From positions 1 to 64,000 of the IMG/VR virus record IMGVR_UViG_3300022674_000045: a DNA stretch of 64,000 nucleotides. One strand, written 5' to 3'. Source of the stretch: a virus. Numbering within the stretch: the stretch's first letter is position 1; the number at the start of each line of letters is the position of its first letter. Position numbers and translations under genes: made by a program. This document shows, one piece after another, positions 1 to 64,000 of this stretch. The notes under the pieces are model-generated. The model searched no databases. It was not told where the DNA came from and worked only from the letters and a program-made list of their open reading frames with translations.

Positions 1-1106
1 GTACATCAGGATCCTCAGGATCTTCTGGCTCATCGGGATCGTCTGGGTCGTCTGGAACGAGCGGAACGGCTGGTAGCTCGGGTACGTCAGGCAGTTCGGG
101 ATCTTCGGGATCTTCTGGTTCATCTGGAACATCGGGGATAGATGGAAATGATGGTACATCGGGTAGTTCAGGAACATCTGGATCAAGTGGAACATCTGGA
201 GATGGATTTATATGGAGGGATAGTTGGGTAGATGGTACTTCATATGTAACTAATGATGTAGTATTAAATAACGGCGTTCTCTATATTGCTATAGCTGATA
301 ATATAGCAAGTGCTTCGAATGAACCAGGTGGTGGAGGTAGTTGGGAAGACTATTGGGAAGTCTTTTTACCGGCTGGATCAAGTGGAACTTCAGGATCAAG
401 TGGATCAAGTGGCACAAGCGGGTCTTCGGGTATATCAGGTACATCAGGATCAAGTGGATCAAGTGGTTCATCCGGAACTTCTGGATCAAGTGGATCAAGT
501 GGTAGTTCAGGAACATCCGGAACTTCTGGATCAAGTGGAAGCTCTGGTTCATCTGGATCAAGTGGTAGTTCAGGAACATCCGGAACTTCTGGATCAAGTG
601 GTAGTTCAGGAACATCAGGATCATCTGGTAGTAGTGGGTCAAGCGGAAGCTCAGGTACCAGTGGTAGTTCTGGGTCATCAGGTTCAAGTGGTTCAAGTGG
701 AAGTTCAGGCACATCAGGTTCATCAGGAACTTCATTTGAAGATGAAGATTATGCAGAATCCTTAACTACATCTTCAACAACCAGTACAACATATACACAG
801 AAATTATCTCTAACTTATAATGCACCTGTAACAGGAGATTATCATATAAGTTGGTATGCTGAATTAAATGAACCTGAAACAGGCTTTTTCTCAAATAGAA
901 CATGTCTTGCAAGAGTTCAACTAAACAACACAACTGATCTTGGTCAAGTTGAAGTTGGTTCTGATAGAGATGTTTGGTTTCCATTTGGAGGATTTACAAC
1001 AATTAATTTAACAGCAGGAAATAATACAATTGATATGGATTATGCAAGTAGTGAGGCAGCAACGGTTTCAATTAGACGAGCAAGAATAGAAGTATGGAGA
1101 GTATAA
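1..1106 (+). CDS. Collagen-like tail fibre protein with CBM-like insert (5' partial)
   Basis: The reading frame is open from base 3 of the window to TAA at 1104-1106, so the N-terminus lies outside the window. Two long tracts of Gly-X-Y triplets (GTS and GSS) flank a compact insert at about 204-370 with spaced aromatics (FIWRDSW, YVTNDVV, LYIAI, WEDYWEVF), the pattern of small CBM5/12-type or fibre carbohydrate-binding modules. A C-terminal beta-rich domain (about 735-1103) ends in RRARIEVWRV. Gly-Ser/Thr triplet stalks are common in phage fibres, so I infer a virion fibre that binds surface glycans. The next gene starts 3 bases after the stop. Confidence 0.75.
   Translation, partial: TSGSSGSSGSSGSSGSSGTSGTAGSSGTSGSSGSSGSSGSSGTSGIDGNDGTSGSSGTSGSSGTSGDGFIWRDSWVDGTSYVTNDVVLNNGVLYIAIADNIASASNEPGGGGSWEDYWEVFLPAGSSGTSGSSGSSGTSGSSGISGTSGSSGSSGSSGTSGSSGSSGSSGTSGTSGSSGSSGSSGSSGSSGTSGTSGSSGSSGTSGSSGSSGSSGSSGTSGSSGSSGSSGSSGSSGTSGSSGTSFEDEDYAESLTTSSTTSTTYTQKLSLTYNAPVTGDYHISWYAELNEPETGFFSNRTCLARVQLNNTTDLGQVEVGSDRDVWFPFGGFTTINLTAGNNTIDMDYASSEAATVSIRRARIEVWRV
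3..203 (+). repeat. Gly-(Ser/Thr)-Ser triplet-coding tract 1
   Basis: Nine-base-periodic DNA of the type GGA-TCA-AGT, coding for GSS/GTS collagen-like triplets and interrupted by one GIDGND. Synonymous codons vary between units, so this is repetition kept at protein level rather than an exact DNA tandem array. Confidence 0.85.
375..734 (+). repeat. Gly-(Ser/Thr)-Ser triplet-coding tract 2
   Basis: About 120 codons of GSS/GTS triplets after the CBM-like insert. Some stretches are near-identical at DNA level (GGATCAAGTGG recurs many times), so slippage or recombination could change its length. Long antisense and alternative-frame ORFs here are by-products of the repeat. Confidence 0.85.
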
Positions 1107-1109
1107 TAA

Positions 1110-4100
1110 ATGGCACTAGAATATATTGATAGTACAAATGCAGTAATTTACTCAGCATCTGGTGATTTTAATATCCCACCTGCGAATATTTCGTTGACAT
1201 GCTTACATGTTGAAACACATGCCGTCTTTTCGACTGATTTTATTGCAGTTTTTAGAGAAGAGGATGTTGTTCTGTTTTTATTTACTCATCCATTGGATAG
1301 TGGGGAACACACACAGTTAGATACAATTGTTTCTAATCATACAGGAAATTGCCCAGAAAAGACAGCAGAAGAAACTGATGTAATTGAAATAGGAAATTCA
1401 CAAGAAGGGCAAACTCTTATTTATGATGCAACGTCTAATTCTTATATAAATACATTTATGAGTCATGATGCTTTAACAAACCTGACTGCTGATGATCACG
1501 AACAATATTTGAGAACAGATGGTGGTAGAGAATTGTCTGCTGATTGGGATGCTGGAGATCATGAGATTCGTGCCGACCAAGGATTCCAAAAAGGAGATTC
1601 TCAAGTTGATTTATCTGTTTATGGTCTTATTACAGCACTATTGACAGGTGGAGAATTAACAGTCAATGGTGGTGATAATACACTTCTTGATATTGAAGCA
1701 GGAACAGGAATTTTTGTTGATTTTTCTAATACCTCTAATCCATATATTGACACATTTTCATGGGATGCTCAAACAGTTGATCCCGTCCTTGATACAAGAA
1801 GAAGTAGCTGGATTGGTGTTTCTTTAGATGGAACAGCAAAGGTTGTTGCAGCATTTACTGCTATTGAACTAAGAGATACTGTAGTACTTGGTAGATGTTG
1901 GGGGGATGGATCTGGAGTTATTTCTACAGCAAAGAACTACAAAACAGCTGCTCCCTACTTCTTTAATACTGTTGAAGATCTTGTTTCCTCATTGGGGTCT
2001 ATTAACTCAAATGGAAATGTTTATTCTCGTAGTACATTATCTTCAATGAAATTACAAAGAAGTTCTGGTAAAGCATTTAGATTCGCTGCAAATTATGACA
2101 ATACACCTATAAGCCCGAATGTTTATACTTCTCCAGATGAAGATCCAGAAACGAGTTATAGTTACCATGTTCCAGGGCAACAAACAACAATTTCAAAAAC
2201 CAATATAGACCCTGAATATTATTATGATGATACAACGGCTGCATTGGTAGCAGTCCCAACAGATAAGTGGACTATACAAAGAGTTTATTACTTCCCTGTT
2301 TCTAATACTACCCACGTTACATACGGTGAAAAATATTATGATTCAGAGAGTTTAGCATACGATGGTGTTATTAATGATTCTGTAACTCTTAATACAGATA
2401 TTCTTGATGGTTCAATTTTAAGAGCATACTTACTTATACAACAAGGTTGTATTGATCTTAATAGTTCAAAGTGTTCTATTAAAACAGCATATACAGATCC
2501 AGGATTACTTCCAGGATTTACAAACCATGGAGACTTGGGTGGTTTACTAAATGATGATCATCCACAATATCATAATGATGCCCGTGGTGATGATAGATAT
2601 TATCAAAAAGCATATATTGAGCAATCAGTAAACATTAAATATACATATCCACCATTAACTCCACCGAGTTATCCATTTAATGTGAAGACAGCATTAGATT
2701 ATCAATATATATTTGATGCTGATACTGGGTATAGTGGTAGAGTGTCACCAGAAATTGTTTTATCTTGGGATGGAACCAATACAAATAATATTGTTGTTGC
2801 AGCAGGATCTGGTTATATTGCTGATGGAGATAATTTTTATAGAGTAATTTGGAGTGAAGCAACATTTGTTGGTATTGGGGATTTACCACAAGGTAATTAT
2901 TATTTCTATGTCGATAGCAATGGGGTTGTTAATTATACATCTACATTACCAGAATCATTTGGTATTATTAAATTGGGTAGTGCATTGTCGGCTGGAATTG
3001 GACTGATTCCGAGTATTGTTCAATGCCCATGTTTTATTGACTCTGCTGGAAATAGAGTTGCAAATACTTTATTTTCTATGGGGACTTTTATTCATCTTGA
3101 TGAAAGTGGACGGGCACAAGTTTCAAGTAATAATGATTTAGCTTTAACATTTACACAGGCTAATGTTCATTGGGGATTAGACGAGAAAGACTTTCCTGAA
3201 CTTGATACTTATAATGAGGCATATGCTTTTCCAGTTGAAAAAGTCGGTAATGTTTTTAAAGTTAATACTGGAGATTTCCTTCCAAACTATTGGTTTTCAA
3301 GTTCACTTCCTGGTGGTGGAGGAGGGCATGGTATTCTCGATCCAACAAGATGGAATGATACAACACAACCACCATTTACATTAGTTTCAAATTCATTTAC
3401 GTTCACAAATGGAAGTAATATTGTTACTGTTGAAAATTTAGATTCAACTTCTGTATTGGATCATCATTTTATCTATTCTTCAAATGATTCTTTACTAAAT
3501 ATGACTCCAATTGCAAAAGATGGAATTGATACAACAGGAACAACAACTACAATAACCCTTGAAGGAAATTATTCAGGAACTACAGGAACTAGTAATGCTT
3601 ATGTTATTACTGCATTACCAAGAATGGATGATGGAAAATATACAAAATCTCTTGCTCTTAGAGTTTATGACCAATATGGTAGTGTCTATATAGCATACGG
3701 TCAAGCTCAATATGATTCTGAAGATGATGCTAGAAGTGCTTCAGTTCCAGGAGTACCTGATTATATTCAATATTATGATGTGAAAATTGCAGCTTTGATT
3801 TCATCAAATCAAACTACATCATGGGTTGGAAACATTTATGACTTAAGACCTTTACCATTTTTTAGAGAAGGATCTATTGGTGGTGCTGGTGGTGGTGCTG
3901 TAATTACCTCGCATAGCTCATTAAGTGATTTAGACCATGATGATCACTTACAATACTTGCGTACAGATGGAACAAGGGATTTAACTGGAGTACAAAGTTA
4001 TGCTTCTCATCCAACATTCACATTAGATACACAATTGGTTGATAAGAAATATGTTGACGATTATTCAGTTTCTTCAACTGGTGGAAATCTAACTGACAAC

Positions 4101-5708
4101 TCAATTATTCGTGGGGATGGTGGAACAAAGAATGTTCAAGATTCTGATCAATGGACAATTTCAGATGATGGAGCAATGGTTTCTTCTGCGTCAGGTCTTG
4201 CAGATGGAACTCCATTAATATCATTACAAAATACTGGATCTAATGCTCGTAGTCTACTTGAGTTGAAAAATGCTACTGGTACAGATTTGTTTGATTTCCG
4301 TATGGATGCTTCTCAAGATCCTATTTTAAGAGTGTTGGATACCGATGGTTATTATCCATTGGCAATTAATGATGCATCTGTAAAAGTTGGTCCTACATCA
4401 AACTTGGCAGATTCTAATTTTACATTGTTGGTTGATACTGGAAAATTAGGTATCAGTAATGCATCAAATGAAAAGATTGGAATTCAAGCTCCGGCTTCTC
4501 TTGTAGATTATATATTAACACTTCCACCAAATGATGGTGATAATGAACAAGTATTGCAGACAGATGGTAATGGTGTTCTTACGTGGGTTGATAAAGATAC
4601 TGGACCTTCTGGAACATCTGGTACAAGTGGGACTTCTGGTACAAGTGGTAGTAGTGGTTCATCTGGAAGTTCAGGTTCATCTGGTATAAGTGGGACTTCT
4701 GGTACATCTGGAATAGATGGAACATCAGGTAGTTCAGGAACATCAGGTACAAGTGGATCTAGTGGATCTTCTGGTAGTAGTGGTTCATCTGGATCTAGTG
4801 GAACAAGTGGAACTTCTGGTAGTAGTGGTACATCTGGTACATCAGGTTCTAGTGGAAGTTCTGGAAGTAGTGGTACATCGGGAACTTCGGGTAGCTCGGG
4901 GTCATCTGGATCTAGTGGTTCATCAGGTAGTTCAGGATCTAGTGGAAGCTCAGGTTCTTCAGGAACAAGTGGTTCAGATGCTATTACAAAATTTGTTGGA
5001 ACAATTTCATCTTGGACATTATCTGGTGGACTGTATTATGGAGATATAGCACACAATCTTAATACATTAGATGTGGTTGTTGAAGCATATACTACATCAG
5101 ATTCATATACAGTTGGAGTTGAGCAGGTTGAAAGAATTAATGTCAATACAGTTCGAATCTGGTCAGCTACAAATACTGAGAATGTTAGAGTTGTTGTAAT
5201 TGGAACAAACATAGGAACAGGTGGAGGGACATCTGGTACATCAGGAACTAGTGGAGCAACAGGAGCTGCTGGTTCATCAGGTACTTCAGGTACAAGTAGT
5301 GCTGGTCTGTCATTGACTCTACCAGGAACAAACCAAACAGCTACAGGTGTAACTATAAGTGCTACAGTTGATGTTAATGCAGTTGGTTTTGGAGCATCTT
5401 TATTTATGGCAGCAGACGGGCACTTTGAAACAACTGATGCCGATGCATCAGCAACAATGCCATGTAGAGCTTTGGCACTAGAGACTGGAACAGGAACGAA
5501 ACAAATTATTCTTCAAGGTCTTATTAGAAATGATTCTTGGAGTTGGACTACTGGTCAAAGTTTATATGTAAGTCAAACAACAGGTTTGTTGACACATACT
5601 GCTCCATCTGGATCATCAAAATTTGTACAAAAGGTCGGATTTGCCTGGTCATCAACTATTGTTTATTTTAACCCAGGCGATTGGACAGTGGTGGAGACTA
5701 CTCCATAA
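1110..5708 (+). CDS. Large tail fibre / receptor-binding structural protein with collagen-like stalk
   Basis: 1532 residues. The motif DHxQYLRTDGxR recurs at about residues 130 and 948, with a related DDHPQYHNDARGDDRYY near 486; this DHxQY motif is typical of phage fibre proteins. A GTS/GSS collagen-like tract spans about residues 1165-1290 and a shorter one about 1372-1397. The C-terminal domain (about 1400-1532, with MPCRALALETGTG and YFNPGDWTVVE) resembles a module common at the ends of phage tail and decoration proteins. The start lies 3 bases after the upstream stop in the same fibre operon. The domain order suggests a trimeric fibre with a knob, stalk and tip; the exact receptor cannot be told. 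Confidence 0.8.
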   Translation: MALEYIDSTNAVIYSASGDFNIPPANISLTCLHVETHAVFSTDFIAVFREEDVVLFLFTHPLDSGEHTQLDTIVSNHTGNCPEKTAEETDVIEIGNSQEGQTLIYDATSNSYINTFMSHDALTNLTADDHEQYLRTDGGRELSADWDAGDHEIRADQGFQKGDSQVDLSVYGLITALLTGGELTVNGGDNTLLDIEAGTGIFVDFSNTSNPYIDTFSWDAQTVDPVLDTRRSSWIGVSLDGTAKVVAAFTAIELRDTVVLGRCWGDGSGVISTAKNYKTAAPYFFNTVEDLVSSLGSINSNGNVYSRSTLSSMKLQRSSGKAFRFAANYDNTPISPNVYTSPDEDPETSYSYHVPGQQTTISKTNIDPEYYYDDTTAALVAVPTDKWTIQRVYYFPVSNTTHVTYGEKYYDSESLAYDGVINDSVTLNTDILDGSILRAYLLIQQGCIDLNSSKCSIKTAYTDPGLLPGFTNHGDLGGLLNDDHPQYHNDARGDDRYYQKAYIEQSVNIKYTYPPLTPPSYPFNVKTALDYQYIFDADTGYSGRVSPEIVLSWDGTNTNNIVVAAGSGYIADGDNFYRVIWSEATFVGIGDLPQGNYYFYVDSNGVVNYTSTLPESFGIIKLGSALSAGIGLIPSIVQCPCFIDSAGNRVANTLFSMGTFIHLDESGRAQVSSNNDLALTFTQANVHWGLDEKDFPELDTYNEAYAFPVEKVGNVFKVNTGDFLPNYWFSSSLPGGGGGHGILDPTRWNDTTQPPFTLVSNSFTFTNGSNIVTVENLDSTSVLDHHFIYSSNDSLLNMTPIAKDGIDTTGTTTTITLEGNYSGTTGTSNAYVITALPRMDDGKYTKSLALRVYDQYGSVYIAYGQAQYDSEDDARSASVPGVPDYIQYYDVKIAALISSNQTTSWVGNIYDLRPLPFFREGSIGGAGGGAVITSHSSLSDLDHDDHLQYLRTDGTRDLTGVQSYASHPTFTLDTQLVDKKYVDDYSVSSTGGNLTDNSIIRGDGGTKNVQDSDQWTISDDGAMVSSASGLADGTPLISLQNTGSNARSLLELKNATGTDLFDFRMDASQDPILRVLDTDGYYPLAINDASVKVGPTSNLADSNFTLLVDTGKLGISNASNEKIGIQAPASLVDYILTLPPNDGDNEQVLQTDGNGVLTWVDKDTGPSGTSGTSGTSGTSGSSGSSGSSGSSGISGTSGTSGIDGTSGSSGTSGTSGSSGSSGSSGSSGSSGTSGTSGSSGTSGTSGSSGSSGSSGTSGTSGSSGSSGSSGSSGSSGSSGSSGSSGTSGSDAITKFVGTISSWTLSGGLYYGDIAHNLNTLDVVVEAYTTSDSYTVGVEQVERINVNTVRIWSATNTENVRVVVIGTNIGTGGGTSGTSGTSGATGAAGSSGTSGTSSAGLSLTLPGTNQTATGVTISATVDVNAVGFGASLFMAADGHFETTDADASATMPCRALALETGTGTKQIILQGLIRNDSWSWTTGQSLYVSQTTGLLTHTAPSGSSKFVQKVGFAWSSTIVYFNPGDWTVVETTP
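4603..4977 (+). repeat. Gly-(Ser/Thr)-Ser triplet-coding tract in the large fibre gene
   Basis: About 125 codons of GTS/GSS triplets with a single GIDGTSG interruption, the same composition as the tracts in the preceding gene. A second short tract lies at 5224-5297. Both are probably stalk segments and possible recombination points between the two fibre genes. Confidence 0.85.
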
Positions 5709-6499
5709 TGGCTATTATTAAATTAGGAACAGATACTAATACTTCGTATGCTTCATCGAGTGTGTGGAGTTTCAATTTTACACATACATTAGTTGCTGGA
5801 TCAAATAGAATAATTGTTGTTGGAACTGGTGGAGAAACAACATTAGCCGATACTAGTCCTGTTTGGAATGTTGATAGTATAACATATGGTGGAGCTGCAA
5901 TGACTCAAGCTGTAAGAGTTGTTACAACGGAAACTGGCGGTGGACTATCAAACAATAGTAGTTCTTTATGGTATTTGTTAGAGGCTAATTTACCAGCAAA
6001 TGGGTTACAAACTGTTCAAATAAATGGTTCTGGACCAACATCTGAAATTGAAGTTTGGGGGGTTTGTACTGAATATGGTGGAGTTTATCAAGGGGGTCCA
6101 TTAACAAATGGAGTATTTATAAATTCTACTGCCCCAAGTAATACTATAACAAATACAATTTCTGCTCCAAAGGGATCTTTGGTTAGATCGTCATATGTTT
6201 GTGGAAACACTGGATCTTGGACAGTTAATAATAGTCAGGTTGAAATTATAGATGATTCACAAACAACAACCTCTTATGGATCTTCTGAAAAAGTTGGAGC
6301 AGTTGGAAACGAAACATCATTTTCAAGTACATTTGTAGGAACTGTAAACAGATTAACAAGAGTATGTGCGATATTCAGAAGAGCACCATGGAAAGTAAAT
6401 ACTGTTTCTGAAGCTGGATTTGTTCAAAATGTAAATGGTGTTACATATGGAAGTCTTGGCAATGGTCCTCTTGCAAGAATAAATACTTATGATACCTAA
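5708..6499 (+). CDS. Tail-associated beta-sandwich protein
   Basis: 263 residues from the ATG that overlaps the upstream stop (TAATG). A longer in-frame start at 5681 is rejected because it would overlap the fibre gene. The sequence is rich in Ser, Thr, Gly and aromatics, with ITYGGAAMTQ and SSSLWYLLEANLP, a pattern I know from beta-sandwich modules repeated in phage distal-tail and bacterial surface proteins. No enzymatic motif is seen. The place in a run of translationally coupled fibre genes supports a virion role. The specific function is unknown. Confidence 0.65.
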   Translation: MAIIKLGTDTNTSYASSSVWSFNFTHTLVAGSNRIIVVGTGGETTLADTSPVWNVDSITYGGAAMTQAVRVVTTETGGGLSNNSSSLWYLLEANLPANGLQTVQINGSGPTSEIEVWGVCTEYGGVYQGGPLTNGVFINSTAPSNTITNTISAPKGSLVRSSYVCGNTGSWTVNNSQVEIIDDSQTTTSYGSSEKVGAVGNETSFSSTFVGTVNRLTRVCAIFRRAPWKVNTVSEAGFVQNVNGVTYGSLGNGPLARINTYDT

Positions 6500-6538
6500 T
6501 GGCGAAAGCCAATGTCGAAAAGACAATAGGGAGATGAT

Positions 6539-7228
6539 ATGGATTGGAAAGGAAAAATAAACTTTGAAACTCGTCCTCAGGTGACGGGTGACAATGTTAT
6601 ATTAACAACAAAAACTGGAGAAATCAATGCAGTAGCATCAAAGGCAACTCCTGCAAGTGCTGATGTTTTATTGATTGAAGATAGTGCTGCCAGTTATGCA
6701 AAAAAGAAAATTACAATCAATTCGATTAAAGGGTTACCAACATTTCAATTTTATGCTGATCAGTTTATGGCACCATGGAATGCCAACTGGGCAGTAAACA
6801 ATTTGGCACCTGCTGCACTTGATACTGTAAATGCTGCTTTGATTGTTAGACGATTTGATGACTCTATTGTTGAGGGTGTTGGGTTCATGGTAAGAGTTCC
6901 ATCAAATGCAACAAGTATAAATTTTGTAATTCAAGGGAGAGCTCAAACAGCGCCAGGAGGTTCTCAAGGTGTTGTGGCTGGTTTGTATAGAAGATTGATT
7001 CCAAACAACTCTGCTGTTGGAGCATGGTCAGCTATTTATAATTTTACAACTTTGACAATACCAACAAATACTAACTTTCAAACAAGTAGTCAAAATGTAA
7101 CTCTTGCAACATTGGGTTTAACAGCAGGTGAGACTTATCAGTTTGAATTTGTTAGAAATGCAACGTCTGGTTCTGATACATTATCAGGTGACTGGAATTT
7201 ATTACTTCTGGGATTGGAGTTTGTATAA
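6539..7228 (+). CDS. Tail fibre-type structural protein
   Basis: 229 residues, with a GGGAG ribosome-binding site 5 bases before the ATG. The N-terminus (about 1-60) looks like an attachment segment. From about residue 65 there is a single beta-rich domain with APAALDTVNAALIVRRFDD, VGFMVRVP and a terminal SGDWNLLLLGLEF; this resembles the C-terminal domain of many phage tail fibres and short structural proteins. It overlaps the start of the next gene by one base (ATAATGG). I infer a distal tail protein; the ligand is unknown. Confidence 0.65.
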   Translation: MDWKGKINFETRPQVTGDNVILTTKTGEINAVASKATPASADVLLIEDSAASYAKKKITINSIKGLPTFQFYADQFMAPWNANWAVNNLAPAALDTVNAALIVRRFDDSIVEGVGFMVRVPSNATSINFVIQGRAQTAPGGSQGVVAGLYRRLIPNNSAVGAWSAIYNFTTLTIPTNTNFQTSSQNVTLATLGLTAGETYQFEFVRNATSGSDTLSGDWNLLLLGLEFV

Positions 7229-8532
7229 TGGCAATAAATCTAACTGATACAGGCAATTATATAGACGTCGGAGACTTTGCAGCATTTCAAAATCTTGAAC
7301 CAATAACAATTTGTGCATGGATTTATCCAACTGATTGGGGGGGAGGAAACTACGGACGAATAAGTGATAAGGCATCAAATATTTTCTTCGTAACCAATGC
7401 TGGAGGAACAAACGGTGTTGAAGCTCTGGCTTGGTATAGAACTAGAACTGGAGCAACTACAAACTACAGATCAAACAATAACTCTATCGTTTTAAATACT
7501 TGGCAACACGTTGCAGTATCGAGTACTAGTTCAGGAAGCGTTTTATATATAAATGGTCAACCTGTTTCAAGTTATGTAGTCAGTGATGTTGGAAGTGGTA
7601 CAGTTGATAATGATGTTGGAACAAACTTATATATAGCCAATCGTGCAGATTTGGCACGTAATTTTGAAGGTCAGATGACAGATTATAGAATGTACAATCA
7701 AGCATTGGATGCAGATGCTATTTGGACTATTTATTCATCATTTGGGCATGACAGTATTTTAGATGGTTTGGTTTTAAGATATCCATTTATGGATAAACCG
7801 CCTGGGGCTACTGGTTCAGTTTTTAAATCTGTCAACTCAAATACTGTTGGGGCTGCAACAAATGTGACTGTTAATGTTCCTACTGTAAATGACGGAGATG
7901 GATTACTTGCATTTGTAGCATGTGGTGGGAATGGAAATACTGCTTTAACAGTAACTACACCAACTGGATGGGCATTACTAGGTAGTGTAAATGCACCTTC
8001 TACATTTTCTACACCATCATTGTATGCATTTGGAAGAATTGCTAGTAGTGAACCTGCATCATATAACTTTGTTGCTAGCGGTTCAAACTCTATTGTAGCT
8101 ACAATTGCTGCATATGACAAAGATTATATAAATGTTGTTTCTCCTGTTGTAGGAACAAATTCCGGAACAAGTTCAAGTCCTACAGCTCCAAGTGTTGCTG
8201 CAACTGGTCCATCTAGAGTTATTAGAGCAATGGTTGGGGATTCAAGTAAAAGTGTAACTTATCCGGGCGGAACAATAGGACGATTTACACAATCACAAAC
8301 AGGAACAGGAAATGGTTGTACGTTTGCATTTGCAGATTCGTCTCAGGCTGCCGCCGGGGCTACTGGCACTGGAGTGTTTACTTATGGGTCATCGGACCAA
8401 TGGGGAGCAATGACAATAACCTTTTTAGCAGCCACAAGTGCAGTAAGAGATGTAAGTAATAATAAATTCGATGGAACCGCTGTTCAAGTTTCATACGCTG
8501 AAGATATATTAAGCTATAGGAGAAGAGTATAA
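7228..8532 (+). CDS. LamG/concanavalin-like lectin tail protein
   Basis: 434 residues. Residues about 5-175 form a LamG-like (laminin G, concanavalin fold) domain: ITICAWIYP, LNTWQHVAVS, VLYINGQPV and GQMTDYRMYNQALD are the usual strands and the closing motif. A linker then leads into a second beta-sandwich domain (about 195-400, with GLLAFVACGG and PTGWALLGS) of a kind found in phage distal-tail proteins. Host glycan binding is the natural inference. It is translationally coupled to its upstream neighbour and is followed by the next gene after one base. Confidence 0.75.
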   Translation: MAINLTDTGNYIDVGDFAAFQNLEPITICAWIYPTDWGGGNYGRISDKASNIFFVTNAGGTNGVEALAWYRTRTGATTNYRSNNNSIVLNTWQHVAVSSTSSGSVLYINGQPVSSYVVSDVGSGTVDNDVGTNLYIANRADLARNFEGQMTDYRMYNQALDADAIWTIYSSFGHDSILDGLVLRYPFMDKPPGATGSVFKSVNSNTVGAATNVTVNVPTVNDGDGLLAFVACGGNGNTALTVTTPTGWALLGSVNAPSTFSTPSLYAFGRIASSEPASYNFVASGSNSIVATIAAYDKDYINVVSPVVGTNSGTSSSPTAPSVAATGPSRVIRAMVGDSSKSVTYPGGTIGRFTQSQTGTGNGCTFAFADSSQAAAGATGTGVFTYGSSDQWGAMTITFLAATSAVRDVSNNKFDGTAVQVSYAEDILSYRRRV

Positions 8533-8533
8533 A

Positions 8534-9121
8534 ATGGCATCAGTATTAAATAAAATTACACTAGAATATATTCCGAGTGCTAATACTCCTGATTATCCTG
8601 ATTCTGACTGGATTATAAATCCAGATGTATCACAAGTAATTAATGTTCCAAGAAAATATTGGAAATTAGATGGAGAAACTCCAATTGAAATGTCGGAAGA
8701 AGAAAAATCTCAAGTTGATTTAGATAAAGCTAATATAGAAACAAAAATTGATTCTCCTATTTTAATTGGTTATAAACTTGGAGATGATTTATCAACTAAT
8801 TCAATTATAATGCAAAATTGTATTTCTTTAGATGTAGAAATAAACAGAATTGGTTCTTATAAAATTGAGTGGATTTATGATTGGGCATGTTCTAATAATA
8901 ATTATAAATTTAAAATGAATGTTGAAATTTTAGGAGACTCTATTATTAAAACATTTGAAGAAGTGCCTTATTCATCAGATGTATTTTTATCTGTATCTGA
9001 TTTTACTACAGTTGATTTAACTGCTGGTACTTATACCATTAATCTAAATTATTGTAGTGAAAATCTAAACAATAGTAGTAAAATTAAAAATTGTAAAATG
9101 TTTGTTTGGAGGATTAAATAA
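8534..9121 (+). CDS. Hypothetical virion-associated protein
   Basis: 195 residues, not recognised. The ATG follows the upstream stop immediately (TATAAAATGG) and the stop overlaps the next start. The first 55 residues are polar with a PDYPDSDW segment; the rest alternates hydrophobic and polar residues as expected for a beta-sandwich (SYKIEWIYDWACSNNNYKFKMNVEI). Codon use is more A+T-rich than in the flanking fibre genes. Position in the fibre operon suggests a tail accessory role. Confidence 0.55.
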   Translation: MASVLNKITLEYIPSANTPDYPDSDWIINPDVSQVINVPRKYWKLDGETPIEMSEEEKSQVDLDKANIETKIDSPILIGYKLGDDLSTNSIIMQNCISLDVEINRIGSYKIEWIYDWACSNNNYKFKMNVEILGDSIIKTFEEVPYSSDVFLSVSDFTTVDLTAGTYTINLNYCSENLNNSSKIKNCKMFVWRIK

Positions 9122-9966
9122 TGAATTATCAATACACTTTTCCTATTAGCGATTTTCCAAACAATAAAGTTAATATACCTTCTTTATCATATGAAATTCA
9201 ATCATCTAGTATTGAAGCTGCATTAGATTATATAAATTCGTCTAATAGTGTTTGTGATATATTTTTTAAACAAGAGCTTCTTACTGACAGTACTTCCGTA
9301 TTAGCTTCTATTGTTTCTGAACATCAAGGAAAATCAATTTCATCCACCGCTCCAGTAACTCCAGATGGTGTTCCAATTGTAAGATCAGATTCAAGACCTT
9401 TAAATACAGAAACATATTTTACAATGTGTGGTGACAGCACAGCAATTGGAGACGGTAAAATTTTAAAATGGGATTTTTCAAATGATGATGATTTATATGA
9501 GGGTCCGGAAATACCATCTGGATTTAAAGCTAAACACATTTCAATTGAATTTTGTTGCCCAGTATTTTTAAAAGATGGAACTATATATTTCTATGATGCG
9601 CCGTGGGGTTGTTATGTAAGTATGTTTGTTGGTATCCCTGCTGGAAACTATTACCCAAATCCAGCAGGTCCAATACCTGCGGCAGCACTTGGTTTAACTG
9701 GAAGTCAAATGTATGCTTATACAGATGTTGATATTCCATATCAATCATATTTGATGAAACATCATATGTATGGTTCTTGCCCAATGGGTGATGAGTTAAA
9801 TGCTGAAGGTGCTGCATTATATCCTGTTCCTATTGGGTGGCATGTATGTGGTCTTATTGTGACGCCTGATAGTGATAATATAAGTAAAGGATATGGTGAG
9901 TTAGAAATGTATAGATGCCATACAATGTTGTTACCAGGTCAGACGCTTGAAAGTTTACATGGATAA
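9121..9966 (+). CDS. Hypothetical virion-associated protein
   Basis: 281 residues, coupled to the upstream gene through TAATG. No family is recognised. The protein has many Tyr, Pro and Gly residues, with motifs such as CPVFLKDGTIYFYDAPWGCYVSMFVG and YLMKHHMYGSCPM, which look like a folded globular domain rather than a repeat. The last part contains WHVCGLIVTPDS. It is the last member of the tightly packed fibre block before the neck/tail-like gene at 9981. A structural role is inferred from context only. Confidence 0.55.
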   Translation: MNYQYTFPISDFPNNKVNIPSLSYEIQSSSIEAALDYINSSNSVCDIFFKQELLTDSTSVLASIVSEHQGKSISSTAPVTPDGVPIVRSDSRPLNTETYFTMCGDSTAIGDGKILKWDFSNDDDLYEGPEIPSGFKAKHISIEFCCPVFLKDGTIYFYDAPWGCYVSMFVGIPAGNYYPNPAGPIPAAALGLTGSQMYAYTDVDIPYQSYLMKHHMYGSCPMGDELNAEGAALYPVPIGWHVCGLIVTPDSDNISKGYGELEMYRCHTMLLPGQTLESLHG

Positions 9967-9980
9967 AGGAGAAATAAGAG

Positions 9981-10502
9981 ATGATACACGGAGTTAAAGA
10001 TCAGCCAGTTAAGGAACGATTTACCGTATCTGATTCGAGCGGTAATTTGATATCTGGTATTGATACAACTGCATTTACAGCATATTTATATACTCCCGAT
10101 GGAATTGAAGTAGCAGGATCAAAATCTGACTATTTTAATGAACTTGGGGATGGTAATTATGAATATGTATTTACTCCGGATGTGAATGGTGTGTGGTATG
10201 CAAATGTAACAAACCCAAACTATTTTCCTTGGGGAAAGAATGATGATATCTATGTGGATGATACTGATCTTTCAGGTATTTATGAAATTGTTAGAAGAAC
10301 TCTTGGATTAGTACATCACAATTTCTATATTGATAATGCAACATATGATGAGTTTGGAAATATGATTTCTGCTCGAGTTAGAATCTATGATTCAGCATCT
10401 AATGTTGGAACTAATGCGGGTGTTATTGAAACATATTTAATAACATCAGAAGCAGAAGCTTGTGGGCAATTCAATTTCTGGAAACAGGTTGTAACCCCGT
10501 AA
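9981..10502 (+). CDS. Ig-like virion structural protein
   Basis: 173 residues with a good ribosome-binding site (AAAGGAGAAATAAG). Residues about 5-80 alternate strands with YEYVFTPDVNGVWYANVTNP, a pattern like the Ig-type or BppU-like domains often seen in phage baseplate and tail proteins. The second half (about 95-170) is a helix followed by a small beta domain. The gene ends the fibre block; a candidate phage promoter box follows at 10507. Confidence 0.5.
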   Translation: MIHGVKDQPVKERFTVSDSSGNLISGIDTTAFTAYLYTPDGIEVAGSKSDYFNELGDGNYEYVFTPDVNGVWYANVTNPNYFPWGKNDDIYVDDTDLSGIYEIVRRTLGLVHHNFYIDNATYDEFGNMISARVRIYDSASNVGTNAGVIETYLITSEAEACGQFNFWKQVVTP

Positions 10503-10506
10503 CAAG

Positions 10507-10522
10507 TTTAGAACAAAATAAA
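10507..10522 (+). promoter_or_regulatory. Candidate phage promoter box a
   Basis: TTTAGAACAAAATAAA directly before a GGGAG ribosome-binding site and the ATG at 10536. It is one of seven copies of a shared box (others at 17326, 19558, 20577, 27370, and on the minus strand 43904 and 45385). Confidence 0.55.
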
Positions 10523-10535
10523 AAGGGAGAGCAAT

Positions 10536-10736
10536 ATGTCAGTTTCAATCGCAACTATGGGTATGTTTAATCCATGTTGTGGGGGTGCTCCCGGCGGTGG
10601 AGGTGCTCCACCATATAGACAAAATGAACAAATTGTTAAACCACGTGTTTTAGTTAAACACGTCGAGATGGAAACTAAAAATTCCTTAGAGGATTATTTA
10701 GATAAAATCAAAGTTAAGTTAATAGACTTTGAGTAA
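10536..10736 (+). CDS. Small hypothetical protein with CC-Gly-Pro N-terminus
   Basis: 66 residues with an upstream GGGAGAGC ribosome-binding site and a candidate phage promoter box 14 bases upstream. Residues 9-27 are Met, Pro, Cys and Gly rich (FNPCCGGAPGGGGAPPYRQN); the rest is a charged amphipathic helix (NSLEDYLDKIKVKLIDFE). No family is recognised. It is followed after 19 bases by the acidic protein at 10756, so the two probably share a transcript. Confidence 0.6.
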   Translation: MSVSIATMGMFNPCCGGAPGGGGAPPYRQNEQIVKPRVLVKHVEMETKNSLEDYLDKIKVKLIDFE

Positions 10737-10755
10737 TTAAAATGGAGGGAAACCC

Positions 10756-11637
10756 ATGTTAAAATTAAACGTCAATCAAGAGAAACAATTGACTTTTGAA
10801 GTCCAAATTGGCGGCGTTCAATCAGAGCAGGTATCAAGTCATTTAAGAATTGATATTGATGGTATTGAATACGGATTTCCTGCTGAGGTAGGTCGTGAAG
10901 CAATTACTGTAAATCTTCCTCCTCTCAGAACCGTTACTGCAAGAAAATTAAAAGAAGGTGAAGAAGTCAGCGTTAAATTGGAGATTATTGCTGATGGTAA
11001 TTATTTGACACCATGGCAAGATACTTTCAGACTCGCAAATCCTTTAGTTATTGAAGCCAAGATTGTGGATGATGATTTCAACTCAGCCCCTGCTTTTAAA
11101 ACCAAACTTGTTACAACATCTGGAAAAGTCGGTGAAAGAAAACAAGGTGTTATGGTTGAGCAAGTTGAGGAAAAAGAAACTCCTATTCATGAAAGTTCTG
11201 AAGACGATCTTACAGAAAGAATCGTAAACAAACTTGCTGAAAAACTAGGAAAGACTTTTAGCAAGAAAACAATAAAAGAAGATGAAGCACCTGCACCAGA
11301 TGGATCTGAACCAGAAGAAGGTGAGGATGAAGATGATGTGGAAGAAATTCTAGCACCACAAAATAGACCACAAGGTGGTTTCGGGTCAATTGGCGGAACT
11401 AGAACTTCTGGTGGGTTTGGGTCAATAAAAGGAAAACCAAGAGAAAGTAAGAAAATTAATCCCAAAGATTTATTGAATATGACTGAAGAAGGTGTCTATG
11501 CATATATGGAAAGAGCAGGAACAAAAAACCCACAAGTTCAAAAGATTGTTTATGAACAAGCTGAAACTGCTGCTCAATCATCAAAACCATACAAGGTATT
11601 GGCGCAAGTAGTTAGAATTCTTAAAAATAAAAAATAA
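10756..11637 (+). CDS. Acidic modular protein, possible scaffold/virion protein
   Basis: 293 residues with an AATGGAGGG ribosome-binding site. The N-terminal 110 residues form a beta-rich domain. Residues about 140-210 are a highly charged, mostly acidic linker (EPEEGEDEDDVEE) rich in Pro and Glu. A Gly/Phe segment with the repeat GGFGSI (twice) follows, then a basic helical C-terminus (KPYKVLAQVVRILKNKK). Such acidic-then-basic composition is seen in phage prohead core or scaffold proteins, but I do not recognise the family and give that only as a possibility. Confidence 0.6.
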   Translation: MLKLNVNQEKQLTFEVQIGGVQSEQVSSHLRIDIDGIEYGFPAEVGREAITVNLPPLRTVTARKLKEGEEVSVKLEIIADGNYLTPWQDTFRLANPLVIEAKIVDDDFNSAPAFKTKLVTTSGKVGERKQGVMVEQVEEKETPIHESSEDDLTERIVNKLAEKLGKTFSKKTIKEDEAPAPDGSEPEEGEDEDDVEEILAPQNRPQGGFGSIGGTRTSGGFGSIKGKPRESKKINPKDLLNMTEEGVYAYMERAGTKNPQVQKIVYEQAETAAQSSKPYKVLAQVVRILKNKK

Positions 11638-11750
11638 ATGGGGGTGATCCTACTTCTTGAGAGGCTGCATACGATTGATTTGGAGATTAAGACGTAGAAG
11701 TCAAATATGTAAATACAAATGTAAAAAAATAAAAAATAAGAGAATCTGAA

Positions 11751-12176
11751 ATGAGACAAGTAAATATATTTAGATTGAGAAGAAGCGATCAAGGGACAGA
11801 AGGTATTTTGACAACTGATGGCGGCTTTCAATGTAAAACTCTTGAACTTCCTTGGAAGGAAAACAAACAACAAATCTCTTGTATACCTCCCGCTGAATAT
11901 GATGTGGAAATAAGGTTATCTAATAAGTATGGTCGTATTTATTGGGTCAGACATGTTCCAAATAGATCTTATATTTTAATTCATTCTGGTAATTATGCCG
12001 GTGATGTTGAAAAAGGATTCAAATCTCATGTAATGGGATGTATCTTACTTGGTCTTAAAAGCGGTTTCTTAGGCGGACAGGTTGCTGTATTAAATTCGAG
12101 AGTTGCGGTTAGGCAGTTTATGGAAGAAATGCAATATGAAAAATTTAAGTTAATAATACAAGAAGCATTTAAATAG
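11751..12176 (+). CDS. DUF5675-like protein
   Basis: 141 residues. The sequence fits the DUF5675 family known from phages and bacteria: an early RSDQGTEGIL segment, CKTLELPWKENK, IPPAEYDVEIRLS, YILIHSGNYAGDV and a C-terminal helix. The conserved His and Asn in IHSGN recall a catalytic site, and a cell-wall-related activity has been suspected for such proteins, but no reaction is established to my knowledge. It opens a possible lysis-type block that continues with a holin-like membrane protein. A 113-base gap upstream holds no convincing gene. Confidence 0.65.
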   Translation: MRQVNIFRLRRSDQGTEGILTTDGGFQCKTLELPWKENKQQISCIPPAEYDVEIRLSNKYGRIYWVRHVPNRSYILIHSGNYAGDVEKGFKSHVMGCILLGLKSGFLGGQVAVLNSRVAVRQFMEEMQYEKFKLIIQEAFK

Positions 12177-12188
12177 GAGAACAATGAA

Positions 12189-12887
12189 ATGATACCCGGA
12201 TTAGATATTATACTGGGTGGGATAACGGGATTGATTGGAAATGCGTTTACCACTTGGTTTAAATACAAGAATGCTAAGATGGAATTTGATCATAAAGAAA
12301 AAATGGTTAGTCTTGAAACGCAAGCTATGATTCAAGAAGCTCAAATGCAAATTCAAGTCACCAAAGCAAGAATTGAAGGTGAAGTTGAATTAGCTGATTC
12401 CGCTGCTTTTGATACATCTCAAAAGATTGGTTCACAAAAGTTATTTAGTGAAAAATGGATTGACATGATAATGGCAGCTGGCGAGCGAAAATGGACTGGC
12501 TGGTTTTTTAAACTAATGGGAACAATAATTGCTGCTGCCTTTGCTTTAACAGATTGGTTAAATGGCATGATGAGACCAGTACTGACTATATATTTAGTTG
12601 GCGCATCATCTTATATAACTTATCTTGCATGGGTGGTACTTCAAAAAGCAGGATTTGAGTTAATATCAACAATGTCTGCAGTTTCTTTATTTGAGCAAGT
12701 ATCAAATACAATAACTTATTTAGCAGTATCTTGTGTAACATGGTGGTTTGGCGATAGAACAATGTCTAAATTTTTACAAGAGCAAGGAGCAAAGAGAAGT
12801 GGAACGAGAAATACTCCGTCAGCTCCTGGAGGAAAACCAGGTAACCCAGGAAAGAAACCTGGAGGAGGCGGAGATGTGGATCTTTAG
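12189..12887 (+). CDS. Holin-like three-helix membrane protein
   Basis: 232 residues. Residues 1-20 are hydrophobic and glycine rich, 30-75 are a charged helix, and about 105-195 hold two or three membrane segments (LMGTIIAAAFALTDWL, VLTIYLVGASSYITYLAWVV, ISTMSAV...) ending in TWWFGDRTMSK. The order and the terminal WWFGDR motif resemble the 3TM holin family of gene transfer agents and phages. The C-terminal tail is Pro/Gly/Lys rich. Its last 14 bases overlap the next gene. The likely role is inner-membrane permeabilisation during lysis; this is an inference. Confidence 0.6.
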   Translation: MIPGLDIILGGITGLIGNAFTTWFKYKNAKMEFDHKEKMVSLETQAMIQEAQMQIQVTKARIEGEVELADSAAFDTSQKIGSQKLFSEKWIDMIMAAGERKWTGWFFKLMGTIIAAAFALTDWLNGMMRPVLTIYLVGASSYITYLAWVVLQKAGFELISTMSAVSLFEQVSNTITYLAVSCVTWWFGDRTMSKFLQEQGAKRSGTRNTPSAPGGKPGNPGKKPGGGGDVDL

Positions 12888-13335
12888 TAGAAAAGAACCG
12901 CCACCACCGCCACCAAAACCAAAAATCCCTGGATGGGTTTCAATCACTGTACCGATTGTGTTTGCAGTTGTCCTTGGATTACTTACTCTTGTTTATAACG
13001 GTATTGCAGGAGAGCTTAAAGAATTAAAAGATGACAAAGCTGACAAGGAAATAACATATAAACAAATAGAACAAAATCAAAAGATACTTGAAAAGCATCA
13101 AGAACAACTAGACAGTACATTAAAGGTTATTATTGAAATGCAGACTGAACAAAAAGCTATGAAGTATCAAACGGCTCCACCACCTCCAACAGGATTTAAA
13201 ATGTTGGAGCAACCTGCTGAAGTGAATAAACCTGTTTTGACACCTCAGCAGTTTGAAGCATATATGAAGATGAGTAAGGAAAATAGAGCTGCATTTAGAA
13301 AGTTGCATCCCTCATACGCAACGCTGCCAGAATAG
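12874..13335 (+). CDS. Single-span membrane protein with coiled coil
   Basis: 153 residues from the ATG at 12874, chosen because GGAGGCGGAG lies just upstream; a longer frame from 12748 would be buried in the preceding gene. A PPPPPPKPK segment (residues 8-16) precedes one membrane helix (about 22-42, ITVPIVFAVVLGLLTLVY), then a charged coiled coil (about 48-88) and a Pro-rich tail. Topology suggests a membrane-anchored protein partnering the holin-like protein, possibly spanin- or antiholin-like. No family is recognised. Confidence 0.6.
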   Translation: MWIFSRKEPPPPPPKPKIPGWVSITVPIVFAVVLGLLTLVYNGIAGELKELKDDKADKEITYKQIEQNQKILEKHQEQLDSTLKVIIEMQTEQKAMKYQTAPPPPTGFKMLEQPAEVNKPVLTPQQFEAYMKMSKENRAAFRKLHPSYATLPE

Positions 13336-13347
13336 AAAGGAAGTTAA

Positions 13348-13917
13348 ATGGTTGACTACAAACAGAAAATTGTTGAGTTATTAGAGAATCATATGACAGA
13401 AAAAGGGTTTAAATTATGGTCAGGGATTAATTCAATTCTTCCAGACATTTGGGATAAACCCACTTCGTCAACAGGAAAGTGGCATAAAAAAATGAATGGT
13501 GAAGTGCCAACTCAGGCAGAACATGTATATCATTTGTTGTATGCAACATCTAAGATTATGAGATTGTTTGGTTATAAAAATAAAACGTCTGATGGTGACA
13601 AACTTTTATTTGCTGTTGCTTTACATGATTCTCTAAAATATGGGGCTCTTGGTAATAGAAAACATACTGATAATGGTCATGACAAAGAAGCTGCCGATAT
13701 GGTTGCTTCTAATAAGGAAACATTCTTAAAGGTTTTGAGCAAAGAACAATTTTATGTTTTGGAAGAAGCAGTTAGATTTCATTCTGGTCAGTGGAGCAAA
13801 GATGCTCCAAAAGATAAAAAGTTTGATTTTAAAGATTTCAATCCAGAGACATTGTTTGTGCATATCCTGGATATGATGAGCACAGCTGATTTAATTCAAA
13901 CTGATGTGAGGGAGTAA
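13348..13917 (+). CDS. HD-domain phosphohydrolase
   Basis: 189 residues with an AGGAAG ribosome-binding site. The metal ligands of an HD domain are visible in order: His in AEHVYHLLYA, the His-Asp pair in VALHDSLKYG, further His residues in HTDNGHDKEA and VRFHSGQW, and a late Asp in HILDMMSTAD. HD proteins hydrolyse phosphate esters, often nucleotides or cyclic nucleotides. In a phage this could mean nucleotide salvage or removal of a signalling nucleotide; the substrate is unknown. The next gene's ATG begins directly after the TAA. Confidence 0.75.
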   Translation: MVDYKQKIVELLENHMTEKGFKLWSGINSILPDIWDKPTSSTGKWHKKMNGEVPTQAEHVYHLLYATSKIMRLFGYKNKTSDGDKLLFAVALHDSLKYGALGNRKHTDNGHDKEAADMVASNKETFLKVLSKEQFYVLEEAVRFHSGQWSKDAPKDKKFDFKDFNPETLFVHILDMMSTADLIQTDVRE

Positions 13918-14589
13918 ATGGCAATTTGTTTAACTTCATATTCTTTGATTCCGGAGTTGCAACATTGGTTCAACAAATTTGTTATAAATTCGGAAGTCAA
14001 TAGAGATTTAGTACCCCCACCCACAGATATTGCGGAACCATACATGCCTGAAAATTCCTTCATTGAAATGTTATTTAACGATAACTACTCCAAAACATCT
14101 TATGATTATAGATATATAGCAGAAACAAATATGGGATGTATTCCCAGATCTGCTATTGCACGACTTCAAATATACCCTGGATCATGGCAATACTTGACAC
14201 TTGATCCAACAGGAACAAATATATTTGATTTACAAGCACATGATTTTGCATTATTAGATGCCCTATTGGCATTTAGAAATGGTGCAACAGATTCAACAAG
14301 TTTGATATTAATTGATTCGACTGGAGTTTCTTTTGTTTCTGATGCAACAGCAGGAATCTATATTTTATATGGAAGTTATGATTCTATCTCAACAGAATTA
14401 TCAAAATTAATATATCTTTATTTAAGACTAGAAACTTTGGGAGATTTTAGTTTGTATAATAATGAGACTCTTGTTTCATCAAGTTGTAATTTAATTGCGG
14501 CTTGTTTTGAAGCTTATTTGATTGACAAGTATTTTGCGTTTATGACTGAACGTGAACCTGATTTAATTTATGATTGTAATTGTGACTAG
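13918..14589 (+). CDS. Hypothetical protein, tail-associated by context
   Basis: 223 residues, directly abutting the HD gene. No family is recognised. It is mostly mixed alpha/beta, with a central beta segment (SLILIDSTGVSFVSDATAGIYILYGSYDS) and Cys residues near the C-terminus (YDCNCD). It lies 13 bases before the 884-residue baseplate-type gene, so a role in tail assembly is plausible but unproven. Confidence 0.5.
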   Translation: MAICLTSYSLIPELQHWFNKFVINSEVNRDLVPPPTDIAEPYMPENSFIEMLFNDNYSKTSYDYRYIAETNMGCIPRSAIARLQIYPGSWQYLTLDPTGTNIFDLQAHDFALLDALLAFRNGATDSTSLILIDSTGVSFVSDATAGIYILYGSYDSISTELSKLIYLYLRLETLGDFSLYNNETLVSSSCNLIAACFEAYLIDKYFAFMTEREPDLIYDCNCD

Positions 14590-14602
14590 GAGATAAAATT
14601 TA

Positions 14603-17257
14603 ATGGCTCGTACTACTGATGATTTCTGGAAGTTACTTGAAGAAATTCAAGGAACTGATACAGATTTAACCGACTCTGTTAAAGCCATTGCTAAAAATGA
14701 GAAGACTGTTGCTGAACGTCTTTTCACAAACATCATTGATCAATTAGCATACAACAGTCGGGATAATGCAAGGTTGAGAAGCTTTCTCCGAGACTGGTAT
14801 GCAGCACATAGATCTCTAGTCACATATCAAGCAAATATATCTGATGTTTATCAAATGCCAAATGATCAACTTGATGATCTATTTCAAAGTTTTGGTTATG
14901 ACTTATCTGCAAGTTTAAGGGATCCTGTTTCAAACACCCCTCCATTAAATAAGATTAACTTTTTTCTTGATCTTGTAAATCTATATAAGATTAAAGGAAC
15001 CCCTCAAGCTCTAGTTGATGTCTTAAAATATTATGGTATTGTTGATGTTGATCTATACGAGATGTCATTGCAGTATGAAGATCGTCAGGGAAAAGGAACA
15101 TCTGATATTATCTTTAAGGGGAAGAAAATTGCAGGAACAACTGACGATGAGTCTCCAGTCTATTTACCATTTGATTTATTAACAGATAGGGATCCACATT
15201 GGCTTCAAACTGAACCACAGATTAGAAGTTTAGTTACGACAAACAAGATAAATTTTCCATCACAAACACCATACTTTACAATCAGGCCATTGTTTGATGA
15301 AGAAGCCACAGATGCAGCAACTGGTATGTTGCAAAGAAGAGTTCAAGATCAATATGATATTTGGGAAACTGCAGGTAAACCAGATGAGAGTACAACTCCT
15401 GTATTACCTCAAGACGCTGTAGTAACAATTACTGGCGATATATGTTCAATGTTAACTCTTTATTTATCATGTATTTATGTATTCAATAAAGAGTTTAATG
15501 TTGGGGCTCCAGCTACAAGATTTGTTTGTTATGATGGAACTAATACTGATTCTGTTGATATTATCGAAGAGTTTAGATCTATAACTTCGAAACCAACAAG
15601 TAGAGCAGATTATATAGCAAAATATAATCTATATTTAGATACATTTTCAAGACCTATTGCTATGAATTTTCTTCAGGATCACAATGATGCTGAAACACAA
15701 TTAGCAATATTGAATCCAACGGTTAAAGCAAATCTTGATTTACTTGCGACGGATAACATTACTGTCCTTGGAACATTGCTTAGAGATTTAGGCGAGTGGG
15801 TAAGAGCAAACATCAGTTATGGTTTTATAAACATGAGTTATATTCTTTTTGGTATTGACTCATTGTTTGGTCAGCTAAGAGATGTTATTGAATTTTTCAA
15901 ACCTTATAGAGCAAGACTTGTTCCATTGGAAATGATTGAGTTTAAAAATAGATTATTGAATAGTATTGTTGTTGAAGATAGAGTTGTACAAACTGCTGAT
16001 TTAACTTTTACTGATTATCTAATTGGTGATTCTATTCCATGTTGTTATGATGCCACATGCGCTGATGCAACTACATGTATAGATGCTGCATGTTCAACTC
16101 CTGTAAGTCCAAGAGAATATTATGACTGCGGATCATATCATGATATTGGTGCTGTAGTTGATAAGAACCATGTTGATATAGATGTGGTTCAAATTGTTAA
16201 TGACTATATGCATTGTCCATCTTCTGACACTACAGGATACGTCATTACAGAAATATTAGAGGGTGGGTATGAAACTCCTCAATCCTTTGCAGCTCCATTT
16301 GGATCTAGTACGGTTGATGTTGTATTTCCAAATGCATACACTCAAGATTCAACTAGTTATATTCCTGTAGTAGATTCAACAAATTACGTTCTTGCAGTAA
16401 ATATTTATAATAAAATAGATTCAAGTCCATCTATAATGCCTTTTGTTATTACGGATAAAAGACTTGATGGGTTTACTATTCAGTTTTCAGATGCATTTGA
16501 TTCTTCAAATTATGTTATCACATATGACATTATAAGTGATGCAACACAATATGGTTTCCAAAATATTAATGCAGCATCCAGTGAAGTGGACGTCATCTTT
16601 GCGTCTCCACAAGATTCTACTGACTCATTTACGATAACGGTTGAAAATTTAGATGATACTTCTGTTTCAATCTTTTTATATACTATAACAAACAAAACTG
16701 TTAATGGGTTTACAGTTAAATTTTCAGATGTAATGCCAACAGGAAATTATAGAATTGCATGGTCTTCATATCCACGTTCTATAAATAAACTACCTCCTCC
16801 ATTTCCTGAGCAAGAAATAATTTGTAGAAGTGGATTTGAACCTTTGTCTTATGGTAGTGATTCTGTAACTGTTTCTTTAGCACCAAATTATGAAATTAAT
16901 GATAATTATAACATTGTATTATCATTAATGAATACAGATGGTACGGCAATATCTCATTATGGTTATATTGTTACTGCAAAAGATATTACTGGGTTTACTG
17001 TTAAATTTTCAAGTCCAATTGATTCTACAAATTATGTATTATCATGGGCAATGCCTGTATCTTCAAGTATTTGGTTTAAAGATGGAACATGGATAAGACA
17101 AACAGGTCAATTCAGAGATTTTGATGTTGAAGGTACGTTTGATTGTACACATGGTTTTGATCAAGTTGATATTGGAATTTTTGATGATTTTAGTTTTCTA
17201 CTTCAAGAAAATGGGGACTATTTATTACAAGAAAGTGGAGATAGAATCCTCCTTTAA
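14603..17257 (+). CDS. Baseplate / tail-protein-I-like protein with beta-domain repeats
   Basis: 884 residues with an AGGAG ribosome-binding site. Residues about 95-150 (LDDLFQSFGYD, FFLDLVNLYKIKGTPQALVDVLKYYGI) carry the KGTP-type helix motif of P2 gpI-like and related baseplate proteins. The second half contains at least three copies of a beta unit that ends in FVITDKRLDGFTIQFSDA, YTITNKTVNGFTVKFSDV or YIVTAKDITGFTVKFSSP, each followed by a NYVxxW/Y strand. The C-terminal LLQENGDYLLQESGDRILL is also repetitive. I infer a baseplate-peripheral protein carrying appended beta domains. Confidence 0.6.
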   Translation: MARTTDDFWKLLEEIQGTDTDLTDSVKAIAKNEKTVAERLFTNIIDQLAYNSRDNARLRSFLRDWYAAHRSLVTYQANISDVYQMPNDQLDDLFQSFGYDLSASLRDPVSNTPPLNKINFFLDLVNLYKIKGTPQALVDVLKYYGIVDVDLYEMSLQYEDRQGKGTSDIIFKGKKIAGTTDDESPVYLPFDLLTDRDPHWLQTEPQIRSLVTTNKINFPSQTPYFTIRPLFDEEATDAATGMLQRRVQDQYDIWETAGKPDESTTPVLPQDAVVTITGDICSMLTLYLSCIYVFNKEFNVGAPATRFVCYDGTNTDSVDIIEEFRSITSKPTSRADYIAKYNLYLDTFSRPIAMNFLQDHNDAETQLAILNPTVKANLDLLATDNITVLGTLLRDLGEWVRANISYGFINMSYILFGIDSLFGQLRDVIEFFKPYRARLVPLEMIEFKNRLLNSIVVEDRVVQTADLTFTDYLIGDSIPCCYDATCADATTCIDAACSTPVSPREYYDCGSYHDIGAVVDKNHVDIDVVQIVNDYMHCPSSDTTGYVITEILEGGYETPQSFAAPFGSSTVDVVFPNAYTQDSTSYIPVVDSTNYVLAVNIYNKIDSSPSIMPFVITDKRLDGFTIQFSDAFDSSNYVITYDIISDATQYGFQNINAASSEVDVIFASPQDSTDSFTITVENLDDTSVSIFLYTITNKTVNGFTVKFSDVMPTGNYRIAWSSYPRSINKLPPPFPEQEIICRSGFEPLSYGSDSVTVSLAPNYEINDNYNIVLSLMNTDGTAISHYGYIVTAKDITGFTVKFSSPIDSTNYVLSWAMPVSSSIWFKDGTWIRQTGQFRDFDVEGTFDCTHGFDQVDIGIFDDFSFLLQENGDYLLQESGDRILL

Positions 17258-17325
17258 TTTATAGTTTCTAACCTACCCTAAATAGTTGTAATCCCTACTG
17301 TTTATTCCGGTTGATATCCTTTCTT

Positions 17326-17343
17326 TTTAGAACAAAAAATAAA
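17326..17343 (+). promoter_or_regulatory. Candidate phage promoter box b
   Basis: TTTAGAACAAAAAATAAA in the 131-base gap after the baseplate gene. An AGGAGGG ribosome-binding site and the ATG of the metallophosphoesterase follow 28-46 bases later. No clear terminator hairpin is seen in this gap. Confidence 0.6.
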
Positions 17344-17388
17344 ATTAAAATGTGTGTAAATCATCATTTTAGGAGGGATAAATAATAC

Positions 17389-18306
17389 ATGTCATTACTT
17401 AAAAAGGAAATTTTGAAATTAGCGAACAGCACAATATTATCAAATGCAGAAATAGCAAGATTGTGCGGTTGCTCCCCTCGTACTGTAAACAAGTATGCAG
17501 GATCCCATTCAGATAGATGTAAAGCTAAGATATGTCAAACGGAAGATTTATTTCAAGTTCAAAAGACTGTTTTACTTCCTGATATTCATTACCCACATTA
17601 TGAACAAAAGGTAATGGATTCTATAGAAGAATTTATCATTGATTATGATCCTGATGAGATTGTTTATATGGGAGATCAAATTTCATTAGACTGTATTTCG
17701 GGATGGAATGTAAGAAAACCTTTATTAAAAGAAGGACAAAGATTACTAAAAGATTATGATGGTTTTGATTATCATATTTTACAAACACATGAAAACATTA
17801 CAAGAGAAGATTGCCGAAGAACATTTATGATTGGTAATCATGAGCAAAGAGTGGAGTGGTATGTTCAAGAGCATCCAGAATTAAAAGGATTGATTGACAT
17901 TGATAAACATTTGAATTTAACAGAAAGAGGATACAAAATTATTCCTTATAATGAAATTCATAAGGTTGGAAAACTCAGTGTTATTCATGGATTTTATTGG
18001 AATAAATATCATGCTGCAAGAACCCTTGATGCATTTGAAGGGAACGTGGCATATGCTCATGTACATAATCCACAGATGTATGCAAAGGTTTCGCCTATTG
18101 ATAGAAAAGGATATCACACCGCAACATCATTACCGTGCATATGTAATATTAAACCAGACTATAAAAAGAATGCTCCAAACTTTTGGATTAATGGGTTTGG
18201 TGTTGTTGAACATCTTCCAGCTACAGGATTTTTTAATTTGTATCCAATCATTATTATTGATGGTTCATTTATGTATAATGGTCGATATTACGGAAAAGAT
18301 TTATAA
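17389..18306 (+). CDS. Metallophosphoesterase with N-terminal helix-turn-helix
   Basis: 305 residues. Residues about 17-36 (LSNAEIARLCGCSPRTVNKY) form a helix-turn-helix of the resolvase/Trp-repressor type. From residue 60 the calcineurin-like metallophosphoesterase ligands appear in order: PDIHYPH, VYMGDQISLD, IGNHEQRVEW, VIHGFYW and AHVHN. Such enzymes cleave phosphomono- or diesters with two metal ions. Phage members are common, but an HTH at the N-terminus suggests nucleic acid recognition. It has its own promoter box and an AGGAGGG site, and ends at a bidirectional terminator. Confidence 0.8.
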   Translation: MSLLKKEILKLANSTILSNAEIARLCGCSPRTVNKYAGSHSDRCKAKICQTEDLFQVQKTVLLPDIHYPHYEQKVMDSIEEFIIDYDPDEIVYMGDQISLDCISGWNVRKPLLKEGQRLLKDYDGFDYHILQTHENITREDCRRTFMIGNHEQRVEWYVQEHPELKGLIDIDKHLNLTERGYKIIPYNEIHKVGKLSVIHGFYWNKYHAARTLDAFEGNVAYAHVHNPQMYAKVSPIDRKGYHTATSLPCICNIKPDYKKNAPNFWINGFGVVEHLPATGFFNLYPIIIIDGSFMYNGRYYGKDL

Positions 18307-18312
18307 CAAAAA

Positions 18313-18343
18313 AAGAGTGGGGTTTGAAAATGGCCCCACTCTT
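18313..18343. terminator. Bidirectional hairpin terminator
   Basis: AAGAGTGGGG pairs with CCCCACTCTT around an 11-base loop. On the minus strand the hairpin is followed by a run of seven T, making it a strong terminator for the leftward operon that ends at 18355. It also closes the rightward metallophosphoesterase gene, with a poorer T-run on that side. Confidence 0.85.
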
Positions 18344-18354
18344 AATTCTCCTTC

Positions 18355-18699
18355 TTAGAAGGAAATTTGTACCTGTTTCCCTGTTGATGGGGAAACAATG
18401 ATCATCTTGCGAGCATCGAAATAAAGGACTCTATCGGGTCCAATAATTCGATGTGACATTCCAGGGTTAATGCTTTCAAGGGGCGTATTCGGAAGAACGC
18501 CTTTGATCTGTTGAACTTTGAGTCCACAACATTCCCAAACTTCTTTTTTTACGTTGTTGACTTTTTCATCCAACTCGTCTTTTTGCAAGACATTCATTTT
18601 TCCTAAACGACGCCTGCAAATTTCACACTCACCATGAACCCTTTCATCTGTTAAATCAAGGTTACGCTCTCTACCGCAACTATCGCAATATAGAAGCAT
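18355..18699 (-). CDS. Zinc-ribbon-like hypothetical protein
   Basis: 114 residues. The N-terminus has two CxxC pairs (YCDSCGRE and GECEICRR) spaced like a small zinc ribbon, followed by a charged helix and a third Cys pair (WECCGLKV). The C-terminal half (MSHRIIGPDRVLYFDARKMIIVSPSTGKQV) is a short beta domain. The start overlaps the stop of the upstream metalloprotease gene by one base. Function is unknown; zinc and possibly nucleic acid binding are inferred. Confidence 0.6.
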   Translation of the reverse strand: MLLYCDSCGRERNLDLTDERVHGECEICRRRLGKMNVLQKDELDEKVNNVKKEVWECCGLKVQQIKGVLPNTPLESINPGMSHRIIGPDRVLYFDARKMIIVSPSTGKQVQISF

Positions 18700-19262
18700 T
18701 AATCCTCCTTTACTTTGTTGAGGTTATAGTAAGATAATCCTCCTGAATACAAACCAAAGCCAATTGCTGTAGCTGTTCCAGGATATCCATATTCATCTAA
18801 GTTCTTTACATCAGACAGATCATCTCCTTGAGTTCCTCCTGTAATACCATAAACAAGACCTTCAAGAGAAGAGATTGCTGTGAAACCAACATTGAAATCA
18901 GAATACCTTGTTTTTGGGATGATTGTAAGAACTGTTCCAACTAATGCCTGAGCAATGAATCCTCCTGCACTGAAGAAAGCTTTTTGATCGTCGCTTTTAT
19001 CATCGTAATCATCAGCCCAGACTGCTTTTTTATCCCAGTCAAAGGATGGATCCATTCCAACAGACCTACCCGCCAGATAATGCCCTGCTTCATGGACTGC
19101 AAACGAAGTAATACCACCAATGACAATCGGAAGAACTTTTCTACCCTCGAAATCAGCTGGGTTGATTCCGAAGAATCTGAACTCCCAACCAGAGTCCCCT
19201 GCGTGTACGACCGCGGGTGTAATTAGAATGATCATTGTAAGAATAACAATTATTCTTTTCAT
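18699..19262 (-). CDS. Secreted/membrane zinc metalloprotease-like protein (HEAGH)
   Basis: 187 residues from the ATG at 19262, chosen because GGAG precedes it and because it yields a classical signal peptide (MKRIIVILTMIILITPAVVHA). A longer in-frame reading to 19358 would overlap the upstream gene. His57, Glu58 and His61 form HEAGH in a hydrophobic helix (SFAVHEAGHYLAG), the zinc site of gluzincin or site-2-protease-like enzymes. Two further hydrophobic segments follow (AFFSAGGFIAQALVGTVLTI and GTATAIGFGLYSGGLSYY). It would act in the envelope or periplasm; the target is unknown. Confidence 0.65.
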   Translation of the reverse strand: MKRIIVILTMIILITPAVVHAGDSGWEFRFFGINPADFEGRKVLPIVIGGITSFAVHEAGHYLAGRSVGMDPSFDWDKKAVWADDYDDKSDDQKAFFSAGGFIAQALVGTVLTIIPKTRYSDFNVGFTAISSLEGLVYGITGGTQGDDLSDVKNLDEYGYPGTATAIGFGLYSGGLSYYNLNKVKED

Positions 19263-19281
19263 ATAGACTCCTTCCATAGTG

Positions 19282-19473
19282 TTATCTTTCTCTTTCCTCT
19301 TTTCTGGCCAACTTCCATTTTTCAAATTCTTCGTGAAAGTTCTTTCCCTCGCTTTCAATCTTTTCTTTTGCTTTCATGATTATACGAGAGTATGCCATTC
19401 CATTTTTAAGATCGGCACGCATAAAATCAACCATTGATTCCCACTCCAAACTTCCAATTTCTGGCATTGCCAT
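19282..19473 (-). CDS. Small charged helical protein
   Basis: 63 residues with a strong AAGGAGGACTATT ribosome-binding site. It is helical and highly charged, ending in WKLARKEERER, with no recognised family. It is the first gene of the leftward operon 19473-18355 and starts beside the divergent control region at 19474-19655. Confidence 0.6.
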   Translation of the reverse strand: MAMPEIGSLEWESMVDFMRADLKNGMAYSRIIMKAKEKIESEGKNFHEEFEKWKLARKEERER

Positions 19474-19510
19474 AATAGTCCTCCTTGATAAAATAAGTTA
19501 ATATGGGTTT

Positions 19511-19573
19511 AATTCTTTCACCTATTAATATATATAGAAGGACAACATCTAAACAATTTTAGAACATATAAAT
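19511..19573 (+). promoter_or_regulatory. Composite divergent control element c
   Basis: This gap between divergent genes holds AATTCTTTCA (19511-19520), an exact ATTAATATATATAGA (19524-19538) and the box TTTAGAACATATAAAT (19558-19573), in that order. The same order occurs at 27301-27387 and on the minus strand at 43904-43968. It probably contains promoters for both the leftward small gene and the rightward His-run gene. Confidence 0.6.
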
Positions 19574-19655
19574 GAAACCCCTACATGGTATTCACTAACA
19601 GACTTTAAGCAAAAAATTGAGGGTTTAGTCTGTACCCTGTAAAAGGAGAAAAACC

Positions 19656-20483
19656 ATGACATACAAAGATCAGTTCGTAGCGGAAGTAAAGTGTAGAGGA
19701 AAAATCCTCAGAGTAACAGACGATGTAGTTCGCCTTCCTTTTGGGAGTGAATATTCACTCTATCTCAAAAACCTCAGTTCAAGAAAAGCATCTGTGAATA
19801 TTTCCATTGATGGTGAAGATGTCCTTGATAATAACTCATTAATTCTTGAACCAAATTCTAGTGTTGAACTTGAAGGATTCTTAAGAGGAACAACTGCAAG
19901 AAACAAATTCAAGTTCATTAATAAAACAAAAGAAATTCAAGAGCATAGGGGGGATAAGATAGATGACGGAATCATCAGAATCGAATTTGCCTACGAAAGA
20001 CAACACCCCATTAGACTTCTCGTCGAAGATATTGAACATCACCATCATCACCATCATCATCACCACCACAATTTTCGCCATTGGAATTACGGCGATTGGT
20101 TTGTTGGCGATTCTACAGTAAGATATAGTACAAGTGGAGATGGCGTTCATGCAATGTCGATTAAGAACTCTGATACTGTTGGGGCAACACAAAATGCCTT
20201 TTATTCTTCAAATGTTACAGTCGAATCTCTTGGAGTTGGGCAACCTTTATCAGATGAAGGTATAACAGTAAAGGGATCAGAATGTAACCAAGATTTCAGG
20301 TATGCATCTATTGGGGAACTTGAACAAGCTGAAGTCATTATTATTCGATTAAAAGGTATTACAGGATCACAACCTATACAACAACCGATTACTGTTGATA
20401 CAAAATTAACATGTAAAACTTGTGGCAGAGTTTCAAAATCATCAGCAAAATTCTGCTCAAATTGTGGAACATTTTTAGAATAA
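19656..20483 (+). CDS. Protein with 11-His run and C-terminal zinc ribbon
   Basis: 275 residues with a strong AAAAGGAG site. Residues 1-125 form a beta-rich domain. Residues 128-138 are eleven consecutive His, followed by NFRHWNYGDW. The middle region is beta rich, and the C-terminus is a zinc ribbon (CKTCGRVSKSSAKFCSNCG). The His codons mix CAT and CAC, so this is not a simple DNA repeat. Metal binding is likely. The gene stands alone between a composite control element and a strong terminator, so it is an independently transcribed and possibly abundant protein. Function is unknown. Confidence 0.7.
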   Translation: MTYKDQFVAEVKCRGKILRVTDDVVRLPFGSEYSLYLKNLSSRKASVNISIDGEDVLDNNSLILEPNSSVELEGFLRGTTARNKFKFINKTKEIQEHRGDKIDDGIIRIEFAYERQHPIRLLVEDIEHHHHHHHHHHHNFRHWNYGDWFVGDSTVRYSTSGDGVHAMSIKNSDTVGATQNAFYSSNVTVESLGVGQPLSDEGITVKGSECNQDFRYASIGELEQAEVIIIRLKGITGSQPIQQPITVDTKLTCKTCGRVSKSSAKFCSNCGTFLE

Positions 20484-20509
20484 AACCAAAAAAATTGTAG
20501 GGGATTCTT

Positions 20510-20545
20510 AGAGGGTATGGTCACTTTGGTCATACCCTCTTTTTT
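20510..20545 (+). terminator. Intrinsic terminator after the His-run gene
   Basis: AGAGGGTATG pairs with CATACCCTCT around an 11-base loop and is followed by six T. This is a near-perfect intrinsic terminator 27 bases after the stop codon. Confidence 0.9.
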
Positions 20546-20576
20546 CCGCTGGTTAAAGATCCAAACCTGTCAGATA

Positions 20577-20594
20577 ATTAGAACAAAATATAAA
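20577..20594 (+). promoter_or_regulatory. Candidate phage promoter box d
   Basis: ATTAGAACAAAATATAAA lies between the terminator at 20510 and the next gene, 39 bases before its ATG. Because transcription has just been terminated, a promoter is needed here, which supports the box as a start signal. Confidence 0.65.
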
Positions 20595-20632
20595 GAACTC
20601 TTTACATCATCACATAAAAAGGATAATTCGCT

Positions 20633-21322
20633 ATGAGCAAAAAAGTAGAAACAATAGAGATTAATGCTGTTGAAAAATATGGGGAATGTTTGGGCGATTC
20701 TGTTAATAGAAAAAATGTAGATCGTGCCAAACCACAAGGTTATGTTGAGATTTGGGAGCAGGGTGATGATGGTCAAAAGAAATTAGTTGGAAAACATAAT
20801 CTTGTATTATATGGTGGGAGAGCCTGGTTAGCTCAAAGAATAGTTAATTTAGATAATCCTCTTGCTGTATTTCCATCTACAAAAGATGAATATATATCAT
20901 GGTTTGGGTTGGGAGATGGAGGTGTTATTCCAGGAGATCCATTTGACCCAATGCCACCAGTTCTTCCAGATGTAGAATTAGCAAGTAGAGCTATGATAAC
21001 TGCGACTGATTCTTCAGCAGCTGACTACCATGTTGTAGGTCCAGGATACCCAGAAGACGGTTATTACAAGATACCATTTGATACAATTCAATTTGAACCG
21101 GATTTAGAAAATGACGGATTTTATTTAGTTATCAAAATTACAGTAACGGTTAAAGCAGATTATGCTAATAATTATCAATTAAGTGAGGCAGGATTATATA
21201 CCTGCGAATCAAGTGCTGCCGGATATTCCGGCGATTTTCATATTTTTTCAAGAGTTACTTTTCCATCAATTGTTAAAACCTCTGACCGTAGATTAATTTT
21301 TAACTGGTACTTGTATGTGTAA
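20633..21322 (+). CDS. Virion structural protein (predicted)
   Basis: 229 residues with an AAAAAGGATAATT site. The centre reads YISWFGLGDGG, then a Pro-rich turn (PGDPFDPMPPVLPD), YYKIPFDTIQFEPD, YQLSEAGLYTCE, FSRVTFPS and a final LIFNWYLYV. I recognise this order from structural proteins found near sheath genes in large phages, where FSRVTFPxIxK and the terminal aromatic strand are conserved. It is the first gene of the transcription unit that holds the tail sheath. The exact virion position is unknown. Confidence 0.6.
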   Translation: MSKKVETIEINAVEKYGECLGDSVNRKNVDRAKPQGYVEIWEQGDDGQKKLVGKHNLVLYGGRAWLAQRIVNLDNPLAVFPSTKDEYISWFGLGDGGVIPGDPFDPMPPVLPDVELASRAMITATDSSAADYHVVGPGYPEDGYYKIPFDTIQFEPDLENDGFYLVIKITVTVKADYANNYQLSEAGLYTCESSAAGYSGDFHIFSRVTFPSIVKTSDRRLIFNWYLYV

Positions 21323-21335
21323 GAAGGAGATTTAG

Positions 21336-21956
21336 ATGTCTGGTAGTTTCAGAAAAGGAAAGACATATGAAGAATTATATGGGAAAGAAAAATCTAAAGA
21401 ACTAAAAGAAAGATTATCAAGAAAAACTAAAAAACAAACTGGCATCAAAAATTCTTTTTATGGAAAACATCATTCTCAAAAAACTAAAGTAGTTCTAAGA
21501 AATAAAAGATTGGGGAAAACATATGAGGAGCTATATGGAGAAGAAAAAGCTCTTGATATTAAAAGCAAATTAAGGAATGATAGTAAGAAATGGTATTCTG
21601 ATTATTATACAGAATATGATAGTAGATTTTTTGATCCTGCATTTAGAAAAAAGATTTTACTAGATCAGAACTTTATATGTCCAATATGTTTTGGAAAATT
21701 GGGGATAAAATTTAAGAAAAATTTACATCATATTAATTACATTAAAAAAGACAATAGAAGGAGAAACTTAGTTTATCTTTGTGTTGGGTGTCACACAACT
21801 ACAAATTCAAACAGAGATTTTTGGAAAGCGTATCTAAAAAAAATAAATAGAGAAATTATTAGAACAGAAAAATTACCAAGGAGATTGTTATCATTGATAG
21901 AGAGAACATTTTCAATAAATGATAGAGAAAAAATAATAACGCGGAGGATACGCTAA
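21336..21956 (+). CDS. HNH homing endonuclease with NUMOD3-like repeats
   Basis: 206 residues with an AAGGAGATTTAG site. The N-terminal half has NUMOD3-type DNA-binding motifs (KNSFYGKHHSQKTK) and a repeated KTYEELYGxEK segment at residues about 8 and 62. The C-terminal part is an HNH nuclease: CPICF, LHHINYI, a following Asn and LCVGCH. Free-standing HNH genes in phages spread by cutting alleles that lack them. This one sits between two structural genes and its last bases overlap the tail sheath ATG, so it also carries the sheath ribosome-binding site (CGGAGGATACGCTA). Confidence 0.85.
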   Translation: MSGSFRKGKTYEELYGKEKSKELKERLSRKTKKQTGIKNSFYGKHHSQKTKVVLRNKRLGKTYEELYGEEKALDIKSKLRNDSKKWYSDYYTEYDSRFFDPAFRKKILLDQNFICPICFGKLGIKFKKNLHHINYIKKDNRRRNLVYLCVGCHTTTNSNRDFWKAYLKKINREIIRTEKLPRRLLSLIERTFSINDREKIITRRIR

Positions 21957-23905
21957 TGGCAAATGTTTCACCAGGAGTTTATACAAAAATCATTGACCTT
22001 TCTCAGTTCGTGCAAGCAGTACCATCTACAATTGGTTTCATTGCTGCAATCACAGAAAAAGGCGAAGACAACGTCCTAAAGTTCATTGGTTCAAGAGCAG
22101 ATTTCATTTCAGAGTTTGGAGAGCCAAACATTTCAGTTTACGGAAAAAATTATGGGCAAGGTCCATATTGTGCGTACAACTATTTGGGCGAATCTGGCGC
22201 TCTTTATTTTATGAGAGCTTTATCAGATAATGCTGCATACTCAAACTTAAGAATTGATGCTACTTTTGGAGCAACTGACACAACAGCAGGATTTCAAATT
22301 ACATGGGTAGAAGGGATGAACTCTACAGATGAGTTTGGAACTAACCTTCAACAATCAGGAACAACATACCCAATTTGTTTCTTGCGTCCAATTGGTCGTG
22401 GTCAATGGTATAACAAATTAGGCGTCAGATTAACAGAAGTTTCAAATCCAACATTGTGGGATCAATACATTTTGGATGTTTACGAAAGACAATCAGATGG
22501 ACAAGATGTAATCATCGAATCATTTGAAGTATCTTTCAACCCTCTAGCAAGAGATAATTCTGGAGAATCATTGTGGATCGTTGATATTCTAAATCTGTAT
22601 TCATCAGTTCTACGTGCAGAAATGTACATTGATGAAGATACAGATAGATTATCGGATGGTTATGATATTAATATCAGAGTTTATGATAAAGATATCGGAA
22701 CAACAACAGTTACATTGACAGGTGGATCAGCAGATATTACTGATATTAAACAAGATTTCAGTGATTGGGAATCTGCTGCAGGCCCAGCCGATTATGTTCT
22801 TATCGCAAAAGATGGTAAGGGAAATGAGATTTGGGGTTGGTTAGGAGCTTCTTCAGGAACTGACAATGAAACAGTCGCAGTATATACTGATAGAATGTTG
22901 ACAAGTCAAGCTTGGAATGGTGCTACAGCCGACTTCGATATAAGCACAGATATCGAATACAGAGTCAAGAAATCTTATGGTTCTGTCGCTGGTGCATTTA
23001 CATCCTCTGAACCTGTACCAATGAGAAAAGGAACAGACGGTGACTTGCTACAAGCTGATGGTTCATTAGATACAGTAGAAGCAACAACTCTATTGAATCA
23101 AGCATATTCAGGAATCATTGATGATACAGTTCTTGATAATGAGAACACATATTTTTCAATGGTATTTGATTGTGGTTATCCATCAGATGTTAAAACAGCA
23201 ATTAGCACATTATGTCAGACAAGACGTGACTGTGTTGGTATTATGGATAATGGTGATAATGCATCGGTTAATGCTGCACTATCTTCAAGAAATAACACCA
23301 ATACATTCAACAATTACTTTGTTGCACTTTATGAATCTTACAATAAAGTGTTTGACTCATTTACAGCACAAGACGTATGGTTCTCACCAATTTATCATAT
23401 GTCTTATATTCTCCCAAGAAATGATACAGTTGCTGAGTTGTGGTTTGCTGCTGCAGGATTTAACAGAGCAGCAATTGATACAATTAAAGAATTGAGATAC
23501 AACCCAAGACTTGGTCAGAGAGATCAAATGTACTTGAAACAATTGAACCCGATTGTTAAATTCAATCCTGGTTATGTTGTTTGGGGTCAGTTGACATCTC
23601 AAGCCAAAGCAAGTGCCCTACAGGATCTGAACATTGTTCGTCTTGTTCTTTACATCAAGAGAGCATTTGAGGATTTCTGCCGTTTCTTCATTTTTGAACA
23701 AAATGATGAAATTACATGGTCGCTTGTTGCTGGTCAGCTTGTTGAGTTTCTAGAAGTTATCAGAAAGAAACGTGGTCTGTATAACTATACAGTTGATGTT
23801 GGTGCCACAGATTACGAAAGAAAGACAAAGAAATTTCATGTCAATGTAACACTAGAACCTACAAGAGTTGTTGAGCAAATTGAGTTGAATTTCTTTATCG
23901 TATAA
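21956..23905 (+). CDS. Contractile tail sheath protein
   Basis: 649 residues, the size of T4 gp18. The start MANVSPGVYTKIIDLSQFV is the typical sheath N-terminus and is followed by FIAAITEKGEDN and the sheath-type insert GPYCAYNYLGESG. The C-terminal domain carries the conserved YILPRNDTVAELW, AAGFNRAAI, LYIKRAFEDFCRF and final VVEQIELNFFIV strands that interlock neighbouring subunits. It forms the contractile cylinder around the tail tube. It is coupled to the HNH gene by TAATG and is followed by a hairpin terminator. Confidence 0.95.
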   Translation: MANVSPGVYTKIIDLSQFVQAVPSTIGFIAAITEKGEDNVLKFIGSRADFISEFGEPNISVYGKNYGQGPYCAYNYLGESGALYFMRALSDNAAYSNLRIDATFGATDTTAGFQITWVEGMNSTDEFGTNLQQSGTTYPICFLRPIGRGQWYNKLGVRLTEVSNPTLWDQYILDVYERQSDGQDVIIESFEVSFNPLARDNSGESLWIVDILNLYSSVLRAEMYIDEDTDRLSDGYDINIRVYDKDIGTTTVTLTGGSADITDIKQDFSDWESAAGPADYVLIAKDGKGNEIWGWLGASSGTDNETVAVYTDRMLTSQAWNGATADFDISTDIEYRVKKSYGSVAGAFTSSEPVPMRKGTDGDLLQADGSLDTVEATTLLNQAYSGIIDDTVLDNENTYFSMVFDCGYPSDVKTAISTLCQTRRDCVGIMDNGDNASVNAALSSRNNTNTFNNYFVALYESYNKVFDSFTAQDVWFSPIYHMSYILPRNDTVAELWFAAAGFNRAAIDTIKELRYNPRLGQRDQMYLKQLNPIVKFNPGYVVWGQLTSQAKASALQDLNIVRLVLYIKRAFEDFCRFFIFEQNDEITWSLVAGQLVEFLEVIRKKRGLYNYTVDVGATDYERKTKKFHVNVTLEPTRVVEQIELNFFIV

Positions 23906-23916
23906 TTTAACCAAAA

Positions 23917-23952
23917 AAGGAGTCACCCAGATAGAATCTAGGTGGCTCCTTT
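23917..23952. terminator. Bidirectional terminator between sheath and CreA-like gene
   Basis: AGGAGTCACC pairs imperfectly with GGTGGCTCCT around a loop. On the minus strand it runs into TTTTTT, and on the plus strand into TTTCC. It separates the rightward sheath gene from the leftward operon ending at 23960. Confidence 0.85.
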
Positions 23953-23959
23953 CCTCCGT

Positions 23960-24469
23960 CTATGGAGTAAGTGGTTTACCGAGTGGAACGACGGAAAGAG
24001 AATGTTTCAAAGACCCATCCAATAGCTTTGTCGTATAAACCAAATATACCAGAGTGTCTTTTTTCTCATCATAAAACCTTGCGATTTTCATTACCTTTGT
24101 GCCGATTGATTTGCTGATCTTTGCAATATCAGTTTTTGTTGAAGTGTCTATAACACGTTTCCCATCTTTAATCGGAATTTCTCCAGTAAGTCTTGCGGCA
24201 ATCGCTGTATTGCTTGGGTCTGCCATTGCAAGAAACTTTCCACTATCAATGGTTGTGAAGAAGATCGAAACAAAGGGGTTATCAGGATCATCAACCCGAA
24301 TGACTTTGATCTTATCATTCCCTTGAACCAACCGTTTGACACAATCAACTTCCCCTATTTGTACAGCAGTCGTTTCTGCATTTACCATTCCATAAGCAAA
24401 TAGAATACTAAGGATTATAGACAAAATGCTTATGATTATTCCGTTTCTTTTCATACTATTTCGTTTCAT
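23960..24469 (-). CDS. creA: CreA-like periplasmic protein
   Basis: 169 residues from the ATG at 24469, which has AAAGGAATT before it; the ATG five codons earlier lies in the upstream gene. A signal peptide (GIIISILSIILSILFAYGMVNA) precedes a domain matching the CreA family: IGEVDCVKR, NDKIKVIRVDDPDNP, IARFYDEKKDTLVYLVYTT and a final SLSVVPLG. CreA proteins are small envelope proteins of Gram-negative bacteria with no settled biochemical role. Finding one in a phage operon suggests export to the host periplasm. It is the last gene of the leftward operon that starts at 27274. Confidence 0.75.
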   Translation of the reverse strand: MKRNSMKRNGIIISILSIILSILFAYGMVNAETTAVQIGEVDCVKRLVQGNDKIKVIRVDDPDNPFVSIFFTTIDSGKFLAMADPSNTAIAARLTGEIPIKDGKRVIDTSTKTDIAKISKSIGTKVMKIARFYDEKKDTLVYLVYTTKLLDGSLKHSLSVVPLGKPLTP

Positions 24470-24470
24470 A

Positions 24471-25052
24471 TTAATTCCTTTCATCCAGGTTAAATGTTGC
24501 GCTGTTTATTTCAGCTTGATATTTTTGAACTCTGTTCATTGCTGTTAATGCTTCTTCATAAACTTCTTCTTGGAATAGCTGAACCACATTTATAATCAGA
24601 AAGCTTATTCTTTTCACTTGCTGACCACGGATATCATTACGATCCCCACTATTCCAATACTTTGCCCAAGACATAAATACATCTTTGTCCATATCACGTC
24701 TCATTGGGTTATCAACTGTTTTTAATATTAACCCCAATTCCTGAAACAGTTGTAAAACAAAGAAACATATATTTGGATTTATTAATGCATTATTCATTGA
24801 GCAAAACACAGGAGCATTTTTGATTCCCTCTATGAATATATTGGCTTGTGTAATATTCATATTTTTTACTTGATATATACCGATTTGTTCTCTCATATGT
24901 AGATGACTCTGAAGATCGAAATCTTGGGGAATAGCAACAAACTCGGCCATTACATAGTTATCAACAAGTGTATTTAATCTTCTTTCATCACGACGACTGG
25001 GATATTTTTCAGTGGTGGCTGATTCTAATATAGGGCAGTCTCCCCCAGTCAT
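24471..25052 (-). CDS. Hypothetical protein
   Basis: 193 residues if started at the ATG at 25052. The open frame extends to 25127, but that start would overlap the upstream gene by over 100 bases, and the first confidently protein-like segment is LNTLVDNYVMAEFVAIPQDFD, so the true start may be as late as 24950. The body is helical with several Met and Gln residues (FFVLQLFQELGLILK, ISFLIINVVQLFQEEVYEE). No family is recognised. It lies one base before the CreA-like start. Confidence 0.45.
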   Translation of the reverse strand: MTGGDCPILESATTEKYPSRRDERRLNTLVDNYVMAEFVAIPQDFDLQSHLHMREQIGIYQVKNMNITQANIFIEGIKNAPVFCSMNNALINPNICFFVLQLFQELGLILKTVDNPMRRDMDKDVFMSWAKYWNSGDRNDIRGQQVKRISFLIINVVQLFQEEVYEEALTAMNRVQKYQAEINSATFNLDERN

Positions 25053-25518
25053 TTCGGTGTTCAAGGTCAGCAAAGACCCCACCATCTTCGTCACCGTATT
25101 CAAAATTGTAGACATAACATCCCTCATATTGTGTTAGGTATTTGATTGCTTTTTCCAGAGCATATTGCTCTTTCATCAGATCATTTTCTAACCACCTTTG
25201 TGCCTGCCATTGTTTATTATTTTTAAAGTCTTCTTTAGAGACTTCATGTTTTTCACAAAACCCATCTTCGCTTCTCCATGAATCAATTTCTGGAATATAA
25301 TCATGCTTCAATTTATCTGCCAAACGATTAACAGCTTCTTTGGAGTTTGGGTTTGCTTTATATGGTCTTTGCTCAACAGAATCTCTTGTAATAATATTAA
25401 TAAAATCTTCTCTCCGTATAAATGCTCGAACCTCTTTATCGGACTTGATTTTTCTTGGCCAAAAGACAATAAATGAAGAAGAACTTGAATTTGTTACAAA
25501 ATCAGTTTTTATCTTCAT
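25009..25518 (-). CDS. FVTNSSS-leader protein 1
   Basis: 169 residues with a GGGAGG site. The first 18 residues (MKIKTDFVTNSSSSSFIV) match the next gene's N-terminus nearly position for position, while the rest is unrelated. The body is acidic and aromatic, with YEGCYVYNFEYGDEDGGVFADLEHRNDWG near the C-terminus. The FVTNSSSSSF start is a recurrent N-terminal motif that I know from otherwise dissimilar bacterial and phage proteins, where its role is unexplained. It is encoded beside a radical SAM enzyme; see findings. It overlaps the upstream stop by four bases. Confidence 0.6.
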   Translation of the reverse strand: MKIKTDFVTNSSSSSFIVFWPRKIKSDKEVRAFIRREDFINIITRDSVEQRPYKANPNSKEAVNRLADKLKHDYIPEIDSWRSEDGFCEKHEVSKEDFKNNKQWQAQRWLENDLMKEQYALEKAIKYLTQYEGCYVYNFEYGDEDGGVFADLEHRNDWGRLPYIRISHH

Positions 25519-25895
25519 CTATCCTCCCAACATTTTTCTATATGCCCGACCTCAACATCAATACCCAAAGTCGATTTTAAACCATCATGTACTCTTTGTT
25601 TAAATTGACCAAGGGTTTCATTCTCTTTCATTTCGGTATATGGAATTCCGATCATTGGGGTTCCATCTCCATACGGGTGTCCTGTCGAAAAGTCAAAATC
25701 ATGATCTTCAAATAAAGCTTCGATGTACTCCAAAGGATAGTTCCGGACATCTTCTAATGTTATGTCTTCATCTTTACATGCTTCTCTGATCTTTGGAAGC
25801 AAATCTTCGGGGATCAAACTTCCTTCAATATAGGCACCGATTACTACAAATGAACAAGAACTTGAATTTGTTACAAACTCACTTTTTATTTTCAT
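25515..25895 (-). CDS. FVTNSSS-leader protein 2
   Basis: 126 residues with an AAAGGAG site. It starts MKIKSEFVTNSSSCSFVV, the same leader as the downstream gene with Cys in place of one Ser. The body is acidic, with LEDVRNYPLEYIEALFEDHDFDFSTGHPYGDGTPMIGIPY and a helical C-terminus ending in HIEKCWEDR. No enzyme motif is seen. It starts 12 bases after the radical SAM gene, so the two are co-transcribed. Confidence 0.65.
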   Translation of the reverse strand: MKIKSEFVTNSSSCSFVVIGAYIEGSLIPEDLLPKIREACKDEDITLEDVRNYPLEYIEALFEDHDFDFSTGHPYGDGTPMIGIPYTEMKENETLGQFKQRVHDGLKSTLGIDVEVGHIEKCWEDR

Positions 25896-25907
25896 TACAC
25901 TTCTCCT

Positions 25908-26900
25908 TTACAGACCAAGAGGACAACAGGCATTGTTCTTGGTTAAGATTTTTCTAAAGTTATCAAACGATTTGCTTTCATCCCAAATTTCATGAAGGCC
26001 ATTTTCAATTGGAACCGCCCAACTGTTTTCATCTGCAAAACTACAGGGCATGAATTTCATATCTGGTGTAATATATGCTGACATCCTTGATGCTTCACAT
26101 GTATCAACACTTGCTTTCTGTAATGCAGATGGATCACCATATTTCAAAACATGATTTACAAGACAACTATCCATTCCGACTTTGAATCTCGATTTTGGAT
26201 TGAATATGATACTTGAGAAAGCACGGATTTGTGCTTCTGTCGGAATTAAGAACTTCAGGTTTGAACCTGCTCCATGAGGTTTAAACAAAAGAAATACAAC
26301 AGCATTTAAACCTGTATGGTCGAACTTTTTCCACAGGCCGGGCAGTTCACCGCCGACCAATCCCCAACATTTGATATATGATTTGGATGAAAAAATCTGA
26401 TGTATATTAGTTTTAATTCCTGCTTTAATAAAACGATCCAATGCATCATATGTGTAATCCTTTTCATAATCACTCACAGCAACAGCACCACACATCTTGG
26501 ATATTTCAATCTGTTCATCAGTTAGACCAATTCCACTGGTTGTATAATTGGGAACTACATTATGTTTCCTACAATATTCAAGCATCTCTGCAAAATGGGG
26601 ATGATGATTTGGATCCCCACGCCCACCAAGAGCAACCTGATTAACATGATAAGATGTCTCATCAATGATCTGTTTGAAGTCTGAGAGCTTCATATTCGGG
26701 CGATCTATATGCCCTTGATAACAGAATGGGCACTTATGTTTGCACGTTCCCATGACGCCTATATCTAGCAGGGAGGCCATTTTTAAAACGAATGGGTCTG
26801 GATGACCGTGAACTCCACGGGTTATTTCAAGACCACTTTGTGTATTGAATAATATTTCATATTGATGGTTTTTGAAATGTTTGTCAAATTTGAGAATCAT
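25908..26900 (-). CDS. Radical SAM protein with SPASM-like C-terminus
   Basis: 330 residues. Cys53, Cys57 and Cys60 in GTCKHKCPFCYQ form the CxxxCxxC site for the 4Fe-4S cluster that cleaves S-adenosylmethionine. The following VALGGRGDPNHHPHF is the usual glycine-rich SAM contact. The C-terminal region has several Cys (DTCEAS, FMPCSFAD, NACCPLG) arranged like a SPASM or twitch auxiliary cluster. It does not have the order expected for QueE. SPASM enzymes often modify peptides or proteins, and the two neighbouring proteins sharing an FVTNSSS leader are natural candidates. Its ATG overlaps the upstream stop. Confidence 0.8.
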   Translation of the reverse strand: MILKFDKHFKNHQYEILFNTQSGLEITRGVHGHPDPFVLKMASLLDIGVMGTCKHKCPFCYQGHIDRPNMKLSDFKQIIDETSYHVNQVALGGRGDPNHHPHFAEMLEYCRKHNVVPNYTTSGIGLTDEQIEISKMCGAVAVSDYEKDYTYDALDRFIKAGIKTNIHQIFSSKSYIKCWGLVGGELPGLWKKFDHTGLNAVVFLLFKPHGAGSNLKFLIPTEAQIRAFSSIIFNPKSRFKVGMDSCLVNHVLKYGDPSALQKASVDTCEASRMSAYITPDMKFMPCSFADENSWAVPIENGLHEIWDESKSFDNFRKILTKNNACCPLGL

Positions 26901-27274
26901 AACTTTTTCATTCCTTTCTCAGGTTTTTTATCTTCGATTGGTTTAAGTTCTTCAATTTTTTCTTCTTTCTTTTTGACTATTTCCTCTTTGTCGTTCGACT
27001 CATTTTCTATTTGATTCTCCTTTTCTTCCGGTTTAAGGAATTCCTCTTTTGCTTTTTCAAATTCTTTTTTTGCCTCATTGATAAATACTTTAGCTTCTTC
27101 TTTAAGATTATTCGCACTTTCTTTTAATGTTTCGGATATTTGTTGTTTATCAGAAGTTTTTATAACTTTAACCTCTTTTTTGTCAGCATCATCATCTGAA
27201 AAAAATACATTGTACGCAATTATCAGAAAAACTATCGTGCTGATACTAATTCCTCCACCACTTTTTCTTGCCAT
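26897..27274 (-). CDS. Membrane-anchored coiled-coil protein
   Basis: 125 residues from the ATG at 27274, which has GGAGGAAAAA before it; an in-frame ATG four codons earlier overlaps that ribosome-binding site. An N-terminal glycine stretch precedes one membrane helix (ISTIVFLIIAYNVFF), followed by a long Lys/Glu-rich coiled coil to the end. No family is recognised. It is the first gene of the leftward operon 27274-23960 and starts next to the composite element at 27301. Confidence 0.6.
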   Translation of the reverse strand: MARKSGGGISISTIVFLIIAYNVFFSDDDADKKEVKVIKTSDKQQISETLKESANNLKEEAKVFINEAKKEFEKAKEEFLKPEEKENQIENESNDKEEIVKKKEEKIEELKPIEDKKPEKGMKKL

Positions 27275-27300
27275 TTTTTCCTCCATTAAAAAATAAAGTC

Positions 27301-27387
27301 AAATCATTTCATTTATTAGATATTAATATATATAGATGATGGGTTATTTATCAACGATATGCTAACAAGTTTAGAACAAAATATAAA
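27301..27387 (+). promoter_or_regulatory. Composite divergent control element e
   Basis: Between divergent genes: AAATCATTTCA, then an exact ATTAATATATATAGA (27322-27336), then TTTAGAACAAAATATAAA (27370-27387). The downstream ATG at 27408 has no evident ribosome-binding site and lies only 20 bases after the box, implying a very short leader if transcription starts just after the TATAAA. Confidence 0.65.
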
Positions 27388-27407
27388 ATCGCCTTGCCGG
27401 TAATAGT

Positions 27408-27935
27408 ATGGACATTATAAATAAAATATTAGAAAAACGTAAAGATAACGAAGAAGCAGCTGGGGGTTTTGCAATTGATTCGTTTCCAGAGACTCCTAAA
27501 AAGAAAAAACGTCAAATAATTAAAACCCTTTATCCAGAATCAAAAGAGGAAAAAGTTCCCAGACGTGCTATGATTGATTTGGATGGAACAATTCATAAAT
27601 ATTCAAATGGTTACCAAGATGGTGAAATTTATGATGATGCTTTTGATGGAGCAAAGGAAGTTATTGATTGGTTAAAAAGACAAGGCTATGAAATTGTCAT
27701 TTTCACCACAAGAGCTTCGGAACAAAATGCTGAAGAACTTGGTGGTGATCATGAGGATCAAATTAAAAAGATTGGACAATGGCTTAATAAACACGGAATA
27801 TATTTTGATAAAATTACTGCTGAGAAATTAGCTGCTGATTTTTATATTGACGACAAAGCCATTCATATACCGAATGGGGACTGGAAAGCAGTTCTAAATG
27901 TAATTAAAAAACGTGTAAAGTATAAGGTTGCTTAG
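27408..27935 (+). CDS. HAD-superfamily phosphatase
   Basis: 175 residues. HAD motif I is MIDLDGTIHKY (about residues 57-67), motif II is VIFTTRAS (about 100), and motif IV is YIDDKAIHI (about 147-155), with the Lys of motif III in TAEKLAADF. The spacing fits the small phage and bacterial HADs with a short cap. These are phosphomonoesterases, possibly acting on nucleotides or nucleic acid ends. The first 50 residues are Lys rich and unusual for the family. There is no clear Shine-Dalgarno sequence. It starts the rightward tail-tube/baseplate block. Confidence 0.8.
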   Translation: MDIINKILEKRKDNEEAAGGFAIDSFPETPKKKKRQIIKTLYPESKEEKVPRRAMIDLDGTIHKYSNGYQDGEIYDDAFDGAKEVIDWLKRQGYEIVIFTTRASEQNAEELGGDHEDQIKKIGQWLNKHGIYFDKITAEKLAADFYIDDKAIHIPNGDWKAVLNVIKKRVKYKVA

Positions 27936-27954
27936 CAACTAGGAGGACATTAAC

Positions 27955-28692
27955 ATGGGTATGAAATATTCGTTTGCCGAACTAGGACAAAATATTTTAA
28001 CTAGAAAGTTCGGTGGAACCACAGTTGGTGTGGCTGACCCTTATGTAACAGGTTATCATTTTGTGTGGTTTGACAAGATTCCACCAGGATTACCTAACTA
28101 CATTGCTTCTAATGGGATTAGTGGAATTTCTTCAGCAGGAGAAATTCAAAGTATTTTGGCAGCATCATGTCTGTCTGTAACACCTCCAGGAGGAACTCTA
28201 AATAAAGTTGAGTATACAGGTCTTGGTGGAGTTAAATGGGCAGTGCCAGGAAACATCGACTATGGAAACACTGTTTCTGTTAAGTTTCTTGAGTTCAACA
28301 AAACTCCATTGTTAGATATTATGCATAACTGGGTGAAGTTGATTAGAGATTACAGAACTGGTGTTACTGATTTAGAAGATGGTACAGAGGGCGAGGGATA
28401 CACAAAGAAAACTTATGCTGGATTGATGTATTACTGGACAACAGCTCCAGATGCAAAAACCGTTGAATATTATGCAGCATACGATGGAGTATTCCCATCT
28501 AAAGACCCACAAGATTTATTTACCAGTGATGTTGAAACAGTTGGAAGACTTGATCTTGAAATAGAGTTTAATGTTGATTATGCATGGCATGAACCATGGG
28601 TATTATCAAAATGTCAAAGCTTTGCTAATACATTTGCTCAAGTTAAAGAAACTGTTAAAAATTACGGCCCAAGACAATCTTCCGGAACCTAA
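27955..28692 (+). CDS. Tail tube protein
   Basis: 245 residues with an AGGAGG site. The core VSVKFLEFNKTPLLDIMHNWVKLIRDYRTG and the later YYAAYDGVFPSKDPQD and LEIEFNVDYAWHE match the gp19-type tube proteins of T4-like and jumbo myophages, in which this fold stacks as hexameric rings inside the sheath. It lies upstream of the baseplate genes, as in many myophages. The size is larger than T4 gp19 (163 residues), in line with jumbo phage relatives. Confidence 0.75.
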   Translation: MGMKYSFAELGQNILTRKFGGTTVGVADPYVTGYHFVWFDKIPPGLPNYIASNGISGISSAGEIQSILAASCLSVTPPGGTLNKVEYTGLGGVKWAVPGNIDYGNTVSVKFLEFNKTPLLDIMHNWVKLIRDYRTGVTDLEDGTEGEGYTKKTYAGLMYYWTTAPDAKTVEYYAAYDGVFPSKDPQDLFTSDVETVGRLDLEIEFNVDYAWHEPWVLSKCQSFANTFAQVKETVKNYGPRQSSGT

Positions 28693-28704
28693 TAGGGAGA
28701 TAAA

Positions 28705-29172
28705 ATGTTACCAAAATCAGCCCTTCAAACAATTGCTGCGTGTATGGTTTATGATTCGGAATTACCTAAACCATCTAAATTGCAACTGGTGCGGTTCATT
28801 GAATCTGCCAGTGAAAATCAGTTAAAGCATTATATAGTTCATGGAGAGATTGTTAAAGAACATGATGTTATTGTTTCTGAAGTGGCATGGCTTGTTCCTG
28901 CTGCAATTATTGCTGCAGCTTCGGCTGCTGGAAATGCAATTTATAATATGCAGTTTAGCAAAGCAGCAAAAGCATGTCAAAATATGAAAGCGGCTGATAA
29001 AAAAAATTGCATTAGAAGATACAAGATTAATGGAATATCTGGCAAAATTTCAGCTTTAAAACGTGAGATGGGAAAATGTAATCAGACATCCAGACCAGAT
29101 AAATGTAGAAAAATGTTTGATACTTATATCAAGAATGCTGAAAAAAAGATGAGAAAGATACAAGCAACATAA
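28705..29172 (+). CDS. Cys-module protein A
   Basis: 155 residues with a GGGAG site. The N-terminus KLQLVRFIESASENQLKHYIVHGEIV matches the next gene's KIQLINFIEQASEHQLKILALDGELV, showing the two are paralogues. A hydrophobic Ala-rich segment (VPAAIIAAASAAGNAIY) precedes a helical module with spaced Cys: AKACQNMKAADKKNCIRRYK, then GKCNQTSRPDKCRKMF. The same Cys spacing recurs in the genes at 29192 and 31241. Function is unknown; its position among tail genes suggests a virion or assembly protein. Confidence 0.6.
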   Translation: MLPKSALQTIAACMVYDSELPKPSKLQLVRFIESASENQLKHYIVHGEIVKEHDVIVSEVAWLVPAAIIAAASAAGNAIYNMQFSKAAKACQNMKAADKKNCIRRYKINGISGKISALKREMGKCNQTSRPDKCRKMFDTYIKNAEKKMRKIQAT

Positions 29173-29191
29173 TTATTGGAGGTTATAAAAA

Positions 29192-29788
29192 ATGGATACT
29201 AATAGAATGAGATTGGGTCTTGCTTATATATTCAAAGAAAGCACACAAATTGGAAAAGCTAGCAAGATTCAGCTGATTAATTTTATTGAGCAAGCTAGTG
29301 AGCATCAACTTAAAATTCTTGCGTTGGATGGAGAACTTGTTCACAGCAAAATGATTGATGAATCAACAAAAGAGATTGTTGATGAAAGATTTGAGGCTTC
29401 TCCGCATATTATTGAGTCTTTAAAGAAAGCATCATTGCAAGGACTGAATGAACTCGCTAAAAAAAAGTCTGTAATTAAAGAAGAAAGTGTTTTGGCTATT
29501 ATAAAGACATATGGACTAGATGCTTCAAAGAAATATAATGCATGTATGGCCAAAGCAAAAAAAGAAAAATGGTTTAGCAAGAATAGAAGTCTTGCAGTAG
29601 CTCTGTGTAAACAGCAAGATTATGCTTATAATGCACAACAACTAATGAAAAATATTGGCATGTGTAAAAAAGCAAAGGATCCAGAAAAATGTAAAAAGCA
29701 TGTGAAACAGATGGCTTTTGTTAATAAATCAGAGGCTGATAAATATGGAGCAAAAGTCAACAAACTAAAATCTAAAATGAATAAATAA
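29192..29788 (+). CDS. Cys-module protein B (paralogue of A)
   Basis: 198 residues with a TGGAGG site. It shares the FIEQASEHQLK N-terminal segment with the preceding gene. The C-terminal helical module has YNACMAKAKKE, AVALCKQQDYAYNAQQL and IGMCKKAKDPEKCKKHV, again giving a KC...KCKK spacing. No enzymatic motif is visible. The module may form disulphides or bind zinc in the virion; this is inference. Next comes a GAAAGGAG site for the gp26-like gene. Confidence 0.6.
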   Translation: MDTNRMRLGLAYIFKESTQIGKASKIQLINFIEQASEHQLKILALDGELVHSKMIDESTKEIVDERFEASPHIIESLKKASLQGLNELAKKKSVIKEESVLAIIKTYGLDASKKYNACMAKAKKEKWFSKNRSLAVALCKQQDYAYNAQQLMKNIGMCKKAKDPEKCKKHVKQMAFVNKSEADKYGAKVNKLKSKMNK

Positions 29789-29817
29789 AATAGACACGAA
29801 GGAAAGGAGTTCGACAA

Positions 29818-30609
29818 ATGACATTCACAGGATTTAAGGTTACTTACCCGGAATATGAGGTAATAACACCACAGACAAAACAATCGTTTACATTGAAATC
29901 TTTAAGTGTAAGTGAGGAAGAAAGACTAAAAGGTAGTTTAGTAACACCAAGCAAGATTGCTGATCATTTAAATGCTTGCATTTTTCAATCATTGGTGAAG
30001 AAACCAGATAACATTACTGACCTAGCATCTTTTTTGAAAAATACAACTCTAAAAGATCGAGATGCTTTACTTTATGGTTTGTACCATATTACTTATGAGG
30101 AAATAAGAAATTATCAAGTTAAATGTAAAGAGTGCTCAGCTACTTATGAAGTTACGGTTCAGGCATCAAGTACATTTAATTTTACTCCATATCCTGGAGA
30201 TAAAATTATTGGGGAAACAAAAACATTTGAGCTTCCTGTAACAAAAGGAGTTCTTGTAACAATCAAACAACCGACTCTTTTTGATGAAATGATCGGTATT
30301 AAAAATTTAAACTCAAGACCCGGTTCAACACTCGAATTAATTACAGAGACTTTGATAATTGACAAATTTGAGCAAGATGTTCCTGAAAGAAAAGACCCTA
30401 TTGTATATGATGATAGAGTTGATATTGTTGATGCTTATATGTCAATTTCAGCAAGAGATAAAAGAGAGATTTTTAAACAATACTCTGATAAGTTTGGGCA
30501 ATATGGCGTTGATCTTAAAATGAAAAGTAACTGTACGAGTTGCGGGCATGAGGATGTTTATAATATAGATTTGGTGGAAAGCTTTTTTCGTTCATTGTAC
30601 TCAGCATGA
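29818..30609 (+). CDS. T4 gp26-like baseplate protein / upstream frame of a frameshifted product
   Basis: 263 residues with a GAAAGGAGTT site. The sequence has a beta N-terminus, a helical part (DRDALLYGLYHITYEEI), a CxxC pair (VKCKECSA) and a second CxxC pair near the end (CTSCGHED), the arrangement of the T4 gp26-type baseplate family with its zinc-binding pairs. The C-terminus IDLVESFFRSLYSA terminates at 30609, but a coding frame continues in +1. A heptamer TTT-TTT-CGT at 30583-30591 could shift ribosomes into it, giving a 329-residue fusion. Confidence 0.7.
   Translation: MTFTGFKVTYPEYEVITPQTKQSFTLKSLSVSEEERLKGSLVTPSKIADHLNACIFQSLVKKPDNITDLASFLKNTTLKDRDALLYGLYHITYEEIRNYQVKCKECSATYEVTVQASSTFNFTPYPGDKIIGETKTFELPVTKGVLVTIKQPTLFDEMIGIKNLNSRPGSTLELITETLIIDKFEQDVPERKDPIVYDDRVDIVDAYMSISARDKREIFKQYSDKFGQYGVDLKMKSNCTSCGHEDVYNIDLVESFFRSLYSA
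30583..30591 (+). promoter_or_regulatory. Candidate +1 ribosomal frameshift site
   Basis: The zero-frame codons are TTT TTT CGT. Slippage of tRNA-Phe from UUU to UUC in the P-site while the rarely used CGU waits in the A-site would move reading to the +1 frame. UUU-CGU is also the core of the influenza PA-X +1 site. Confidence 0.5.
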
Positions 30610-30808
30610 AGAAATAGTTAAATATAAAAAAGATTTAAATGAATCAGTGTTTGTTTGCATGGAAATGAGTAAACAATCATATGTTGAGTGCCTTTCAATG
30701 CCTTATAAAAGATTTCAAGATTATATGCGATGGAAGAACAAACTTGAAGAAGAAAAGCAAAAAAGGATGCATGAGGAAATAAACAAACATGGCAAATCTT
30801 TTAAGTAG
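30590..30808 (+). CDS. Frameshift extension of the gp26-like gene
   Basis: This 72-codon frame has no start codon with a ribosome-binding site but has strongly protein-like content: HEEIVKYKKDLNESVFVCM, YVECLSMPYKRFQDYMRWK and a Lys/Glu tail. The xMPYxxFxxYMxWK pattern resembles small helical proteins that accompany gp26-type genes and tail assembly chaperone extensions in other phages. It starts in the +1 frame at the slippery site and ends 20 bases inside the next gene. The expected product is a fusion of 257 plus 72 residues. An alternative is independent initiation at the ATG at 30659, which lacks a ribosome-binding site. Confidence 0.55.
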   Translation, partial: VHCTQHEEIVKYKKDLNESVFVCMEMSKQSYVECLSMPYKRFQDYMRWKNKLEEEKQKRMHEEINKHGKSFK

Positions 30809-31238
30809 ATTTAATAAAACTGTAGTTGGATCTGATTCAAAACTTGCCGACTATAAATCTAGAATTTCCAGTGTTGGAGATTTTCAAAGAATAGAAGATG
30901 TCAATGTTATTTTAAACTCATGGTCCAATATTCTCACTACCCCTAAAAGAACTTATATGTTTGATCCGGAATATGGAAGTAATTTATACAAATTGGTTTT
31001 TGAACCTGCAGATGATAGAACCAGAGAACAAATAGTTCAAGAAGTTGTTTCATCAATTAGAGCTTATGATGATAGAGCACGGATTAAAGATGTTACTATA
31101 TCTTTCTTTCCAAATATGAAAGGCTTCAATGTTGCTGTTGATGTTGAATATGATAATGAATCTGGTCAAGTTTCAGTTGCAATTGATGAAAATACCTACT
31201 TCCAGTTCTATGAGTCTTTAGATGAAACGGAGTCCTAA
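30789..31238 (+). CDS. Baseplate wedge protein gp25-like
   Basis: 149 residues with a GAGG site. It matches the GPW/gp25 family: ILNSWSNILTTPKRTYMFDPEYGSNLYKLVFEP contains the family's hallmark EYGSxLxxxxFEP motif, followed by RTREQIVQEVVSSI and beta strands ending in YFQFYESL. In contractile systems this protein bundles with gp6 and gp7 in the wedge and nucleates the sheath. It overlaps the preceding frameshift frame by 20 bases. Confidence 0.9.
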   Translation: MANLLSRFNKTVVGSDSKLADYKSRISSVGDFQRIEDVNVILNSWSNILTTPKRTYMFDPEYGSNLYKLVFEPADDRTREQIVQEVVSSIRAYDDRARIKDVTISFFPNMKGFNVAVDVEYDNESGQVSVAIDENTYFQFYESLDETES

Positions 31239-31240
31239 AA

Positions 31241-32413
31241 ATGATTAATGATAACGATAAAAAATTACTAACAGAATGTGGAAGAGAATATCTTCTCGAT
31301 GTTGTTTTTGATAGTAATGTTTTAAAACAAAAATTAACATTTAAAGAACATGTTCATCTATGCAGTCAGGTTAAAAAATTAACATATGAAGAAGTTATAA
31401 CCTTATTGGTCACAGAAGATATTAGAGATTTTGAAAGTAAGTTTTCAAAGTTTTTAAAATATAGTATTGCTGCAATTGCTGCCGGAGTGGTAGCAGGGCC
31501 TGGTGCGCTTCTTGCAGCTCCAGCTGTTGCAATGTTTATCCTTTATCTGTATAGAAAAGCAACTGATACATGTGTGAGATCTTGTTTTGCAAAAATGCCA
31601 CTTTCAAAACAAAGAAAGATTTGTAAGTATGAATGCCAGTTAAATGCTGCTAAGAAAATGGCGGATGATATTAGAAATAATATATCAAAATGCAGTCAAT
31701 ATCAACACTCTGAAAAATGTGAAAAGAAACTTGAAAAAGAATATATTAAATGGGCAAAAAGAGTTCAAATGTTAATAGTTAGATTGAACAAAGCTAAGGT
31801 TGATGCGGAAGAAAAGATAAGAAAACAAAGACAAAAAGAATTAACCAAGAGAGCAAAGACTTTAAGGGCCTCCTTAGAATTACCAAAAGATCAAATAGTT
31901 AAATTAGTTTCAGAAAATAAAGTTATTAGAGATAATTTTTCATTCAGAGATCATTTAAAATTATATCAAGTCTGTCAATATATTAAAGAAGATGATGGAG
32001 TTGCCCCAATTAAACTTGATCCTAAAAAAGAAAAAATGGTTAGAACTGTTATGTATTTGGGGCTTTGGGCTGTTCCAGTTCCTTTTTTTAATGACCTCAT
32101 CAATTATATTGTAAAAAAATATAGCTTCGGATGTGCAAGTAAATGTGCAGCACAAGGAAAACTTCCAAAAAATGTTTGTTATTTGCAATGTTCTTATTTG
32201 GGAGCACAATACGCAGTTAAAACTTTAAATAGTCAATTAGCAAAATGTAATAAAGCAAATAATCCATCTAAATGTAAAAAGAAAATATATAACATGCTTG
32301 AAGATTGGAAACAAAGAGAGGTTGAAAGAAAAATAAAATTTGAGTCAGGGTTAAGGGCTGCATTATCAAAGGCAAAAGCAAGAAATGCAAAGGCAGCACA
32401 AAAAGGACTATAA
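31241..32413 (+). CDS. Cys-module protein C (two modules, membrane segment)
   Basis: 390 residues. It appears to contain two related halves. The first has CVRSCFAKMPLSKQRKICKYECQLNAAKKM and ISKCSQYQHSEKCEKKL (about residues 108-165); the second has GCASKCAAQGKLPKNVCYLQCSYLGAQYAV and LAKCNKANNPSKCKKKI (about 293-350). Each is preceded by a hydrophobic stretch (IAAGVVAGPGALLAAPAVAMFIL and MYLGLWAVPVPFFNDLINYI). The spacing matches the modules in the genes at 28705 and 29192. Function is unknown; a virion or injection role is possible. Confidence 0.6.
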   Translation: MINDNDKKLLTECGREYLLDVVFDSNVLKQKLTFKEHVHLCSQVKKLTYEEVITLLVTEDIRDFESKFSKFLKYSIAAIAAGVVAGPGALLAAPAVAMFILYLYRKATDTCVRSCFAKMPLSKQRKICKYECQLNAAKKMADDIRNNISKCSQYQHSEKCEKKLEKEYIKWAKRVQMLIVRLNKAKVDAEEKIRKQRQKELTKRAKTLRASLELPKDQIVKLVSENKVIRDNFSFRDHLKLYQVCQYIKEDDGVAPIKLDPKKEKMVRTVMYLGLWAVPVPFFNDLINYIVKKYSFGCASKCAAQGKLPKNVCYLQCSYLGAQYAVKTLNSQLAKCNKANNPSKCKKKIYNMLEDWKQREVERKIKFESGLRAALSKAKARNAKAAQKGL

Positions 32414-33085
32414 ATGGCAATTCAACATTATCAACGCATTTATGAATATATACATGAGTACCAGAATTTAGTTTACGATTATTATAGCAAACACGTTGTG
32501 GCTTTTCTGGTCACTTATTATAATTTAAATGTATGTGATACAATCTGGGAAGATGAAGATATTATGGGTGGAGCATATGAACAGGTTGGAGATCTTTCCG
32601 GAATCAAAAGAAATAAAATTTTAGTATTGCCTTTGTTTTATTCAGAAGAATATTCAACAGCTTTTGATGCACAAGAGGTTGGATATGTAAAAGAGAATGA
32701 AACTTCTTTTGTTATGCCAAGTACATATAAATTTAAACCCTATCCAAATGATATTATTAAATTGGAGCAGGAATATTTAAGTCCGACCAATAATACATAC
32801 CCTCTGTTTGTTGTAACGGGTGTTGAAATTCATCCAAACACAGAAAGACGTTTTTGGAAAATTAGATGTAAGACTTTTCAAAGTGAGGGGTTACCATCAG
32901 TAGAAGCGCAGGTTGAAAATACATATTCATTTGTAGAATATGATAAGAAGATCCATACATTAGAAGATTCACAATTTATGGCTAGATTGTTATACAAGCA
33001 TTCATTATTAAAACCAAGTTTAAAAAATTTATATGATAGTAGATGTGGGTATTATTTTACCTGCAGACAACCTGTAAGCTGTTAG
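32414..33085 (+). CDS. Hypothetical baseplate-region protein
   Basis: 223 residues, starting directly after the upstream TAA (TAAATGG). It is aromatic rich (YQRIYEYIHEYQNLVYDYY), with a central beta region (RNKILVLPLFYSEEY and FKPYPNDIIKLEQEYL) and a C-terminal helical part with three Cys. It lies between gp25 and gp6 homologues, so it is probably a baseplate component, but I do not recognise the family. Confidence 0.55.
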   Translation: MAIQHYQRIYEYIHEYQNLVYDYYSKHVVAFLVTYYNLNVCDTIWEDEDIMGGAYEQVGDLSGIKRNKILVLPLFYSEEYSTAFDAQEVGYVKENETSFVMPSTYKFKPYPNDIIKLEQEYLSPTNNTYPLFVVTGVEIHPNTERRFWKIRCKTFQSEGLPSVEAQVENTYSFVEYDKKIHTLEDSQFMARLLYKHSLLKPSLKNLYDSRCGYYFTCRQPVSC

Positions 33086-33095
33086 GAGATAAATA

Positions 33096-35576
33096 ATGAC
33101 TGACACATTATCAAGTCAAATATACCTATCAAGAGATAGTATTAGAGAACAAATATCAGCAGAAGTAAAGAATTATTTAGAACTGAATAATGTAGACCTA
33201 ACGAAATCTTCATTCTTAAGCTTTTTGATTGATACCGTTTCGACTCTTACAGGTAACTTGTTGTTTTATGAGCTATCAACATATAGAGAATTTTTCTTAA
33301 CAAAAGCTCAGCTTCCAGAATCAATTTTAAACCTTTCATCATTTTTGGGTTATAATACAAGAGAAGCAACACCGGCTTATGCAGATGTCTTAATGTCAAT
33401 TCCACTGACATTTGATGATCCATCTGTTCAATTTCAAATTCCTCAAGGATTTGTTTTCAAATCTGATGATATTGAATTTGTAACTTATTATTCAACTACC
33501 ATCACGGTTGATAATAATTCCTCAGCAACAATTCTTGTTGCAGAAGATAACAAACGATTTGTATTGCCTTATACAATTGAAGATAATACGCTAAATTTTG
33601 TTTTACCATTGAGACAAAGAAAAGAAGTCGTTGAGGAGTTTCAAATTGATAGTGATATACAACAATATCAATTCATTACTTTAGATGTACCAATTACAGG
33701 AGAGGTTGCAGAACTGATTGTACAAGTTAAACCTTCAGAAAGTGCTGGGTATACAACTTGGACAGAATATGATAGTTTATTTTTAATGTCTTCAACTGAT
33801 AAAGGATATGTATCAAGAAGAACAGATACTGGTCGAAGATTAACTTTTGGTAATGGTCTGATTGGAGTTCAACCAGCGCCCGGATCTAATGTTCTTGTAA
33901 CAATAGAAACAACTGAAGGGGAAGATGGAAATGTAATTGCAGGATCTATTAGATCTGGAGAAAGAATTTATGTTCAAACATTATCTGGTGTTAATCAGGT
34001 GGTTGCATATGATGTTGTAAATACATCTCCGGCTTACGGTGGAGTAGATGAGGAATCGCTTGAAGACGTTAGAAAAAATTCTATTGCATCTATTTCAACA
34101 TTAAGTAGATTGGTAACTGAAAATGATTATAAGAATATTAATGTTGTCGTTCCAGATTCCCCAATTGCTCAAAACTCATTACCAGTATTAAAGAGATCTG
34201 ATTTACAGGTTAATGAAATTGAATTATTTAGTGGTTTGATTTTTGGGTCGGGAACTGAAGAGGTTGATAATTTAGTTCCAACCAGAAATGCTGTATGGGA
34301 AATCCCATCAACTCAAACATCTATTCAAAGAGATGATATAATTACAATTGGTGATAGTGATTATTACTCAATGTTTGAAATTGGAATTGATACGGTTAAT
34401 ACAAATGGAGAATATACATATATAGTATATGAATTGGAGCTAATACCAGCACTAGAGACAAGCTTTGGGTCAACATATGATTTATATTGTGATAAATTAG
34501 AAGTTATAAGAAATGGAACACAAGGAATATTTAAACTGTATTATCAATCTGGAGAACCAGATTTTGATCAAGCATCATCTACAATGAAAATTACATCGAG
34601 TGGTTCTACTTTCCCGATGACCAATGATACAACTTCAGGATATTTTATTTATACATTTGATCCTTATACAGACATTCCATTGGGTGAGCAAACATATGAG
34701 TTTACAATTCAAGATCCAAGTTCAAATAATATTGCTAGATACTCAAACAAATTAACATTCAGAAGAGACTTGACAACCTTCATGAGATCAAATGTTGAAA
34801 TTTACGATAGTACAACCATCATTGTTTATGATGTTCCAGTCATAGAAAAAGATTACTATGATTCAATTAACAAAAGAGATTTTGAGTTACAAGTTATGCA
34901 AAAAATAATTTCAACTCTTGATCTAGCAGATTATAAAATGTTAACTGATTTTACAAATATCAAATTTACAAACACCCATGGTTCGCTTCAAAATATGCAA
35001 TTGAATGAAGCTACAATATCTGCGGTTCTTGATATTGTAGAAACATTGCCTGTTGGATGCTCGGCTGATTCTAGATACATTTATGCACCTTGTACTGGAG
35101 ATGATCCATACCAAGATAATATTATTAAATGTACTGATGCCACAAGTTTAACTGTTATTTATGAAGAGCCTGTTTCTGATTCGATTGTATATATTGCAAG
35201 TAAGGGTGAAAATTACATTTATTCAGAGCGTGGTTGGATTCCTCTGCCAGAATATACAATACCTATTGAAATAGAAGTGGAGGTATTCAGAAGTACAACA
35301 TTTAGTGGGACGCTGTCTACATTAATAACAACAGTTCGTGAAACATTGTACGAAGCATTTAAAGATAGGTTCGGAACAAACGTAGAGTTATATAGATCAG
35401 AGATAATTGATATTGTCCAAGGGATTGAAGGTGTCAGTCATTGTAGATTGAGAAAACCCGAGACAAGTATTTTCTTTAATTTTGATCTTATAGATTTAAC
35501 TCAGGATCAACTATTGAGATATGGTCCTGAATATGTTTATTTTACAGAAGATAACATTACAGTTAGGGTAATATAA
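33096..35576 (+). CDS. Baseplate wedge protein gp6/J-like
   Basis: 826 residues with a TAGGAGAT site. The N-terminus (LLFYELSTYREFFLTKAQLPESILNLSSFLGY) is the conserved helical part of gp6/Baseplate_J proteins. YGGVDEESLEDVRKNSIASISTLSRLVTENDYKNI is the J-family hallmark, where the chain leaves the gp25-binding region. The C-terminal domain includes LREXLYEAF-like helices and the EIIDIVQGIEGVSHC motif that dimerises wedges. Together with gp25 upstream it defines the wedge operon. It is longer than T4 gp6 (660 residues), with an inserted beta region in the middle. Confidence 0.85.
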   Translation: MTDTLSSQIYLSRDSIREQISAEVKNYLELNNVDLTKSSFLSFLIDTVSTLTGNLLFYELSTYREFFLTKAQLPESILNLSSFLGYNTREATPAYADVLMSIPLTFDDPSVQFQIPQGFVFKSDDIEFVTYYSTTITVDNNSSATILVAEDNKRFVLPYTIEDNTLNFVLPLRQRKEVVEEFQIDSDIQQYQFITLDVPITGEVAELIVQVKPSESAGYTTWTEYDSLFLMSSTDKGYVSRRTDTGRRLTFGNGLIGVQPAPGSNVLVTIETTEGEDGNVIAGSIRSGERIYVQTLSGVNQVVAYDVVNTSPAYGGVDEESLEDVRKNSIASISTLSRLVTENDYKNINVVVPDSPIAQNSLPVLKRSDLQVNEIELFSGLIFGSGTEEVDNLVPTRNAVWEIPSTQTSIQRDDIITIGDSDYYSMFEIGIDTVNTNGEYTYIVYELELIPALETSFGSTYDLYCDKLEVIRNGTQGIFKLYYQSGEPDFDQASSTMKITSSGSTFPMTNDTTSGYFIYTFDPYTDIPLGEQTYEFTIQDPSSNNIARYSNKLTFRRDLTTFMRSNVEIYDSTTIIVYDVPVIEKDYYDSINKRDFELQVMQKIISTLDLADYKMLTDFTNIKFTNTHGSLQNMQLNEATISAVLDIVETLPVGCSADSRYIYAPCTGDDPYQDNIIKCTDATSLTVIYEEPVSDSIVYIASKGENYIYSERGWIPLPEYTIPIEIEVEVFRSTTFSGTLSTLITTVRETLYEAFKDRFGTNVELYRSEIIDIVQGIEGVSHCRLRKPETSIFFNFDLIDLTQDQLLRYGPEYVYFTEDNITVRVI

Positions 35577-36695
35577 ATGGATGAACTATTAGCAAAAGCT
35601 AACATAAAAGATTTACAATTAAAAAATGAAATTGTTAAAACCGTTGCGTTCAATTTAGATAAGTTATCAGAGCCTTGCTATTATCCAGAACTAAAAAAAG
35701 AATTATATACTTTTTTGAAGTTAACAAATTTAACCGAAAAAGATATTAGAGATTTTACAAAGAGAAAATGGAAAGGGAGAAAAGAGGCTTCATTTCAACT
35801 ACATAATGATGCCGCTTCAAATTTCTATATATTTCTATTACAATATTTTCTTAAGAAAAATGATAAAGTTGCTTATGCAAATTTAATGGTTTTGTATGTT
35901 TTACGCCAATATGCTAATTTAATTCACAAGACTTTTAAATATTGTAACCCTGATTCTTTTAAATATGCTCTTGAAATTTTAACGAAAACCCATCTATTCG
36001 CCAGGGAAAAAACAATTGCAAATGCTATTTATTATATGGCACAGGAAATGATAAAAAGATGGACTAGGGCACTAAGAACCAATGATCTTGATGGAATTAG
36101 CAAGTTTATACAAGAGTCTCGCCATCGTGTATCACAGAGTGTAAAAAGTTTTGCTCAAACATATTACAAAGCTGATAAAGAAGGAGTTGGATTTCAAACA
36201 GAAACCTCTCCAGATGAAGAAGATGAAAATGCTTATCAACAACAATCCACTGAAAGATCAACAAAATTAATTGATGATATTGCTCAAAAATTAACTGTTT
36301 ATAGATTTGTTGATAGAAAAACACAAGAAGAAGCTAGACGGTTTTCCAAAATAAAGGCATCGCTTGCAACTCAAATTGTTAGTAAATTAAATAATACTGA
36401 ATATGCAGATTTGATAAGATTGGTTTTGAAATTATATATTAAAGATATTCAAGATATAAAACAATTTTGTGGAAAAGATTACGAAAAATATTTAAGACAA
36501 CTAATGTCTCTAAAACGAACAAAGGCCCAAATATATTTTAAACAACAAGTAGGAATATTGTTACAAAAATTATTGGCGGACTTTGATTATTTAAAGACAT
36601 ATAAAAGTCTAACCTCTCAAACACAATACCTCATTAGTTTATTTCTTGCCTATTATTTGACTTCGCTATTAAGACATAGTGTCTGTATTAAGTAA
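35577..36695 (+). CDS. Hypothetical helical protein
   Basis: 372 residues, starting directly after the gp6-like stop (TAAATGG). It is almost entirely helical, Lys and Tyr rich, with an acidic Gln-rich break around residue 215 (SPDEEDENAYQQQST). No family is recognised. It ends the rightward baseplate operon, and its stop overlaps the stop of the convergent leftward gene by eight bases with no hairpin between. Confidence 0.55.
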   Translation: MDELLAKANIKDLQLKNEIVKTVAFNLDKLSEPCYYPELKKELYTFLKLTNLTEKDIRDFTKRKWKGRKEASFQLHNDAASNFYIFLLQYFLKKNDKVAYANLMVLYVLRQYANLIHKTFKYCNPDSFKYALEILTKTHLFAREKTIANAIYYMAQEMIKRWTRALRTNDLDGISKFIQESRHRVSQSVKSFAQTYYKADKEGVGFQTETSPDEEDENAYQQQSTERSTKLIDDIAQKLTVYRFVDRKTQEEARRFSKIKASLATQIVSKLNNTEYADLIRLVLKLYIKDIQDIKQFCGKDYEKYLRQLMSLKRTKAQIYFKQQVGILLQKLLADFDYLKTYKSLTSQTQYLISLFLAYYLTSLLRHSVCIK

Positions 36696-37944
36696 ATAAA
36701 TCCGTTGGTGATTGTGATCTTAAAGCTGCCGCAAGTGCTGCGGTATCTGATTGAACTCTGTCGGTTACAATTTTCTCAAGGACTTTTGGTGCGTTTCTTC
36801 TGCGTACTGCTTCATTTTTTGCTATAAATGATTGATCTGCTTCTAGAGTAGCAGCATCGGTTCTAAATCTGTCTGAGCTAACCAGGATACCCTCTCCTTG
36901 AGCTCCAACTGCAGCAGAAATCCCAGCCCTATGTCTCATTTCATTTCTTGTATAACTTAATGTTGAGTCGTTTTCTAATAAGTGATCAAGATAATTATTA
37001 ACAGTTGGTCTTGCACTTTCAAATGTTTTATTTTCTTCCAATACCATTGTTCCATATAAACTTGTAATATCAATTCTAACATCAACCATTGCTAATTGCT
37101 GATTAAATGCCACCTGTTGTTGATCCCCTCCTTTTATAACTGTAACATTTGTTATAACCGCTGGATCCAACCCATAAATACCTCTTGAGTATATTTTATG
37201 AAAAAATGGCCAATTAAATGTTTTTCCATCTTCAGATCGTGGAATAGCCAAAGCAAGTATAACTGCAAGAGGACCAATAATATGTCTTTGGGTCGATGAT
37301 GAACTTGCTGGGTTTGGATTATACAATCTTACAGTTGCTGTATATGATGGAGTATATCCACTATTCCTCCAAATTTGTGGAAAGTCAACTCTATGACCCC
37401 CAATCATTTTATCAATCATTTGAGCTGCACCACCAAGAACTTTGTTTCCTGACATTGATGATTTTAATGTTCTTAGAGCTGCTGCTGTTCCAGCGGCACC
37501 ACTTCCAATTCCTTCAACAATTCCCCCCAAAGCTCCACCCATTTCCTGACCAGTAGTTTGAAATGTTCCACCTAAAGTATCAAGAGTTCCAAGGCCAGAT
37601 GTATTTCCTGTCATTTGTGCAAGTTGCTGCATACCAGATGATGCAACATCTGTAAATTTTTGTAAGAATGTTTCACCATATTCATTTGTAAATGAGTCTG
37701 TTGGAAAGTTATCAGCTATAAAGGCAAGTCTTATCGGTTGAGTATCTAATTGATATCCAAGAGAATTAAGGATCCCATTATATTTATCCCATGCTTCATT
37801 AACTCTAAATAATGTCAAACCAGATTCAAAATGTGGTGTGCATGGAGTAATTTCCATGACTGGCATACTATTTATAATTTCCGTATCGCTTACATGTGAT
37901 GCTGGAGGCATTCCAAATGTGTTATTAAATGGTGATAGTTTCAT
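36688..37944 (-). CDS. Baseplate tube-cap protein gp48/gp54-like
   Basis: 418 residues with an AAGGAGAT site. A Gly/Ala-rich middle (GTLDTLGGTFQTTGQEMGG...) separates an N-terminal domain (IRLAFIADNFPTDSFTNEYGETFL) from a tube-like domain: VDFPQIWRNSGYTPSYTATVRLYNPNP, GPLAVILALAIPRS and VTNVTVIKGGD. This organisation fits the gp48/gp54 family, which caps the baseplate hub and initiates tube polymerisation. The last gene of the leftward tape-measure operon. Confidence 0.65.
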   Translation of the reverse strand: MKLSPFNNTFGMPPASHVSDTEIINSMPVMEITPCTPHFESGLTLFRVNEAWDKYNGILNSLGYQLDTQPIRLAFIADNFPTDSFTNEYGETFLQKFTDVASSGMQQLAQMTGNTSGLGTLDTLGGTFQTTGQEMGGALGGIVEGIGSGAAGTAAALRTLKSSMSGNKVLGGAAQMIDKMIGGHRVDFPQIWRNSGYTPSYTATVRLYNPNPASSSSTQRHIIGPLAVILALAIPRSEDGKTFNWPFFHKIYSRGIYGLDPAVITNVTVIKGGDQQQVAFNQQLAMVDVRIDITSLYGTMVLEENKTFESARPTVNNYLDHLLENDSTLSYTRNEMRHRAGISAAVGAQGEGILVSSDRFRTDAATLEADQSFIAKNEAVRRRNAPKVLEKIVTDRVQSDTAALAAALRSQSPTDLFT

Positions 37945-37961
37945 AGTATAAATTTATCTCC

Positions 37962-40900
37962 TTACTGATATGTACCCCTTGCAAGTCTATCTAATGTTGG
38001 GTTTGTCATTTTAAATCCTTTTCTTTCTCCAGGTGCAACATTGTTAACTTGTGAGTTAGAAGATACAATAGTATTTGTTGAATTATTTATTTGAGCCCCA
38101 TATGCCTTAGTTTGAGATTCAATCGCTCTTCTATTTGCTTCAGCTGCCAACATTGCAGCTCTTTCTCTTGAAGCGTTTCTATTTAGTTCTTCTTTTGCAT
38201 ACTGATTCGCAAGAGCTCCTTCATAATCTAATGATATTGCGGATCTTTCATATACATTTGCTTCACCTAGTGAACCAGCCAAATCTCTTGCTAAAGTGCC
38301 ACCACTTATTTTCTTTGCGTACTTTTTAGCTTTTCTATATATAAACCCAATACCCCAAGGAAGATTGCTTAACCACTCATCAATGATTAATCCAATTTCT
38401 TTGAATCCTCTTATAAGATTTGGAATCGGGAAAAAGAAATCTACAATAGCTTGTTTTAGCGTCTTTTTCCAATCATCTCCACCAAATACTGAACTGATTG
38501 TTTGTTTAACCCAGTCACCTATTGATTTGATTCCATCCCATATTGTTGATATTACACCTTTCATTCCTCTCCATATTGGTCCAAGAATTGAAGATCCTTC
38601 CATCCATTCATCAATCTTTTTATATATATTTTTTCCTGCCCATTTTACTAATATCCATATACTCTTGATAGCTTCTTGCATAATGTCAAATGGAAACTTT
38701 ACAACTTTCCAAAGACCACCAATTAAATCTTTTACCCCTTCCCATTGTTTTTTTATTGCTTGTGATATGTCTGCTCCGCCAACGAATCCTAATAATCCAC
38801 CAGCTATTGCTCCGGCAGCTCCACCAATTGCTATTCCTATTGGACCTCCAAATGCTCCAAGACCAGCTCCGATCAATCCACCTTTTAATGCTCCACGTTT
38901 AGCACCAGTAGCACCAGATTTTGTTCCACCCAGGAATCCAGCAATCCCTCTCATAAGCCAATTTTGAACATATCCTTCTGCATCTCCGGACATCATTGCG
39001 CTGACCATATCCCATAAACCCATTCCTCCGCCAATAGCTAATCCAGCGGTGCCAGCAAGAACTGCTCCACCTGCTCCAGCTAATCCTCTTGCTCCCCAGC
39101 CTAAAAGACCTCTTACCCCACCACCTGCCAGGGCGCCTCTTGCACCACCCAGAAGTTTGCCCATTCTTCCACCGGCTCCAATTGTTAATTTTTTACCACC
39201 ACGACCAAAGAATTTAGCAATACCTCCAATACCTTTACCCAATACACCAAATACTTTACCAATAGGACCAGTTACTAACCAACTACCAAGTTTTCCAAAA
39301 CTCATTAAAAGGCCTCTAAGTCTTCCACCAATTGTTGTAAGCCAACCAAGTAACATTGGAATCCAGCCCTTAATATCTTTTCTAGTTTTATCTGCTGCTT
39401 TGGCTGCTTTCTCTGTAGTGTTTGCTGTTTTTCTAGCATCTTTTGCCATCTCAGCAATCTTTTTTTGTCTTTCCATTTCAGACTTATATTGTTTTTTAAA
39501 GTTTGCTTTTGTTAGCTTGGCTGTTCTCTTCGCATTTGCCCAAATATATCTAACATTTCTAGCAAGCTTTTTATATAGCCCGAAAGCTTTCTTTTGAAAT
39601 GTTGCTGTTGTTGCAACATTCTCAGCCATACTAGGTGAATGTGGTCCTTCTCTATCTTCTCTATCTCTTTCAGCTTTACTAATTTCTTTTAGATGAGAAA
39701 CAACTTTTCCAGCAAATGTTTTTGTTGATCTTACTGCTGCATCTGAAAACTCTCCAGCAGCTGTCATTCCCCTTTCATATCCACGTTTTGCTCTTTTTGC
39801 CATTCCACGTGCTGCAAACTCAGCATCAAACTTAGCATTCCATGCTGCTTCCTGGGCTGCTGTAACATAATCTTCACCACCCACTTCACCACCGAAGCGG
39901 CCTCTGATATTCTCTTTTGTTATTCCCATATTTCTTAAGATTGCAGCAGGATTTAATAAATCATTAAAACTATGTATTCCTGCTTCATCAAGGGCAGCTC
40001 TGTCAAGACCAAGATTGTCAACAAAAGTTCCAAATAAATCAGTCTTGCCAAAACTTCTTGTAGTCATAAACTCTTTAATTTTTCCAAATAGAGTATAATG
40101 TTTACCACTGGTTGGAGATACCTCTTGTCCAACTAAAGCTTCAGCTGAAACTTTTGTATATTTCTCTATATTGCGAAGGTATGTCATACCTTTCATATAA
40201 ATCAATGCTAACATATTAACTTGTTGTGCATAGATATTACTTGTACTTGTAGCTCTTTTTACATCTCCAGCAAATCCACCCCTAAGTCCAAACAGTGCTT
40301 TAAACGGACTTGTTATTACTGATTGCAATGTTTGACTGAACATCAACATTGCTCTAAATGTTGGATGTTGTAGCAATGTTCTTTGGAACGCAATTCTAAA
40401 TCGTGATGCTGTACCAATCATGGCAACTTTTAATTCAAGAACAGCTTTTAGCAATCTATCTTGCCATGGTTTTTCTTTATACATTCTAGTTTTTTGAAAT
40501 TCTTGAATAAATGTGCCAAATATATCTTTTCTATCTTGATGGATTTCTCCAACAAGTGTTTCCATTCTTACAAGGTTTTGTGATAGTGTATCAAGAACTA
40601 CACTTAAGCGTTTTGAGATGTCTTCAGTTTTAACATCATCAATTCGCTTCATAATTTTATCAATTGGGGTGACAACTTCAGCCGCATGAACTTCAACAAC
40701 ACCGCCTTTCTTTACAAAACCACCTTCCTGCATCTTTGGTAATTCGCCTTCAGCTTGAAGTTCTTTATTTCTTTTAAATACGTTTCCTAAAGATTCTCCT
40801 GCTTTAGCTAATGTTCCAGAAACAGACTCTTTCATATTTCTTGCCGCTGATTGGAATACATCGGTTTCCATAAATTTAGCAGCAAAATAACCAAACAGCG

Positions 40901-41297
40901 GTGTGGCTTTAGATAATGCCATTGCCATTGTATTTTGTTTGTTAATACTTATATCTTCACCAATAGCTTTACCGTATTGGCCAATAGCCGCACTTGTTGC
41001 TTTTGCAGTATCAGTTGTAATATTTTTTACACCAACTGATAAATTTTGAATTGCTTTTCCTAAGCTTTTAACAACTCCATTATATGCTGCAGCAGTATCA
41101 TTTGTAAATTCACTACGTTCCATATCAAGTTGTTGCATTAACCTTTGTTGCTCTTTTGTTAACGAACTAACCTCATTTGATATTTGTAGTCTTCTTTTAT
41201 TTTGCTCATGGACAACGCCTTCCACTTTTTGATGAAGACTATTGATACGGCGAGCTCTATCACTAGACATGTTGATTGGTGGATCTTTGTCTGCCAT
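37962..41297 (-). CDS. Tail tape measure protein
   Basis: 1111 residues with an AAGGAGATAATGTAG site. The N-terminal 600 residues are helical with coiled-coil segments. Residues about 740-900 are a long hydrophobic Gly/Ala stretch (LLGGARGALAGGGVRGLLGWGARGLAGAGG, GLIGAGLGAFGGPIGIAIGGAAGAIAGGLLGFVGGA) typical of tape measures that insert into the host membrane. Tape measure length sets tail length, so a tail of roughly 150-170 nm is expected from the usual residue-to-length ratio. Many antisense frames here follow from its biased composition. Confidence 0.85.
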   Translation of the reverse strand: MADKDPPINMSSDRARRINSLHQKVEGVVHEQNKRRLQISNEVSSLTKEQQRLMQQLDMERSEFTNDTAAAYNGVVKSLGKAIQNLSVGVKNITTDTAKATSAAIGQYGKAIGEDISINKQNTMAMALSKATPLFGYFAAKFMETDVFQSAARNMKESVSGTLAKAGESLGNVFKRNKELQAEGELPKMQEGGFVKKGGVVEVHAAEVVTPIDKIMKRIDDVKTEDISKRLSVVLDTLSQNLVRMETLVGEIHQDRKDIFGTFIQEFQKTRMYKEKPWQDRLLKAVLELKVAMIGTASRFRIAFQRTLLQHPTFRAMLMFSQTLQSVITSPFKALFGLRGGFAGDVKRATSTSNIYAQQVNMLALIYMKGMTYLRNIEKYTKVSAEALVGQEVSPTSGKHYTLFGKIKEFMTTRSFGKTDLFGTFVDNLGLDRAALDEAGIHSFNDLLNPAAILRNMGITKENIRGRFGGEVGGEDYVTAAQEAAWNAKFDAEFAARGMAKRAKRGYERGMTAAGEFSDAAVRSTKTFAGKVVSHLKEISKAERDREDREGPHSPSMAENVATTATFQKKAFGLYKKLARNVRYIWANAKRTAKLTKANFKKQYKSEMERQKKIAEMAKDARKTANTTEKAAKAADKTRKDIKGWIPMLLGWLTTIGGRLRGLLMSFGKLGSWLVTGPIGKVFGVLGKGIGGIAKFFGRGGKKLTIGAGGRMGKLLGGARGALAGGGVRGLLGWGARGLAGAGGAVLAGTAGLAIGGGMGLWDMVSAMMSGDAEGYVQNWLMRGIAGFLGGTKSGATGAKRGALKGGLIGAGLGAFGGPIGIAIGGAAGAIAGGLLGFVGGADISQAIKKQWEGVKDLIGGLWKVVKFPFDIMQEAIKSIWILVKWAGKNIYKKIDEWMEGSSILGPIWRGMKGVISTIWDGIKSIGDWVKQTISSVFGGDDWKKTLKQAIVDFFFPIPNLIRGFKEIGLIIDEWLSNLPWGIGFIYRKAKKYAKKISGGTLARDLAGSLGEANVYERSAISLDYEGALANQYAKEELNRNASRERAAMLAAEANRRAIESQTKAYGAQINNSTNTIVSSNSQVNNVAPGERKGFKMTNPTLDRLARGTYQ

Positions 41298-41310
41298 CTA
41301 CATTATCTCC

Positions 41311-42228
41311 TTACAGCTTATTAATAGCTTGGTATACTTTTTGATCTGGACTAGATGCAAGTGTCAATAAAGAAATTACTTCTGATGGTGCAAATAATTC
41401 CTGATATGCAAATTGATTATCTTTAAGAGCGTCTATTGTAAAAATTTCTTTATATGCTACATATAATGGACTTACAAGATATTTGAATTTCATTGCAAGA
41501 TTAATCATCATATGACCTAGTCCGCCACCCTCTAATTTTTGTACCAGTTTAATAAAAACTATATATGATGTAACCATTTTAGTAAATTGATCATCCGATA
41601 GTGTTGAAGTAGGTTTAAATATTTCAAATATTTTATCATAATACTCTTTCAATAGTTTATTGTCTATCATAAAACCTTTTCTACCTTCAATTTTGAAATA
41701 CAAAAAATTTAAAAAATCTTTCATTTTGGATTGATCTATATTACTTAGATTACAATTTAACAAACGACAAAAATAAAACTGATAAAAATGAAGTAATTTT
41801 TCTTGGAATAAATTAAAAAATACTTTCGGTTTTGTAAATGAAAGTAAGTGAATTAATTCATGTAATGTAACACTGGCTAATGCATTATTTTGGACGAATG
41901 AAAAAAGATTTGCGCTTTGTTCAACAAAAATATAAACAATCTTCTTCTGTGGTAATGCTGCTCCTGCTATTCCTCTGAATTGAACTGGCTGCAACTTAAA
42001 CATTGCTCTAAGAATACTTTTACTTTTATATACTGGAGTTATTATTGATTTGGATGTTAAATCTTCTATTTTATTAAAAACTGGAGCACCTTTTCCAGAT
42101 TTTCTAATTGCATTTAGATATTGCTTAATTAATTGGGGCGATGTATAAAATGTTTTACCATCGAATCTATCAACGGGCTTTAAGTCTCCATGTGGAAGTC
42201 CCATAAATTCCGATAACTGTTTTTCCAT
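41311..42228 (-). CDS. Zincin-like protein with HELIH motif
   Basis: 305 residues. His123, Glu124 and His127 (SVTLHELIHLLSF) give the HExxH zinc motif of metallopeptidases, in a context of a hydrophobic strand (KIVYIFVEQ) before it, as in true zincins. The rest is helical, Lys and Phe rich, with no recognised family. It lies between the tape measure and the large terminase. A structural or morphogenetic protease role is possible, but a third ligand cannot be assigned. Confidence 0.6.
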   Translation of the reverse strand: MEKQLSEFMGLPHGDLKPVDRFDGKTFYTSPQLIKQYLNAIRKSGKGAPVFNKIEDLTSKSIITPVYKSKSILRAMFKLQPVQFRGIAGAALPQKKIVYIFVEQSANLFSFVQNNALASVTLHELIHLLSFTKPKVFFNLFQEKLLHFYQFYFCRLLNCNLSNIDQSKMKDFLNFLYFKIEGRKGFMIDNKLLKEYYDKIFEIFKPTSTLSDDQFTKMVTSYIVFIKLVQKLEGGGLGHMMINLAMKFKYLVSPLYVAYKEIFTIDALKDNQFAYQELFAPSEVISLLTLASSPDQKVYQAINKL

Positions 42229-42236
42229 TTTAACTC

Positions 42237-43892
42237 CTATCTATTACTATATAATGATAATATATCTACAAACCCTTGCATCTCGCCAATGTGATCTTTT
42301 ACATGTCTCATAATACCTTCATTTGAAATATCTCCAACTGCTCCACTATTACCAGCTATAATATCTGTCATCTCAGACGAAAGCTGTGTAAACTCTTGTG
42401 TACTAATCAACATTGGTGGATCATATTTTCTTACATACATAACACATGATGTACTCAACACTAAGTCATCGTGACAACCTGTATCAGCTTCAACACGACC
42501 ACTCGTTTTTGTTACTAACCCTGCAATCTCCAAAGCTAATCTTTCTGATTTTACACACTGTGGATATTGCGTAATATATGAATATAGGGCATCAATCATT
42601 AACGGTCTTGTTTTTGAGTTAGTTGAAAGACCTGGTAATACTGTTTGTTTACCTCTTTTTTCTTTATAAATCATGTGCCCAAATTCGCTATAGTTTAATT
42701 GCTCAACAACCTGGTTACCATATGAGTTTGATTCTACAACAATCATTCCAGGATATTGTGCGGCCAATACTTTAACAACCTTAACATAATCAAGAACTTT
42801 GCATTTTCCTTGATATTCACAAACCTGCTCCATTGTTTCATAATCCCAAACAGTTACAGCAGATTTATCTGAACCATGTTCAGGTGCGGTATCAACTCCC
42901 ATTATATAATATCTTCCTGGCACAGCATGAGAAAATTTCCAAATTTCTCCATTGAAGATTTTTGTTTTTTCAATTGGTTGTTGTACAGCATCTTGAACTT
43001 TTTCAACAGTTTCAGGTTCAAAGAATGATCCTTCTGCTGGTAAGAATTTTAACTCAAGCTCTTGTGCGATTTTTCTTTGATCATTATCAAATAGAGCACA
43101 TTGAGTTTTATACCAATCAGGATCTTCTGATAACTCAGGAATACTTCTCCAATGAATTACAAATGGTTCAAAAATATCATCTCTTGATACTGCGCTTTGA
43201 TATCTTTTAAAATACCATTCTCCAATTCCAACTGTTTTATTTGGAGTTGAAAGAACAACAGTACCATATGGAACATTTGCTTTCTTGGCTTGCATCTGGT
43301 TCGTTGATAAAGCTGGAACCATAGAAGTCCAGGCGGTATCAATATGATGAACAAATGCTGCTTCGTCAATTACCAAGAATGTCAATGCCTTACCACGAAG
43401 GGTTTTATCTGGAGCATTTGGATTAACAGGAGAAGCATAAACTTTTGATCCGTTTGTTAAAATAAATGATTGTTCTGTTCTCTTTGAAAATCCTTTACCC
43501 AGTGGCCCCTTTGGAGGTTTCATCCAATCAGGTAATTTTTCAACCATACCACGAATAGCTCTAGCAAAGTCCGTAGCTTCTTTCCCATCCTTTGAAATAA
43601 TACCAATAACAGCATTATCAAAGAAGTTTGCCAACCAGGCAGAATAGGCTTGAATTATAGTTGAGATTCCAATCTGACGGCTCTTCAAAACCAATACATA
43701 ATGTTTTTCTTCAACTAAATTAACAAGTTCTACCTGTTTTTTATATGGTACAAGATTAATGTCTTTTCCCGGAACTTCGATTAATATATACGTTCGGCAA
43801 AAATATTCAAAGTCGGATTTACACCTCAAGTATTCAGTTACATACTTATCTGCTAATCCTTGTAGATCTTTCGGTGTTTGTATTGATGCCAT
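42237..43892 (-). CDS. Terminase large subunit
   Basis: 551 residues with an AAAGGGAG site. The ATPase Walker A is KSRQIGIST (residues 70-78) and Walker B is LVIDEAA with Asp176 and Glu177. The nuclease domain begins at YYIMGVDTAPEHGSDKS with the first metal-binding Asp, and later has MIVVESNSYGNQV and the acidic GCHDDLVLSTS. This enzyme cuts concatemeric DNA and pumps it into the prohead. A candidate phage promoter box precedes it by 12 bases. No small terminase is recognised nearby. Confidence 0.95.
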   Translation of the reverse strand: MASIQTPKDLQGLADKYVTEYLRCKSDFEYFCRTYILIEVPGKDINLVPYKKQVELVNLVEEKHYVLVLKSRQIGISTIIQAYSAWLANFFDNAVIGIISKDGKEATDFARAIRGMVEKLPDWMKPPKGPLGKGFSKRTEQSFILTNGSKVYASPVNPNAPDKTLRGKALTFLVIDEAAFVHHIDTAWTSMVPALSTNQMQAKKANVPYGTVVLSTPNKTVGIGEWYFKRYQSAVSRDDIFEPFVIHWRSIPELSEDPDWYKTQCALFDNDQRKIAQELELKFLPAEGSFFEPETVEKVQDAVQQPIEKTKIFNGEIWKFSHAVPGRYYIMGVDTAPEHGSDKSAVTVWDYETMEQVCEYQGKCKVLDYVKVVKVLAAQYPGMIVVESNSYGNQVVEQLNYSEFGHMIYKEKRGKQTVLPGLSTNSKTRPLMIDALYSYITQYPQCVKSERLALEIAGLVTKTSGRVEADTGCHDDLVLSTSCVMYVRKYDPPMLISTQEFTQLSSEMTDIIAGNSGAVGDISNEGIMRHVKDHIGEMQGFVDILSLYSNR

Positions 43893-43903
43893 ACTATTCT
43901 CCC

Positions 43904-43968
43904 TTTGTTTTTTGTTCTAATTATTAGATGAGTTCTCTATATATATTAATTAATGAAATGAAAGAATT
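43904..43968 (-). promoter_or_regulatory. Composite control element g for the terminase gene
   Basis: Read on the minus strand: AATTCTTTCA, an exact ATTAATATATATAGA (43936-43950), then ATTAGAACAAAAAACAAA (43904-43921) directly before GGGAG and the terminase ATG. It has the same order as elements c and e. Confidence 0.65.
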
Positions 43969-43993
43969 GTACAAAAAAACAAAGGAGGGAAAT

Positions 43994-44077
43994 ATGAATT
44001 TTTTTATCCGTTGTAAAATTGACAGTTCGATTTCTTCATTGCTGTCGTTTTGTAGATTATATAGAAACGAAAGCTAA
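43994..44077 (+). CDS. Possible 27-residue micro-protein
   Basis: A short frame (MNFFIRCKIDSSISSLLSFC...) on the strand opposite its neighbours. AAAGGAGGGAA lies directly upstream of the ATG and a G/C hairpin follows the stop. It would make the composite element at 43904-43968 divergent, as at the two other sites. There is no homology evidence; this is tentative. Confidence 0.3.
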   Translation: MNFFIRCKIDSSISSLLSFCRLYRNES

Positions 44078-44100
44078 GGGGGGACGCCCCCTAGTTCTTT
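44078..44100. terminator. GC hairpin with partial T-run
   Basis: GGGGGG-ACG-CCCCC hairpin followed on the plus strand by TAGTTCTTTTT. It lies just after the stop of the micro-ORF and, on the minus strand, just after the hub-like gene, so it may end transcription in either direction. Confidence 0.45.
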
Positions 44101-45368
44101 TTGTTGGTTCTATAGAGGTTGATATTTGCAGTTGTTTGCCAATCAGGCCCACCCCTTACAAAATTAATAATTGAACTGAATAGAATATATTTTCCTTCAA
44201 GATCTTGGTACTCAATAGTTTGTGGTTTAAATTTTACACACTCACCAACATCAATAAGATTTAATACTGGGAGGTTTCTTTCAATATTTAAAGAAATATG
44301 TGAAAGATCAGCAAGAGATTTTCCAAATCTTGAGTTAAATAATGTTGCTTCTTTTTCGTATCCAGTATCCTCATTATAATATCTTGTTCTTTTTGCTGCT
44401 GAGTCAATAAATAAATTGTTATTTCGTTGACTATATAGTAATGAATAATTTTGTGCAACTGTTTGCAAATCTTGTGAGATTGTTGCCGTAATGGAGTCCT
44501 TTGGTTTTATAAGATGATTTATAGAAGATCCTAAATCAGCAAATTTAGATGTTCCTAAATATTCAGTTTCTATTGTATCATATGTATAAAAAACATTTCC
44601 ATCCAGAGCTTCTTCATAAATTTTTTCTTGAAGTTTAGAATCTCCAGAGGTCGATGCTAATTGGTAAACTGTAAATGTTTGATTTTTTCTTAATTTTCCT
44701 GTTAAATTTTTTATATAAACTTTATTATCATGCTGACAAAATACCCCAGGAACTCCAGAAAACAACCCAAATCTTTGGTCTAAATACCCATCAAACATAT
44801 CATCACTTGTTTTGTCATACTCTTTAATTATTTTATAAAATGTAGTAGGAGGAATACAAACTTGATCTATCACTGCTTGATTTCTGTTGTAACTATCAAA
44901 ATCAACAACTGTACCAACGGTAGCTGCTAATGATGAGACAATATCTGAAAGACGTTGACCAATAAAAACATCATTTACAAGTGTTGACATTGTAGTAAAT
45001 GGTTTTCTAGCAAGGCATGTAATTGTAAGTCTAGTTCTATCCTTCATAGTCATTTCAGTCATTTGACCTTTTTCTGTTAACTGAAAATCCGAGTTCAAAT
45101 ACATCAATTCAACATTAATACTTGGACCTGGATAGTCTTGTTCTCTATATAAAGTTATTTGTAATTTTATTGGCTCTCCACCGAAAATTTCTTCAACGAT
45201 TACATCATTTGGGTCTAACAGGAAAGTAATATCAACAACTTGATATGCTGTTGCAAGGGATGAGGCAAACATTACTTCAAGCGTATCATTGGTATAGTCC
45301 AGGTCTTTTATTTTTACTTTTAATTCATATAGTTTATTCGGTGTATAATAGCTTTTTTCTTCTGGCAT
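44091..45368 (-). CDS. Baseplate hub-like protein
   Basis: 425 residues. N-terminal beta domains (YELKVKIKDLDYTNDTLEVMF, PIKLQITLYREQ) followed by LARKPFTTMSTLVNDVFIGQRLSDIVSSLAATVG, which resembles the segment of gp27/gpD-type hub proteins where a short helical domain follows the first tube-like domain. SHISLNIERNLPVLNLIDVGECVKF and a final TANINLYRTNK beta strand fit the second tube domain. I infer the hub connecting tube and spike. It has its own candidate promoter box and a GGGATAGG site. Confidence 0.5.
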   Translation of the reverse strand: MPEEKSYYTPNKLYELKVKIKDLDYTNDTLEVMFASSLATAYQVVDITFLLDPNDVIVEEIFGGEPIKLQITLYREQDYPGPSINVELMYLNSDFQLTEKGQMTEMTMKDRTRLTITCLARKPFTTMSTLVNDVFIGQRLSDIVSSLAATVGTVVDFDSYNRNQAVIDQVCIPPTTFYKIIKEYDKTSDDMFDGYLDQRFGLFSGVPGVFCQHDNKVYIKNLTGKLRKNQTFTVYQLASTSGDSKLQEKIYEEALDGNVFYTYDTIETEYLGTSKFADLGSSINHLIKPKDSITATISQDLQTVAQNYSLLYSQRNNNLFIDSAAKRTRYYNEDTGYEKEATLFNSRFGKSLADLSHISLNIERNLPVLNLIDVGECVKFKPQTIEYQDLEGKYILFSSIINFVRGGPDWQTTANINLYRTNKKN

Positions 45369-45384
45369 GATCTACCTATCCCTT

Positions 45385-45402
45385 TTTATTTTTTGTTCCA
45401 AA
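45385..45402 (-). promoter_or_regulatory. Candidate phage promoter box f
   Basis: On the minus strand TTTGGAACAAAAAATAAA, followed by AAGGGATAGG and the ATG at 45368. It differs from the consensus by one base (GGAAC for AGAAC). Confidence 0.55.
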
Positions 45403-45420
45403 AAAAATAAAGTGTGGGCA

Positions 45421-45530
45421 AAACAATACATTAACAACTGGATGACCAGTCCAGTCTGTATTGTTCCACCCACACCCAACCACCCCGGAATTAACCGGGC
45501 ACAAAAGGAGGATGCCCTATGGAAAAGGGC
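45421..45530. other. Hairpin-rich intergenic segment
   Basis: Three inverted repeats occur in about 110 bases: AACAATACA with TGTATTGTT enclosing an inner ACTGG/CCAGT stem, CCCGG...CCGGG (45484-45499), and GCCCT...AGGGC (45514-45530). None ends in a T-run on the minus strand. They may act as transcript-end protection or as part of a terminator between 45532 and box f. Confidence 0.4.
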
Positions 45531-45531
45531 A

Positions 45532-46449
45532 CTATGATGATTGAAGTCTTTCTAAGACTTCGAACATCCTTTGAGGAATAACCAAAACACTTTCCGCTGC
45601 ATTTTCCATCAAGCGTTTTGTGTTCAGGTTTGGTTCAAAACTACTGTAGCGTACAATAGCTAAGAACATTTGCCATGCAGTTGGAAGTTGGTTTCCAGAC
45701 TCACGTTGAATTTCATCCAATAATGTGGAAACAGCTTCCCTTCTCTTTTTACCAAAACCTTCAATGACATCTAACACTGCAAGCATTTCAGTTTCATTTA
45801 ATGTACTTGAAAAGCTTTGAGTAATCATATCAGCGATGCCTGTTGTAAAGGCTTCCATATATGAGTTTACTGCTGACGTTACACTTGTGCTTGAACTTGC
45901 AATATGAACTTGCCTTAATTCGCCCAAGCTAAAACCAAAAGTTACACGGTTACGAGCATAAGCCATTGAAATTCCAAAGGCAACTGAAGCTGCTCTTGTT
46001 CCGTTATAGCTATTATTCACAATCATAACTGGCAACACATCACCTGCATTTGCAACCTGTTGACCATTTTGAATAATGATCTCATTACGCATACGGGTAT
46101 TATCATATGTCATGATTGTATTTTCTGTCATAATTGGCATTCCAACTGACAGAATAGCATCTCTAATTCGTTGATTTAAAACATCATTACCGATGAATTT
46201 GTAAAGATTTGAAACATATCCAGCATATTGATAATCAGTCCATTCTGGAGCCTTTGTAAATATAGCTATCATGGGTGCCTGTTGACCATCTGTTGGATGA
46301 AATAAAGTCGAATCTGAATTGTTTAATAATCTTGTAAATAATTCACGATAAACTACTTCACCATATCTATCGGCATATGAATATAATCCTTTTATAGGGT
46401 TTGCTTCTAACCCCATATCACTTGCTCTTTCAGCAAACGATTCACTCAT
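45532..46449 (-). CDS. DUF932-like protein
   Basis: 305 residues. The segment PVMIVNNSYNGTRAASVAFGISMAYARNRVTFG resembles the NSxxGxxAxxxxxG...CxNG core of DUF932, a family frequent on phages and plasmids with unknown function. The region after it is helical (MEAFTTGIADMI, MLAVLDVIEGFGKKRREAV). It overlaps the upstream gene by eight bases and begins a leftward accessory block distinct from the tail genes. Confidence 0.5.
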   Translation of the reverse strand: MSESFAERASDMGLEANPIKGLYSYADRYGEVVYRELFTRLLNNSDSTLFHPTDGQQAPMIAIFTKAPEWTDYQYAGYVSNLYKFIGNDVLNQRIRDAILSVGMPIMTENTIMTYDNTRMRNEIIIQNGQQVANAGDVLPVMIVNNSYNGTRAASVAFGISMAYARNRVTFGFSLGELRQVHIASSSTSVTSAVNSYMEAFTTGIADMITQSFSSTLNETEMLAVLDVIEGFGKKRREAVSTLLDEIQRESGNQLPTAWQMFLAIVRYSSFEPNLNTKRLMENAAESVLVIPQRMFEVLERLQSS

Positions 46450-46816
46450 TCAATTCACCACCTTCTAATGGAATTACATCTTCATTTTTCAATAATACAT
46501 TTTTCATTACTTCAGACAATCTCATAGATAATGTATGTTGAAATAATTGATTGGATCCCTGGAATTTAAAATCGGTTAACATTTCAGCACAAATATCAAT
46601 TGCTTCAGAAAGTGTTTTTTCTCCAGCTTCTCCGTTTGTATCTTTAATAACTTCAAATACAAAATGTTCTTTTCGTTCGACTGAGCGCTTTAGAAATATT
46701 GCTTTAACTGAATAATAAAGTTTTTCTGTAATAGTGGGACGATTAATCTTATAATTGGCCGTACCACAACTCCCACTTCCTCCACCTTCACTTGTCACTT
46801 TGCTGTGCAGTAACAT
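46442..46816 (-). CDS. Hypothetical protein
   Basis: 124 residues. The N-terminus is Gly/Ser rich (GGGSGSCGTANYKINRP), followed by a helix-strand body (YYSVKAIFLKRSVERKEHFVFEVIKD) and a helical C-terminus. No family is recognised. It lies two bases after the methyltransferase-like gene and overlaps the DUF932-like start. Confidence 0.55.
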   Translation of the reverse strand: MLLHSKVTSEGGGSGSCGTANYKINRPTITEKLYYSVKAIFLKRSVERKEHFVFEVIKDTNGEAGEKTLSEAIDICAEMLTDFKFQGSNQLFQHTLSMRLSEVMKNVLLKNEDVIPLEGGELNE

Positions 46817-46818
46817 AA

Positions 46819-47433
46819 TTAAATCCTTTCAATGATTGAACGTAAATAAATACTCCTTCCGTCGAAATCAAAATTTGGATTCTGGCATTTAACTTCGAAT
46901 CTTCCTTCAAGCTCCCAAAATCTTTTCATTCTTTCAAATGTCCAGATTGATGCATGAGGGCATGAAGGTTCATTTAATAACTCGGTTGTCAATAGAATGT
47001 TATGTGGTTCAAATTTGAAATCTGGATTTTCTTCATATTCATCTTCTTGCAATATCATATTCGCTAATACTTTGTAATTTGGAACTATAACATCAACTTG
47101 CCCACCTTTATGCAACACGGTGGAAACAAGATAAATAAAATATTCTACTTGTGTAAATGATACATGTTCAAGGAATCTATAGATTACAACTCGGTCGAAT
47201 GTAATTGATGTTCTTTCCATGAACTCAAATACATCCATGTTTAAATTTTTTCTTTTTGTTATTCTATCACCATCTTCCGCCCATTGTTCCATGTCTGCTT
47301 CGATCATAAATGCTTGTGTTGTTGAGAAAAATGATGTATCCACATTTAAGATATATCTTGGGTATAGAAGATTTTCATCTGGTGTTAAAGGAAGCGGATC
47401 AAATTTACCCGCTGCAATATTCAATATTAGCAT
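46819..47433 (-). CDS. Class I SAM-dependent methyltransferase-like protein
   Basis: 204 residues. The first strand and turn, MLILNIAAGKFDP, corresponds to methyltransferase motif I (a loose GxG-type loop). NVDTSFFSTTQAFMIEADM would be motif II, MDVFEFME the post-II acidic turn, and FDRVVIYRFLEHVSFTQVEYFIYLVSTVLHKGGQVDVIVPNY the motif IV to VI region, with the EH-V and KGG signature usual for these proteins. The substrate is unknown. Some phage members have lost activity, and motif I here is weak. Confidence 0.65.
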   Translation of the reverse strand: MLILNIAAGKFDPLPLTPDENLLYPRYILNVDTSFFSTTQAFMIEADMEQWAEDGDRITKRKNLNMDVFEFMERTSITFDRVVIYRFLEHVSFTQVEYFIYLVSTVLHKGGQVDVIVPNYKVLANMILQEDEYEENPDFKFEPHNILLTTELLNEPSCPHASIWTFERMKRFWELEGRFEVKCQNPNFDFDGRSIYLRSIIERI

Positions 47434-47435
47434 TT

Positions 47436-48167
47436 TTACCTCACAAAATCGACCACAATACTTTTGGTAAAGGGGGCGATATAAAAATTGAAATACCTAT
47501 CTCGATCAATATCGTTTGGATCCATAATCTTCAATGTTGCTTTTGTCACTTCTACTTGCCCGTAACCTTTTAAGAAAATATTGAATTTCTTTTCCCCAAC
47601 TGGGATTCCAAATAACTTTGCGTTTGTTGTCGTCATTAGACGATCTTTTATTACTTGAAGATTCCTGAAAATTGATTCTTTATTTGTAAAGTTTATTCTA
47701 CAAATTGATTCATAGATTTTGTCCATTTCATCGTACCGAAATGAAACACCTTTAATTGTTGTCTTCATTTCACTATCTAATGCAATATATTTTTTACGAT
47801 CAATTGACGAGATAAAGATTAGGAAATGCTTTCTAATATTCAACGGAATCCCCTTCAGGTCGTTTATACGGAGAGTTCTTGTTGTGATGATACCATCATA
47901 TTGTCTAAGCAAGATCTCACCGTCTGCCACATCATTGGCCCGAATATACTCATCTATAATCGACCTTGTGGTGTTCCTTAATAGAGATGTCAGGCGTGGA
48001 TTTTTTCGCATCATTTTACCAATTTGAATGTTGCGCTCGAGTTTATCTTCTTTATTAATTCCTGATAAATCCAATCCCAAATTTTGCATGATTGAATAGT
48101 GACAAGATTCAATATCATACAAATATACATCTCTTAGAACTAACTTTACATTTTCATTAATATTCAT
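47436..48167 (-). CDS. Small protein with family-B-polymerase-like motifs
   Basis: 243 residues, with no ribosome-binding site visible before the ATG. YDIESCHYSIM (Asp18, Ser21) is close to polymerase B motif A (DxxSLYPSIM). IGKMMRKNPRLTSLLRNTTRSIIDEYI follows at motif B distance, ILLRQYDGIITTRTL (Asp91) lies where motif C should be, and DRKKYIALDSEMKTTIKGVSFRYDEMD resembles the KKxY thumb motif plus KG-R-D. The protein is far too short for a replicative polymerase and has no exonuclease domain. It may be a derived palm-fold protein; function unknown. Confidence 0.45.
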   Translation of the reverse strand: MNINENVKLVLRDVYLYDIESCHYSIMQNLGLDLSGINKEDKLERNIQIGKMMRKNPRLTSLLRNTTRSIIDEYIRANDVADGEILLRQYDGIITTRTLRINDLKGIPLNIRKHFLIFISSIDRKKYIALDSEMKTTIKGVSFRYDEMDKIYESICRINFTNKESIFRNLQVIKDRLMTTTNAKLFGIPVGEKKFNIFLKGYGQVEVTKATLKIMDPNDIDRDRYFNFYIAPFTKSIVVDFVR

Positions 48168-48177
48168 TGTGAATAAT

Positions 48178-48202
48178 GGGGTGAGGTCTTTTCCCCCACC
48201 CC
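48178..48202. terminator. Short hairpin between 48210 and 48167 genes
   Basis: GGGGTG pairs with CACCCC around a 13-base loop. No T-run follows on the minus strand, so it may be an attenuator or a stability element rather than a full terminator. Confidence 0.4.
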
Positions 48203-48209
48203 AAACTCC

Positions 48210-48980
48210 TTACGCTAACAGACTAATAATAACGCCATCAATTTGGACATGATGGTTAATGTCTGTCACATCAGATTGACGTTCTAGCAACCAATCAATA
48301 ACTGTCTGGTATGTTGACATTTCATCAATTGATTTCGCTGATTGTTTATAAAGAAGCTGAACTGTTTCGAGATCAGCATTTTGCCCGAGTCTTTCTGGTA
48401 ATGGTGACCCTTGTCGATCAACCACTGTTAGCTCGGTATCTTTTTTCTTCAAACGCTCAATGTGATATGGAATGAGTTTTCCGCCGACCTGAGTACACAG
48501 CGTACAGATCAGTCCTGTTTTAACTCCATATGTTTTCACAAAGATTGTTTCATTATATTGATGAATAATTCTGAAACCGTTATTATAAACATCCATTGAA
48601 ACTGCGGGAAGATCTAATACTGGTGTTTCATCCGCATCATCGAATACTCTCAATGTGCGTTTGTCATTTCCATTTTCATCAACACCTTCCCCATTTTTTA
48701 CTGCCATGATCAAAGACTTGTTTGCATCAACCCCTCTGATCACTACTCTTACTTGATTGATATTATCAAGGGCCGAACCATTTCTATCAAACCAACTTGT
48801 GAGGTTTGTAAGAGATACAGAGTTTGCTGGAGCTACAGCTGGAGCTTCCTCAACTATTGGAGTCTCTGCTGGTGCAGCTTCCTCTTCCTCAATTGGAAGG
48901 TCTAAGTCGGTTTCTGAAAAAACCATTCCATTGTCTTCTGGTGTTGACTCTCTTACCATCTGTGATAAATTCTCATTCAT
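48210..48980 (-). CDS. Hypothetical protein with acidic N-terminal linker
   Basis: 256 residues from the ATG at 48980; an ATG at 49016 lies in the upstream gene and lacks a ribosome-binding site, while AAGGAG precedes 48980. Residues about 15-60 are Glu, Ala and Pro rich (PIEEEEAAPAETPIVEEAPAVAPAN). The remainder is a mixed alpha/beta domain with IFVKTYGVKTGLICTLCTQVGGKLIPYHIERLKKK and a C-terminal Ile/His-rich helix. No family is recognised. G+C content is slightly higher than its neighbours. Confidence 0.55.
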   Translation of the reverse strand: MNENLSQMVRESTPEDNGMVFSETDLDLPIEEEEAAPAETPIVEEAPAVAPANSVSLTNLTSWFDRNGSALDNINQVRVVIRGVDANKSLIMAVKNGEGVDENGNDKRTLRVFDDADETPVLDLPAVSMDVYNNGFRIIHQYNETIFVKTYGVKTGLICTLCTQVGGKLIPYHIERLKKKDTELTVVDRQGSPLPERLGQNADLETVQLLYKQSAKSIDEMSTYQTVIDWLLERQSDVTDINHHVQIDGVIISLLA

Positions 48981-49003
48981 GTTTTCATATTCTCCTTCTT
49001 TTT

Positions 49004-49345
49004 TTATTCTCTCCATTTTGAAGCATCACTTTCTGGATTCTCTCTCCATTTTTCAGGATCAATTATTGTATATGTTTCTAATGCTGCACCTGCAAGAGCC
49101 ATAACTTTAATTAATTCTTCATATGCCTTAACCGGTGCAAAACCTCCATTTTCATATTCAACACAAGTTTTCATCCATGGAGGAAGATCCTTATCCCATT
49201 TGCCTGCATAAGCGGCTTTAGCTTTTTCTATGTATTTTTCAAGGAATACCAGAAAGCTTGGAAAACTTAATGAGGGATCGTCCTTGTATTCTCCAAAAAC
49301 GCATCTCTCATAATCTCGTTCTTTTTCATACAATCTTTTTATCAT
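49004..49345 (-). CDS. Hypothetical protein (dATP/dGTP-pyrophosphohydrolase-like possible)
   Basis: 113 residues with a GAAGGAGT site. The body is a four-helix type with YIEKAKAAYAGKWDKDLPPW, VKAYEELIKVMALAGAALETYTIIDPEKWREN. The E-x-L-I-K-V...A-A-L-E pattern is loosely like all-alpha NTP pyrophosphatases, but the usual ExxE and ExxD metal motifs are not clear, so I do not assign it. Its start overlaps the upstream stop by four bases. Confidence 0.5.
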   Translation of the reverse strand: MIKRLYEKERDYERCVFGEYKDDPSLSFPSFLVFLEKYIEKAKAAYAGKWDKDLPPWMKTCVEYENGGFAPVKAYEELIKVMALAGAALETYTIIDPEKWRENPESDASKWRE

Positions 49346-49917
49346 GAGTTACTCCTTCTGAAATGCATATATAGTCTATCTAATAATAAATTTCTTGATG
49401 CATTTGAATCATCGTAGTGCATATTTAAAATTTCTAAAATATTCGTCGGGAGTGCTTTTTGAATATACTTTTGTGTCAAAGGTTTAGGAAATGGAATCTT
49501 TAAATCGAATGGTTTACTACTCCAATAATGTCTCATGTGACCGGCACTCTCTCCAGTCAACATCATTACAACACAACCATAATCATAGAATGTTCGATAT
49601 TTAAATTTTATTTTGCGGTAACGCCCAGCAATTATAGCATATTGATTTACTGCATATCTTGGAACTCTTTTATCCCTTGGATAATATTTCTTTTTATCAC
49701 CGGGCTTCAAGAACCATCTCTGCCAGTTATGAGGTAACATTTTTATAAACCCATCATAAAATTTCACAATATCACCTTTTCTTAAATACATTGCTGGATT
49801 ATCATCAAGATATTCTCTGATATATTGAACAGACCCGGCACCAGCAAATCTACCATTTCTATGATTTGTATATGCTTGATATGACCCTCTTTCTGATTGT
49901 TTATTCCACGGTAACAT
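49342..49917 (-). CDS. Hypothetical basic protein
   Basis: 191 residues from the ATG at 49917, which follows the folE2 stop (TAAAATG); the longer frame to 50004 would be inside folE2. The protein is Lys, Arg, Tyr and Trp rich (MLPHNWQRWFLKPGDKKKYYPRDKRVPRYAVNQYAIIAGRYRKIKFKYRTFYDYG), then GESAGHMRHYWSSKPFDLKIP. The beta-barrel-like centre with a basic surface suggests nucleic acid binding. No family is recognised. Confidence 0.55.
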   Translation of the reverse strand: MLPWNKQSERGSYQAYTNHRNGRFAGAGSVQYIREYLDDNPAMYLRKGDIVKFYDGFIKMLPHNWQRWFLKPGDKKKYYPRDKRVPRYAVNQYAIIAGRYRKIKFKYRTFYDYGCVVMMLTGESAGHMRHYWSSKPFDLKIPFPKPLTQKYIQKALPTNILEILNMHYDDSNASRNLLLDRLYMHFRRSNS

Positions 49918-49918
49918 T

Positions 49919-50815
49919 TTACAAATACCTTTTTCCACTGAACCCTCCAGGAACTCCCTTCCAATTAATAGCGATAGCTTCAGATGTATGAATGGATTCT
50001 TCATGTGAACACTTTACAATCCAATCATGAATAGCTGGATTACCATCCAATACATTAGAGATTTCACGAATTGCATCTTCAACAAACATTGGATTTTCAG
50101 CCGCAACTCTTGCAATCTCCTGCTCATCAACTCTTTTAATTACAGGATATGGTAGGGTTTTAATTCTTGATTCAACTGATTCGATAATGTCCTCCAACCA
50201 AAGATAATTTGATTCTTCAACCTCGACTAAAATGTCAGCGAATGATCTTTGATTGTGAGGAAACCCTCGACTATTATTTTCTCCTAAATGACTACATAAT
50301 TCTGCTGAACACGGACAGTAAGATGCATATTGTATTCTCACACCCTGATAGAATCTGAATACATCTTCTAATTTATAAACGTCCACTGGTTCAACATTTG
50401 TTTTTGTCAATTCTAACTGACCTTCAAATCTACATCTGTAGTAAATTGGAAATTGGTTGTCAGATAAAATTGATTTGCGGTTGATCGGCATACGAAATTC
50501 AAACCGCATATAACTTGCTATACTTTCAACATTAACCTTTAAGTCTTCTAATATCTGTTTAATCAATTTGTGTTTCAATGGCAAATCCAAATATGGTTTT
50601 AGTGTCAGGAGAAGTCGAGACATTGAAATACCTTTGGTATCTTTGTCTAGGTGAGTCCGCATAGAAACATTTGCGTTTAGTTGATGGAATCCTCCGTATT
50701 TTGATTCTAATTTAAACGGAACCTCAACATTCTCGACCCCCACCTGTTGAATAGGGATGTGGATATTTGGAGATTCGCATTGAATATCTGGTAGACATTC
50801 TTTGCTATACGTCAT
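49919..50815 (-). CDS. folE2: GTP cyclohydrolase IB
   Basis: 298 residues, within the usual size for FolE2. Family landmarks: MPDIQ-like LPDIQCESPNIHIPIQQVGVENVEVPF, the NANVSMRTHLDKDTKGISMSRL segment, the active-site Cys in SYCPCSAELCSH (about 165-175) and PHNQRS (about 184). FolE2 converts GTP to 7,8-dihydroneopterin triphosphate with a metal other than obligate zinc. In phages this step commonly feeds 7-deazaguanine (preQ0-type) DNA modification; the downstream que/dpd-type genes are not in this window. It overlaps both neighbours by a few bases. Confidence 0.9.
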   Translation of the reverse strand: MTYSKECLPDIQCESPNIHIPIQQVGVENVEVPFKLESKYGGFHQLNANVSMRTHLDKDTKGISMSRLLLTLKPYLDLPLKHKLIKQILEDLKVNVESIASYMRFEFRMPINRKSILSDNQFPIYYRCRFEGQLELTKTNVEPVDVYKLEDVFRFYQGVRIQYASYCPCSAELCSHLGENNSRGFPHNQRSFADILVEVEESNYLWLEDIIESVESRIKTLPYPVIKRVDEQEIARVAAENPMFVEDAIREISNVLDGNPAIHDWIVKCSHEESIHTSEAIAINWKGVPGGFSGKRYL

Positions 50816-51089
50816 GGATTTTATTCTCCTCTAATATTAATTTGAATATCTCTCTTTCAAATTGCTCCTTCCACTCTTCAAATTCTTCATAACCTTTTTC
50901 ACCGTATATCGGACCAATATTGTGAGTCCTATCATTTGAGCAATGAATGTTAAGAGCGGCTTGAACCCAAAGATCTGGGTTTGTATCTCGAACCACTTTA
51001 CCACTTTCATCAATATAGAAATAATAATCAGTTCTTTCATATGTGGCAGCTAATAATCCACCACATGTTTCACAATGTCTATCTTTCAT
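50805..51089 (-). CDS. Small Cys-pair protein
   Basis: 94 residues. The N-terminus has HCETCGGLL (CxxC), and a later IHCSNDRTHNIG gives a Cys/His cluster that could complete a zinc site. The C-terminus is an acidic amphipathic helix. It overlaps the previous stop (ATGA) and the folE2 start. Function is unknown. Confidence 0.6.
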   Translation of the reverse strand: MKDRHCETCGGLLAATYERTDYYFYIDESGKVVRDTNPDLWVQAALNIHCSNDRTHNIGPIYGEKGYEEFEEWKEQFEREIFKLILEENKIHDV

Positions 51090-51343
51090 AGGACTAAATC
51101 CTTTGGATCAAAATATTGTGGGTCTACTGGCTTTTCTTCTTCAACTTTCTTTTCAATTTTTACATCACCAACAATACCTTCTTTTGCTCGTAATTTATCA
51201 ACCTGTTCGTTTATTGATTTAACTCTTGCTTTTATTTCTTCGAGTCTTGATCTTGGACCTGCTGGTTGCCAGTCATAAGAAAATGATGAAGTATCTGATG
51301 AAGAAGAAGCATAATCGTAATAGTAATCACTCAACATTGTCAT
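51086..51343 (-). CDS. Small coiled-coil protein
   Basis: 85 residues. A Tyr/Ser-rich N-terminus (SDYYYDYASSSSDTSSFSYDW) leads into a charged coiled coil (RLEEIKARVKSINEQVDKLRAKEG) and a short acidic tail. It overlaps the RNA polymerase beta stop by ATGA, so it is translationally coupled to it. Not recognised; a polymerase accessory role is only a guess from position. Confidence 0.55.
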   Translation of the reverse strand: MTMLSDYYYDYASSSSDTSSFSYDWQPAGPRSRLEEIKARVKSINEQVDKLRAKEGIVGDVKIEKKVEEEKPVDPQYFDPKDLVL

Positions 51344-54300
51344 TTGTGATCAACTCCTATCACTGTGAGATATGAGTTCAATAGCTTTACTGATTCTGGC
51401 ATTGTATCAAGTTCTTTTGTATCATCCAGAAGATTTTGCTCAATGAACCCCCTGATATAACTATTTTTCAAATCAATACAATCTGATTTGGTTGTTAAGA
51501 ACTCAAATAAATTGCATGGAGCATCATGACCGATCAAACATGCGGTTTCCATTTCACCACATCTCTGACCGCCCTTATTCTTTCTGCCACCCAATGGTTG
51601 AAGCGTTCTTCGTGCATATGCTCCAATACCACGAGCGGCCAATTTCTCTTCTGCAATATGAACCATTCTAAAGAAATAAATATAACCAACAGCAATTTCA
51701 TTTATAATTTCTGCTGCTGACAATGGGTCATATAATTTTTGTTTGAAATCTGTCCCTGTATATTCTAATGCCTTTTTAACATCTTCTAAACATGATGATT
51801 CAAATGGAGGCTGTATGATTGATAAATCTTTAATGAAAGAAACTGTAATCTTTTCTGGCATTTGTTGTTCAAACTGATTGTAATACCATCCACCATTTGT
51901 TTTGTCAATAATTTTTATGTAATTCAAGAGATACTTTTTAATATCACTTTGTTTTTCTTTTGCATTTAACATCTTTAGCATATTGATTTTCAAATCTTGA
52001 ACTGACATGGCCATATGCAATTCATAAAGCTGGCCAATGTTCATTCTTGAAATGATACCCAATGGGTTGATACAAATATCAAGATGTCGTCCGTCTTTTA
52101 ACTTTGGCATTTTTTCATGGGGAACTATTCTTGAAATGACACCTTTGTTACCATGTCTATTCGCCATTTTATCACCAACCTGAACTTTACGGAAATGAAC
52201 ACCATACATCTCAATTTTTATTCCTGCAATTTTTTCTCTTTTAAACTTGTATTTTCCAACATATGAAAATTTATCAAGATTGTTTTCTCGAATTATCTTC
52301 AATGCTTCATTTTTCTCAAACGTATCTTTAATGATTTTTTGAAGATATTTCTCTTTCATTTGTTGTTTGGATATTCTCTTTTCAACCCATTCTTGAAATT
52401 GTGGAATTTCATTATTCCATTCATTTGCAAATAAGTTCACTTCTGAAATGATAAAATTCCTTTTTGCTTCCAGAGTAATTGGTTCCGAGAATACTGAATA
52501 TTGATCTTCGGAATTTAACTTTTTAATTATTGCATATGGGTCGCCTCGATTTATTCTTTCGAGTTCGTCTGGAAGTGGTTTGTATTCGTCTTTTTCTAAT
52601 GATAATAAAACTTTATCTGGAGTTAATGTAAATGATAAATCTTCATAATGAACAGATGTTAAAACATCTTCATCAACCAATCTTTTTGAAATTACAATTC
52701 CATCTTCATAATTGTTTCCATAATAGACCATGACACCAGTTAATAAATTTTTACCAATGTTAATTTTTCCATCAAAACAAAAATTGCTTTCAGCAAGAAT
52801 ATCCCCAGCTTTAAACTTATCTCCTGGTTGGACATAAATATTCATTACATCCATATGTTCGACATATATTTTTCTATATGCAACATTGAAAATATCTGGT
52901 TGACCATCTGAATACATTACTATAATATATTCTTTATCAATGTGAACTACCTCTCCATCTTTTTTTGCTTTTTTAACAAACTGTGTCTGATCAGAATACA
53001 ATCCTTCACATCCTGAAGCAATCAATGGTGGATCAAAATTCTTTAACATGATTGATTGGCGCATTTGTGAGGATGCCATTTGTAATCTTGTTTGATCATC
53101 ATGTTTTAAGAACGGCGTCATTGATACAGGAATTGATAATGGTTGCTTTTCACATATCTCCCTTGTAAACCGAAGATCTTCATCTACTTTAACATTGGGT
53201 ATTAGGTTTTGTAGAACTCCACAATTATCACGATCAGGAGTATCTACTGGGCATATACGACCAAACATTGTTGGGCATATATCTCTTAAATGGCTTGGTA
53301 TGTTTTCTCTTTTAAAACCACCAGGCCCCAACAGGCTAATTCTTGAAAGCTTTGTTAATTCTTCAACTGGATTAATAGAAAAATCAAATTGAACTATATC
53401 AGAAACATTACACTCCGATAAGATTTGTGTGGTATTTGTACTAAATTTTGGTTGTCTTGCTGTCCGGTTTGAAAAACATAAATCGAATATTATCTTTGAA
53501 ACTTTTGCACCAACCATATATTCAAAACATCTAATTCTTTTATTTGTAAATAATGTATCATCGACAAATCCTTCCTCAATAATATAAAGGATTTCATCTA
53601 ACAATGTATCTTTGAAGAAGAATTTTCTGCTTATTGGATCAACTTTTGGAATTAAATCAATAGCATATAAAATATCTTCGCCTTTGGATTTTGCATTATA
53701 TTTTGAATACTTTCTTCCAAGTTCAGAAACAAAATCGTCTTGAGTATAACCTCTTGAATTATCCATTATATCGTCAAGGTCAGCTCTTAAAATTTCATAT
53801 AAATTTTCTGACTTGAGATCAATTGGTGCTGATAAATTGAACTTGCTTTTTATTTCATCAGCTGTATAATAAGCGCATAATACATTTACTAATGAGATTT
53901 TCTTACCAAGAAAACTCATTTTAACAAACGGTCTTTCACGAGTGTCAAGAAACAACATAATTGTTGCAACATTTGTCCGAATCTTAATATTCTCACCTCT
54001 TGTTACAACCGGAATATCAAATAATTGAAATAGAGGAACTTTTCTTCTTCCATTGATGATAACATAATTGTTGTCAATCAACTTCGGAATGAAAATGCTC
54101 AAATCAATATTTGCACTTCCTTTTTGAAGTTTGATTGCTAATGTTTGCTTGACTGTTTTTGATAATTCGCCAGATGAAAATCTGGAATCTTTTAAATCTA
54201 ATTCTGTAATTGTAAATCCAATTTCTTGTACTGGAGCAACTATTTCTCGGACTAACGGTAAAATTTGGTCATAGTCTTTTCTTCTCATTGTGAAGATGTT

Positions 54301-54345
54301 ATTAGCTTCGTCTTGAAGCTTAAAAGTAGGATTAATTATGTCCAA
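51340..54345 (-). CDS. rpoB-like: RNA polymerase beta-like subunit
   Basis: 1001 residues, shorter than bacterial RpoB (about 1340). Start is TTG at 54345 with GGGAGG eight bases upstream. Signatures: GPGGFKRENIPSHLRDICPTMFGRICPVDTPD (fork and rifampicin region), KVQVGDKMANRHGNKGVISRIVPHEKMP (about residue 720) and the C-terminal clamp GGQRCGEMETACLIGHDAPCNL. With the beta'-like gene it should form a phage two-subunit core polymerase, unlike the split subunits of phiKZ. No alpha, omega or sigma homologue is visible here, so partners must come from elsewhere or be unnecessary. Confidence 0.95.
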   Translation of the reverse strand: MDIINPTFKLQDEANNIFTMRRKDYDQILPLVREIVAPVQEIGFTITELDLKDSRFSSGELSKTVKQTLAIKLQKGSANIDLSIFIPKLIDNNYVIINGRRKVPLFQLFDIPVVTRGENIKIRTNVATIMLFLDTRERPFVKMSFLGKKISLVNVLCAYYTADEIKSKFNLSAPIDLKSENLYEILRADLDDIMDNSRGYTQDDFVSELGRKYSKYNAKSKGEDILYAIDLIPKVDPISRKFFFKDTLLDEILYIIEEGFVDDTLFTNKRIRCFEYMVGAKVSKIIFDLCFSNRTARQPKFSTNTTQILSECNVSDIVQFDFSINPVEELTKLSRISLLGPGGFKRENIPSHLRDICPTMFGRICPVDTPDRDNCGVLQNLIPNVKVDEDLRFTREICEKQPLSIPVSMTPFLKHDDQTRLQMASSQMRQSIMLKNFDPPLIASGCEGLYSDQTQFVKKAKKDGEVVHIDKEYIIVMYSDGQPDIFNVAYRKIYVEHMDVMNIYVQPGDKFKAGDILAESNFCFDGKINIGKNLLTGVMVYYGNNYEDGIVISKRLVDEDVLTSVHYEDLSFTLTPDKVLLSLEKDEYKPLPDELERINRGDPYAIIKKLNSEDQYSVFSEPITLEAKRNFIISEVNLFANEWNNEIPQFQEWVEKRISKQQMKEKYLQKIIKDTFEKNEALKIIRENNLDKFSYVGKYKFKREKIAGIKIEMYGVHFRKVQVGDKMANRHGNKGVISRIVPHEKMPKLKDGRHLDICINPLGIISRMNIGQLYELHMAMSVQDLKINMLKMLNAKEKQSDIKKYLLNYIKIIDKTNGGWYYNQFEQQMPEKITVSFIKDLSIIQPPFESSCLEDVKKALEYTGTDFKQKLYDPLSAAEIINEIAVGYIYFFRMVHIAEEKLAARGIGAYARRTLQPLGGRKNKGGQRCGEMETACLIGHDAPCNLFEFLTTKSDCIDLKNSYIRGFIEQNLLDDTKELDTMPESVKLLNSYLTVIGVDHK

Positions 54346-54358
54346 GATTTAAACCTCC

Positions 54359-54544
54359 CTATTCTTTATATTCTTTTTGGTACTCATTCAAACATTTTTC
54401 TAACTTGTCATCCTCAACATAGTAAGGATCTTGATTCATATTTAAAGTGTTCATTATAAGTTGCGTTAGACGGAGATCCGGGTTTGCTACCCAGATCTCA
54501 CGAATACGCTCTAAAATTCTATTAATTCTTTTCGGGTCTCTCAC
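54359..54544 (-). CDS. Small protein between RNA polymerase genes
   Basis: 61 residues, starting with GTG overlapping the beta' stop (GTGA). It is helical and charged: NRILERIREIWVANPDLRLTQLIMNTLNMN then YVEDDKLEKCLNEYQKEYKE. No family is recognised. Its conserved-looking position between the two core subunits suggests an assembly or omega-like role, which is speculation. A GGGAGG site for the beta gene follows it. Confidence 0.55.
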   Translation of the reverse strand: MRDPKRINRILERIREIWVANPDLRLTQLIMNTLNMNQDPYYVEDDKLEKCLNEYQKEYKE

Positions 54545-57261
54545 GTTATCTTTTCTCCCTTGAGAATCTTATCCATAACTCCAGAATATCTTCCTTCATA
54601 TAAGATTCCCTGTAATATTGATCTCTTTGGATTTGAGAAAGCCATTGCTAATATCCAGCTTTCTTGGTTTGGTACAGATTGAATGCTGTAATAATCGGGT
54701 TCAACTACAGCCCTATCATCTTTCAACCGCCACTTTCTGTAATTTTTCCACATAAGCTGTGCAACAACACATTCAAAATGTACATGGTATATATCTTTAT
54801 CATATACTGCAAATAAATCATGAACTATGTCTGTATATGTTTTTCCCCTAAATTTGTGTAGTAACTGTGCGACTGATGATAGATCACCAATGATGTCTTT
54901 TTGTCTTACCGTTGGATCATTTGGATCACTTGGCTCACCTTGTTCGCCTTTGATAACAGCAGATCCAGATGTATGGAATGTTCGCAGAACCAATTGAGTT
55001 CCTCTTTCACCAAGGGTTTGTGCTGCAATAATTCCTATAAATCTACTGTTCAAACTTTTGTATAAATCTCCGTAACATGTTTTGCATATTTTTGGATTTT
55101 TACAAAGTATCGGACTTCTAATTTCAATTAGTTTTCCGACCAATTGTTTGTAATTATTTTTTGTTATTAATTGAAGACCATCATTTTCTTTGTAATATCT
55201 GTTAACCAACATTCTTGCTTTTCGTTCTGAATTAACATCGACTTGTAAAAAGTCATCAGTTCCACAATCATCTAATTGATCATCAATCTGTAAATTAGCA
55301 CATGTAAAAATTAATTTTCTTGAAAGATAACCAGATGTTCCTGTATTCAATGCAACATCAAGAAGACCCTTTCTACAACCATATGTTGAAAAGAAAAACT
55401 CTTCTGGGGTCAATCCTTCGATTAAGGAATGTTTAATTGGGGTTGGTAAAATTTCCCCATCAAAATTTGAAATGAAACCACGACTTAAAATTAATTGTTT
55501 AACCTGATCCCAAGTACCTCTTGCGCCTGACTCAATCATATATGCATATTTAAAATGATCTTTCAATTCATTAATCATTTTATCATCTGAAAGAGCTGTT
55601 AACTGTTCTCTAAGATCGCCTTTTGAAAAAACTTCATCTCTTATCTCTTGTGCTCTATCAAGAGAAAAATCATCTAACGACATTGTACAACCATATAATG
55701 TTGCATATTTGAATCCAATTTTCTTTACATTGTCCAAGATTTGAATTACTTGTTCTGGTGGATATTTATCTTTAACATTATTCAATATTTCCATCAGTCT
55801 TCCTTTTGCAATTATTCCTGTTACTAAAGGATAATCTTCAGGAAGTTGATTATTAAATTCTGCTTCTCCCCATGGAATTTGTTTTCCCTTGCATGTTAAT
55901 TTCTCTTTTGATTCATTAAATATCGGGGATGTTAAATAATAAATTCCGAGAATAACATCTTGGCTTGGAGTTGTTGTAAGAGTTTCATTTGCTGGGCTAC
56001 TTAAATTTTTCACAATAGAAATTTTTGCTATAACTTCTTCTTTTGCTTCACTTGTAATTGGGACATAAACTGCCATTTGATCTCCATCGAAATCTGCATT
56101 GAATGGCGGGCATACTAATGGATGAATCTTAATAACATGATCGGTTGTTAATTTAATTTTAAATGCAAGCATCCCTAATTTATGAAGCGATGGTTGTCGG
56201 TTTAATACACAATATTCATTTGTAATAACTGTTTCGCAAACTCTATAAAGAATCAAATTATCTTTATCAATACATTCATCTACAAAATCAATTGCTTTAT
56301 TCAACAACTTAAATTTTCCCAACTCAATAATTCTTTTAGCTATTGGTAATTTAAATATTTCTAATATCATCAAATATGGTAATTTACATTCATCCAACGC
56401 TAATGTTGGGTCAGGAGTAATAACGGCTCTACCAGAGAAATCAATTCTTTTACCAAGAATATTTCCACGAATCAATCCCTCTTTCTTTGCCATTTTTTCT
56501 AAAATCCTTGTGTACAACTCATTGACATCTTTCTGTAATTGTTTGAAATATGTATAATACACGGCTTTATCTCTGTGAATATCAATAATTGTATCTTTCA
56601 TTATTTCTTTTTTCGTTAATATCTGGACATAATATCTATTTATTTTGTCCATTAATTGTTTGGCTTCTCCTGAGCTTTTTGATGTTGGTCTTAAATCTGG
56701 TGGGAGAACTATAATTTGATCAATTAACAAATTATCAATATTCTCCATTACAGTTTCCCATTCCTTTACATTATCAGCTAAAGCATCTTCAGCATATGTT
56801 TTGACCAACTGTAGAATTGCATCTGTTCGCTCCCACCTTTGTGCATCAATGGGGATTGTATCTTCATTCATCGTAACAACAAATTCTTCGTCTGTCATAT
56901 AAAGAACGCTTTTGTCATTACGCATTAAATCATCCAATGCTTTTTTGAAATTCTTTCCTGCAATATCAACTAACAAATCATAAAACAATGGATTTACAAC
57001 TTTAATTGGAATTGTGATTTTAGCAAATCTTTTTCTTCGTTCATCACTGTTAACTATGTCCACGCCACATTCTTTACATTGCCCGCCGACTTTTGAAACA
57101 CCATGATATTTTCCACATTGACATGTATAATTTCTCACGGGTCCAAAAATTTGCTCAGAGAATAATCCTTCAGAATGAAATTTTCTTTTTCCGAATGTTT
57201 TTAGAGACGTTACTTCGTCTAGGTTTTCACAAAAAGATGCGTAATCTAAAATCTTTGGCAT
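54541..57261 (-). CDS. rpoC-like: RNA polymerase beta'-like subunit
   Basis: 906 residues versus about 1400 in E. coli RpoC. Cys47, Cys49, Cys62 and Cys65 (CQCGKYHGVSKVGGQCKEC) form the N-terminal zinc-binding domain. ILGKRIDFSGRAVITPDP is the lid/rudder region and FNADFDGDQMAVYVP (about residue 387) is the catalytic triad of Asp that binds Mg2+. AAQTLGERGTQLVLRTFHTSG is the trigger-helix/bridge region. The large beta'-specific inserts of bacteria are missing. All catalytic residues are present, so the enzyme should be active. Confidence 0.95.
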   Translation of the reverse strand: MPKILDYASFCENLDEVTSLKTFGKRKFHSEGLFSEQIFGPVRNYTCQCGKYHGVSKVGGQCKECGVDIVNSDERRKRFAKITIPIKVVNPLFYDLLVDIAGKNFKKALDDLMRNDKSVLYMTDEEFVVTMNEDTIPIDAQRWERTDAILQLVKTYAEDALADNVKEWETVMENIDNLLIDQIIVLPPDLRPTSKSSGEAKQLMDKINRYYVQILTKKEIMKDTIIDIHRDKAVYYTYFKQLQKDVNELYTRILEKMAKKEGLIRGNILGKRIDFSGRAVITPDPTLALDECKLPYLMILEIFKLPIAKRIIELGKFKLLNKAIDFVDECIDKDNLILYRVCETVITNEYCVLNRQPSLHKLGMLAFKIKLTTDHVIKIHPLVCPPFNADFDGDQMAVYVPITSEAKEEVIAKISIVKNLSSPANETLTTTPSQDVILGIYYLTSPIFNESKEKLTCKGKQIPWGEAEFNNQLPEDYPLVTGIIAKGRLMEILNNVKDKYPPEQVIQILDNVKKIGFKYATLYGCTMSLDDFSLDRAQEIRDEVFSKGDLREQLTALSDDKMINELKDHFKYAYMIESGARGTWDQVKQLILSRGFISNFDGEILPTPIKHSLIEGLTPEEFFFSTYGCRKGLLDVALNTGTSGYLSRKLIFTCANLQIDDQLDDCGTDDFLQVDVNSERKARMLVNRYYKENDGLQLITKNNYKQLVGKLIEIRSPILCKNPKICKTCYGDLYKSLNSRFIGIIAAQTLGERGTQLVLRTFHTSGSAVIKGEQGEPSDPNDPTVRQKDIIGDLSSVAQLLHKFRGKTYTDIVHDLFAVYDKDIYHVHFECVVAQLMWKNYRKWRLKDDRAVVEPDYYSIQSVPNQESWILAMAFSNPKRSILQGILYEGRYSGVMDKILKGEKIT

Positions 57262-57266
57262 GTGTT

Positions 57267-57521
57267 TTATTCTCCTATGGTTCCAAATTTATTAACAAGA
57301 AATTCACCTATTTCATAGAAATGTTGTTTCACCTTGTCTGAAATAATTCGATCTAAGTCTGGCATCAATTCTCGAGCCACAATTCTTATATCATCAATTG
57401 CAAGGTCTATTAATCTTTCTCGTAGAGCTTTATCAATAAGTTTAACAATTTCTTGTTCGAGCATTGAATGTTGTTCTTCTTCCATAATGTCTTTAGGAAA
57501 TAATATCTTTTTCTCTATCAT
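57267..57521 (-). CDS. Small helical protein
   Basis: 84 residues with an AGGAAAAGGGAA site, almost entirely helical and Glu/Ile rich (EEEQHSMLEQEIVKLIDKALRERLIDLAIDDIRIVARE). It overlaps the upstream small gene by 29 bases and lies five bases before the beta' start. No family is recognised. Confidence 0.5.
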   Translation of the reverse strand: MIEKKILFPKDIMEEEQHSMLEQEIVKLIDKALRERLIDLAIDDIRIVARELMPDLDRIISDKVKQHFYEIGEFLVNKFGTIGE

Positions 57522-57726
57522 TACATTTCCCTTTTCCTGATATTTTCTCTTTTGCTTTTATTGCATATTTGTCTGCAACATCAGAGAAAACATCTTTTGT
57601 TCGCTCTACAAGAGCATCAAATATATCTCTTGAAGCAGATTTTACTGCTTTTGTTAATTCATCAACAACCCCACAAGCTTTCTCTGTGAGTTGTTCATCC
57701 GTTAGTCTCTTATTGTCGTTTGCCAT
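57493..57726 (-). CDS. Small helical protein
   Basis: 77 residues with a TAGGAGC site. Charged helix throughout (LTEKACGVVDELTKAVKSASRDIFDALVERTKDVFSDVADKYAIKAKEKI). It overlaps the E2-like gene by 25 bases, so it is part of the same operon. The function is unknown. Confidence 0.5.
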   Translation of the reverse strand: MANDNKRLTDEQLTEKACGVVDELTKAVKSASRDIFDALVERTKDVFSDVADKYAIKAKEKISGKGKCNDREKDIIS

Positions 57727-58070
57727 GCTCCTATCACCTCTTGTTTCCTGTATTCTATTTCATCCCAAGGTGTAAAGTAACAATCATCTAAATTAAAGCA
57801 ACATAGCATCGTTGAAATCATCTTCAATGTATTTTCGTTTAATTCTAACTCCCTTAATTTATTTGGAATACAAAATTCACCTGTACCTGGATCAGCATTT
57901 GGATGTGGATTATTTAAAAATATATTATCTATTTTTCCATCTACTGTTTGAATTTTATATCCGCGAATAACAAACTTTGGATCTAATTTTAATATTTCAT
58001 GAATTTGATTTCTAAAAATTAACTTGTAAGGAGTATGAACATTTCTGATTGTTTCAGTTTTTATGTTCAT
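57702..58070 (-). CDS. Putative E2-like (UBC-fold) protein
   Basis: 122 residues with an AGGAGCTGCA site. NNPHPNADPGTGEFCIPNKL carries an HPN tripeptide (residues 56-58) and Cys67 after a short gap, the order of E2 conjugating enzymes in which HPN precedes the catalytic Cys. A Trp follows (PWDEIEY, Trp102) with CCFNLDDCYF between, similar to the downstream E2 loop. The protein is short, as are several prokaryotic E2 families. It is coupled by TAATG to an E1-like gene and followed by an operon containing a Ubl and a JAB peptidase. I infer thioester transfer of the Ubl; the family match is by motif only. Confidence 0.55.
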   Translation of the reverse strand: MNIKTETIRNVHTPYKLIFRNQIHEILKLDPKFVIRGYKIQTVDGKIDNIFLNNPHPNADPGTGEFCIPNKLRELELNENTLKMISTMLCCFNLDDCYFTPWDEIEYRKQEVIGAWQTTIRD

Positions 58071-58930
58071 TATGCAGCTCCTGTTTCAGGTATCAATTCA
58101 ATAAAATATTTTCCATCCGTTTGATTTAAGGCAACCACAAAATTGTTAAATTGACATTGGGTTGCAACGGCTCTCGATAGATTGATTATTATATCCCCAC
58201 TTGTTCTTAAGGAATTTTTTGGGATTGAAAACTCTGACATTGGGAATAAACTACTCCCAACAAACACATCTACATCAGCTTGTTTATTTGCTTGTAGAAT
58301 TGGAACTATTTTTTCCGGAAGGTTAACAAATTTTTCTTCATTATCCGGATCTTCATATACAATATCATATGAGCAACTGTCAAGATGTTTTACATGATCC
58401 AACTCATATTTTTGAATAGATTGATCTTTTATGAGTTTTGAAATTGTATCATTATAGACCAACATTAATATTAGACTAGCTGCGTATCTCAAATCTTCTT
58501 TTGTTAATTCTGTTAGATACTTGCCCTCTGATTTGACTCTATACTCAACATTTTTTCTACAATCCACCATAAGATATCTTGAAGAAATATAAAGTCTTGC
58601 ACTGATTTCTTTTAATCTGTCATATGTGAAATCTCTGCAATCCAAAACTAAATCACATTTTGGGATTTTAGTTTTTCCTTCAATATATTTCTCATTAAAA
58701 CTGATTATTGTAACATCAGGATTTTTACGAGAAATAATTTCATCTAGGGCGTCTGTCTTTTTCAAACCAACATCAATCTGTCGATATATGGAGTTTTTGA
58801 GGTTTTTTGATTCAACTGTATCGTGGTCTATAACTATTAGAGTTTCAAGAGTTTCAAGATTCGAAACAGCGTTGGCAACAAACCCTCCAAGGGTTCCAAT
58901 GCCAATTACTGCGATTGATTTATATACCAC
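58070..58930 (-). CDS. ThiF/E1-like adenylyltransferase 1
   Basis: 286 residues, start GTG at 58930 with AGGGAGAA upstream. IAVIGIGTLGG (residues 7-16) is the nucleotide-binding loop. The acidic strand IVIDHDTVESKNL, Arg50, Lys57-Lys58 and LVLDCRDF (Asp97) are the expected ATP and Mg2+ contacts of E1/ThiF/MoeB enzymes. These adenylate the C-terminal Gly of ubiquitin-like proteins. A candidate active Cys lies in HLDSCSYD. The C-terminal 90 residues are an extra domain. It overlaps the E2-like start, so the two are probably a working pair. Confidence 0.8.
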   Translation of the reverse strand: MVYKSIAVIGIGTLGGFVANAVSNLETLETLIVIDHDTVESKNLKNSIYRQIDVGLKKTDALDEIISRKNPDVTIISFNEKYIEGKTKIPKCDLVLDCRDFTYDRLKEISARLYISSRYLMVDCRKNVEYRVKSEGKYLTELTKEDLRYAASLILMLVYNDTISKLIKDQSIQKYELDHVKHLDSCSYDIVYEDPDNEEKFVNLPEKIVPILQANKQADVDVFVGSSLFPMSEFSIPKNSLRTSGDIIINLSRAVATQCQFNNFVVALNQTDGKYFIELIPETGAA

Positions 58931-58941
58931 GTCTCAATATT

Positions 58942-58990
58942 CTCCCTTTCTTAGTTCCTTGGTATGGAGAATTTAATCCCCATACCAAGG
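58942..58990. other. Long hairpin between unknown gene and E1 gene
   Basis: CCTTGGTATGG pairs with CCATACCAAGG around an 11-base loop. No T-run follows in either direction. It lies between the stop of the 193-residue gene and the E1 ribosome-binding site, and might modulate E1/E2 expression relative to upstream genes. Confidence 0.45.
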
Positions 58991-58997
58991 GAATGTT

Positions 58998-59579
58998 TTA
59001 TGCTACAATATCTTGCAATTCTATTAGTTCAAAATCTTTTTTCTTACTATAAGTTCTGACAAACTCAATCTCTGTCGGACCAACAGGTTCTGGTCTGTAT
59101 TGAGCTTTATATTTAAAATTTTTGTTCGCTATTTCAACAGGGTATGACAACGGTATTTCATATAAATATTTCTTTATATATTTATTACCTTCAAGCATCT
59201 GCATTTGTATGGGAGTATTTGGGTCAATTGCCCTAAGCTCAGATACAATTGTTTGTCTAAAAATTGCATCATCTCGCTCATTTCTTATTTTCATCTCCCT
59301 CTTTACAAACTCATCTTGACGGCCTTTACCATTTATTTTATAGAAATTTTCTTTTCGTTTAAGGGATTTAATAGCACGTCCAAAAGATTTGTTTTTCCCC
59401 TTTAAAATATTGAATGAATCTAATAGCGAACAGATTGAAATTCCTCTTGCTTCAATCCTACCTGCTTCAGAATTGAATAACAAACATACTGTCATTGCAT
59501 TGCTCATGATTGGAGTTTTTACATTATAGAAATTAATTCTATCAACTCCATGTATATCCAAGAAATTTTTATTTAACAT
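58998..59579 (-). CDS. Hypothetical protein within the Ubl cluster
   Basis: 193 residues with an AAAGGGG site. NAMTVCLLFNSEAGRIEARGISICSLLDSFNILKGKNKSFGRAIKSLKRK is similar to a segment I know from uncharacterised phage proteins with ARGIxICSxxDxFN...GRAxKAL. The rest is basic and helical, with DPNTPIQMQMLEGNKYIKKYLYEIP. It lies between the Ubl gene and E1 gene 1, so a role in the pathway or as substrate is possible. No catalytic motif is visible. Confidence 0.5.
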   Translation of the reverse strand: MLNKNFLDIHGVDRINFYNVKTPIMSNAMTVCLLFNSEAGRIEARGISICSLLDSFNILKGKNKSFGRAIKSLKRKENFYKINGKGRQDEFVKREMKIRNERDDAIFRQTIVSELRAIDPNTPIQMQMLEGNKYIKKYLYEIPLSYPVEIANKNFKYKAQYRPEPVGPTEIEFVRTYSKKKDFELIELQDIVA

Positions 59580-59598
59580 GCTAATACCCCTTTGTTTG

Positions 59599-59619
59599 TG
59601 GGGGTCCGAAGACCCCCCA
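59599..59619 (-). other. C(UUCG)G hairpin after the Ubl gene
   Basis: On the minus strand GGGGGTC-TTCG-GACCCCC, seven or eight G/C-rich pairs closed by the very stable C(UUCG)G tetraloop. No T-run follows. It is 14 bases after the Ubl stop and 20 before the next ATG. Such a hairpin could protect the 3' end of an upstream mRNA segment or dampen downstream expression. Confidence 0.6.
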
Positions 59620-59633
59620 TATTCAACTCTATA

Positions 59634-60113
59634 CTAGCAACCCTTTTTGCCTGCGGGTTTCAGGAACTCAAGGTTGTCACCTTGCTTCAACACATAATCA
59701 CCGCCAACGTCTTTGCCGCTGACCAGACCGGTGGAAAGTTTGTCCACGTTCAGGACTTCCCGAAGGAACTCGCCCACCTGTTTCACACTACGACCCACGA
59801 CTGGGAAGTTACCGGAAGAGGCACCGCATGAAACATGAATGGTTGTGGTTGTGCGGCTTCCAAATTCACCGCTTGGTTTGGTGATAACGCTGCGACCTGT
59901 AAATTCAACACCAGCAATAGCACCAGTGCCTGTAGCAGGAGCCGCTTTGGTGATACTAACGGCCGAACGACCGAACTGACTAAGGATGGACGCAATCACG
60001 TCTTCCTTCGGACGTTTGGTGACTCCAACAATACCCAACTCATCGACACACATACGTTTCAACTCTTTAGAGGTCTTCGCTTCCAATTCTTCTCTGGTAA
60101 AGTATGTACCCAT
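59634..60113 (-). CDS. Ubiquitin-like modifier with SAP-like N-terminus
   Basis: 159 residues from the ATG at 60113, preceded by AAAAAGGAG; a GTG seven codons upstream overlaps that site. Residues about 5-48 (FTREELEAKTSKELKRMCVDELG...KEDVIASILSQF) look like a SAP/HeH helix-extended-loop-helix nucleic acid-binding motif. Residues about 88-152 (TTTIHVSC, VKQVGEFLREVLNV, VSGKDVGGDYVLKQGDNLEFL) fit a beta-grasp ThiS/MoaD-like fold. The tail KPAGKKGC ends in Gly-Cys, not Gly-Gly; removal of the Cys would expose Gly. The gene is notably G+C-richer than its neighbours. It lies between two E1-like genes. Confidence 0.65.
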   Translation of the reverse strand: MGTYFTREELEAKTSKELKRMCVDELGIVGVTKRPKEDVIASILSQFGRSAVSITKAAPATGTGAIAGVEFTGRSVITKPSGEFGSRTTTTIHVSCGASSGNFPVVGRSVKQVGEFLREVLNVDKLSTGLVSGKDVGGDYVLKQGDNLEFLKPAGKKGC

Positions 60114-60134
60114 GTTACAATTCTCCTTTTTCAC

Positions 60135-60818
60135 TTAGTTGATTGCTCTAATTTTAGAGCTTGCGTTCATTGACAGAATATCAAAATAGATTTCTGATCT
60201 TTCATAGGACTCTTTAACTACTGCGTTATAAAAAGTCCAACACATGATTGTTGCGACCCCCAAATTTGTAAAATATAGCTGGGGGTCAGAGTTAGCTAAT
60301 TCTTCACATGACATCTCATTTGGTAACTTGTCGGTTGGATTTGCAATCTCAGGATGGTATCTGCACAAATCAGGTGTAAGGTCTTTTCCTTCCTTACGAA
60401 CATACAATTGTACATTTCCATCAGTAAATTCATTTCCTCCGGAGATCAAAACAACATTTTTTAATTCTTTACAATAATTCCCTACTATCATCCGGGTCTT
60501 ATGATTGTCAACGCCCATAAACACAATATCGCCTTCTAGAATAACTTCCGAAATGTTTTCCGGAGTTACATATTCTTCAAAGGCCTCCAACCTCAATTTA
60601 GGATACTTCATCTGGAGCTCACCGGCTTTAATATCAGCTTTATTCCCGAGTCTAACAAACTCTTGTCTTTCATAATTTTTTGCTTCGTATTTGTCTCCAT
60701 CTACAAGCAAGATATCAGCTGATAAATCATTTGAATAATTTAGAAATCGGCACAATCTTTCTATAAGGATTGAACCGACCCCGCCGAGCCCTATCACAAC
60801 AATACCCATTTTATTCAT
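60135..60818 (-). CDS. ThiF/E1-like adenylyltransferase 2
   Basis: 227 residues with a GGAGAAGTAACA site. GIVVIGLGGVGS (residues 5-16), LLVDGDKYEAKNYERQEF (Asp40, Asn48, Arg51), Lys60/Lys64 and MGVDNHKTR (Asp104) are the E1/ThiF nucleotide and Mg2+ sites. PNEMSCEELANSDPQLYFTNLGVATIM places Cys171 where E1/ThiF enzymes have the catalytic Cys, and matches the layout of PRTRC-type ThiF proteins. It should adenylate the Ubl encoded immediately downstream. It overlaps nothing and lies two bases after the JAB gene. Confidence 0.85.
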   Translation of the reverse strand: MNKMGIVVIGLGGVGSILIERLCRFLNYSNDLSADILLVDGDKYEAKNYERQEFVRLGNKADIKAGELQMKYPKLRLEAFEEYVTPENISEVILEGDIVFMGVDNHKTRMIVGNYCKELKNVVLISGGNEFTDGNVQLYVRKEGKDLTPDLCRYHPEIANPTDKLPNEMSCEELANSDPQLYFTNLGVATIMCWTFYNAVVKESYERSEIYFDILSMNASSKIRAIN

Positions 60819-60820
60819 TG

Positions 60821-62500
60821 TTACTTCTCCTTCCCAAACACACGTTTAAACATTGCAAATAATGTATCTTCCCGTTTTTGAGCAGAGGGTGGTTCCGGGA
60901 TTGGTTTGCTTGCTCCATTTGGTTCAGGAATTCTTTCAATAGTCTGATCGGATTTTATCGCCTCTTGAAGAGCTACACGATTAATCTCTTCAGTTTCCGC
61001 TGATAAATATTCACCTGAGTCAGTTCTACTCTGTTCAATCAGTTGTGCTTCTTGTGAATAGCAGGCACTTCCCCCACGTATTTCATCCGGTGGGCTGTCG
61101 ATCAGTGAATAACAGAACGGGCATTGTTTCTCATCAGCAAAACGATGAAAACTATTTCCGCAAGATGGACATGTAATAAAAGCTGATGGTGGTCTATAAC
61201 CATCTTCTGGTTTAAGTGGTGAATCGTCTTCCTTGGTGTAATGATTTGGAAGTTCATCTTCATTTACTAAACTCAAATATTCATCGGTTTTACAATTTGG
61301 ACATACTGGCAACATAAGAGCGTCTGTATTATCCACGACGATTTGTTTACATTTATCACATTTATAAACTTCTGTTTCGTCAAAGTCGTCCTCTGATTGT
61401 TCTGCCAGGAATTTATGACCTCTGAATACACATGTCTTGCAGGGAAAGAACTCATCGTCTGCGCCATCGAATACCACATCATGTTTTGGAAACTCAATAG
61501 GTTTAACTTTTACGCCCACATTAAATGGACTGGCTGCTCTATTATCCATTCCTGGAAGTGGCAGCTGTTTTTGAGTTGGAGTTGTTCTGGCAGGAGCTGT
61601 ATATCTTCCTGCTTGGTTCCACAATGAGGCATCGAAATTTCGACCCCATCCTGGACTCTGACTTCTATGTTGACCATAAACTCCATACCCATAGTTGTAT
61701 CCGTAATTATTATATTGATATTGATATGTGCCTTTTTCAACCATTCCCATCCACTCGGATGGAACTTTATGATACTTTTCGGATACATTAACCACATAGC
61801 GTTTGTCATATCTTCTATAAGAATATGAAAACTGATTGGTTGCTTCTTTAACTTCTTCCATCTTGCCATTGATCCATCTATAGACACGTCTGGTTGGCCT
61901 CTGCTCCACTTCATCAATGTCTTTTGTTTTGATCAATCGCTCTACATAGTCTTCTGGTTCGACAACAAATCTATGACCATTGGCAACAATTGAAGCTGTA
62001 ATGCTAACCTCATCGTTATTGACATTACCAACGGTGATATGTAATCCATCAAAATGTTCTTCATCTTTATCATCCGTTCCTGAATGAAATGCTGACATGC
62101 TGGCATGACTATGAATTGTGCCAACCATTGTCATTCCTTCTATGGTAATAGCTTTGTTATAATCACATGCTGCACCTGTCACTTTTTGATGCGGGGGAAC
62201 AATTTTATAAACTCTTTTTGTTTCATCATAAAATAAAAGGACAATTGATTCCCCATAATATTCTTTATATACCTCTCTGAAAAATGCAACAACTCTAGCA
62301 AATTGCCCGCCAGGAATCTTTTTAATGTTCATACGGGCCATCTTTTCAACACTCTCCAAAATGGAAATATTCTGAACTGGAGCGATACTTTCCATAATTC
62401 CCATTTTCTTCTTTAGAAAAATCCCCTCTTTCGCTACGATATAACATATATCATCATCCGGGATGGGGGAAGTCCCATCATTCACATGAATCTTGAACAT
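60821..62500 (-). CDS. JAMM/JAB peptidase with multiple zinc-ribbon CxxC pairs
   Basis: 559 residues from the ATG at 62500 (GAGGAG upstream); the frame extends to 62566 but that part overlaps its upstream neighbour. His130, His132, Ser140 and Asp143 (GTIHSHASMSAFHSGTDD) satisfy HxH(x7)Sx2D, with Glu84 as a candidate JAMM glutamate. JAB enzymes cleave isopeptide or C-terminal bonds of ubiquitin-like proteins. Residues about 290-305 are Tyr/Gly/Asn rich. Between about 353 and 463 there are five CxxC pairs (PCKTC, KCDKC, VCPNC, TCPSC, QCPFC). The likely roles are maturation of the Ubl tail and deconjugation. Confidence 0.85.
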   Translation of the reverse strand: MFKIHVNDGTSPIPDDDICYIVAKEGIFLKKKMGIMESIAPVQNISILESVEKMARMNIKKIPGGQFARVVAFFREVYKEYYGESIVLLFYDETKRVYKIVPPHQKVTGAACDYNKAITIEGMTMVGTIHSHASMSAFHSGTDDKDEEHFDGLHITVGNVNNDEVSITASIVANGHRFVVEPEDYVERLIKTKDIDEVEQRPTRRVYRWINGKMEEVKEATNQFSYSYRRYDKRYVVNVSEKYHKVPSEWMGMVEKGTYQYQYNNYGYNYGYGVYGQHRSQSPGWGRNFDASLWNQAGRYTAPARTTPTQKQLPLPGMDNRAASPFNVGVKVKPIEFPKHDVVFDGADDEFFPCKTCVFRGHKFLAEQSEDDFDETEVYKCDKCKQIVVDNTDALMLPVCPNCKTDEYLSLVNEDELPNHYTKEDDSPLKPEDGYRPPSAFITCPSCGNSFHRFADEKQCPFCYSLIDSPPDEIRGGSACYSQEAQLIEQSRTDSGEYLSAETEEINRVALQEAIKSDQTIERIPEPNGASKPIPEPPSAQKREDTLFAMFKRVFGKEK

Positions 62501-64000
62501 GAAGGAAACTCCTCTCTTCTTGTAAAAATTGAAGTTGTGATAATGAATTTTCAATAAACAATCCATGGAAATTAGGAAATGCCCATGTGGCTTCCATTTT
62601 AGATTGCTCTGTTGGACTTATTCTTGGATTTGGAATACAATCCAATACTGTGTGGTTCTTTACATAATTGTCTATTGTATATGTTTCTGGATACGATGTG
62701 TAATATCCAAGAGACATCATTCTTGGGGTTTTGCTTTCATTAGTTCTTATAACTAACCACCCAAATGAATTTTGATAATCCCCACCAACACCTGTTAAAA
62801 TATCACCAGGTTGTGGTTTAATCTTTGTAATGTCAATTGGAGCGTGGGCTAATGTTGCCCATTTTTTCGACTTCATCCCCACTCTTTTAAATTTCTCCAT
62901 CATATCACTATACCACAATGTACAACAATTTGAGCATAGAACTAATGGTTCATCTCCACCCGTATCTGTGATAAATCCAATAATAATATTTACATCTTTC
63001 TTTGGGAAATGTGGAATATAACCATGTTGTGCAATAATCTTAGTTCCAGCTGTAACTCTATCGAATTTGTTGGTTATCTTTCTAATTTTGCCAACACTTA
63101 TTATTGATGAACCTCTACTACCTGATATACCCTTCACATATTCAACTTGTGTTAAAGCTCCATCTTTATCACTTAACACAAAATTCAATGTGCCTTTAGC
63201 TTCATCTATCGTGAATGCTGTGATTGTTCTTACCATCAGCATATTAATTGGGTTATTCCAATCAGAAAATACGACCTTATCTCCAAGATCAAACCTAATG
63301 TTGAGATCAAAACTTTCAACTTCAAATGTAAGGCCATCATTTTTGATTAGATGTTCTGCTACTTGTTTAATATCGGGGGTTGATGTAGAGTGATTATTAT
63401 CATAAACAACTCCGCCTGGTGTTGCCCAACAATAACTCTCAACTCCAGCATGCCTCATATCAGTCTGAGATAATAACTTTCTCCCAACACGAAATACTTG
63501 TGGTAATGGTCTGATTTCATCTGCTGTAAATAATCTTCTTTGCTTTCGACCAAGCATTGACATTCTTCTAGATGAACTATCTCGTACCTGTAAATTATAT
63601 CGTTGATCTTGGGGTGAGTACGATTTGTCTGTTCCCACAAATGAAAATTTCAAAGTTCCATCTTCACGAACATCAAGACCAGTATATTGAGCATTACTTC
63701 CAGCATGATATGGCCCAGAGTTTACTGAACGGATAATAACGTAATTTTCTTCTTTGTTCAATATAATATTATCATATTTCGGAGTATCTAAATTAAAAAG
63801 TTCTCCTTCTGTATTTTCAAGAATATAAAATGAATTACCTATTCTTGCTTCCGTAACTCCATCTCTTGCATTTCTAATGAAATGAACTTTTCTGTAACTT
63901 GGATTTCCATACCCATCTTTGACGACTATAATATCGCCTTCTTTAATAACTGTCCCATTTTTCATTGTGCCTTGTTCATCATATCTTAATTTTTTGGCAC
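62478..64000 (-). CDS. Hypothetical protein (5' end outside window)
   Basis: At least 495 residues from the ATG at 63965; the frame remains open to the window edge with protein-like sequence (AKKLRYDEQGT) and no good ribosome-binding site at 63965, so the true start is probably beyond the window. The protein is beta rich: repeated KxGDIIVVKDGYGNP-like and LGDKVVFSDWNNP, KPQPGDILTGVGG segments, each with a Gly-Asp turn, resembling SH3-like or KOW-type barrels. LCSNCCTLWY holds a Cys cluster. It overlaps the JAB start by 23 bases and may be part of the Ubl pathway. Confidence 0.6.
   Translation of the reverse strand, partial: AKKLRYDEQGTMKNGTVIKEGDIIVVKDGYGNPSYRKVHFIRNARDGVTEARIGNSFYILENTEGELFNLDTPKYDNIILNKEENYVIIRSVNSGPYHAGSNAQYTGLDVREDGTLKFSFVGTDKSYSPQDQRYNLQVRDSSSRRMSMLGRKQRRLFTADEIRPLPQVFRVGRKLLSQTDMRHAGVESYCWATPGGVVYDNNHSTSTPDIKQVAEHLIKNDGLTFEVESFDLNIRFDLGDKVVFSDWNNPINMLMVRTITAFTIDEAKGTLNFVLSDKDGALTQVEYVKGISGSRGSSIISVGKIRKITNKFDRVTAGTKIIAQHGYIPHFPKKDVNIIIGFITDTGGDEPLVLCSNCCTLWYSDMMEKFKRVGMKSKKWATLAHAPIDITKIKPQPGDILTGVGGDYQNSFGWLVIRTNESKTPRMMSLGYYTSYPETYTIDNYVKNHTVLDCIPNPRISPTEQSKMEATWAFPNFHGLFIENSLSQLQFLQEERSFLHVQDSCE

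What the first reader, a model, noticed from the sequence alone, without database searches (positions are those of the whole stretch)
25009..26900. Radical SAM/SPASM enzyme next to two proteins sharing an FVTNSSS(S/C)SF leader
Two adjacent, otherwise unrelated proteins begin MKIK-(T/S)-(D/E)-FVTNSSS-(S/C)-SF-(I/V)-V. The gene immediately upstream encodes a radical SAM protein with extra C-terminal Cys, a class that often modifies peptides via a leader. A shared leader plus a SPASM-type enzyme is how RiPP-like or protein-maturation systems look. The leader motif also occurs widely in other bacteria without explanation.
Basis: partly seen in the sequence, partly recalled or inferred. Interest (0 to 1): 0.7.

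Follow-up and report, generated by a model that had tools for sequence, protein, structure and literature searches.

The report
Phage enzyme with shared-tag protein family
Large phages, and some bacteria in a defence-like gene cluster, carry one radical-chemistry (radical SAM) enzyme beside up to 13 otherwise unrelated small proteins that all begin with the same 16-residue tag, which suggests an undescribed system in which one enzyme recognises the tag and chemically modifies many different proteins.

Summary
P0002 (25515-25895, -) and P0001 (25009-25518, -) share the N-terminus MKIK(T/S)(D/E)FVTNSSS(S/C)SF on unrelated bodies, directly downstream of a radical SAM (rSAM) gene (25908-26900, -). 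Searching viral contigs by the tag's DNA alone, the same rSAM family lies within 3 kb of a tagged gene in 18 of 20 records (random mean 3.3; 0 of 20,000 permutations reach 18). Other rSAMs in those records: 0 of 21. There is normally one enzyme gene per record, against 1-13 tagged genes on its strand, with at least 46 unrelated bodies. A second form of the tag (ATNSSSSHS) is fused to the same enzyme family in all 7 viral contigs a motif scan found, in phage Arash and in two bacterial plasmids. Bacteria also carry the pair, sometimes beside a SMEK/Avs-like NTPase. By fold and sequence the enzyme is closest to the RiPP maturases SuiB and SkfB. Most likely one rSAM recognises the tag and modifies it or residues beside it. 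Chemistry and biological role are unknown; enzyme action is inferred. It differs from a standard RiPP: a folded body starts right after the tag.

The parts
25908..26900 (-). Radical SAM enzyme with SPASM/twitch-like C-terminal cysteines (P0003), putative tag maturase
   Evidence: Pfam Radical_SAM over cut-off, phrog_7293 5e-28; conserved Cys; closest solved sequences SkfB and SuiB
26721..26744 (-). CxxxCxxC radical-SAM cluster motif (C53, C57, C60)
   Evidence: sequence; invariant in alignment A6
25515..25895 (-). Tagged protein P0002, 126 aa; body family of 17 among the loci collected
25842..25895 (-). N-terminal tag of P0002: MKIKSEFVTNSSSCSFVV
25009..25518 (-). Tagged protein P0001, 169 aa; body family of 21 (phrog_7397, also in phage RB43); overlaps P0002 by 4 bp
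25465..25518 (-). N-terminal tag of P0001: MKIKTDFVTNSSSSSFIV; residues 1-11 disordered in the model, strand from residue 13
24471..25127 (-). Flanking untagged gene; follows the rSAM directly in relatives that lack the tagged genes (flank, not part of the system)
23960..24484 (-). Flanking CreA-family gene, conserved next in order (flank, not part of the system)
   Evidence: Pfam CreA 2.2e-27

Best explanation
One radical SAM enzyme with a SPASM/twitch-like C-terminus acts on a set of otherwise unrelated small proteins. It recognises their common N-terminal tag, M-K-x-(R/K)-x-(G/D)-F-V-(S/T)-N-S-S-S-(S/T/C)-S-F, and carries out a C-H abstraction reaction on the tag itself (the Ser/Asn/Phe block) or on residues directly after it. 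Shown here: the tag, its protein-level conservation, its arrays, the adjacency to one rSAM family, natural fusions, the match of tag dialect to enzyme clade, and the enzyme's fold class. Inferred: that the tagged proteins are substrates (about 0.8), that the modified residues are in the tag (about 0.5), and the kind of product (open; a ring between Phe or His and a nearby Ser/Thr/Asn, or oxidation of a Ser, are guesses). In the fused form the tag sits on the enzyme itself, so self-modification or a built-in substrate domain is expected.
For: Motif-first adjacency: 18/20 within 3 kb vs 3.3 by chance; other rSAMs in the same records 0/21. Usually one enzyme per record whatever the number of tagged genes. 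All tagged genes on the enzyme's strand in the fetched loci (56:0, 48:0, 100:0). At least 46 body families behind one invariant tag. Fusions found by a 10-residue motif alone: 7/7 in viral contigs, phage Arash, Methylobacterium and Deferribacter plasmids. Bacterial pairs. Clade-dialect match: K.D.FVTN with CYQG enzymes, R.G.FVSN with CYKSN enzymes, R.D.FVTN with a further group, ATNSSSSHS fused. Cultured phages RB43, Lw1, Matisse, Miro, phiEap-3, CPRSA have enzyme and tags; T4, phiKZ, RB49, Aeh1, KVP40 and G have no tag. Fold and sequence nearest to SuiB and SkfB.
Against: About half of the close enzyme relatives (26 of 52) have no tagged gene in the fetched DNA, and six of these checked on whole contigs up to 52 kb also show none. 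Four of the 29 long (over 90 kb) tagged records listed show no enzyme; all may be fragments. G030 has tags about 129 kb from its enzyme. In RB43-like phages the pair is about 20 kb apart. No modification has been observed. The models give the tag no confident position, so binding is not shown. A full RRE was not demonstrated.
Confidence: 0.75

Rival explanations
1. Classical RiPP: the tag is a leader that is cut off, and the following 60-200 residues are the modified core peptide.
For: Shared N-terminal leader plus an rSAM closest to the RiPP maturases SuiB and SkfB; variable bodies.
Against: The body is a conserved folded domain whose first strand starts inside or right after the tag (P0001 model); P0001-type bodies are conserved from this phage to RB43. 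No protease or transporter is seen next to the genes in the window, though neighbours were not surveyed systematically elsewhere.
Confidence: 0.12
2. The tag is an address (packaging, localisation or complex assembly) read by a different partner; the rSAM merely belongs to the same expression unit or is itself a client.
For: The tag is terminal and disordered and invariant on many bodies; the fused rSAMs carry a tag themselves.
Against: The link follows this one rSAM family and not other rSAMs of the same phages, survives transfer to bacteria and shows matching clade and dialect; stand-alone rSAMs lack the tag.
Confidence: 0.1
3. The enzyme is a viperin-like antiviral or anti-host nucleotide-modifying rSAM and the tagged proteins are regulators or partners.
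For: Viperins are among the structural neighbours (Z 18.7); PADLOC pVip E 2e-11 for the bacterial homologue; bacterial operon with an Avs-like protein.
Against: Viperin models score far under cut-off (33 vs 180 bits). SuiB and SkfB lead by fold and SkfB leads by sequence. The stand-alone enzymes keep four extra C-terminal cysteines, a feature I know from SPASM/twitch enzymes rather than viperins.
Confidence: 0.07
4. Chance: low-complexity serine runs beside a common enzyme superfamily.
For: Serine runs are common in proteins.
Against: Position-specific N and S (124/124), fixed N-terminal position, mixed serine codons, permutation 0/20,000.
Confidence: 0.005

Closest known systems
SuiB (streptide rSAM/SPASM maturase, PDB 5V1T) and SkfB (sporulation killing factor maturase, PDB 6EFN)
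   Same: Best fold matches of the fused enzyme (Z 21.8 and 21.6) and among the best PDB sequence hits of the stand-alone family (SkfB 3.8e-7, SuiB 1.2e-5); both modify ribosomal precursors guided by an N-terminal leader (general knowledge)
   Different: 14-16% identity; those enzymes act on one short dedicated precursor, here one enzyme accompanies many different folded proteins; a full RRE is not shown; fused forms lack the C-terminal cysteines
PHROG 7293 (rSAM) and PHROG 7397 (tagged protein) of Straboviridae such as RB43
   Same: P0003 matches phrog_7293 (5e-28); P0001 matches phrog_7397 (1.7e-8), and 39 of 48 unrelated tagged proteins match it, P0002 at least only through the tag
   Different: Both are 'unknown function' and no link between them was found in the held literature
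Avs2/AVAST (STAND NTPase) and SMEK-nuclease defence proteins
   Same: The large protein in the bacterial operon has a SMEK_N domain, a REase-type N-terminus as in short-Argonaute systems (1e-51) and an Avs2-like NTPase core (1e-20); SMEK as a nuclease domain of short pAgo systems: PMC10810196
   Different: Known Avs systems are not described (to my knowledge) with a tagged small protein and an rSAM partner; defence activity is untested

Membership tests
Radical SAM superfamily | CxxxCxxC cluster motif and Pfam PF04055 over its cut-off | tested here: met
   P0003 34.3 bits vs 29.5; C53/C57/C60
SPASM-domain radical SAM enzymes | C-terminal SPASM domain over curated cut-off | tested here: inconclusive
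   P0003 16.4 vs 21.5 bits; a bacterial homologue passes TIGR04085 (32.1 vs 27); four C-terminal Cys conserved in stand-alone enzymes; fused enzymes lack them
Known rSAM peptide-maturase equivalogs (NCBIfam) | Score over an equivalog cut-off | tested here: not met
   Best 42.1 vs 381 bits; no equivalog model reached its cut-off
RiPP biosynthesis | Precursors with a common N-terminal leader encoded next to the enzyme | tested here: met
RiPP biosynthesis | Short variable core peptide after the leader | tested here: not met
   P0001 model is folded from residue 13 (pLDDT 85); tagged proteins mostly 80-210 aa, median 133. Only one body was modelled
RiPP biosynthesis | Post-translational modification of the precursor | not testable with these tools
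   needs mass spectrometry
RiPP biosynthesis | RiPP recognition element (RRE) on or beside the enzyme | tested here: inconclusive
   Three short strands before the rSAM domain (146-169 in the fused model) fall where the SuiB/SkfB alignments start; no RRE/PqqD family hit
Viperin | Viperin model over cut-off | tested here: not met
   33 vs 180 bits for the bacterial homologue, 17.6 for P0003
Avs2 anti-phage system (bacterial context) | Avs2 equivalog cut-off | tested here: not met
   45 vs 1000 bits; only the NTPase core matches

The most novel reading that the evidence does not exclude
One rSAM enzyme installs a modified N-terminal tag on dozens of different folded proteins, a general protein-tagging system rather than a peptide natural-product pathway. 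The same tag-enzyme pair serves both large phages (arrays of tagged proteins) and bacterial Avs-like defence operons, so it may work on both sides of the phage-host conflict.
Probability: 0.35. Interest if true: 0.92.

Novelty: new variant of a known kind. Interest (0 to 1): 0.8.

Why it matters
If true, this is an enzyme-substrate system in large phages, in cultured Straboviridae and in some bacteria whose genes are annotated hypothetical, radical SAM or, in phage Arash, 'methyltransferase'. It would give at least 46 unannotated protein families a common handle, offer a natural short tag that directs radical chemistry onto folded proteins, and make a testable link between large phages and an Avs-like bacterial operon. 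The pair exists in E. coli phages (RB43, Lw1), so the key experiment is practical.

Tried and rejected
Literature searches for the motif (NSSSSSF, SNSSSSS, TNSSSSS, NSSSSHS) and for phage rSAM/RiPP work found nothing relevant in the held library. One search used a pattern that excluded AGY serines at one place; superseded. One search was a script that failed. Pfam, NCBIfam and PHROG scans of 48 representative tagged proteins gave no convincing known domain. Fold searches of the P0001 body found no match at E<=0.001 in PDB or BFVD; absence of a match is not evidence of a new fold. The fused-enzyme model was meant to show the tag docking in the active site, but the tag has pLDDT under 50, so nothing can be concluded. 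A different rSAM family (L098, L102, L109) lies near tags in a few records; it is not hit by the family model and was not pursued. Enrichment near other rSAMs was tested and rejected (0 of 21 within 3 kb). Enzyme relatives without local tags were searched on whole contigs and still showed none; a lost or distant cassette is possible, but contigs are fragments.

Full report
What is there. The window is 64 kb of a 101.6-kb virus record with tail-sheath and multisubunit RNA polymerase genes. On the - strand, in order, lie a 129-aa protein, a radical SAM (rSAM) protein P0003 (25908-26900), P0002 (25515-25895), P0001 (25009-25518), an untagged protein (24471-25127) and a CreA-family protein. P0001 and P0002 begin MKIKTDFVTNSSSSSFIV and MKIKSEFVTNSSSCSFVV and are otherwise unrelated. 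They share 14 of 18 N-terminal residues, and the next best pair among 69 window ORFs shares 7.

Enzyme-first search. A scan of IMG/VR with P0003 gave 52 relatives. In 26 of them tagged genes follow on the same strand, usually starting 0-30 bp after the enzyme's stop and up to five per locus; the counts were 56 same strand and 0 opposite. Where tagged genes are missing, the enzyme is usually followed by other genes, in many loci the homologue of the window's next untagged gene and then CreA, as if the tagged genes were a cassette.

Tag-first search, independent of the enzyme. The tag's DNA pattern gave 37 viral loci. PF04055 and a family alignment were mapped over the whole records and the tags with a relaxed pattern. 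In 20 records holding both, the family enzyme lies within 3 kb of a tagged gene in 18. Random placement gives 3.3, with 0 of 20,000 trials as high. Twenty-one other rSAM genes of the same records never lie that close. Records have usually one family enzyme but 1-13 tagged genes. A second scan using other serine codons found 63 stretches, 55 of them new. Of these 55, 52 have a true N-terminal tag and 25 of the 52 have the enzyme inside the short fetched piece, again all on one strand, 100:0. Of 24 records checked as a whole because the fetched piece lacked it, 13 contain exactly one, most of them among the long records.

The tag. Serine codons are mixed and nearly every DNA version differs, so selection is on the protein. 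In the model of P0001 (pLDDT 85) residues 1-11 are disordered and the first strand starts at residue 13: the body starts right at the end of the tag and no core peptide is visible.

Fusions. A scan for a related motif, F-A-T-N-S-S-S-S-H-S, gave seven viral loci, and all seven are 454-495-aa proteins (one cut at the contig end) with that motif at the N-terminus and the same rSAM family at the C-terminus. An eighth had been met by chance. The cultured Salmonella phage Arash has one, annotated 'methyltransferase', as do plasmids of Methylobacterium indicum and Deferribacter desulfuricans, there with a slightly varied motif. A short N-terminal motif that predicts an rSAM domain 150-200 residues away is strong independent evidence of a functional link.

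Bacteria. Agrobacterium, Rhizobium and Rhodobacter plasmids carry a SMEK-domain protein, in two of the three loci a ~120-aa protein, a 131/132-aa tagged protein and the rSAM. The tagged protein and the close rSAM occur in the same seven plasmid records. The large protein combines SMEK_N, a REase-type N-terminus known from short-Argonaute partners and an Avs2-like NTPase core (SMEK as nuclease domain: PMC10810196). Motif-only searches of 395 Desulfobacterota and 392 Bacillota genomes gave a handful of true tags. Four of the loci (L209, L211, L212, L213) have the family rSAM beside the tag, one of them with the full SMEK operon; a second contig of the L209 genome has two tags and no rSAM in the 8 kb fetched; L212 lies next to a tail-sheath-like gene and is probably a phage; one tag (L215) is at a contig end. 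So the tag exists in bacteria but is uncommon there.

Enzyme class. P0003 passes the Radical_SAM cut-off; its SPASM match is weak, but a bacterial homologue passes the SPASM cut-off and four C-terminal cysteines are conserved in the stand-alone enzymes. No named maturase family is reached. The fused model resembles SuiB and SkfB best (Z 21.8 and 21.6 against 18.7 for viperin and 17.7 for PqqE), and the stand-alone family's best PDB sequence hits include the same two. In the tree, enzyme clades match tag dialects, and the fused enzymes form one group; the second scan shows the same match. Long branches make deep joins unsure.

Cultured phages. RB43, Lw1, Matisse, Miro, phiEap-3 and CPRSA have the enzyme and two or three tags; T4, phiKZ, RB49, Aeh1, KVP40 and G have no tag. 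The positives are all Straboviridae, so they are few independent events. In RB43 the pair is about 20 kb apart, so adjacency is not obligatory.

Reading. The most economical explanation is one rSAM enzyme that recognises the tag and modifies it or the residues beside it, on many different proteins. The gene association is shown; the chemistry is not. It works like leader-guided rSAM maturation, but one defining RiPP feature (a short core after the leader) was tested on one model and not met, so I do not file it as a RiPP. What the modified proteins do in phages and in the Avs-like operon is open. Limits: viral records are often fragments, some close enzyme relatives show no tag, and the structure models did not place the tag.

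Noticed in passing
window 58070-62566 (-): Cluster with two ThiF/E1-like proteins and a Prok-JAB protein similar to PRTRC protein A (6.5e-12, under cut-off): looks like a phage-borne ubiquitin-like or PRTRC-type cassette.
   Followed up: partly
window 49919-50815 (-): GTP cyclohydrolase FolE2 (over the NCBIfam cut-off) in the phage genome.
   Followed up: no
window 23960-24484 (-): CreA-family protein (Pfam 2.2e-27) in a phage, conserved downstream of the rSAM in many relatives.
   Followed up: partly
L236 3783-6128: The rSAM gene appears to be interrupted by an intein-like insert just before the ALGG motif (782-aa open frame).
   Followed up: no
L189, L190, L191, L211: SMEK plus Avs2-like NTPase plus tagged protein plus rSAM operon in alphaproteobacterial plasmids and a Desulfobacterota genome: a candidate anti-phage system.
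   Followed up: partly
L209 1040-2563: A protein that looks like an ADP-ribosylglycohydrolase (by eye, no family search) upstream of three tagged genes and the rSAM in G442.
   Followed up: no
L098, L102, L109: A second, different rSAM family (ILTRKCNLDCEYCAI...) lies near tagged genes in a few of the same phages; in L098 it starts right after a tagged gene.
   Followed up: partly
L138 5989-7419: Salmonella phage Arash protein WGL32597 is annotated 'methyltransferase' but is a tag-rSAM fusion.
   Followed up: yes

What the first reader, a model, noticed from the sequence alone, without database searches (positions are those of the whole stretch)
57702..62500. Phage-encoded ubiquitin-like conjugation cluster: E2-like, two E1s, Ubl, JAB
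In one leftward operon the sequence shows a protein with HPN...Cys (E2-like), two ThiF/E1-like enzymes with intact nucleotide sites, a beta-grasp-like protein ending in GKKGC, and a JAMM peptidase with HxH(x7)Sx2D. Prokaryotic E1-E2-JAB clusters, including PRTRC and anti-phage Bil-type systems, are established; a full set inside a jumbo phage beside its own RNA polymerase, with two E1s and a SAP-like Ubl, is an arrangement I do not recognise. It may tag virion, host or polymerase proteins, or counter a host Ubl defence.
Basis: partly seen in the sequence, partly recalled or inferred. Interest (0 to 1): 0.95.

Follow-up and report, generated by a model that had tools for sequence, protein, structure and literature searches.

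The report
Phage ubiquitin-like tagging system beside RNA polymerase
A large group of uncultured, often giant, bacterial viruses carries, in the same operon as its own RNA polymerase, what looks like a complete ubiquitin-like protein-tagging machine whose tag carries a likely nucleic-acid-binding domain; no such viral system turned up in the literature held here, and its target is unknown.

Summary
Window 57702-62500 (minus strand) encodes JAB, E1a, a beta-grasp Ubl ending GKKG(C), E1b and an HPN...Cys E2-like protein, in one operon with RpoC and RpoB. Seven genes (JAB to RpoB) keep order and strand in 66 of 66 viral loci; sampled by RpoC instead, 58 of 61 loci with enough upstream DNA hold all six conjugation proteins. 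The core B-JAB-E1a-Ubl is a divergent PRTRC-type (Iyer operon 6d) set with chromosomal relatives in Methylomirabilota and CPR bacteria. New are the added E1b + HPN-type E2, the fixed link to RNA polymerase, and an N-terminal Rho_N/SAP-like domain on the Ubl: 72/72 RNAP-adjacent Ubls have it, against 1/17 others. E1b's NxxRQ motif is degenerate, so 'two E1s with intact sites' is half right. Most likely a covalent Ubl-conjugation system attaching a nucleic-acid-binding tag to phage transcription machinery: the chemistry is well supported by sequence, the target is inference. A plain PRTRC-like set also occurs in isolated Bacillus phage KLEB27-3.

The parts
62478..64000 (-). C-terminal part of the 878-aa B protein (whole gene 62478-65114 of the record; the 5' end lies beyond the window in L011). 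N-terminal ~270 aa = PRTRC_B/Prok-E2_D-like E2 domain with invariant N169 and C177; C-terminal ~600 aa unassigned.
   Evidence: hhalign to bacterial B 3.6e-27, to PRTRC_B 3.6e-10; C177 56/56; Prok-E2_D E 0.007-0.085, below cut-off, in 4 of 4 relatives
60821..62500 (-). JAB/JAMM peptidase (PRTRC_A-like), HxHx7Sx2D at 62113-62072, Zn-ribbon-like Cys motifs in the C-terminal half
   Evidence: TIGR03735 6.5e-12, below cut-off; hhalign to PRTRC_A 7.5e-22; ribosome-binding site
60135..60818 (-). E1a, ThiF/PRTRC_ThiF-like adenylyltransferase; complete nucleotide site, invariant C171 (60306-60308) in the C-terminal region
   Evidence: (TIGR03736 4.7e-9, below cut-off)
59634..60113 (-). Ubl, 159 aa: N-terminal Rho_N/SAP-like domain (about 59973-60095), linker, C-terminal beta-grasp (about 59655-59852), tail GKKGC (59637-59651)
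   Evidence: AlphaFold; Foldseek
58998..59579 (-). 193-aa protein of unknown function between Ubl and E1b, present in a subset of relatives
58070..58930 (-). E1b, ThiF-fold N-terminal half with degenerate NxxRQ motif, extra C-terminal region ending in conserved G-[AG]-A (PETGAA)
57702..58070 (-). Compact E2-like protein, 122 aa; HPN at 57897-57905, catalytic-type Cys67 at 57870-57872
57493..57726 (-). 77-aa unknown, overlaps the E2 gene; found in nearer relatives only
57267..57521 (-). 84-aa unknown, found in most relatives just before RpoC
54541..57261 (-). RNA polymerase beta' (RpoC), unsplit, in the same operon; NADFDGD motif invariant
51340..54345 (-). RNA polymerase beta (RpoB), unsplit

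Best explanation
The locus encodes a phage ubiquitin-like conjugation system built on a PRTRC-type core (B = E2-like domain, JAB, E1a, Ubl) plus an added E1b + HPN-type E2 pair, transcribed with the phage RNA polymerase. Proposed working: JAB trims the Ubl tail where needed (GKKG|C) and later removes conjugates; E1a adenylates the Ubl C-terminal Gly and forms a thioester, probably on C171; the Ubl passes to an E2 cysteine (C67 of the HPN protein, or C177 of B) and on to a lysine of the target. E1b, degenerate at NxxRQ and next to E2, most likely acts as the partner (inactive-type) adenylation subunit or as the E2 dock rather than as an independent E1. The Ubl carries a Rho_N/SAP-like domain, so conjugation would fix a nucleic-acid-binding module onto its target; because that domain and the whole cluster track the RNA polymerase operon, the likeliest target is the phage polymerase or proteins bound to it, as an assembly or switching control. 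Shown by sequence: the proteins, active-site conservation, operon and linkage. Inferred: the order of steps, E1b's role, nucleic-acid binding and the target.
For: Conserved active sites; order and strand fixed in 66/66 loci; unbiased RpoC sampling 58/61; purifying selection; homology of core parts to PRTRC_A/ThiF/B/C; Ubl beta-grasp model and Foldseek; E2 evidence; Rho_N domain in 72/72 RNAP-adjacent Ubls versus 1/17 others; bacterial chromosomal relatives with the same core order B-JAB-E1a-Ubl.
Against: No biochemistry. Foldseek TM for the E2 model is only 0.38. No E3 recognised. E1b may be inactive. Operon linkage to RNAP may reflect shared timing, not a shared target. The Rho_N-RNAP association comes from one phage clade, so the 72 cases are not independent. 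Nucleic-acid binding by this Rho_N-like domain is untested.
Confidence: 0.66

Rival explanations
1. Ubl conjugation is real but aimed at host or rival systems: the cluster counters host Ubl-based defence (JAB strips tags, E1/E2 decoys) or disables host proteins.
For: E1-E2-JAB modules are established antiphage systems (Bil, CBASS type II; PMC11354881 read, PMC10097602 found); E1b has weak-to-moderate PADLOC E1-E2 hits (6.9e-11).
Against: Near-universal retention in one clade and a fixed place in the RNAP operon (58/61) is unlike the patchy accessory pattern of counter-defence genes; no CD-NTase, BilA or other defence component is seen; JAB has no PADLOC hit.
Confidence: 0.13
2. The system tags virion proteins (head, tail or virion RNAP) during assembly, as the mirror image of Bil tagging of tail fibres.
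For: Tail assembly genes with Ubl and JAB domains are known in lambdoid phages (PMC1779556); the same record is a myovirus with sheath, baseplate, tape-measure and terminase genes and a second RNAP pair.
Against: The cluster is not linked to tail or capsid genes but to RpoC/RpoB; the JAB is PRTRC_A-like, not TAPK-like with NlpC/P60.
Confidence: 0.12
3. The Ubl is a sulfur carrier (ThiS/MoaD/Urm1-like thiocarboxylate) for RNA or cofactor thiolation; the JAB only trims it.
For: E1a/E1b hit ThiF/MoeB families; the Ubl C-terminal domain resembles TGS, MoaD and TtuB as well as SUMO.
Against: Two E2-type proteins with invariant Cys; no rhodanese or sulfurtransferase recognised in the cluster.
Confidence: 0.07
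4. The 122-residue protein is not an E2; the cluster is a plain PRTRC-like core using only the B protein, and HPN...C is coincidental.
For: Foldseek TM 0.38, E >= 0.05; no Pfam or NCBIfam hit.
Against: H, N and C invariant in 57-58 of 58 sequences that are otherwise only about 20% identical per column; the only PDB profile hits are E2s at that site; hhalign to canonical E2s E 2.9e-4, at least 90-fold better than every other family tried.
Confidence: 0.08

Closest known systems
PRTRC system (Iyer et al. 2006 operon type 6d; NCBIfam TIGR03735/03736/03738, Pfam Prok-E2_D) of plasmids and mobile elements
   Same: JAB with N-terminal extension matched by PRTRC_A, ThiF-type E1, E2-like B protein with conserved Cys, small Ubl with a GxKG tail; gene order B-A-ThiF shared with pMOL28
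   Different: All scores below PRTRC cut-offs; no ParB, PRTRC_E or PRTRC_F found in the cluster; B fused into an ~870-aa protein; Ubl with Rho_N domain; extra E1b and HPN-type E2; fixed beside RpoC/RpoB
Chromosomal B-JAB-E1a-Ubl operons of Methylomirabilota, Falkowbacteria, Parcubacteria (L094-L102)
   Same: Same four-protein core in the same order; E1a 47-51% identical; Ubl tails GEKG, GDKG or GRKG
   Different: Short Ubl without Rho_N domain; no E1b/E2; no RNAP; Methylomirabilota add an AAA ATPase
Bacterial double-module island (KSB1 L104, Ignavibacteriae L103, Deltaproteobacteria L107)
   Same: Both modules together: ThiF + HPN..C E2-like protein, and Ubl-B-JAB-E1a
   Different: Adds a second Ubl-like small protein, a second JAB in L104 and a proteasomal-type AAA ATPase; direct homology of its E1/E2 to phage E1b/E2 is only weak
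Bacillus phage vB_BauM_KLEB27-3 gp194-gp199
   Same: Isolated 217-kb phage with ThiF, PRTRC_A, Prok-E2_D-like and PRTRC_C proteins
   Different: No E1b, no HPN E2, no adjacent RNAP, four PRTRC_C-like stretches; E1a only 32% identical
Bil (BilABCD) and CBASS Cap2/Cap3
   Same: E1, E2, JAB chemistry
   Different: BilA has two Ubl domains, BilB an E2 with a CEHH motif (PMC11354881); no CD-NTase here; this is phage-borne

Membership tests
PRTRC system / Iyer 6d | JAB with N-terminal alpha+beta extension (PRTRC_A) | tested here: met
   TIGR03735 over model 29-187, 6.5e-12 though below cut-off 101.8 bits; hhalign 7.5e-22
PRTRC system / Iyer 6d | ThiF-type E1 of the PRTRC subfamily | tested here: met
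   TIGR03736 4.7e-9, below cut-off; hhalign 2.3e-35; in the tree a sister group of PRTRC ThiF
PRTRC system / Iyer 6d | Small Ubl with conserved C-terminal Gly (PRTRC_C) | tested here: met
   Beta-grasp model; GxKG tail; hhalign with PRTRC_C E 7.4e-5, probability 62%: moderate
PRTRC system / Iyer 6d | E2-like PRTRC_B/Prok-E2_D with conserved Cys | tested here: met
   hhalign 3.6e-10 to PRTRC_B, C177 56/56; Prok-E2_D sub-threshold in 4/4 relatives
PRTRC system / Iyer 6d | Absolutely conserved His downstream of the E2 Cys | tested here: not met
   No conserved His at residues 178-239 of the B family; W201 and N206 conserved instead
PRTRC system / Iyer 6d | Associated ParB, PRTRC_E, PRTRC_F / alpha-helical protein | tested here: not met
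   No such Pfam or NCBIfam hit among the cluster proteins; C-terminal part of B unassigned
PRTRC system / Iyer 6d | Scores above the curated family cut-offs | tested here: not met
   45.4 vs 101.8 and 35.9 vs 144.75 bits; Prok-E2_D 13.0-16.6 vs 25
Canonical (HPN) E2 / UBC | HPN motif and catalytic Cys about 10 residues later | tested here: met
   H 58/58, N 57/58, C 58/58; spacing 11 against 10 in many eukaryotic E2s
Canonical (HPN) E2 / UBC | UBC fold | tested here: inconclusive
   Model pLDDT 92.8 with five-strand sheet then helix, no N-terminal helix; 9 of top 10 PDB matches are E2s but TM 0.31-0.39, E >= 0.05
Bil (BilABCD) | BilA with two Ubl domains; BilB with CEHH motif | tested here: not met
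   One beta-grasp domain plus Rho_N; E2 has HPN..C; definition from PMC11354881
CBASS type II (Cap2/Cap3) | CD-NTase in the operon; E2-E1 fusion | tested here: not met
   No CD-NTase among cluster proteins and E1/E2 are separate
Any Ubl-conjugation system | Isopeptide-linked Ubl on target proteins | not testable with these tools
   Needs biochemistry or mass spectrometry

The most novel reading that the evidence does not exclude
A virus-encoded, two-branch Ubl cascade in which a heterodimeric E1 (E1a active, E1b degenerate) and two different E2s covalently attach a nucleic-acid-binding (Rho_N/SAP) ubiquitin-like protein to the viral multisubunit RNA polymerase, in effect building or switching a polymerase subunit by conjugation, with E1b's conserved G-A-A tail possibly serving as a second modifier.
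Probability: 0.22. Interest if true: 0.95.

Novelty: new variant of a known kind. Interest (0 to 1): 0.82.

Why it matters
Prokaryotic ubiquitin-like conjugation is known mainly from plasmids, islands and antiphage defence. Here a complete set is an apparent core feature of a large clade of uncultured phages, kept in the operon of their RNA polymerase. If it works as inferred, it would be a viral post-translational modification system used by the phage itself, a first hint of what PRTRC-type systems do, and a direct test of whether a compact HPN-type E2 outside eukaryotes and archaea is active. It would also give a reason to look for Ubl control of phage transcription. Two reviews of jumbo phages (PMC7824862 on 224 genomes, PMC13282480 of 2026) do not describe it.

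Tried and rejected
Single-sequence Pfam, NCBIfam and PHROGs searches for the E2 and Ubl gave nothing decisive. L061's apparent Ubl-E1b fusion was rejected: the Ubl end is frameshifted and reads into E1b. The idea that E1b's C-terminal region is a second beta-grasp was tested by hhalign and not supported (E 0.04-0.10, no better than an unrelated control at 0.068); only the conserved GAA tail remains. I first read E1b's motif as a clean Arg-to-Asn change; the motif is one residue shorter, so an alternative register puts K/R at position 45 in 37 of 63 rows, and 'inactive' is not proven. Homology of the phage HPN E2 to the bacterial HPN E2-like proteins was weak (hhalign E 0.026), and E1b did not join bacterial E1b in the tree (long branches), so common origin of the two-module arrangement is open. 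BFVD fold search for the E2 found no viral relative. JAB profile against PDB found no JAB. Single-sequence RpoC scan found only 4 loci; the alignment scan replaced it. Several paper searches gave nothing on phage-encoded Ubl systems; subscription papers are not held, so this is not proof of novelty.
Full report
Observation. The window's minus strand encodes, in transcription order, JAB (62500-60821), E1a (60818-60135), Ubl (60113-59634), a 193-aa unknown (59579-58998), E1b (58930-58070), E2-like (58070-57702), two small proteins, RpoC (57261-54541), a 61-aa protein and RpoB (54345-51340), nearly without gaps. Pfam supports ThiF for both E1s, Prok-JAB for the JAB, Rho_N (E 0.0011) and a weak TGS (0.08) for the Ubl, and complete RNAP subunits. 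The record is a 101,627-base viral fragment of a contractile-tailed phage: sheath, baseplate wedge, tape measure and terminase.

Conservation. A single-sequence scan found 9 viral relatives and an alignment scan 78 loci. JAB, E1a, Ubl, E1b, E2, RpoC and RpoB occur together in 66 loci, all in the same order and strand. To avoid sampling by the cluster itself, I sampled by RpoC: of 61 loci with at least 6.5 kb upstream, 58 have all six conjugation proteins and the other three have part of the set, some perhaps diverged. Full-set contigs reach 203-312 kb. Window versus L002 shows purifying selection in every gene, dN/dS about 0.05-0.23, with synonymous sites near or at saturation in most genes.

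Active sites. E1a: GxGGxG, D40, N48, R51, Q52, K60, D104 and C171 essentially invariant in 70 sequences. JAB: E106, H152, H154, S162, D165 invariant in ungapped rows. E2: H56 and C67 in 58/58, N58 in 57/58. Ubl: ends in K-G in 67/68, with one further Cys in 21, which would need trimming. E1b keeps the glycine loop, D35, D37, N43, K58 and a DCRD motif matching MoeB's DCTD, but its NxxRQ region is one residue shorter and lacks a conserved Arg. It ends in a conserved G-[AG]-A.

A missed member. The protein upstream of JAB runs out of the window (62478-65114, 878 aa). Its first ~270 residues match a bacterial B family (hhalign 3.6e-27) and PRTRC_B (3.6e-10), aligned at the cysteine; N169 and C177 are invariant in 56/56. 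Prok-E2_D appears below threshold in 4 of 4 relatives tested. So the phages encode two E2-type domains.

Folds. AlphaFold gives a confident E2 model (pLDDT 92.8) with a strand meander, the HPN-Cys segment and a helix. Foldseek ranks E2s in 9 of the top 10, but TM is only 0.31-0.39 and E at best 0.05. The sequence profile's only PDB hits are two E2s aligned at HPN...C (not significant alone), and hhalign with canonical E2s gives E 2.9e-4, far better than all controls. The Ubl model has a helical N-terminal domain, a disordered linker and a C-terminal beta-grasp; best matches are TGS, SUMO and other Ubl domains.

What it belongs to. JAB and E1a match PRTRC_A and PRTRC_ThiF below the curated cut-offs and clearly by hhalign. 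The Ubl, together with bacterial relatives, matches PRTRC_C moderately (7.4e-5), including the G-x-K-G tail. PRTRC corresponds to operon type 6d of Iyer et al. 2006 (PMC1779556): JAB with N-terminal domain, E1, Ubl ending in Gly, helical protein, E2-like with Cys and downstream His. The downstream His is absent here, as are ParB, E and F. In the tree, phage E1a and bacterial E1a form a group beside PRTRC ThiF. I therefore call the core PRTRC-type, a divergent relative, not a PRTRC system.

Cellular relatives. A scan of bacterial and archaeal genomes found 17 loci. Two (L092 and the short L093) are phage-like contigs binned with archaea. Methylomirabilota, Falkowbacteria and Parcubacteria carry B-JAB-E1a-Ubl in chromosomal surroundings. 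KSB1, Ignavibacteriae and Deltaproteobacteria carry a larger island with both a ThiF + HPN..C protein pair and the Ubl-B-JAB-E1a core, plus a proteasomal-type AAA ATPase. Two modules side by side are thus not unique to the phages, though direct descent is unproven.

The telling feature. The Rho_N/SAP-like N-terminal domain is on all 72 RNAP-adjacent Ubls and on 1 of 17 others; the exception, L053, has otherwise the phage-type core. These are one clade and not independent, but the domain, the E1b-E2 pair and the polymerase operon go together.

Mechanism. Best reading: JAB trims and deconjugates; E1a activates the Ubl; an E2 cysteine carries it to a lysine; E1b is a partner subunit or E2 dock, as in heterodimeric E1s and in BilD, which pairs an inactive and an active adenylation domain (PMC11354881); the tag brings a nucleic-acid-binding domain to the transcription machinery. 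The chemistry is well supported, the target inferred.

Novelty. Jumbo-phage reviews read here do not mention such a system, and no annotated phage in the 50,697-record collection has a close E1a (best 32% identity, Bacillus phage KLEB27-3). That phage holds a plain PRTRC-like set, partly annotated, so phage carriage of such genes is not wholly new. I rate it a new variant of a known kind.

Noticed in passing
L011 2880-3245, 3245-3628, 7086-7550, 7541-7879, 7852-8193 (-); window 25009-25518 (-): Several small paralogues share an N-terminal M-[KR]-[IL]-K-x-DF[VI]TNSSS-x-x-[FY] signature; similar genes lie a few kb upstream of the Ubl cluster in about 30 relatives, and no held paper contains the string. 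Possibly a sorting, processing or conjugation signal.
   Followed up: partly
L012 4972-9057 and 9075-12089 (-), same record as the window: A second, unsplit RpoB/RpoC pair (1361 and 1004 aa): the phage has two multisubunit RNA polymerases, both with undivided subunits, unlike the split ones described for phiKZ-type phages (PMC7824862).
   Followed up: partly
L104 211-8636 (KSB1), also L103, L107: Bacterial chromosomal island with two ubiquitin-like modules, an HPN..C E2-like protein and an AAA ATPase with proteasomal OB domains: looks like a bacterial Ubl system coupled to an unfoldase.
   Followed up: partly
L082 3718-9708 (Bacillus phage KLEB27-3): PRTRC_C-like protein with four matched stretches (poly-Ubl), Prok-E2_D-like, PRTRC_A-like and ThiF proteins in an isolated jumbo phage.
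   Followed up: partly
window 58070-58930 (E1b C-terminus): Conserved C-terminal G-[AG]-A tail (PETGAA most common) in most of 68 sequences; function unexplained, reminiscent of a modifier tail.
   Followed up: partly
L012 15001-15924 (-): Protein whose start resembles a heptose-kinase (HldE/RfaE-type) domain, judged by eye; might bear on a Gram-negative host.
   Followed up: no
L077 and L079 (contigs 177 kb and 459 kb): Virus-classed contigs with B-JAB-E1a-Ubl core but no E1b, E2 or RNAP nearby; their nature (phage or bacterial) is unclear.
   Followed up: no

What the first reader, a model, noticed from the sequence alone, without database searches (positions are those of the whole stretch)
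59634..60113. Ubl with SAP-like N-terminus and Gly-Cys tail needing maturation
The modifier candidate couples a putative nucleic acid-binding helix pair to a MoaD/ThiS-like domain and ends GKKGC. A single residue after the Gly suggests processing by the JAB enzyme to expose Gly. A DNA-tethered modifier could direct tagging to the phage genome or transcription apparatus.
Basis: partly seen in the sequence, partly recalled or inferred. Interest (0 to 1): 0.8.

Follow-up and report, generated by a model that had tools for sequence, protein, structure and literature searches.

The report
Phage ubiquitin-like tag with nucleic-acid-binding domain
A clade of large tailed phages carries, next to its own RNA polymerase genes, a complete-looking ubiquitin-style protein-tagging pathway whose small tag has an added domain of a nucleic-acid-binding type, which suggests that these viruses tag proteins near DNA or RNA during infection.

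Summary
Window 59634-60113 (-) encodes a 159-aa protein with a Rho_N/SAP-type helical domain (residues 5-50), a ThiS/TGS-like beta-grasp domain, and the end AGKKGC. Homologues lie on 48 other IMG/VR contigs, always in the order JAB, E1, Ubl, second ThiF-like protein, a small protein with an E2-type HPN...C motif, RNA polymerase beta'. Order was complete in 55 of 58 loci; the other three are cut by contig ends. The terminal Lys-Gly is invariant, but what follows is not: of 44 distinct Ubl frames 30 stop at Gly, 11 add Cys, and three add Phe, five residues or a long tail. One phage has two SAP-Ubl units head to tail. Maturation at KG by the JAB enzyme is therefore plausible, but most homologues need none. 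Closest known kind: the PRTRC (operon type 6d) cassettes. E1 and JAB are clearly related to them; Ubl and E2 are too divergent to file there. New here: the SAP-Ubl fusion, placement in a phage RNA polymerase operon, the second ThiF-like protein, and signs of high Ubl expression (outlier codon usage, a conserved hairpin after the Ubl stop). Target unknown. Everything is sequence-based.

The parts
59634..60113 (-). Ubl modifier candidate, 159 aa, Rho_N/SAP-type domain plus beta-grasp domain, ends AGKKGC
59964..60101 (-). N-terminal Rho_N/SAP-type helical domain (residues 5-50)
   Evidence: Pfam Rho_N in 31/41 homologues; VIA-align to Rho Z 6.8, rmsd 1.6 A, 45 aligned
59652..59924 (-). beta-grasp (ThiS/TGS-like) Ubl domain (about residues 64-154)
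   Evidence: TGS in 33/41 and ThiS in 24/41 homologues; Foldseek TGS probability 0.82, E 0.4
59637..59645 (-). C-terminal Lys-Gly-Cys; KG invariant, Cys optional
59600..59618 (-). hairpin (G-rich stem, TTCG loop) just after the Ubl stop; a strong hairpin at this place in most loci, sequence not conserved
   Evidence: mean MFE of 60 nt after the stop -21.4 versus -4.5 to -6.0 kcal/mol after E1, E1b, E2; z below -3 in 35 of 43, T-run in 3 of 43
60135..60818 (-). E1-like adenylating enzyme (ThiF fold)
   Evidence: ThiF 1.9e-19; PRTRC_ThiF 4.7e-9; profile match to PRTRC-type E1s E=3.6e-38, ATP-site residues and an SC-E cysteine conserved
60821..62500 (-). JAB/JAMM protein with zinc-ribbon-like C-terminal region (probable start ATG at 62500)
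   Evidence: PRTRC_A 6.5e-12; E, HSH, S, D motif at least 95% conserved in 43, profile match E=1.4e-21
58070..58930 (-). second ThiF-like protein (E1b), C-terminus usually ETGAA or GGA
   Evidence: ThiF 1.7e-15; 42 homologues
57702..58070 (-). E2-like protein, 122 aa, HPNADPGTGEFC motif
   Evidence: H56 and C67 invariant in 42; model pLDDT 92.5; Foldseek best hit UBE2K E 0.027 probability 0.94; all 50 VIA rows are E2s, best Z 5.0, rmsd 3.5 A, 90 aligned
54541..57261 (-). phage RNA polymerase beta' subunit, next conserved gene of the operon
51340..54345 (-). phage RNA polymerase beta subunit
   Evidence: the name rests on recognisable RNAP beta sequence and position, not on a search

Best explanation
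The protein is the modifier of a phage-encoded ubiquitin-like conjugation cascade related to the PRTRC/type 6d cassettes of plasmids. Where a tail is present, the JAB protein trims it to expose the invariant C-terminal Gly (inferred). The E1 adenylates that Gly and hands it to the E2-like protein, which conjugates it to proteins; the JAB protein also removes it (all inferred). The fused Rho_N/SAP-type domain keeps the tag or the tagged protein on nucleic acid (inferred). The place next to the RNA polymerase genes makes the transcription apparatus or genome-bound proteins the first targets to test (speculative). The tag appears to be made in larger amounts than the enzymes (inferred from codon usage and the hairpin).
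For: Order JAB-E1-Ubl-E1b-E2-beta' in 55 of 58 loci, the rest cut. Ubl: invariant KG end, labile tails, a tandem SAP-Ubl protein. E1 and JAB active-site residues conserved and profiles matched to PRTRC-type proteins, E=3.6e-38 and 1.4e-21. E2: invariant His and Cys in an HPN...C motif, E2s as the best sequence and fold matches. Related plasmid and phage cassettes have poly-Ubl proteins whose units end in GTKG or GVKG. Rho_N-type domain. High expression: highest GC3 of 60 ORFs in the window, highest of five operon genes in 49 of 55 loci, codon shift to CGT, CTG, ATC, TTC, ACC, hairpin after the Ubl stop.
Against: No biochemistry. The Ubl model is of middling confidence (pLDDT 71.7) and its Foldseek E-values are weak. 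E2 structural Z is 5.0 at best, which alone could be a common arrangement, and hmmsearch E-values to E2s are 0.44 and 1.2. The Ubl ends KG rather than GG. Most homologues have no tail to remove. No E3 or target was identified. The 58 loci include overlapping copies of the same contigs, about 49 contigs in all.
Confidence: 0.7

Rival explanations
1. The Ubl is a sulfur carrier like ThiS/MoaD: the E1 activates the Gly for thiocarboxylate formation, serving nucleotide or cofactor modification, and no protein is tagged.
For: ThiS-like domain and a ThiF-type E1; E1-JAB-Ubl clusters of sulfur metabolism are known (PMC1779556).
Against: An E2-like protein is conserved in the operon; no rhodanese or sulfur-metabolism gene was recognised beside it; high apparent expression and a tandem Ubl fit a consumable tag better.
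Confidence: 0.15
2. The C-terminal Cys is itself functional (a thiol or a stored Gly-Cys adduct) rather than a propeptide.
For: Cys is the tail in 11 of 14 tailed homologues, more uniform than random tails would be; the CysO-cysteine adduct cleaved by a JAB enzyme is a known parallel (own knowledge, not looked up).
Against: 30 of 44 lack it; the label changes at least five times on supported branches of the tree; Phe and longer tails occur at the same place.
Confidence: 0.1
3. The protein is a nucleic-acid-binding structural or transcription protein, and the beta-grasp domain is a TGS-type interaction module that is never conjugated.
For: Rho_N-type domain; TGS is the best-probability fold match; high apparent expression.
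Against: Invariant C-terminal KG and strict linkage to E1, JAB and an E2-like gene.
Confidence: 0.08

Closest known systems
PRTRC cassettes / operon type 6d of Iyer et al. 2006 (PMC1779556), on plasmids and in Bacillus phage vB_BauM_KLEB27-3
   Same: JAB with a conserved N-terminal extension, ThiF-type E1, separate E2-like protein, small Ubl with a conserved C-terminal Gly, poly-Ubl forms, KG-type Ubl end. That type 6d and PRTRC are the same kind is my reading of gene content
   Different: Ubl here carries a Rho_N/SAP-type domain and is not matched by Prok_Ub or PRTRC_C; E2 keeps the classical HPN and is not matched by Prok-E2_D; a second ThiF-like protein; set in an RNA polymerase operon
Lambda tail-assembly Ubl (TAPI) with JAB-containing TAPK
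   Same: phage Ubl beside a JAB enzyme, conserved C-terminal Gly
   Different: no E1 or E2 described there, tail-assembly context (PMC1779556)
Eukaryotic SDE2
   Different: order reversed, and in SDE2 cleavage separates the Ubl from SAP; here SAP stays on the Ubl
CBASS Cap2/Cap3, Bil, Bub systems
   Same: bacterial E1, E2 and JAB cascades (PMC10097602 for CBASS; Bil and Bub from own knowledge)
   Different: bacterial operons of different architecture, with defence roles shown for CBASS; PADLOC matches of the window proteins are only to the E1 domain of E1-E2 models

Membership tests
PRTRC / type 6d cassette | E1 related to PRTRC ThiF | tested here: met
   TIGR03736 4.7e-9, below its curated cut-off; profile-profile E=3.6e-38 over 223 columns
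PRTRC / type 6d cassette | JAB related to PRTRC_A | tested here: met
   TIGR03735 6.5e-12, 45.4 bits against a cut-off of 101.8; profile-profile E=1.4e-21
PRTRC / type 6d cassette | Ubl of the PRTRC_C / Prok_Ub family | tested here: inconclusive
   no Prok_Ub or PRTRC_C match; profile match only over the last 17 columns, E=0.0018
PRTRC / type 6d cassette | E2 of Prok-E2_D / PRTRC_B | tested here: not met
   none of 42 homologues matches Prok-E2_D; profile comparison E=0.5
E2 (UBC fold) | HPN motif and catalytic Cys | tested here: met
   H56, C67 invariant, P57 and N58 at least 90% in 42; aligned to the HPN-Cys motif of two E2s
E2 (UBC fold) | overall fold | tested here: inconclusive
   all 50 VIA rows are E2s, best Z 5.0, rmsd 3.5 A, 90 aligned, but Z is moderate; the model aligns from about residue 30 of E2s, so the first helix is missing
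JAMM metalloprotease | Glu, HxH, Ser, Asp | tested here: met
   at least 95% conserved in 43 sequences
ThiS/MoaD sulfur carrier | C-terminal Gly-Gly | tested here: not met
   KG is invariant at this place in all 41 aligned homologues
Rho_N/SAP-type domain | sequence profile and helical fold | tested here: met
   31/41 homologues Rho_N, 4 SAP; Z 6.8, rmsd 1.6 A, 45 aligned to Rho
Rho_N/SAP-type domain | nucleic-acid binding | not testable with these tools
   needs a binding assay

The most novel reading that the evidence does not exclude
A conserved core system of a large-phage clade: an abundant, nucleic-acid-tethered ubiquitin-like modifier with its own E1, E2 and deconjugase that tags the phage's RNA polymerase or genome-bound proteins to control transcription.
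Probability: 0.25. Interest if true: 0.9.

Novelty: new variant of a known kind. Interest (0 to 1): 0.68.

Why it matters
The bacterial Ubl cascades best known from experiment serve in defence; here one appears to be a fixed part of a phage clade's genome beside its RNA polymerase. If it conjugates, it gives a tractable system for how ubiquitin-like tagging is aimed by a nucleic-acid-binding domain fused to the tag itself, and would be a viral tagging pathway encoded in full by the virus.

Tried and rejected
Could the E1b tail ETGAA be only a ribosome-binding site for the overlapping E2 gene? Codons there vary synonymously and the tail persists where the E2 start differs, so rejected. Is the E1b C-terminal region a second Ubl? 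Is the post-Ubl hairpin an intrinsic terminator? A T-run follows in only 3 of 43. Did Pfam name the E2? No match to ubiquitin-conjugating or Prok-E2 families. Relatives in GTDB genomes: only two loci, one clearly the same phage operon in a MAG contig, one a stand-alone 70-aa Ubl ending KPAGTKG. Tail sheath and other structural genes do not share the Ubl's codon bias, so high expression is an inference from codon pattern and hairpin, not a comparison with known abundant genes. The held library gave no paper on a phage PRTRC-like cascade.

Full report
The reading frame is at 59634-60113 on the minus strand and gives 159 residues ending AGKKGC. The window lies in a 101.6-kb virus record with tail sheath, baseplate wedge and terminase genes, so it is a tailed phage. 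Homologous contigs reach 277 kb.

Family. Searches of IMG/VR gave 48 contigs with a homologue. In 55 of 58 loci, counting overlapping copies of some contigs, the order is JAB, E1, Ubl, second ThiF-like protein, E2-like protein, RNA polymerase beta'; the other three are cut at a contig end. A 193-aa ORF between Ubl and E1b in the window is not part of this fixed order.

The Ubl. Residues 5-50 look like the N-terminal domain of Rho, with Rho_N matched in 31 of 41 homologues. The remainder matches ThiS and TGS profiles in most homologues, at modest E-values; its predicted model is of moderate confidence and its only fold matches with a probability above 0.7 are TGS domains. K157 and G158 are invariant. 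After that, 30 of 44 distinct frames stop, 11 add Cys, one Phe, one VILTK, one a long tail; L039 has two SAP-Ubl units in one frame. On a tree of 41, Cys changes state at least five times on supported branches, seven by parsimony. The simplest reading is that KG is the working end and anything after it is removed or tolerated.

Enzymes. E1: ThiF, with ATP-site residues and a cysteine in a shared SC-E motif conserved in 42 sequences, and a strong profile match to E1s of plasmid PRTRC-type cassettes. JAB: full JAMM motif in 43 sequences and a strong match to PRTRC_A-type proteins. E2: a 122-aa protein with HPN...C; His and Cys invariant in 42; model pLDDT 92.5; the only two PDB sequences found at E up to 10 are E2s, aligned at the HPN-Cys motif; every one of the 50 best structural rows is an E2, although Z is moderate. 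Whether Cys67 superposes on the E2 catalytic Cys was not shown by the structural output. E1b: ThiF-like with conserved nucleotide-site Gly and Asp residues, role unknown; it may partner the E1 as the inactive half of eukaryotic E1s does (own knowledge, untested).

Comparison with PRTRC. Iyer et al. describe type 6d operons with a small Ubl with a conserved C-terminal Gly, a helical protein, an E2-like protein, a JAB with an N-terminal domain, and an E1 (PMC1779556). The nearest annotated relatives of the window E1 include such cassettes on plasmids and in Bacillus phage KLEB27-3. Two of them have four-unit poly-Ubls with units ending GTKG or GVKG, and two have a Ubl-like domain at the front of the JAB protein. 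The phage Ubl and E2 do not match the PRTRC families for those parts, so the set is filed as working like this kind, with E1 and JAB as relatives, not as a PRTRC member.

Expression. GC3 of the Ubl gene is 0.49, the highest of 60 ORFs in a window with median 0.22, and the highest among five operon genes in 49 of 55 loci. The shift is to codons such as CGT, CTG, ATC, TTC and ACC and away from TTA, AGA and ATA, a pattern usual for highly expressed genes. A strong hairpin follows the Ubl stop in nearly all loci (mean -21.4 kcal/mol against -4.5 to -6.0 after the neighbours; z below -3 in 35 of 43). Its sequence differs between loci and a T-run is rare, so it looks like an mRNA end or stability element rather than a terminator. 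Both point to more Ubl than enzyme, as for a consumed tag. This is inference.

Observation confirmed. Maturation is plausible for this member but not needed by most. DNA-tethered tagging is a reasonable hypothesis with the domain and the RNA polymerase neighbourhood as its only support.

Noticed in passing
window 58070-58930 (-) and homologues: Second ThiF-like protein ends ETGAA or GGA in nearly all homologues with synonymous codon changes, so the tail is kept at the protein level; its C-terminal part could be a beta-grasp domain but profile comparison did not show it.
   Followed up: partly
window 59600-59618 (-): Strong hairpin straight after the Ubl stop, conserved in place but not in sequence across loci, rarely with a T-run.
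   Followed up: yes
window 59634-60113 (-): Ubl gene is a codon-usage outlier, GC3 0.49 against a window median of 0.22; in L043 0.77 against 0.13-0.21 for its neighbours.
   Followed up: yes
L039:5998-6957: Two SAP-Ubl units in tandem in one frame, a polyubiquitin-like arrangement; the units differ in sequence, so an assembly duplication is unlikely.
   Followed up: partly
L070:8022-8234: Stand-alone 70-aa Ubl ending KPAGTKG in a Planctomycetota MAG contig, without a SAP-type domain.
   Followed up: partly
L030:1393-1776: Another protein with a similar SAP-type N-terminal domain upstream in a related phage.
   Followed up: no
window 58998-59579 (-): 193-aa ORF between Ubl and E1b, with an apparent homologue in L006; a variable position in the operon.
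   Followed up: no
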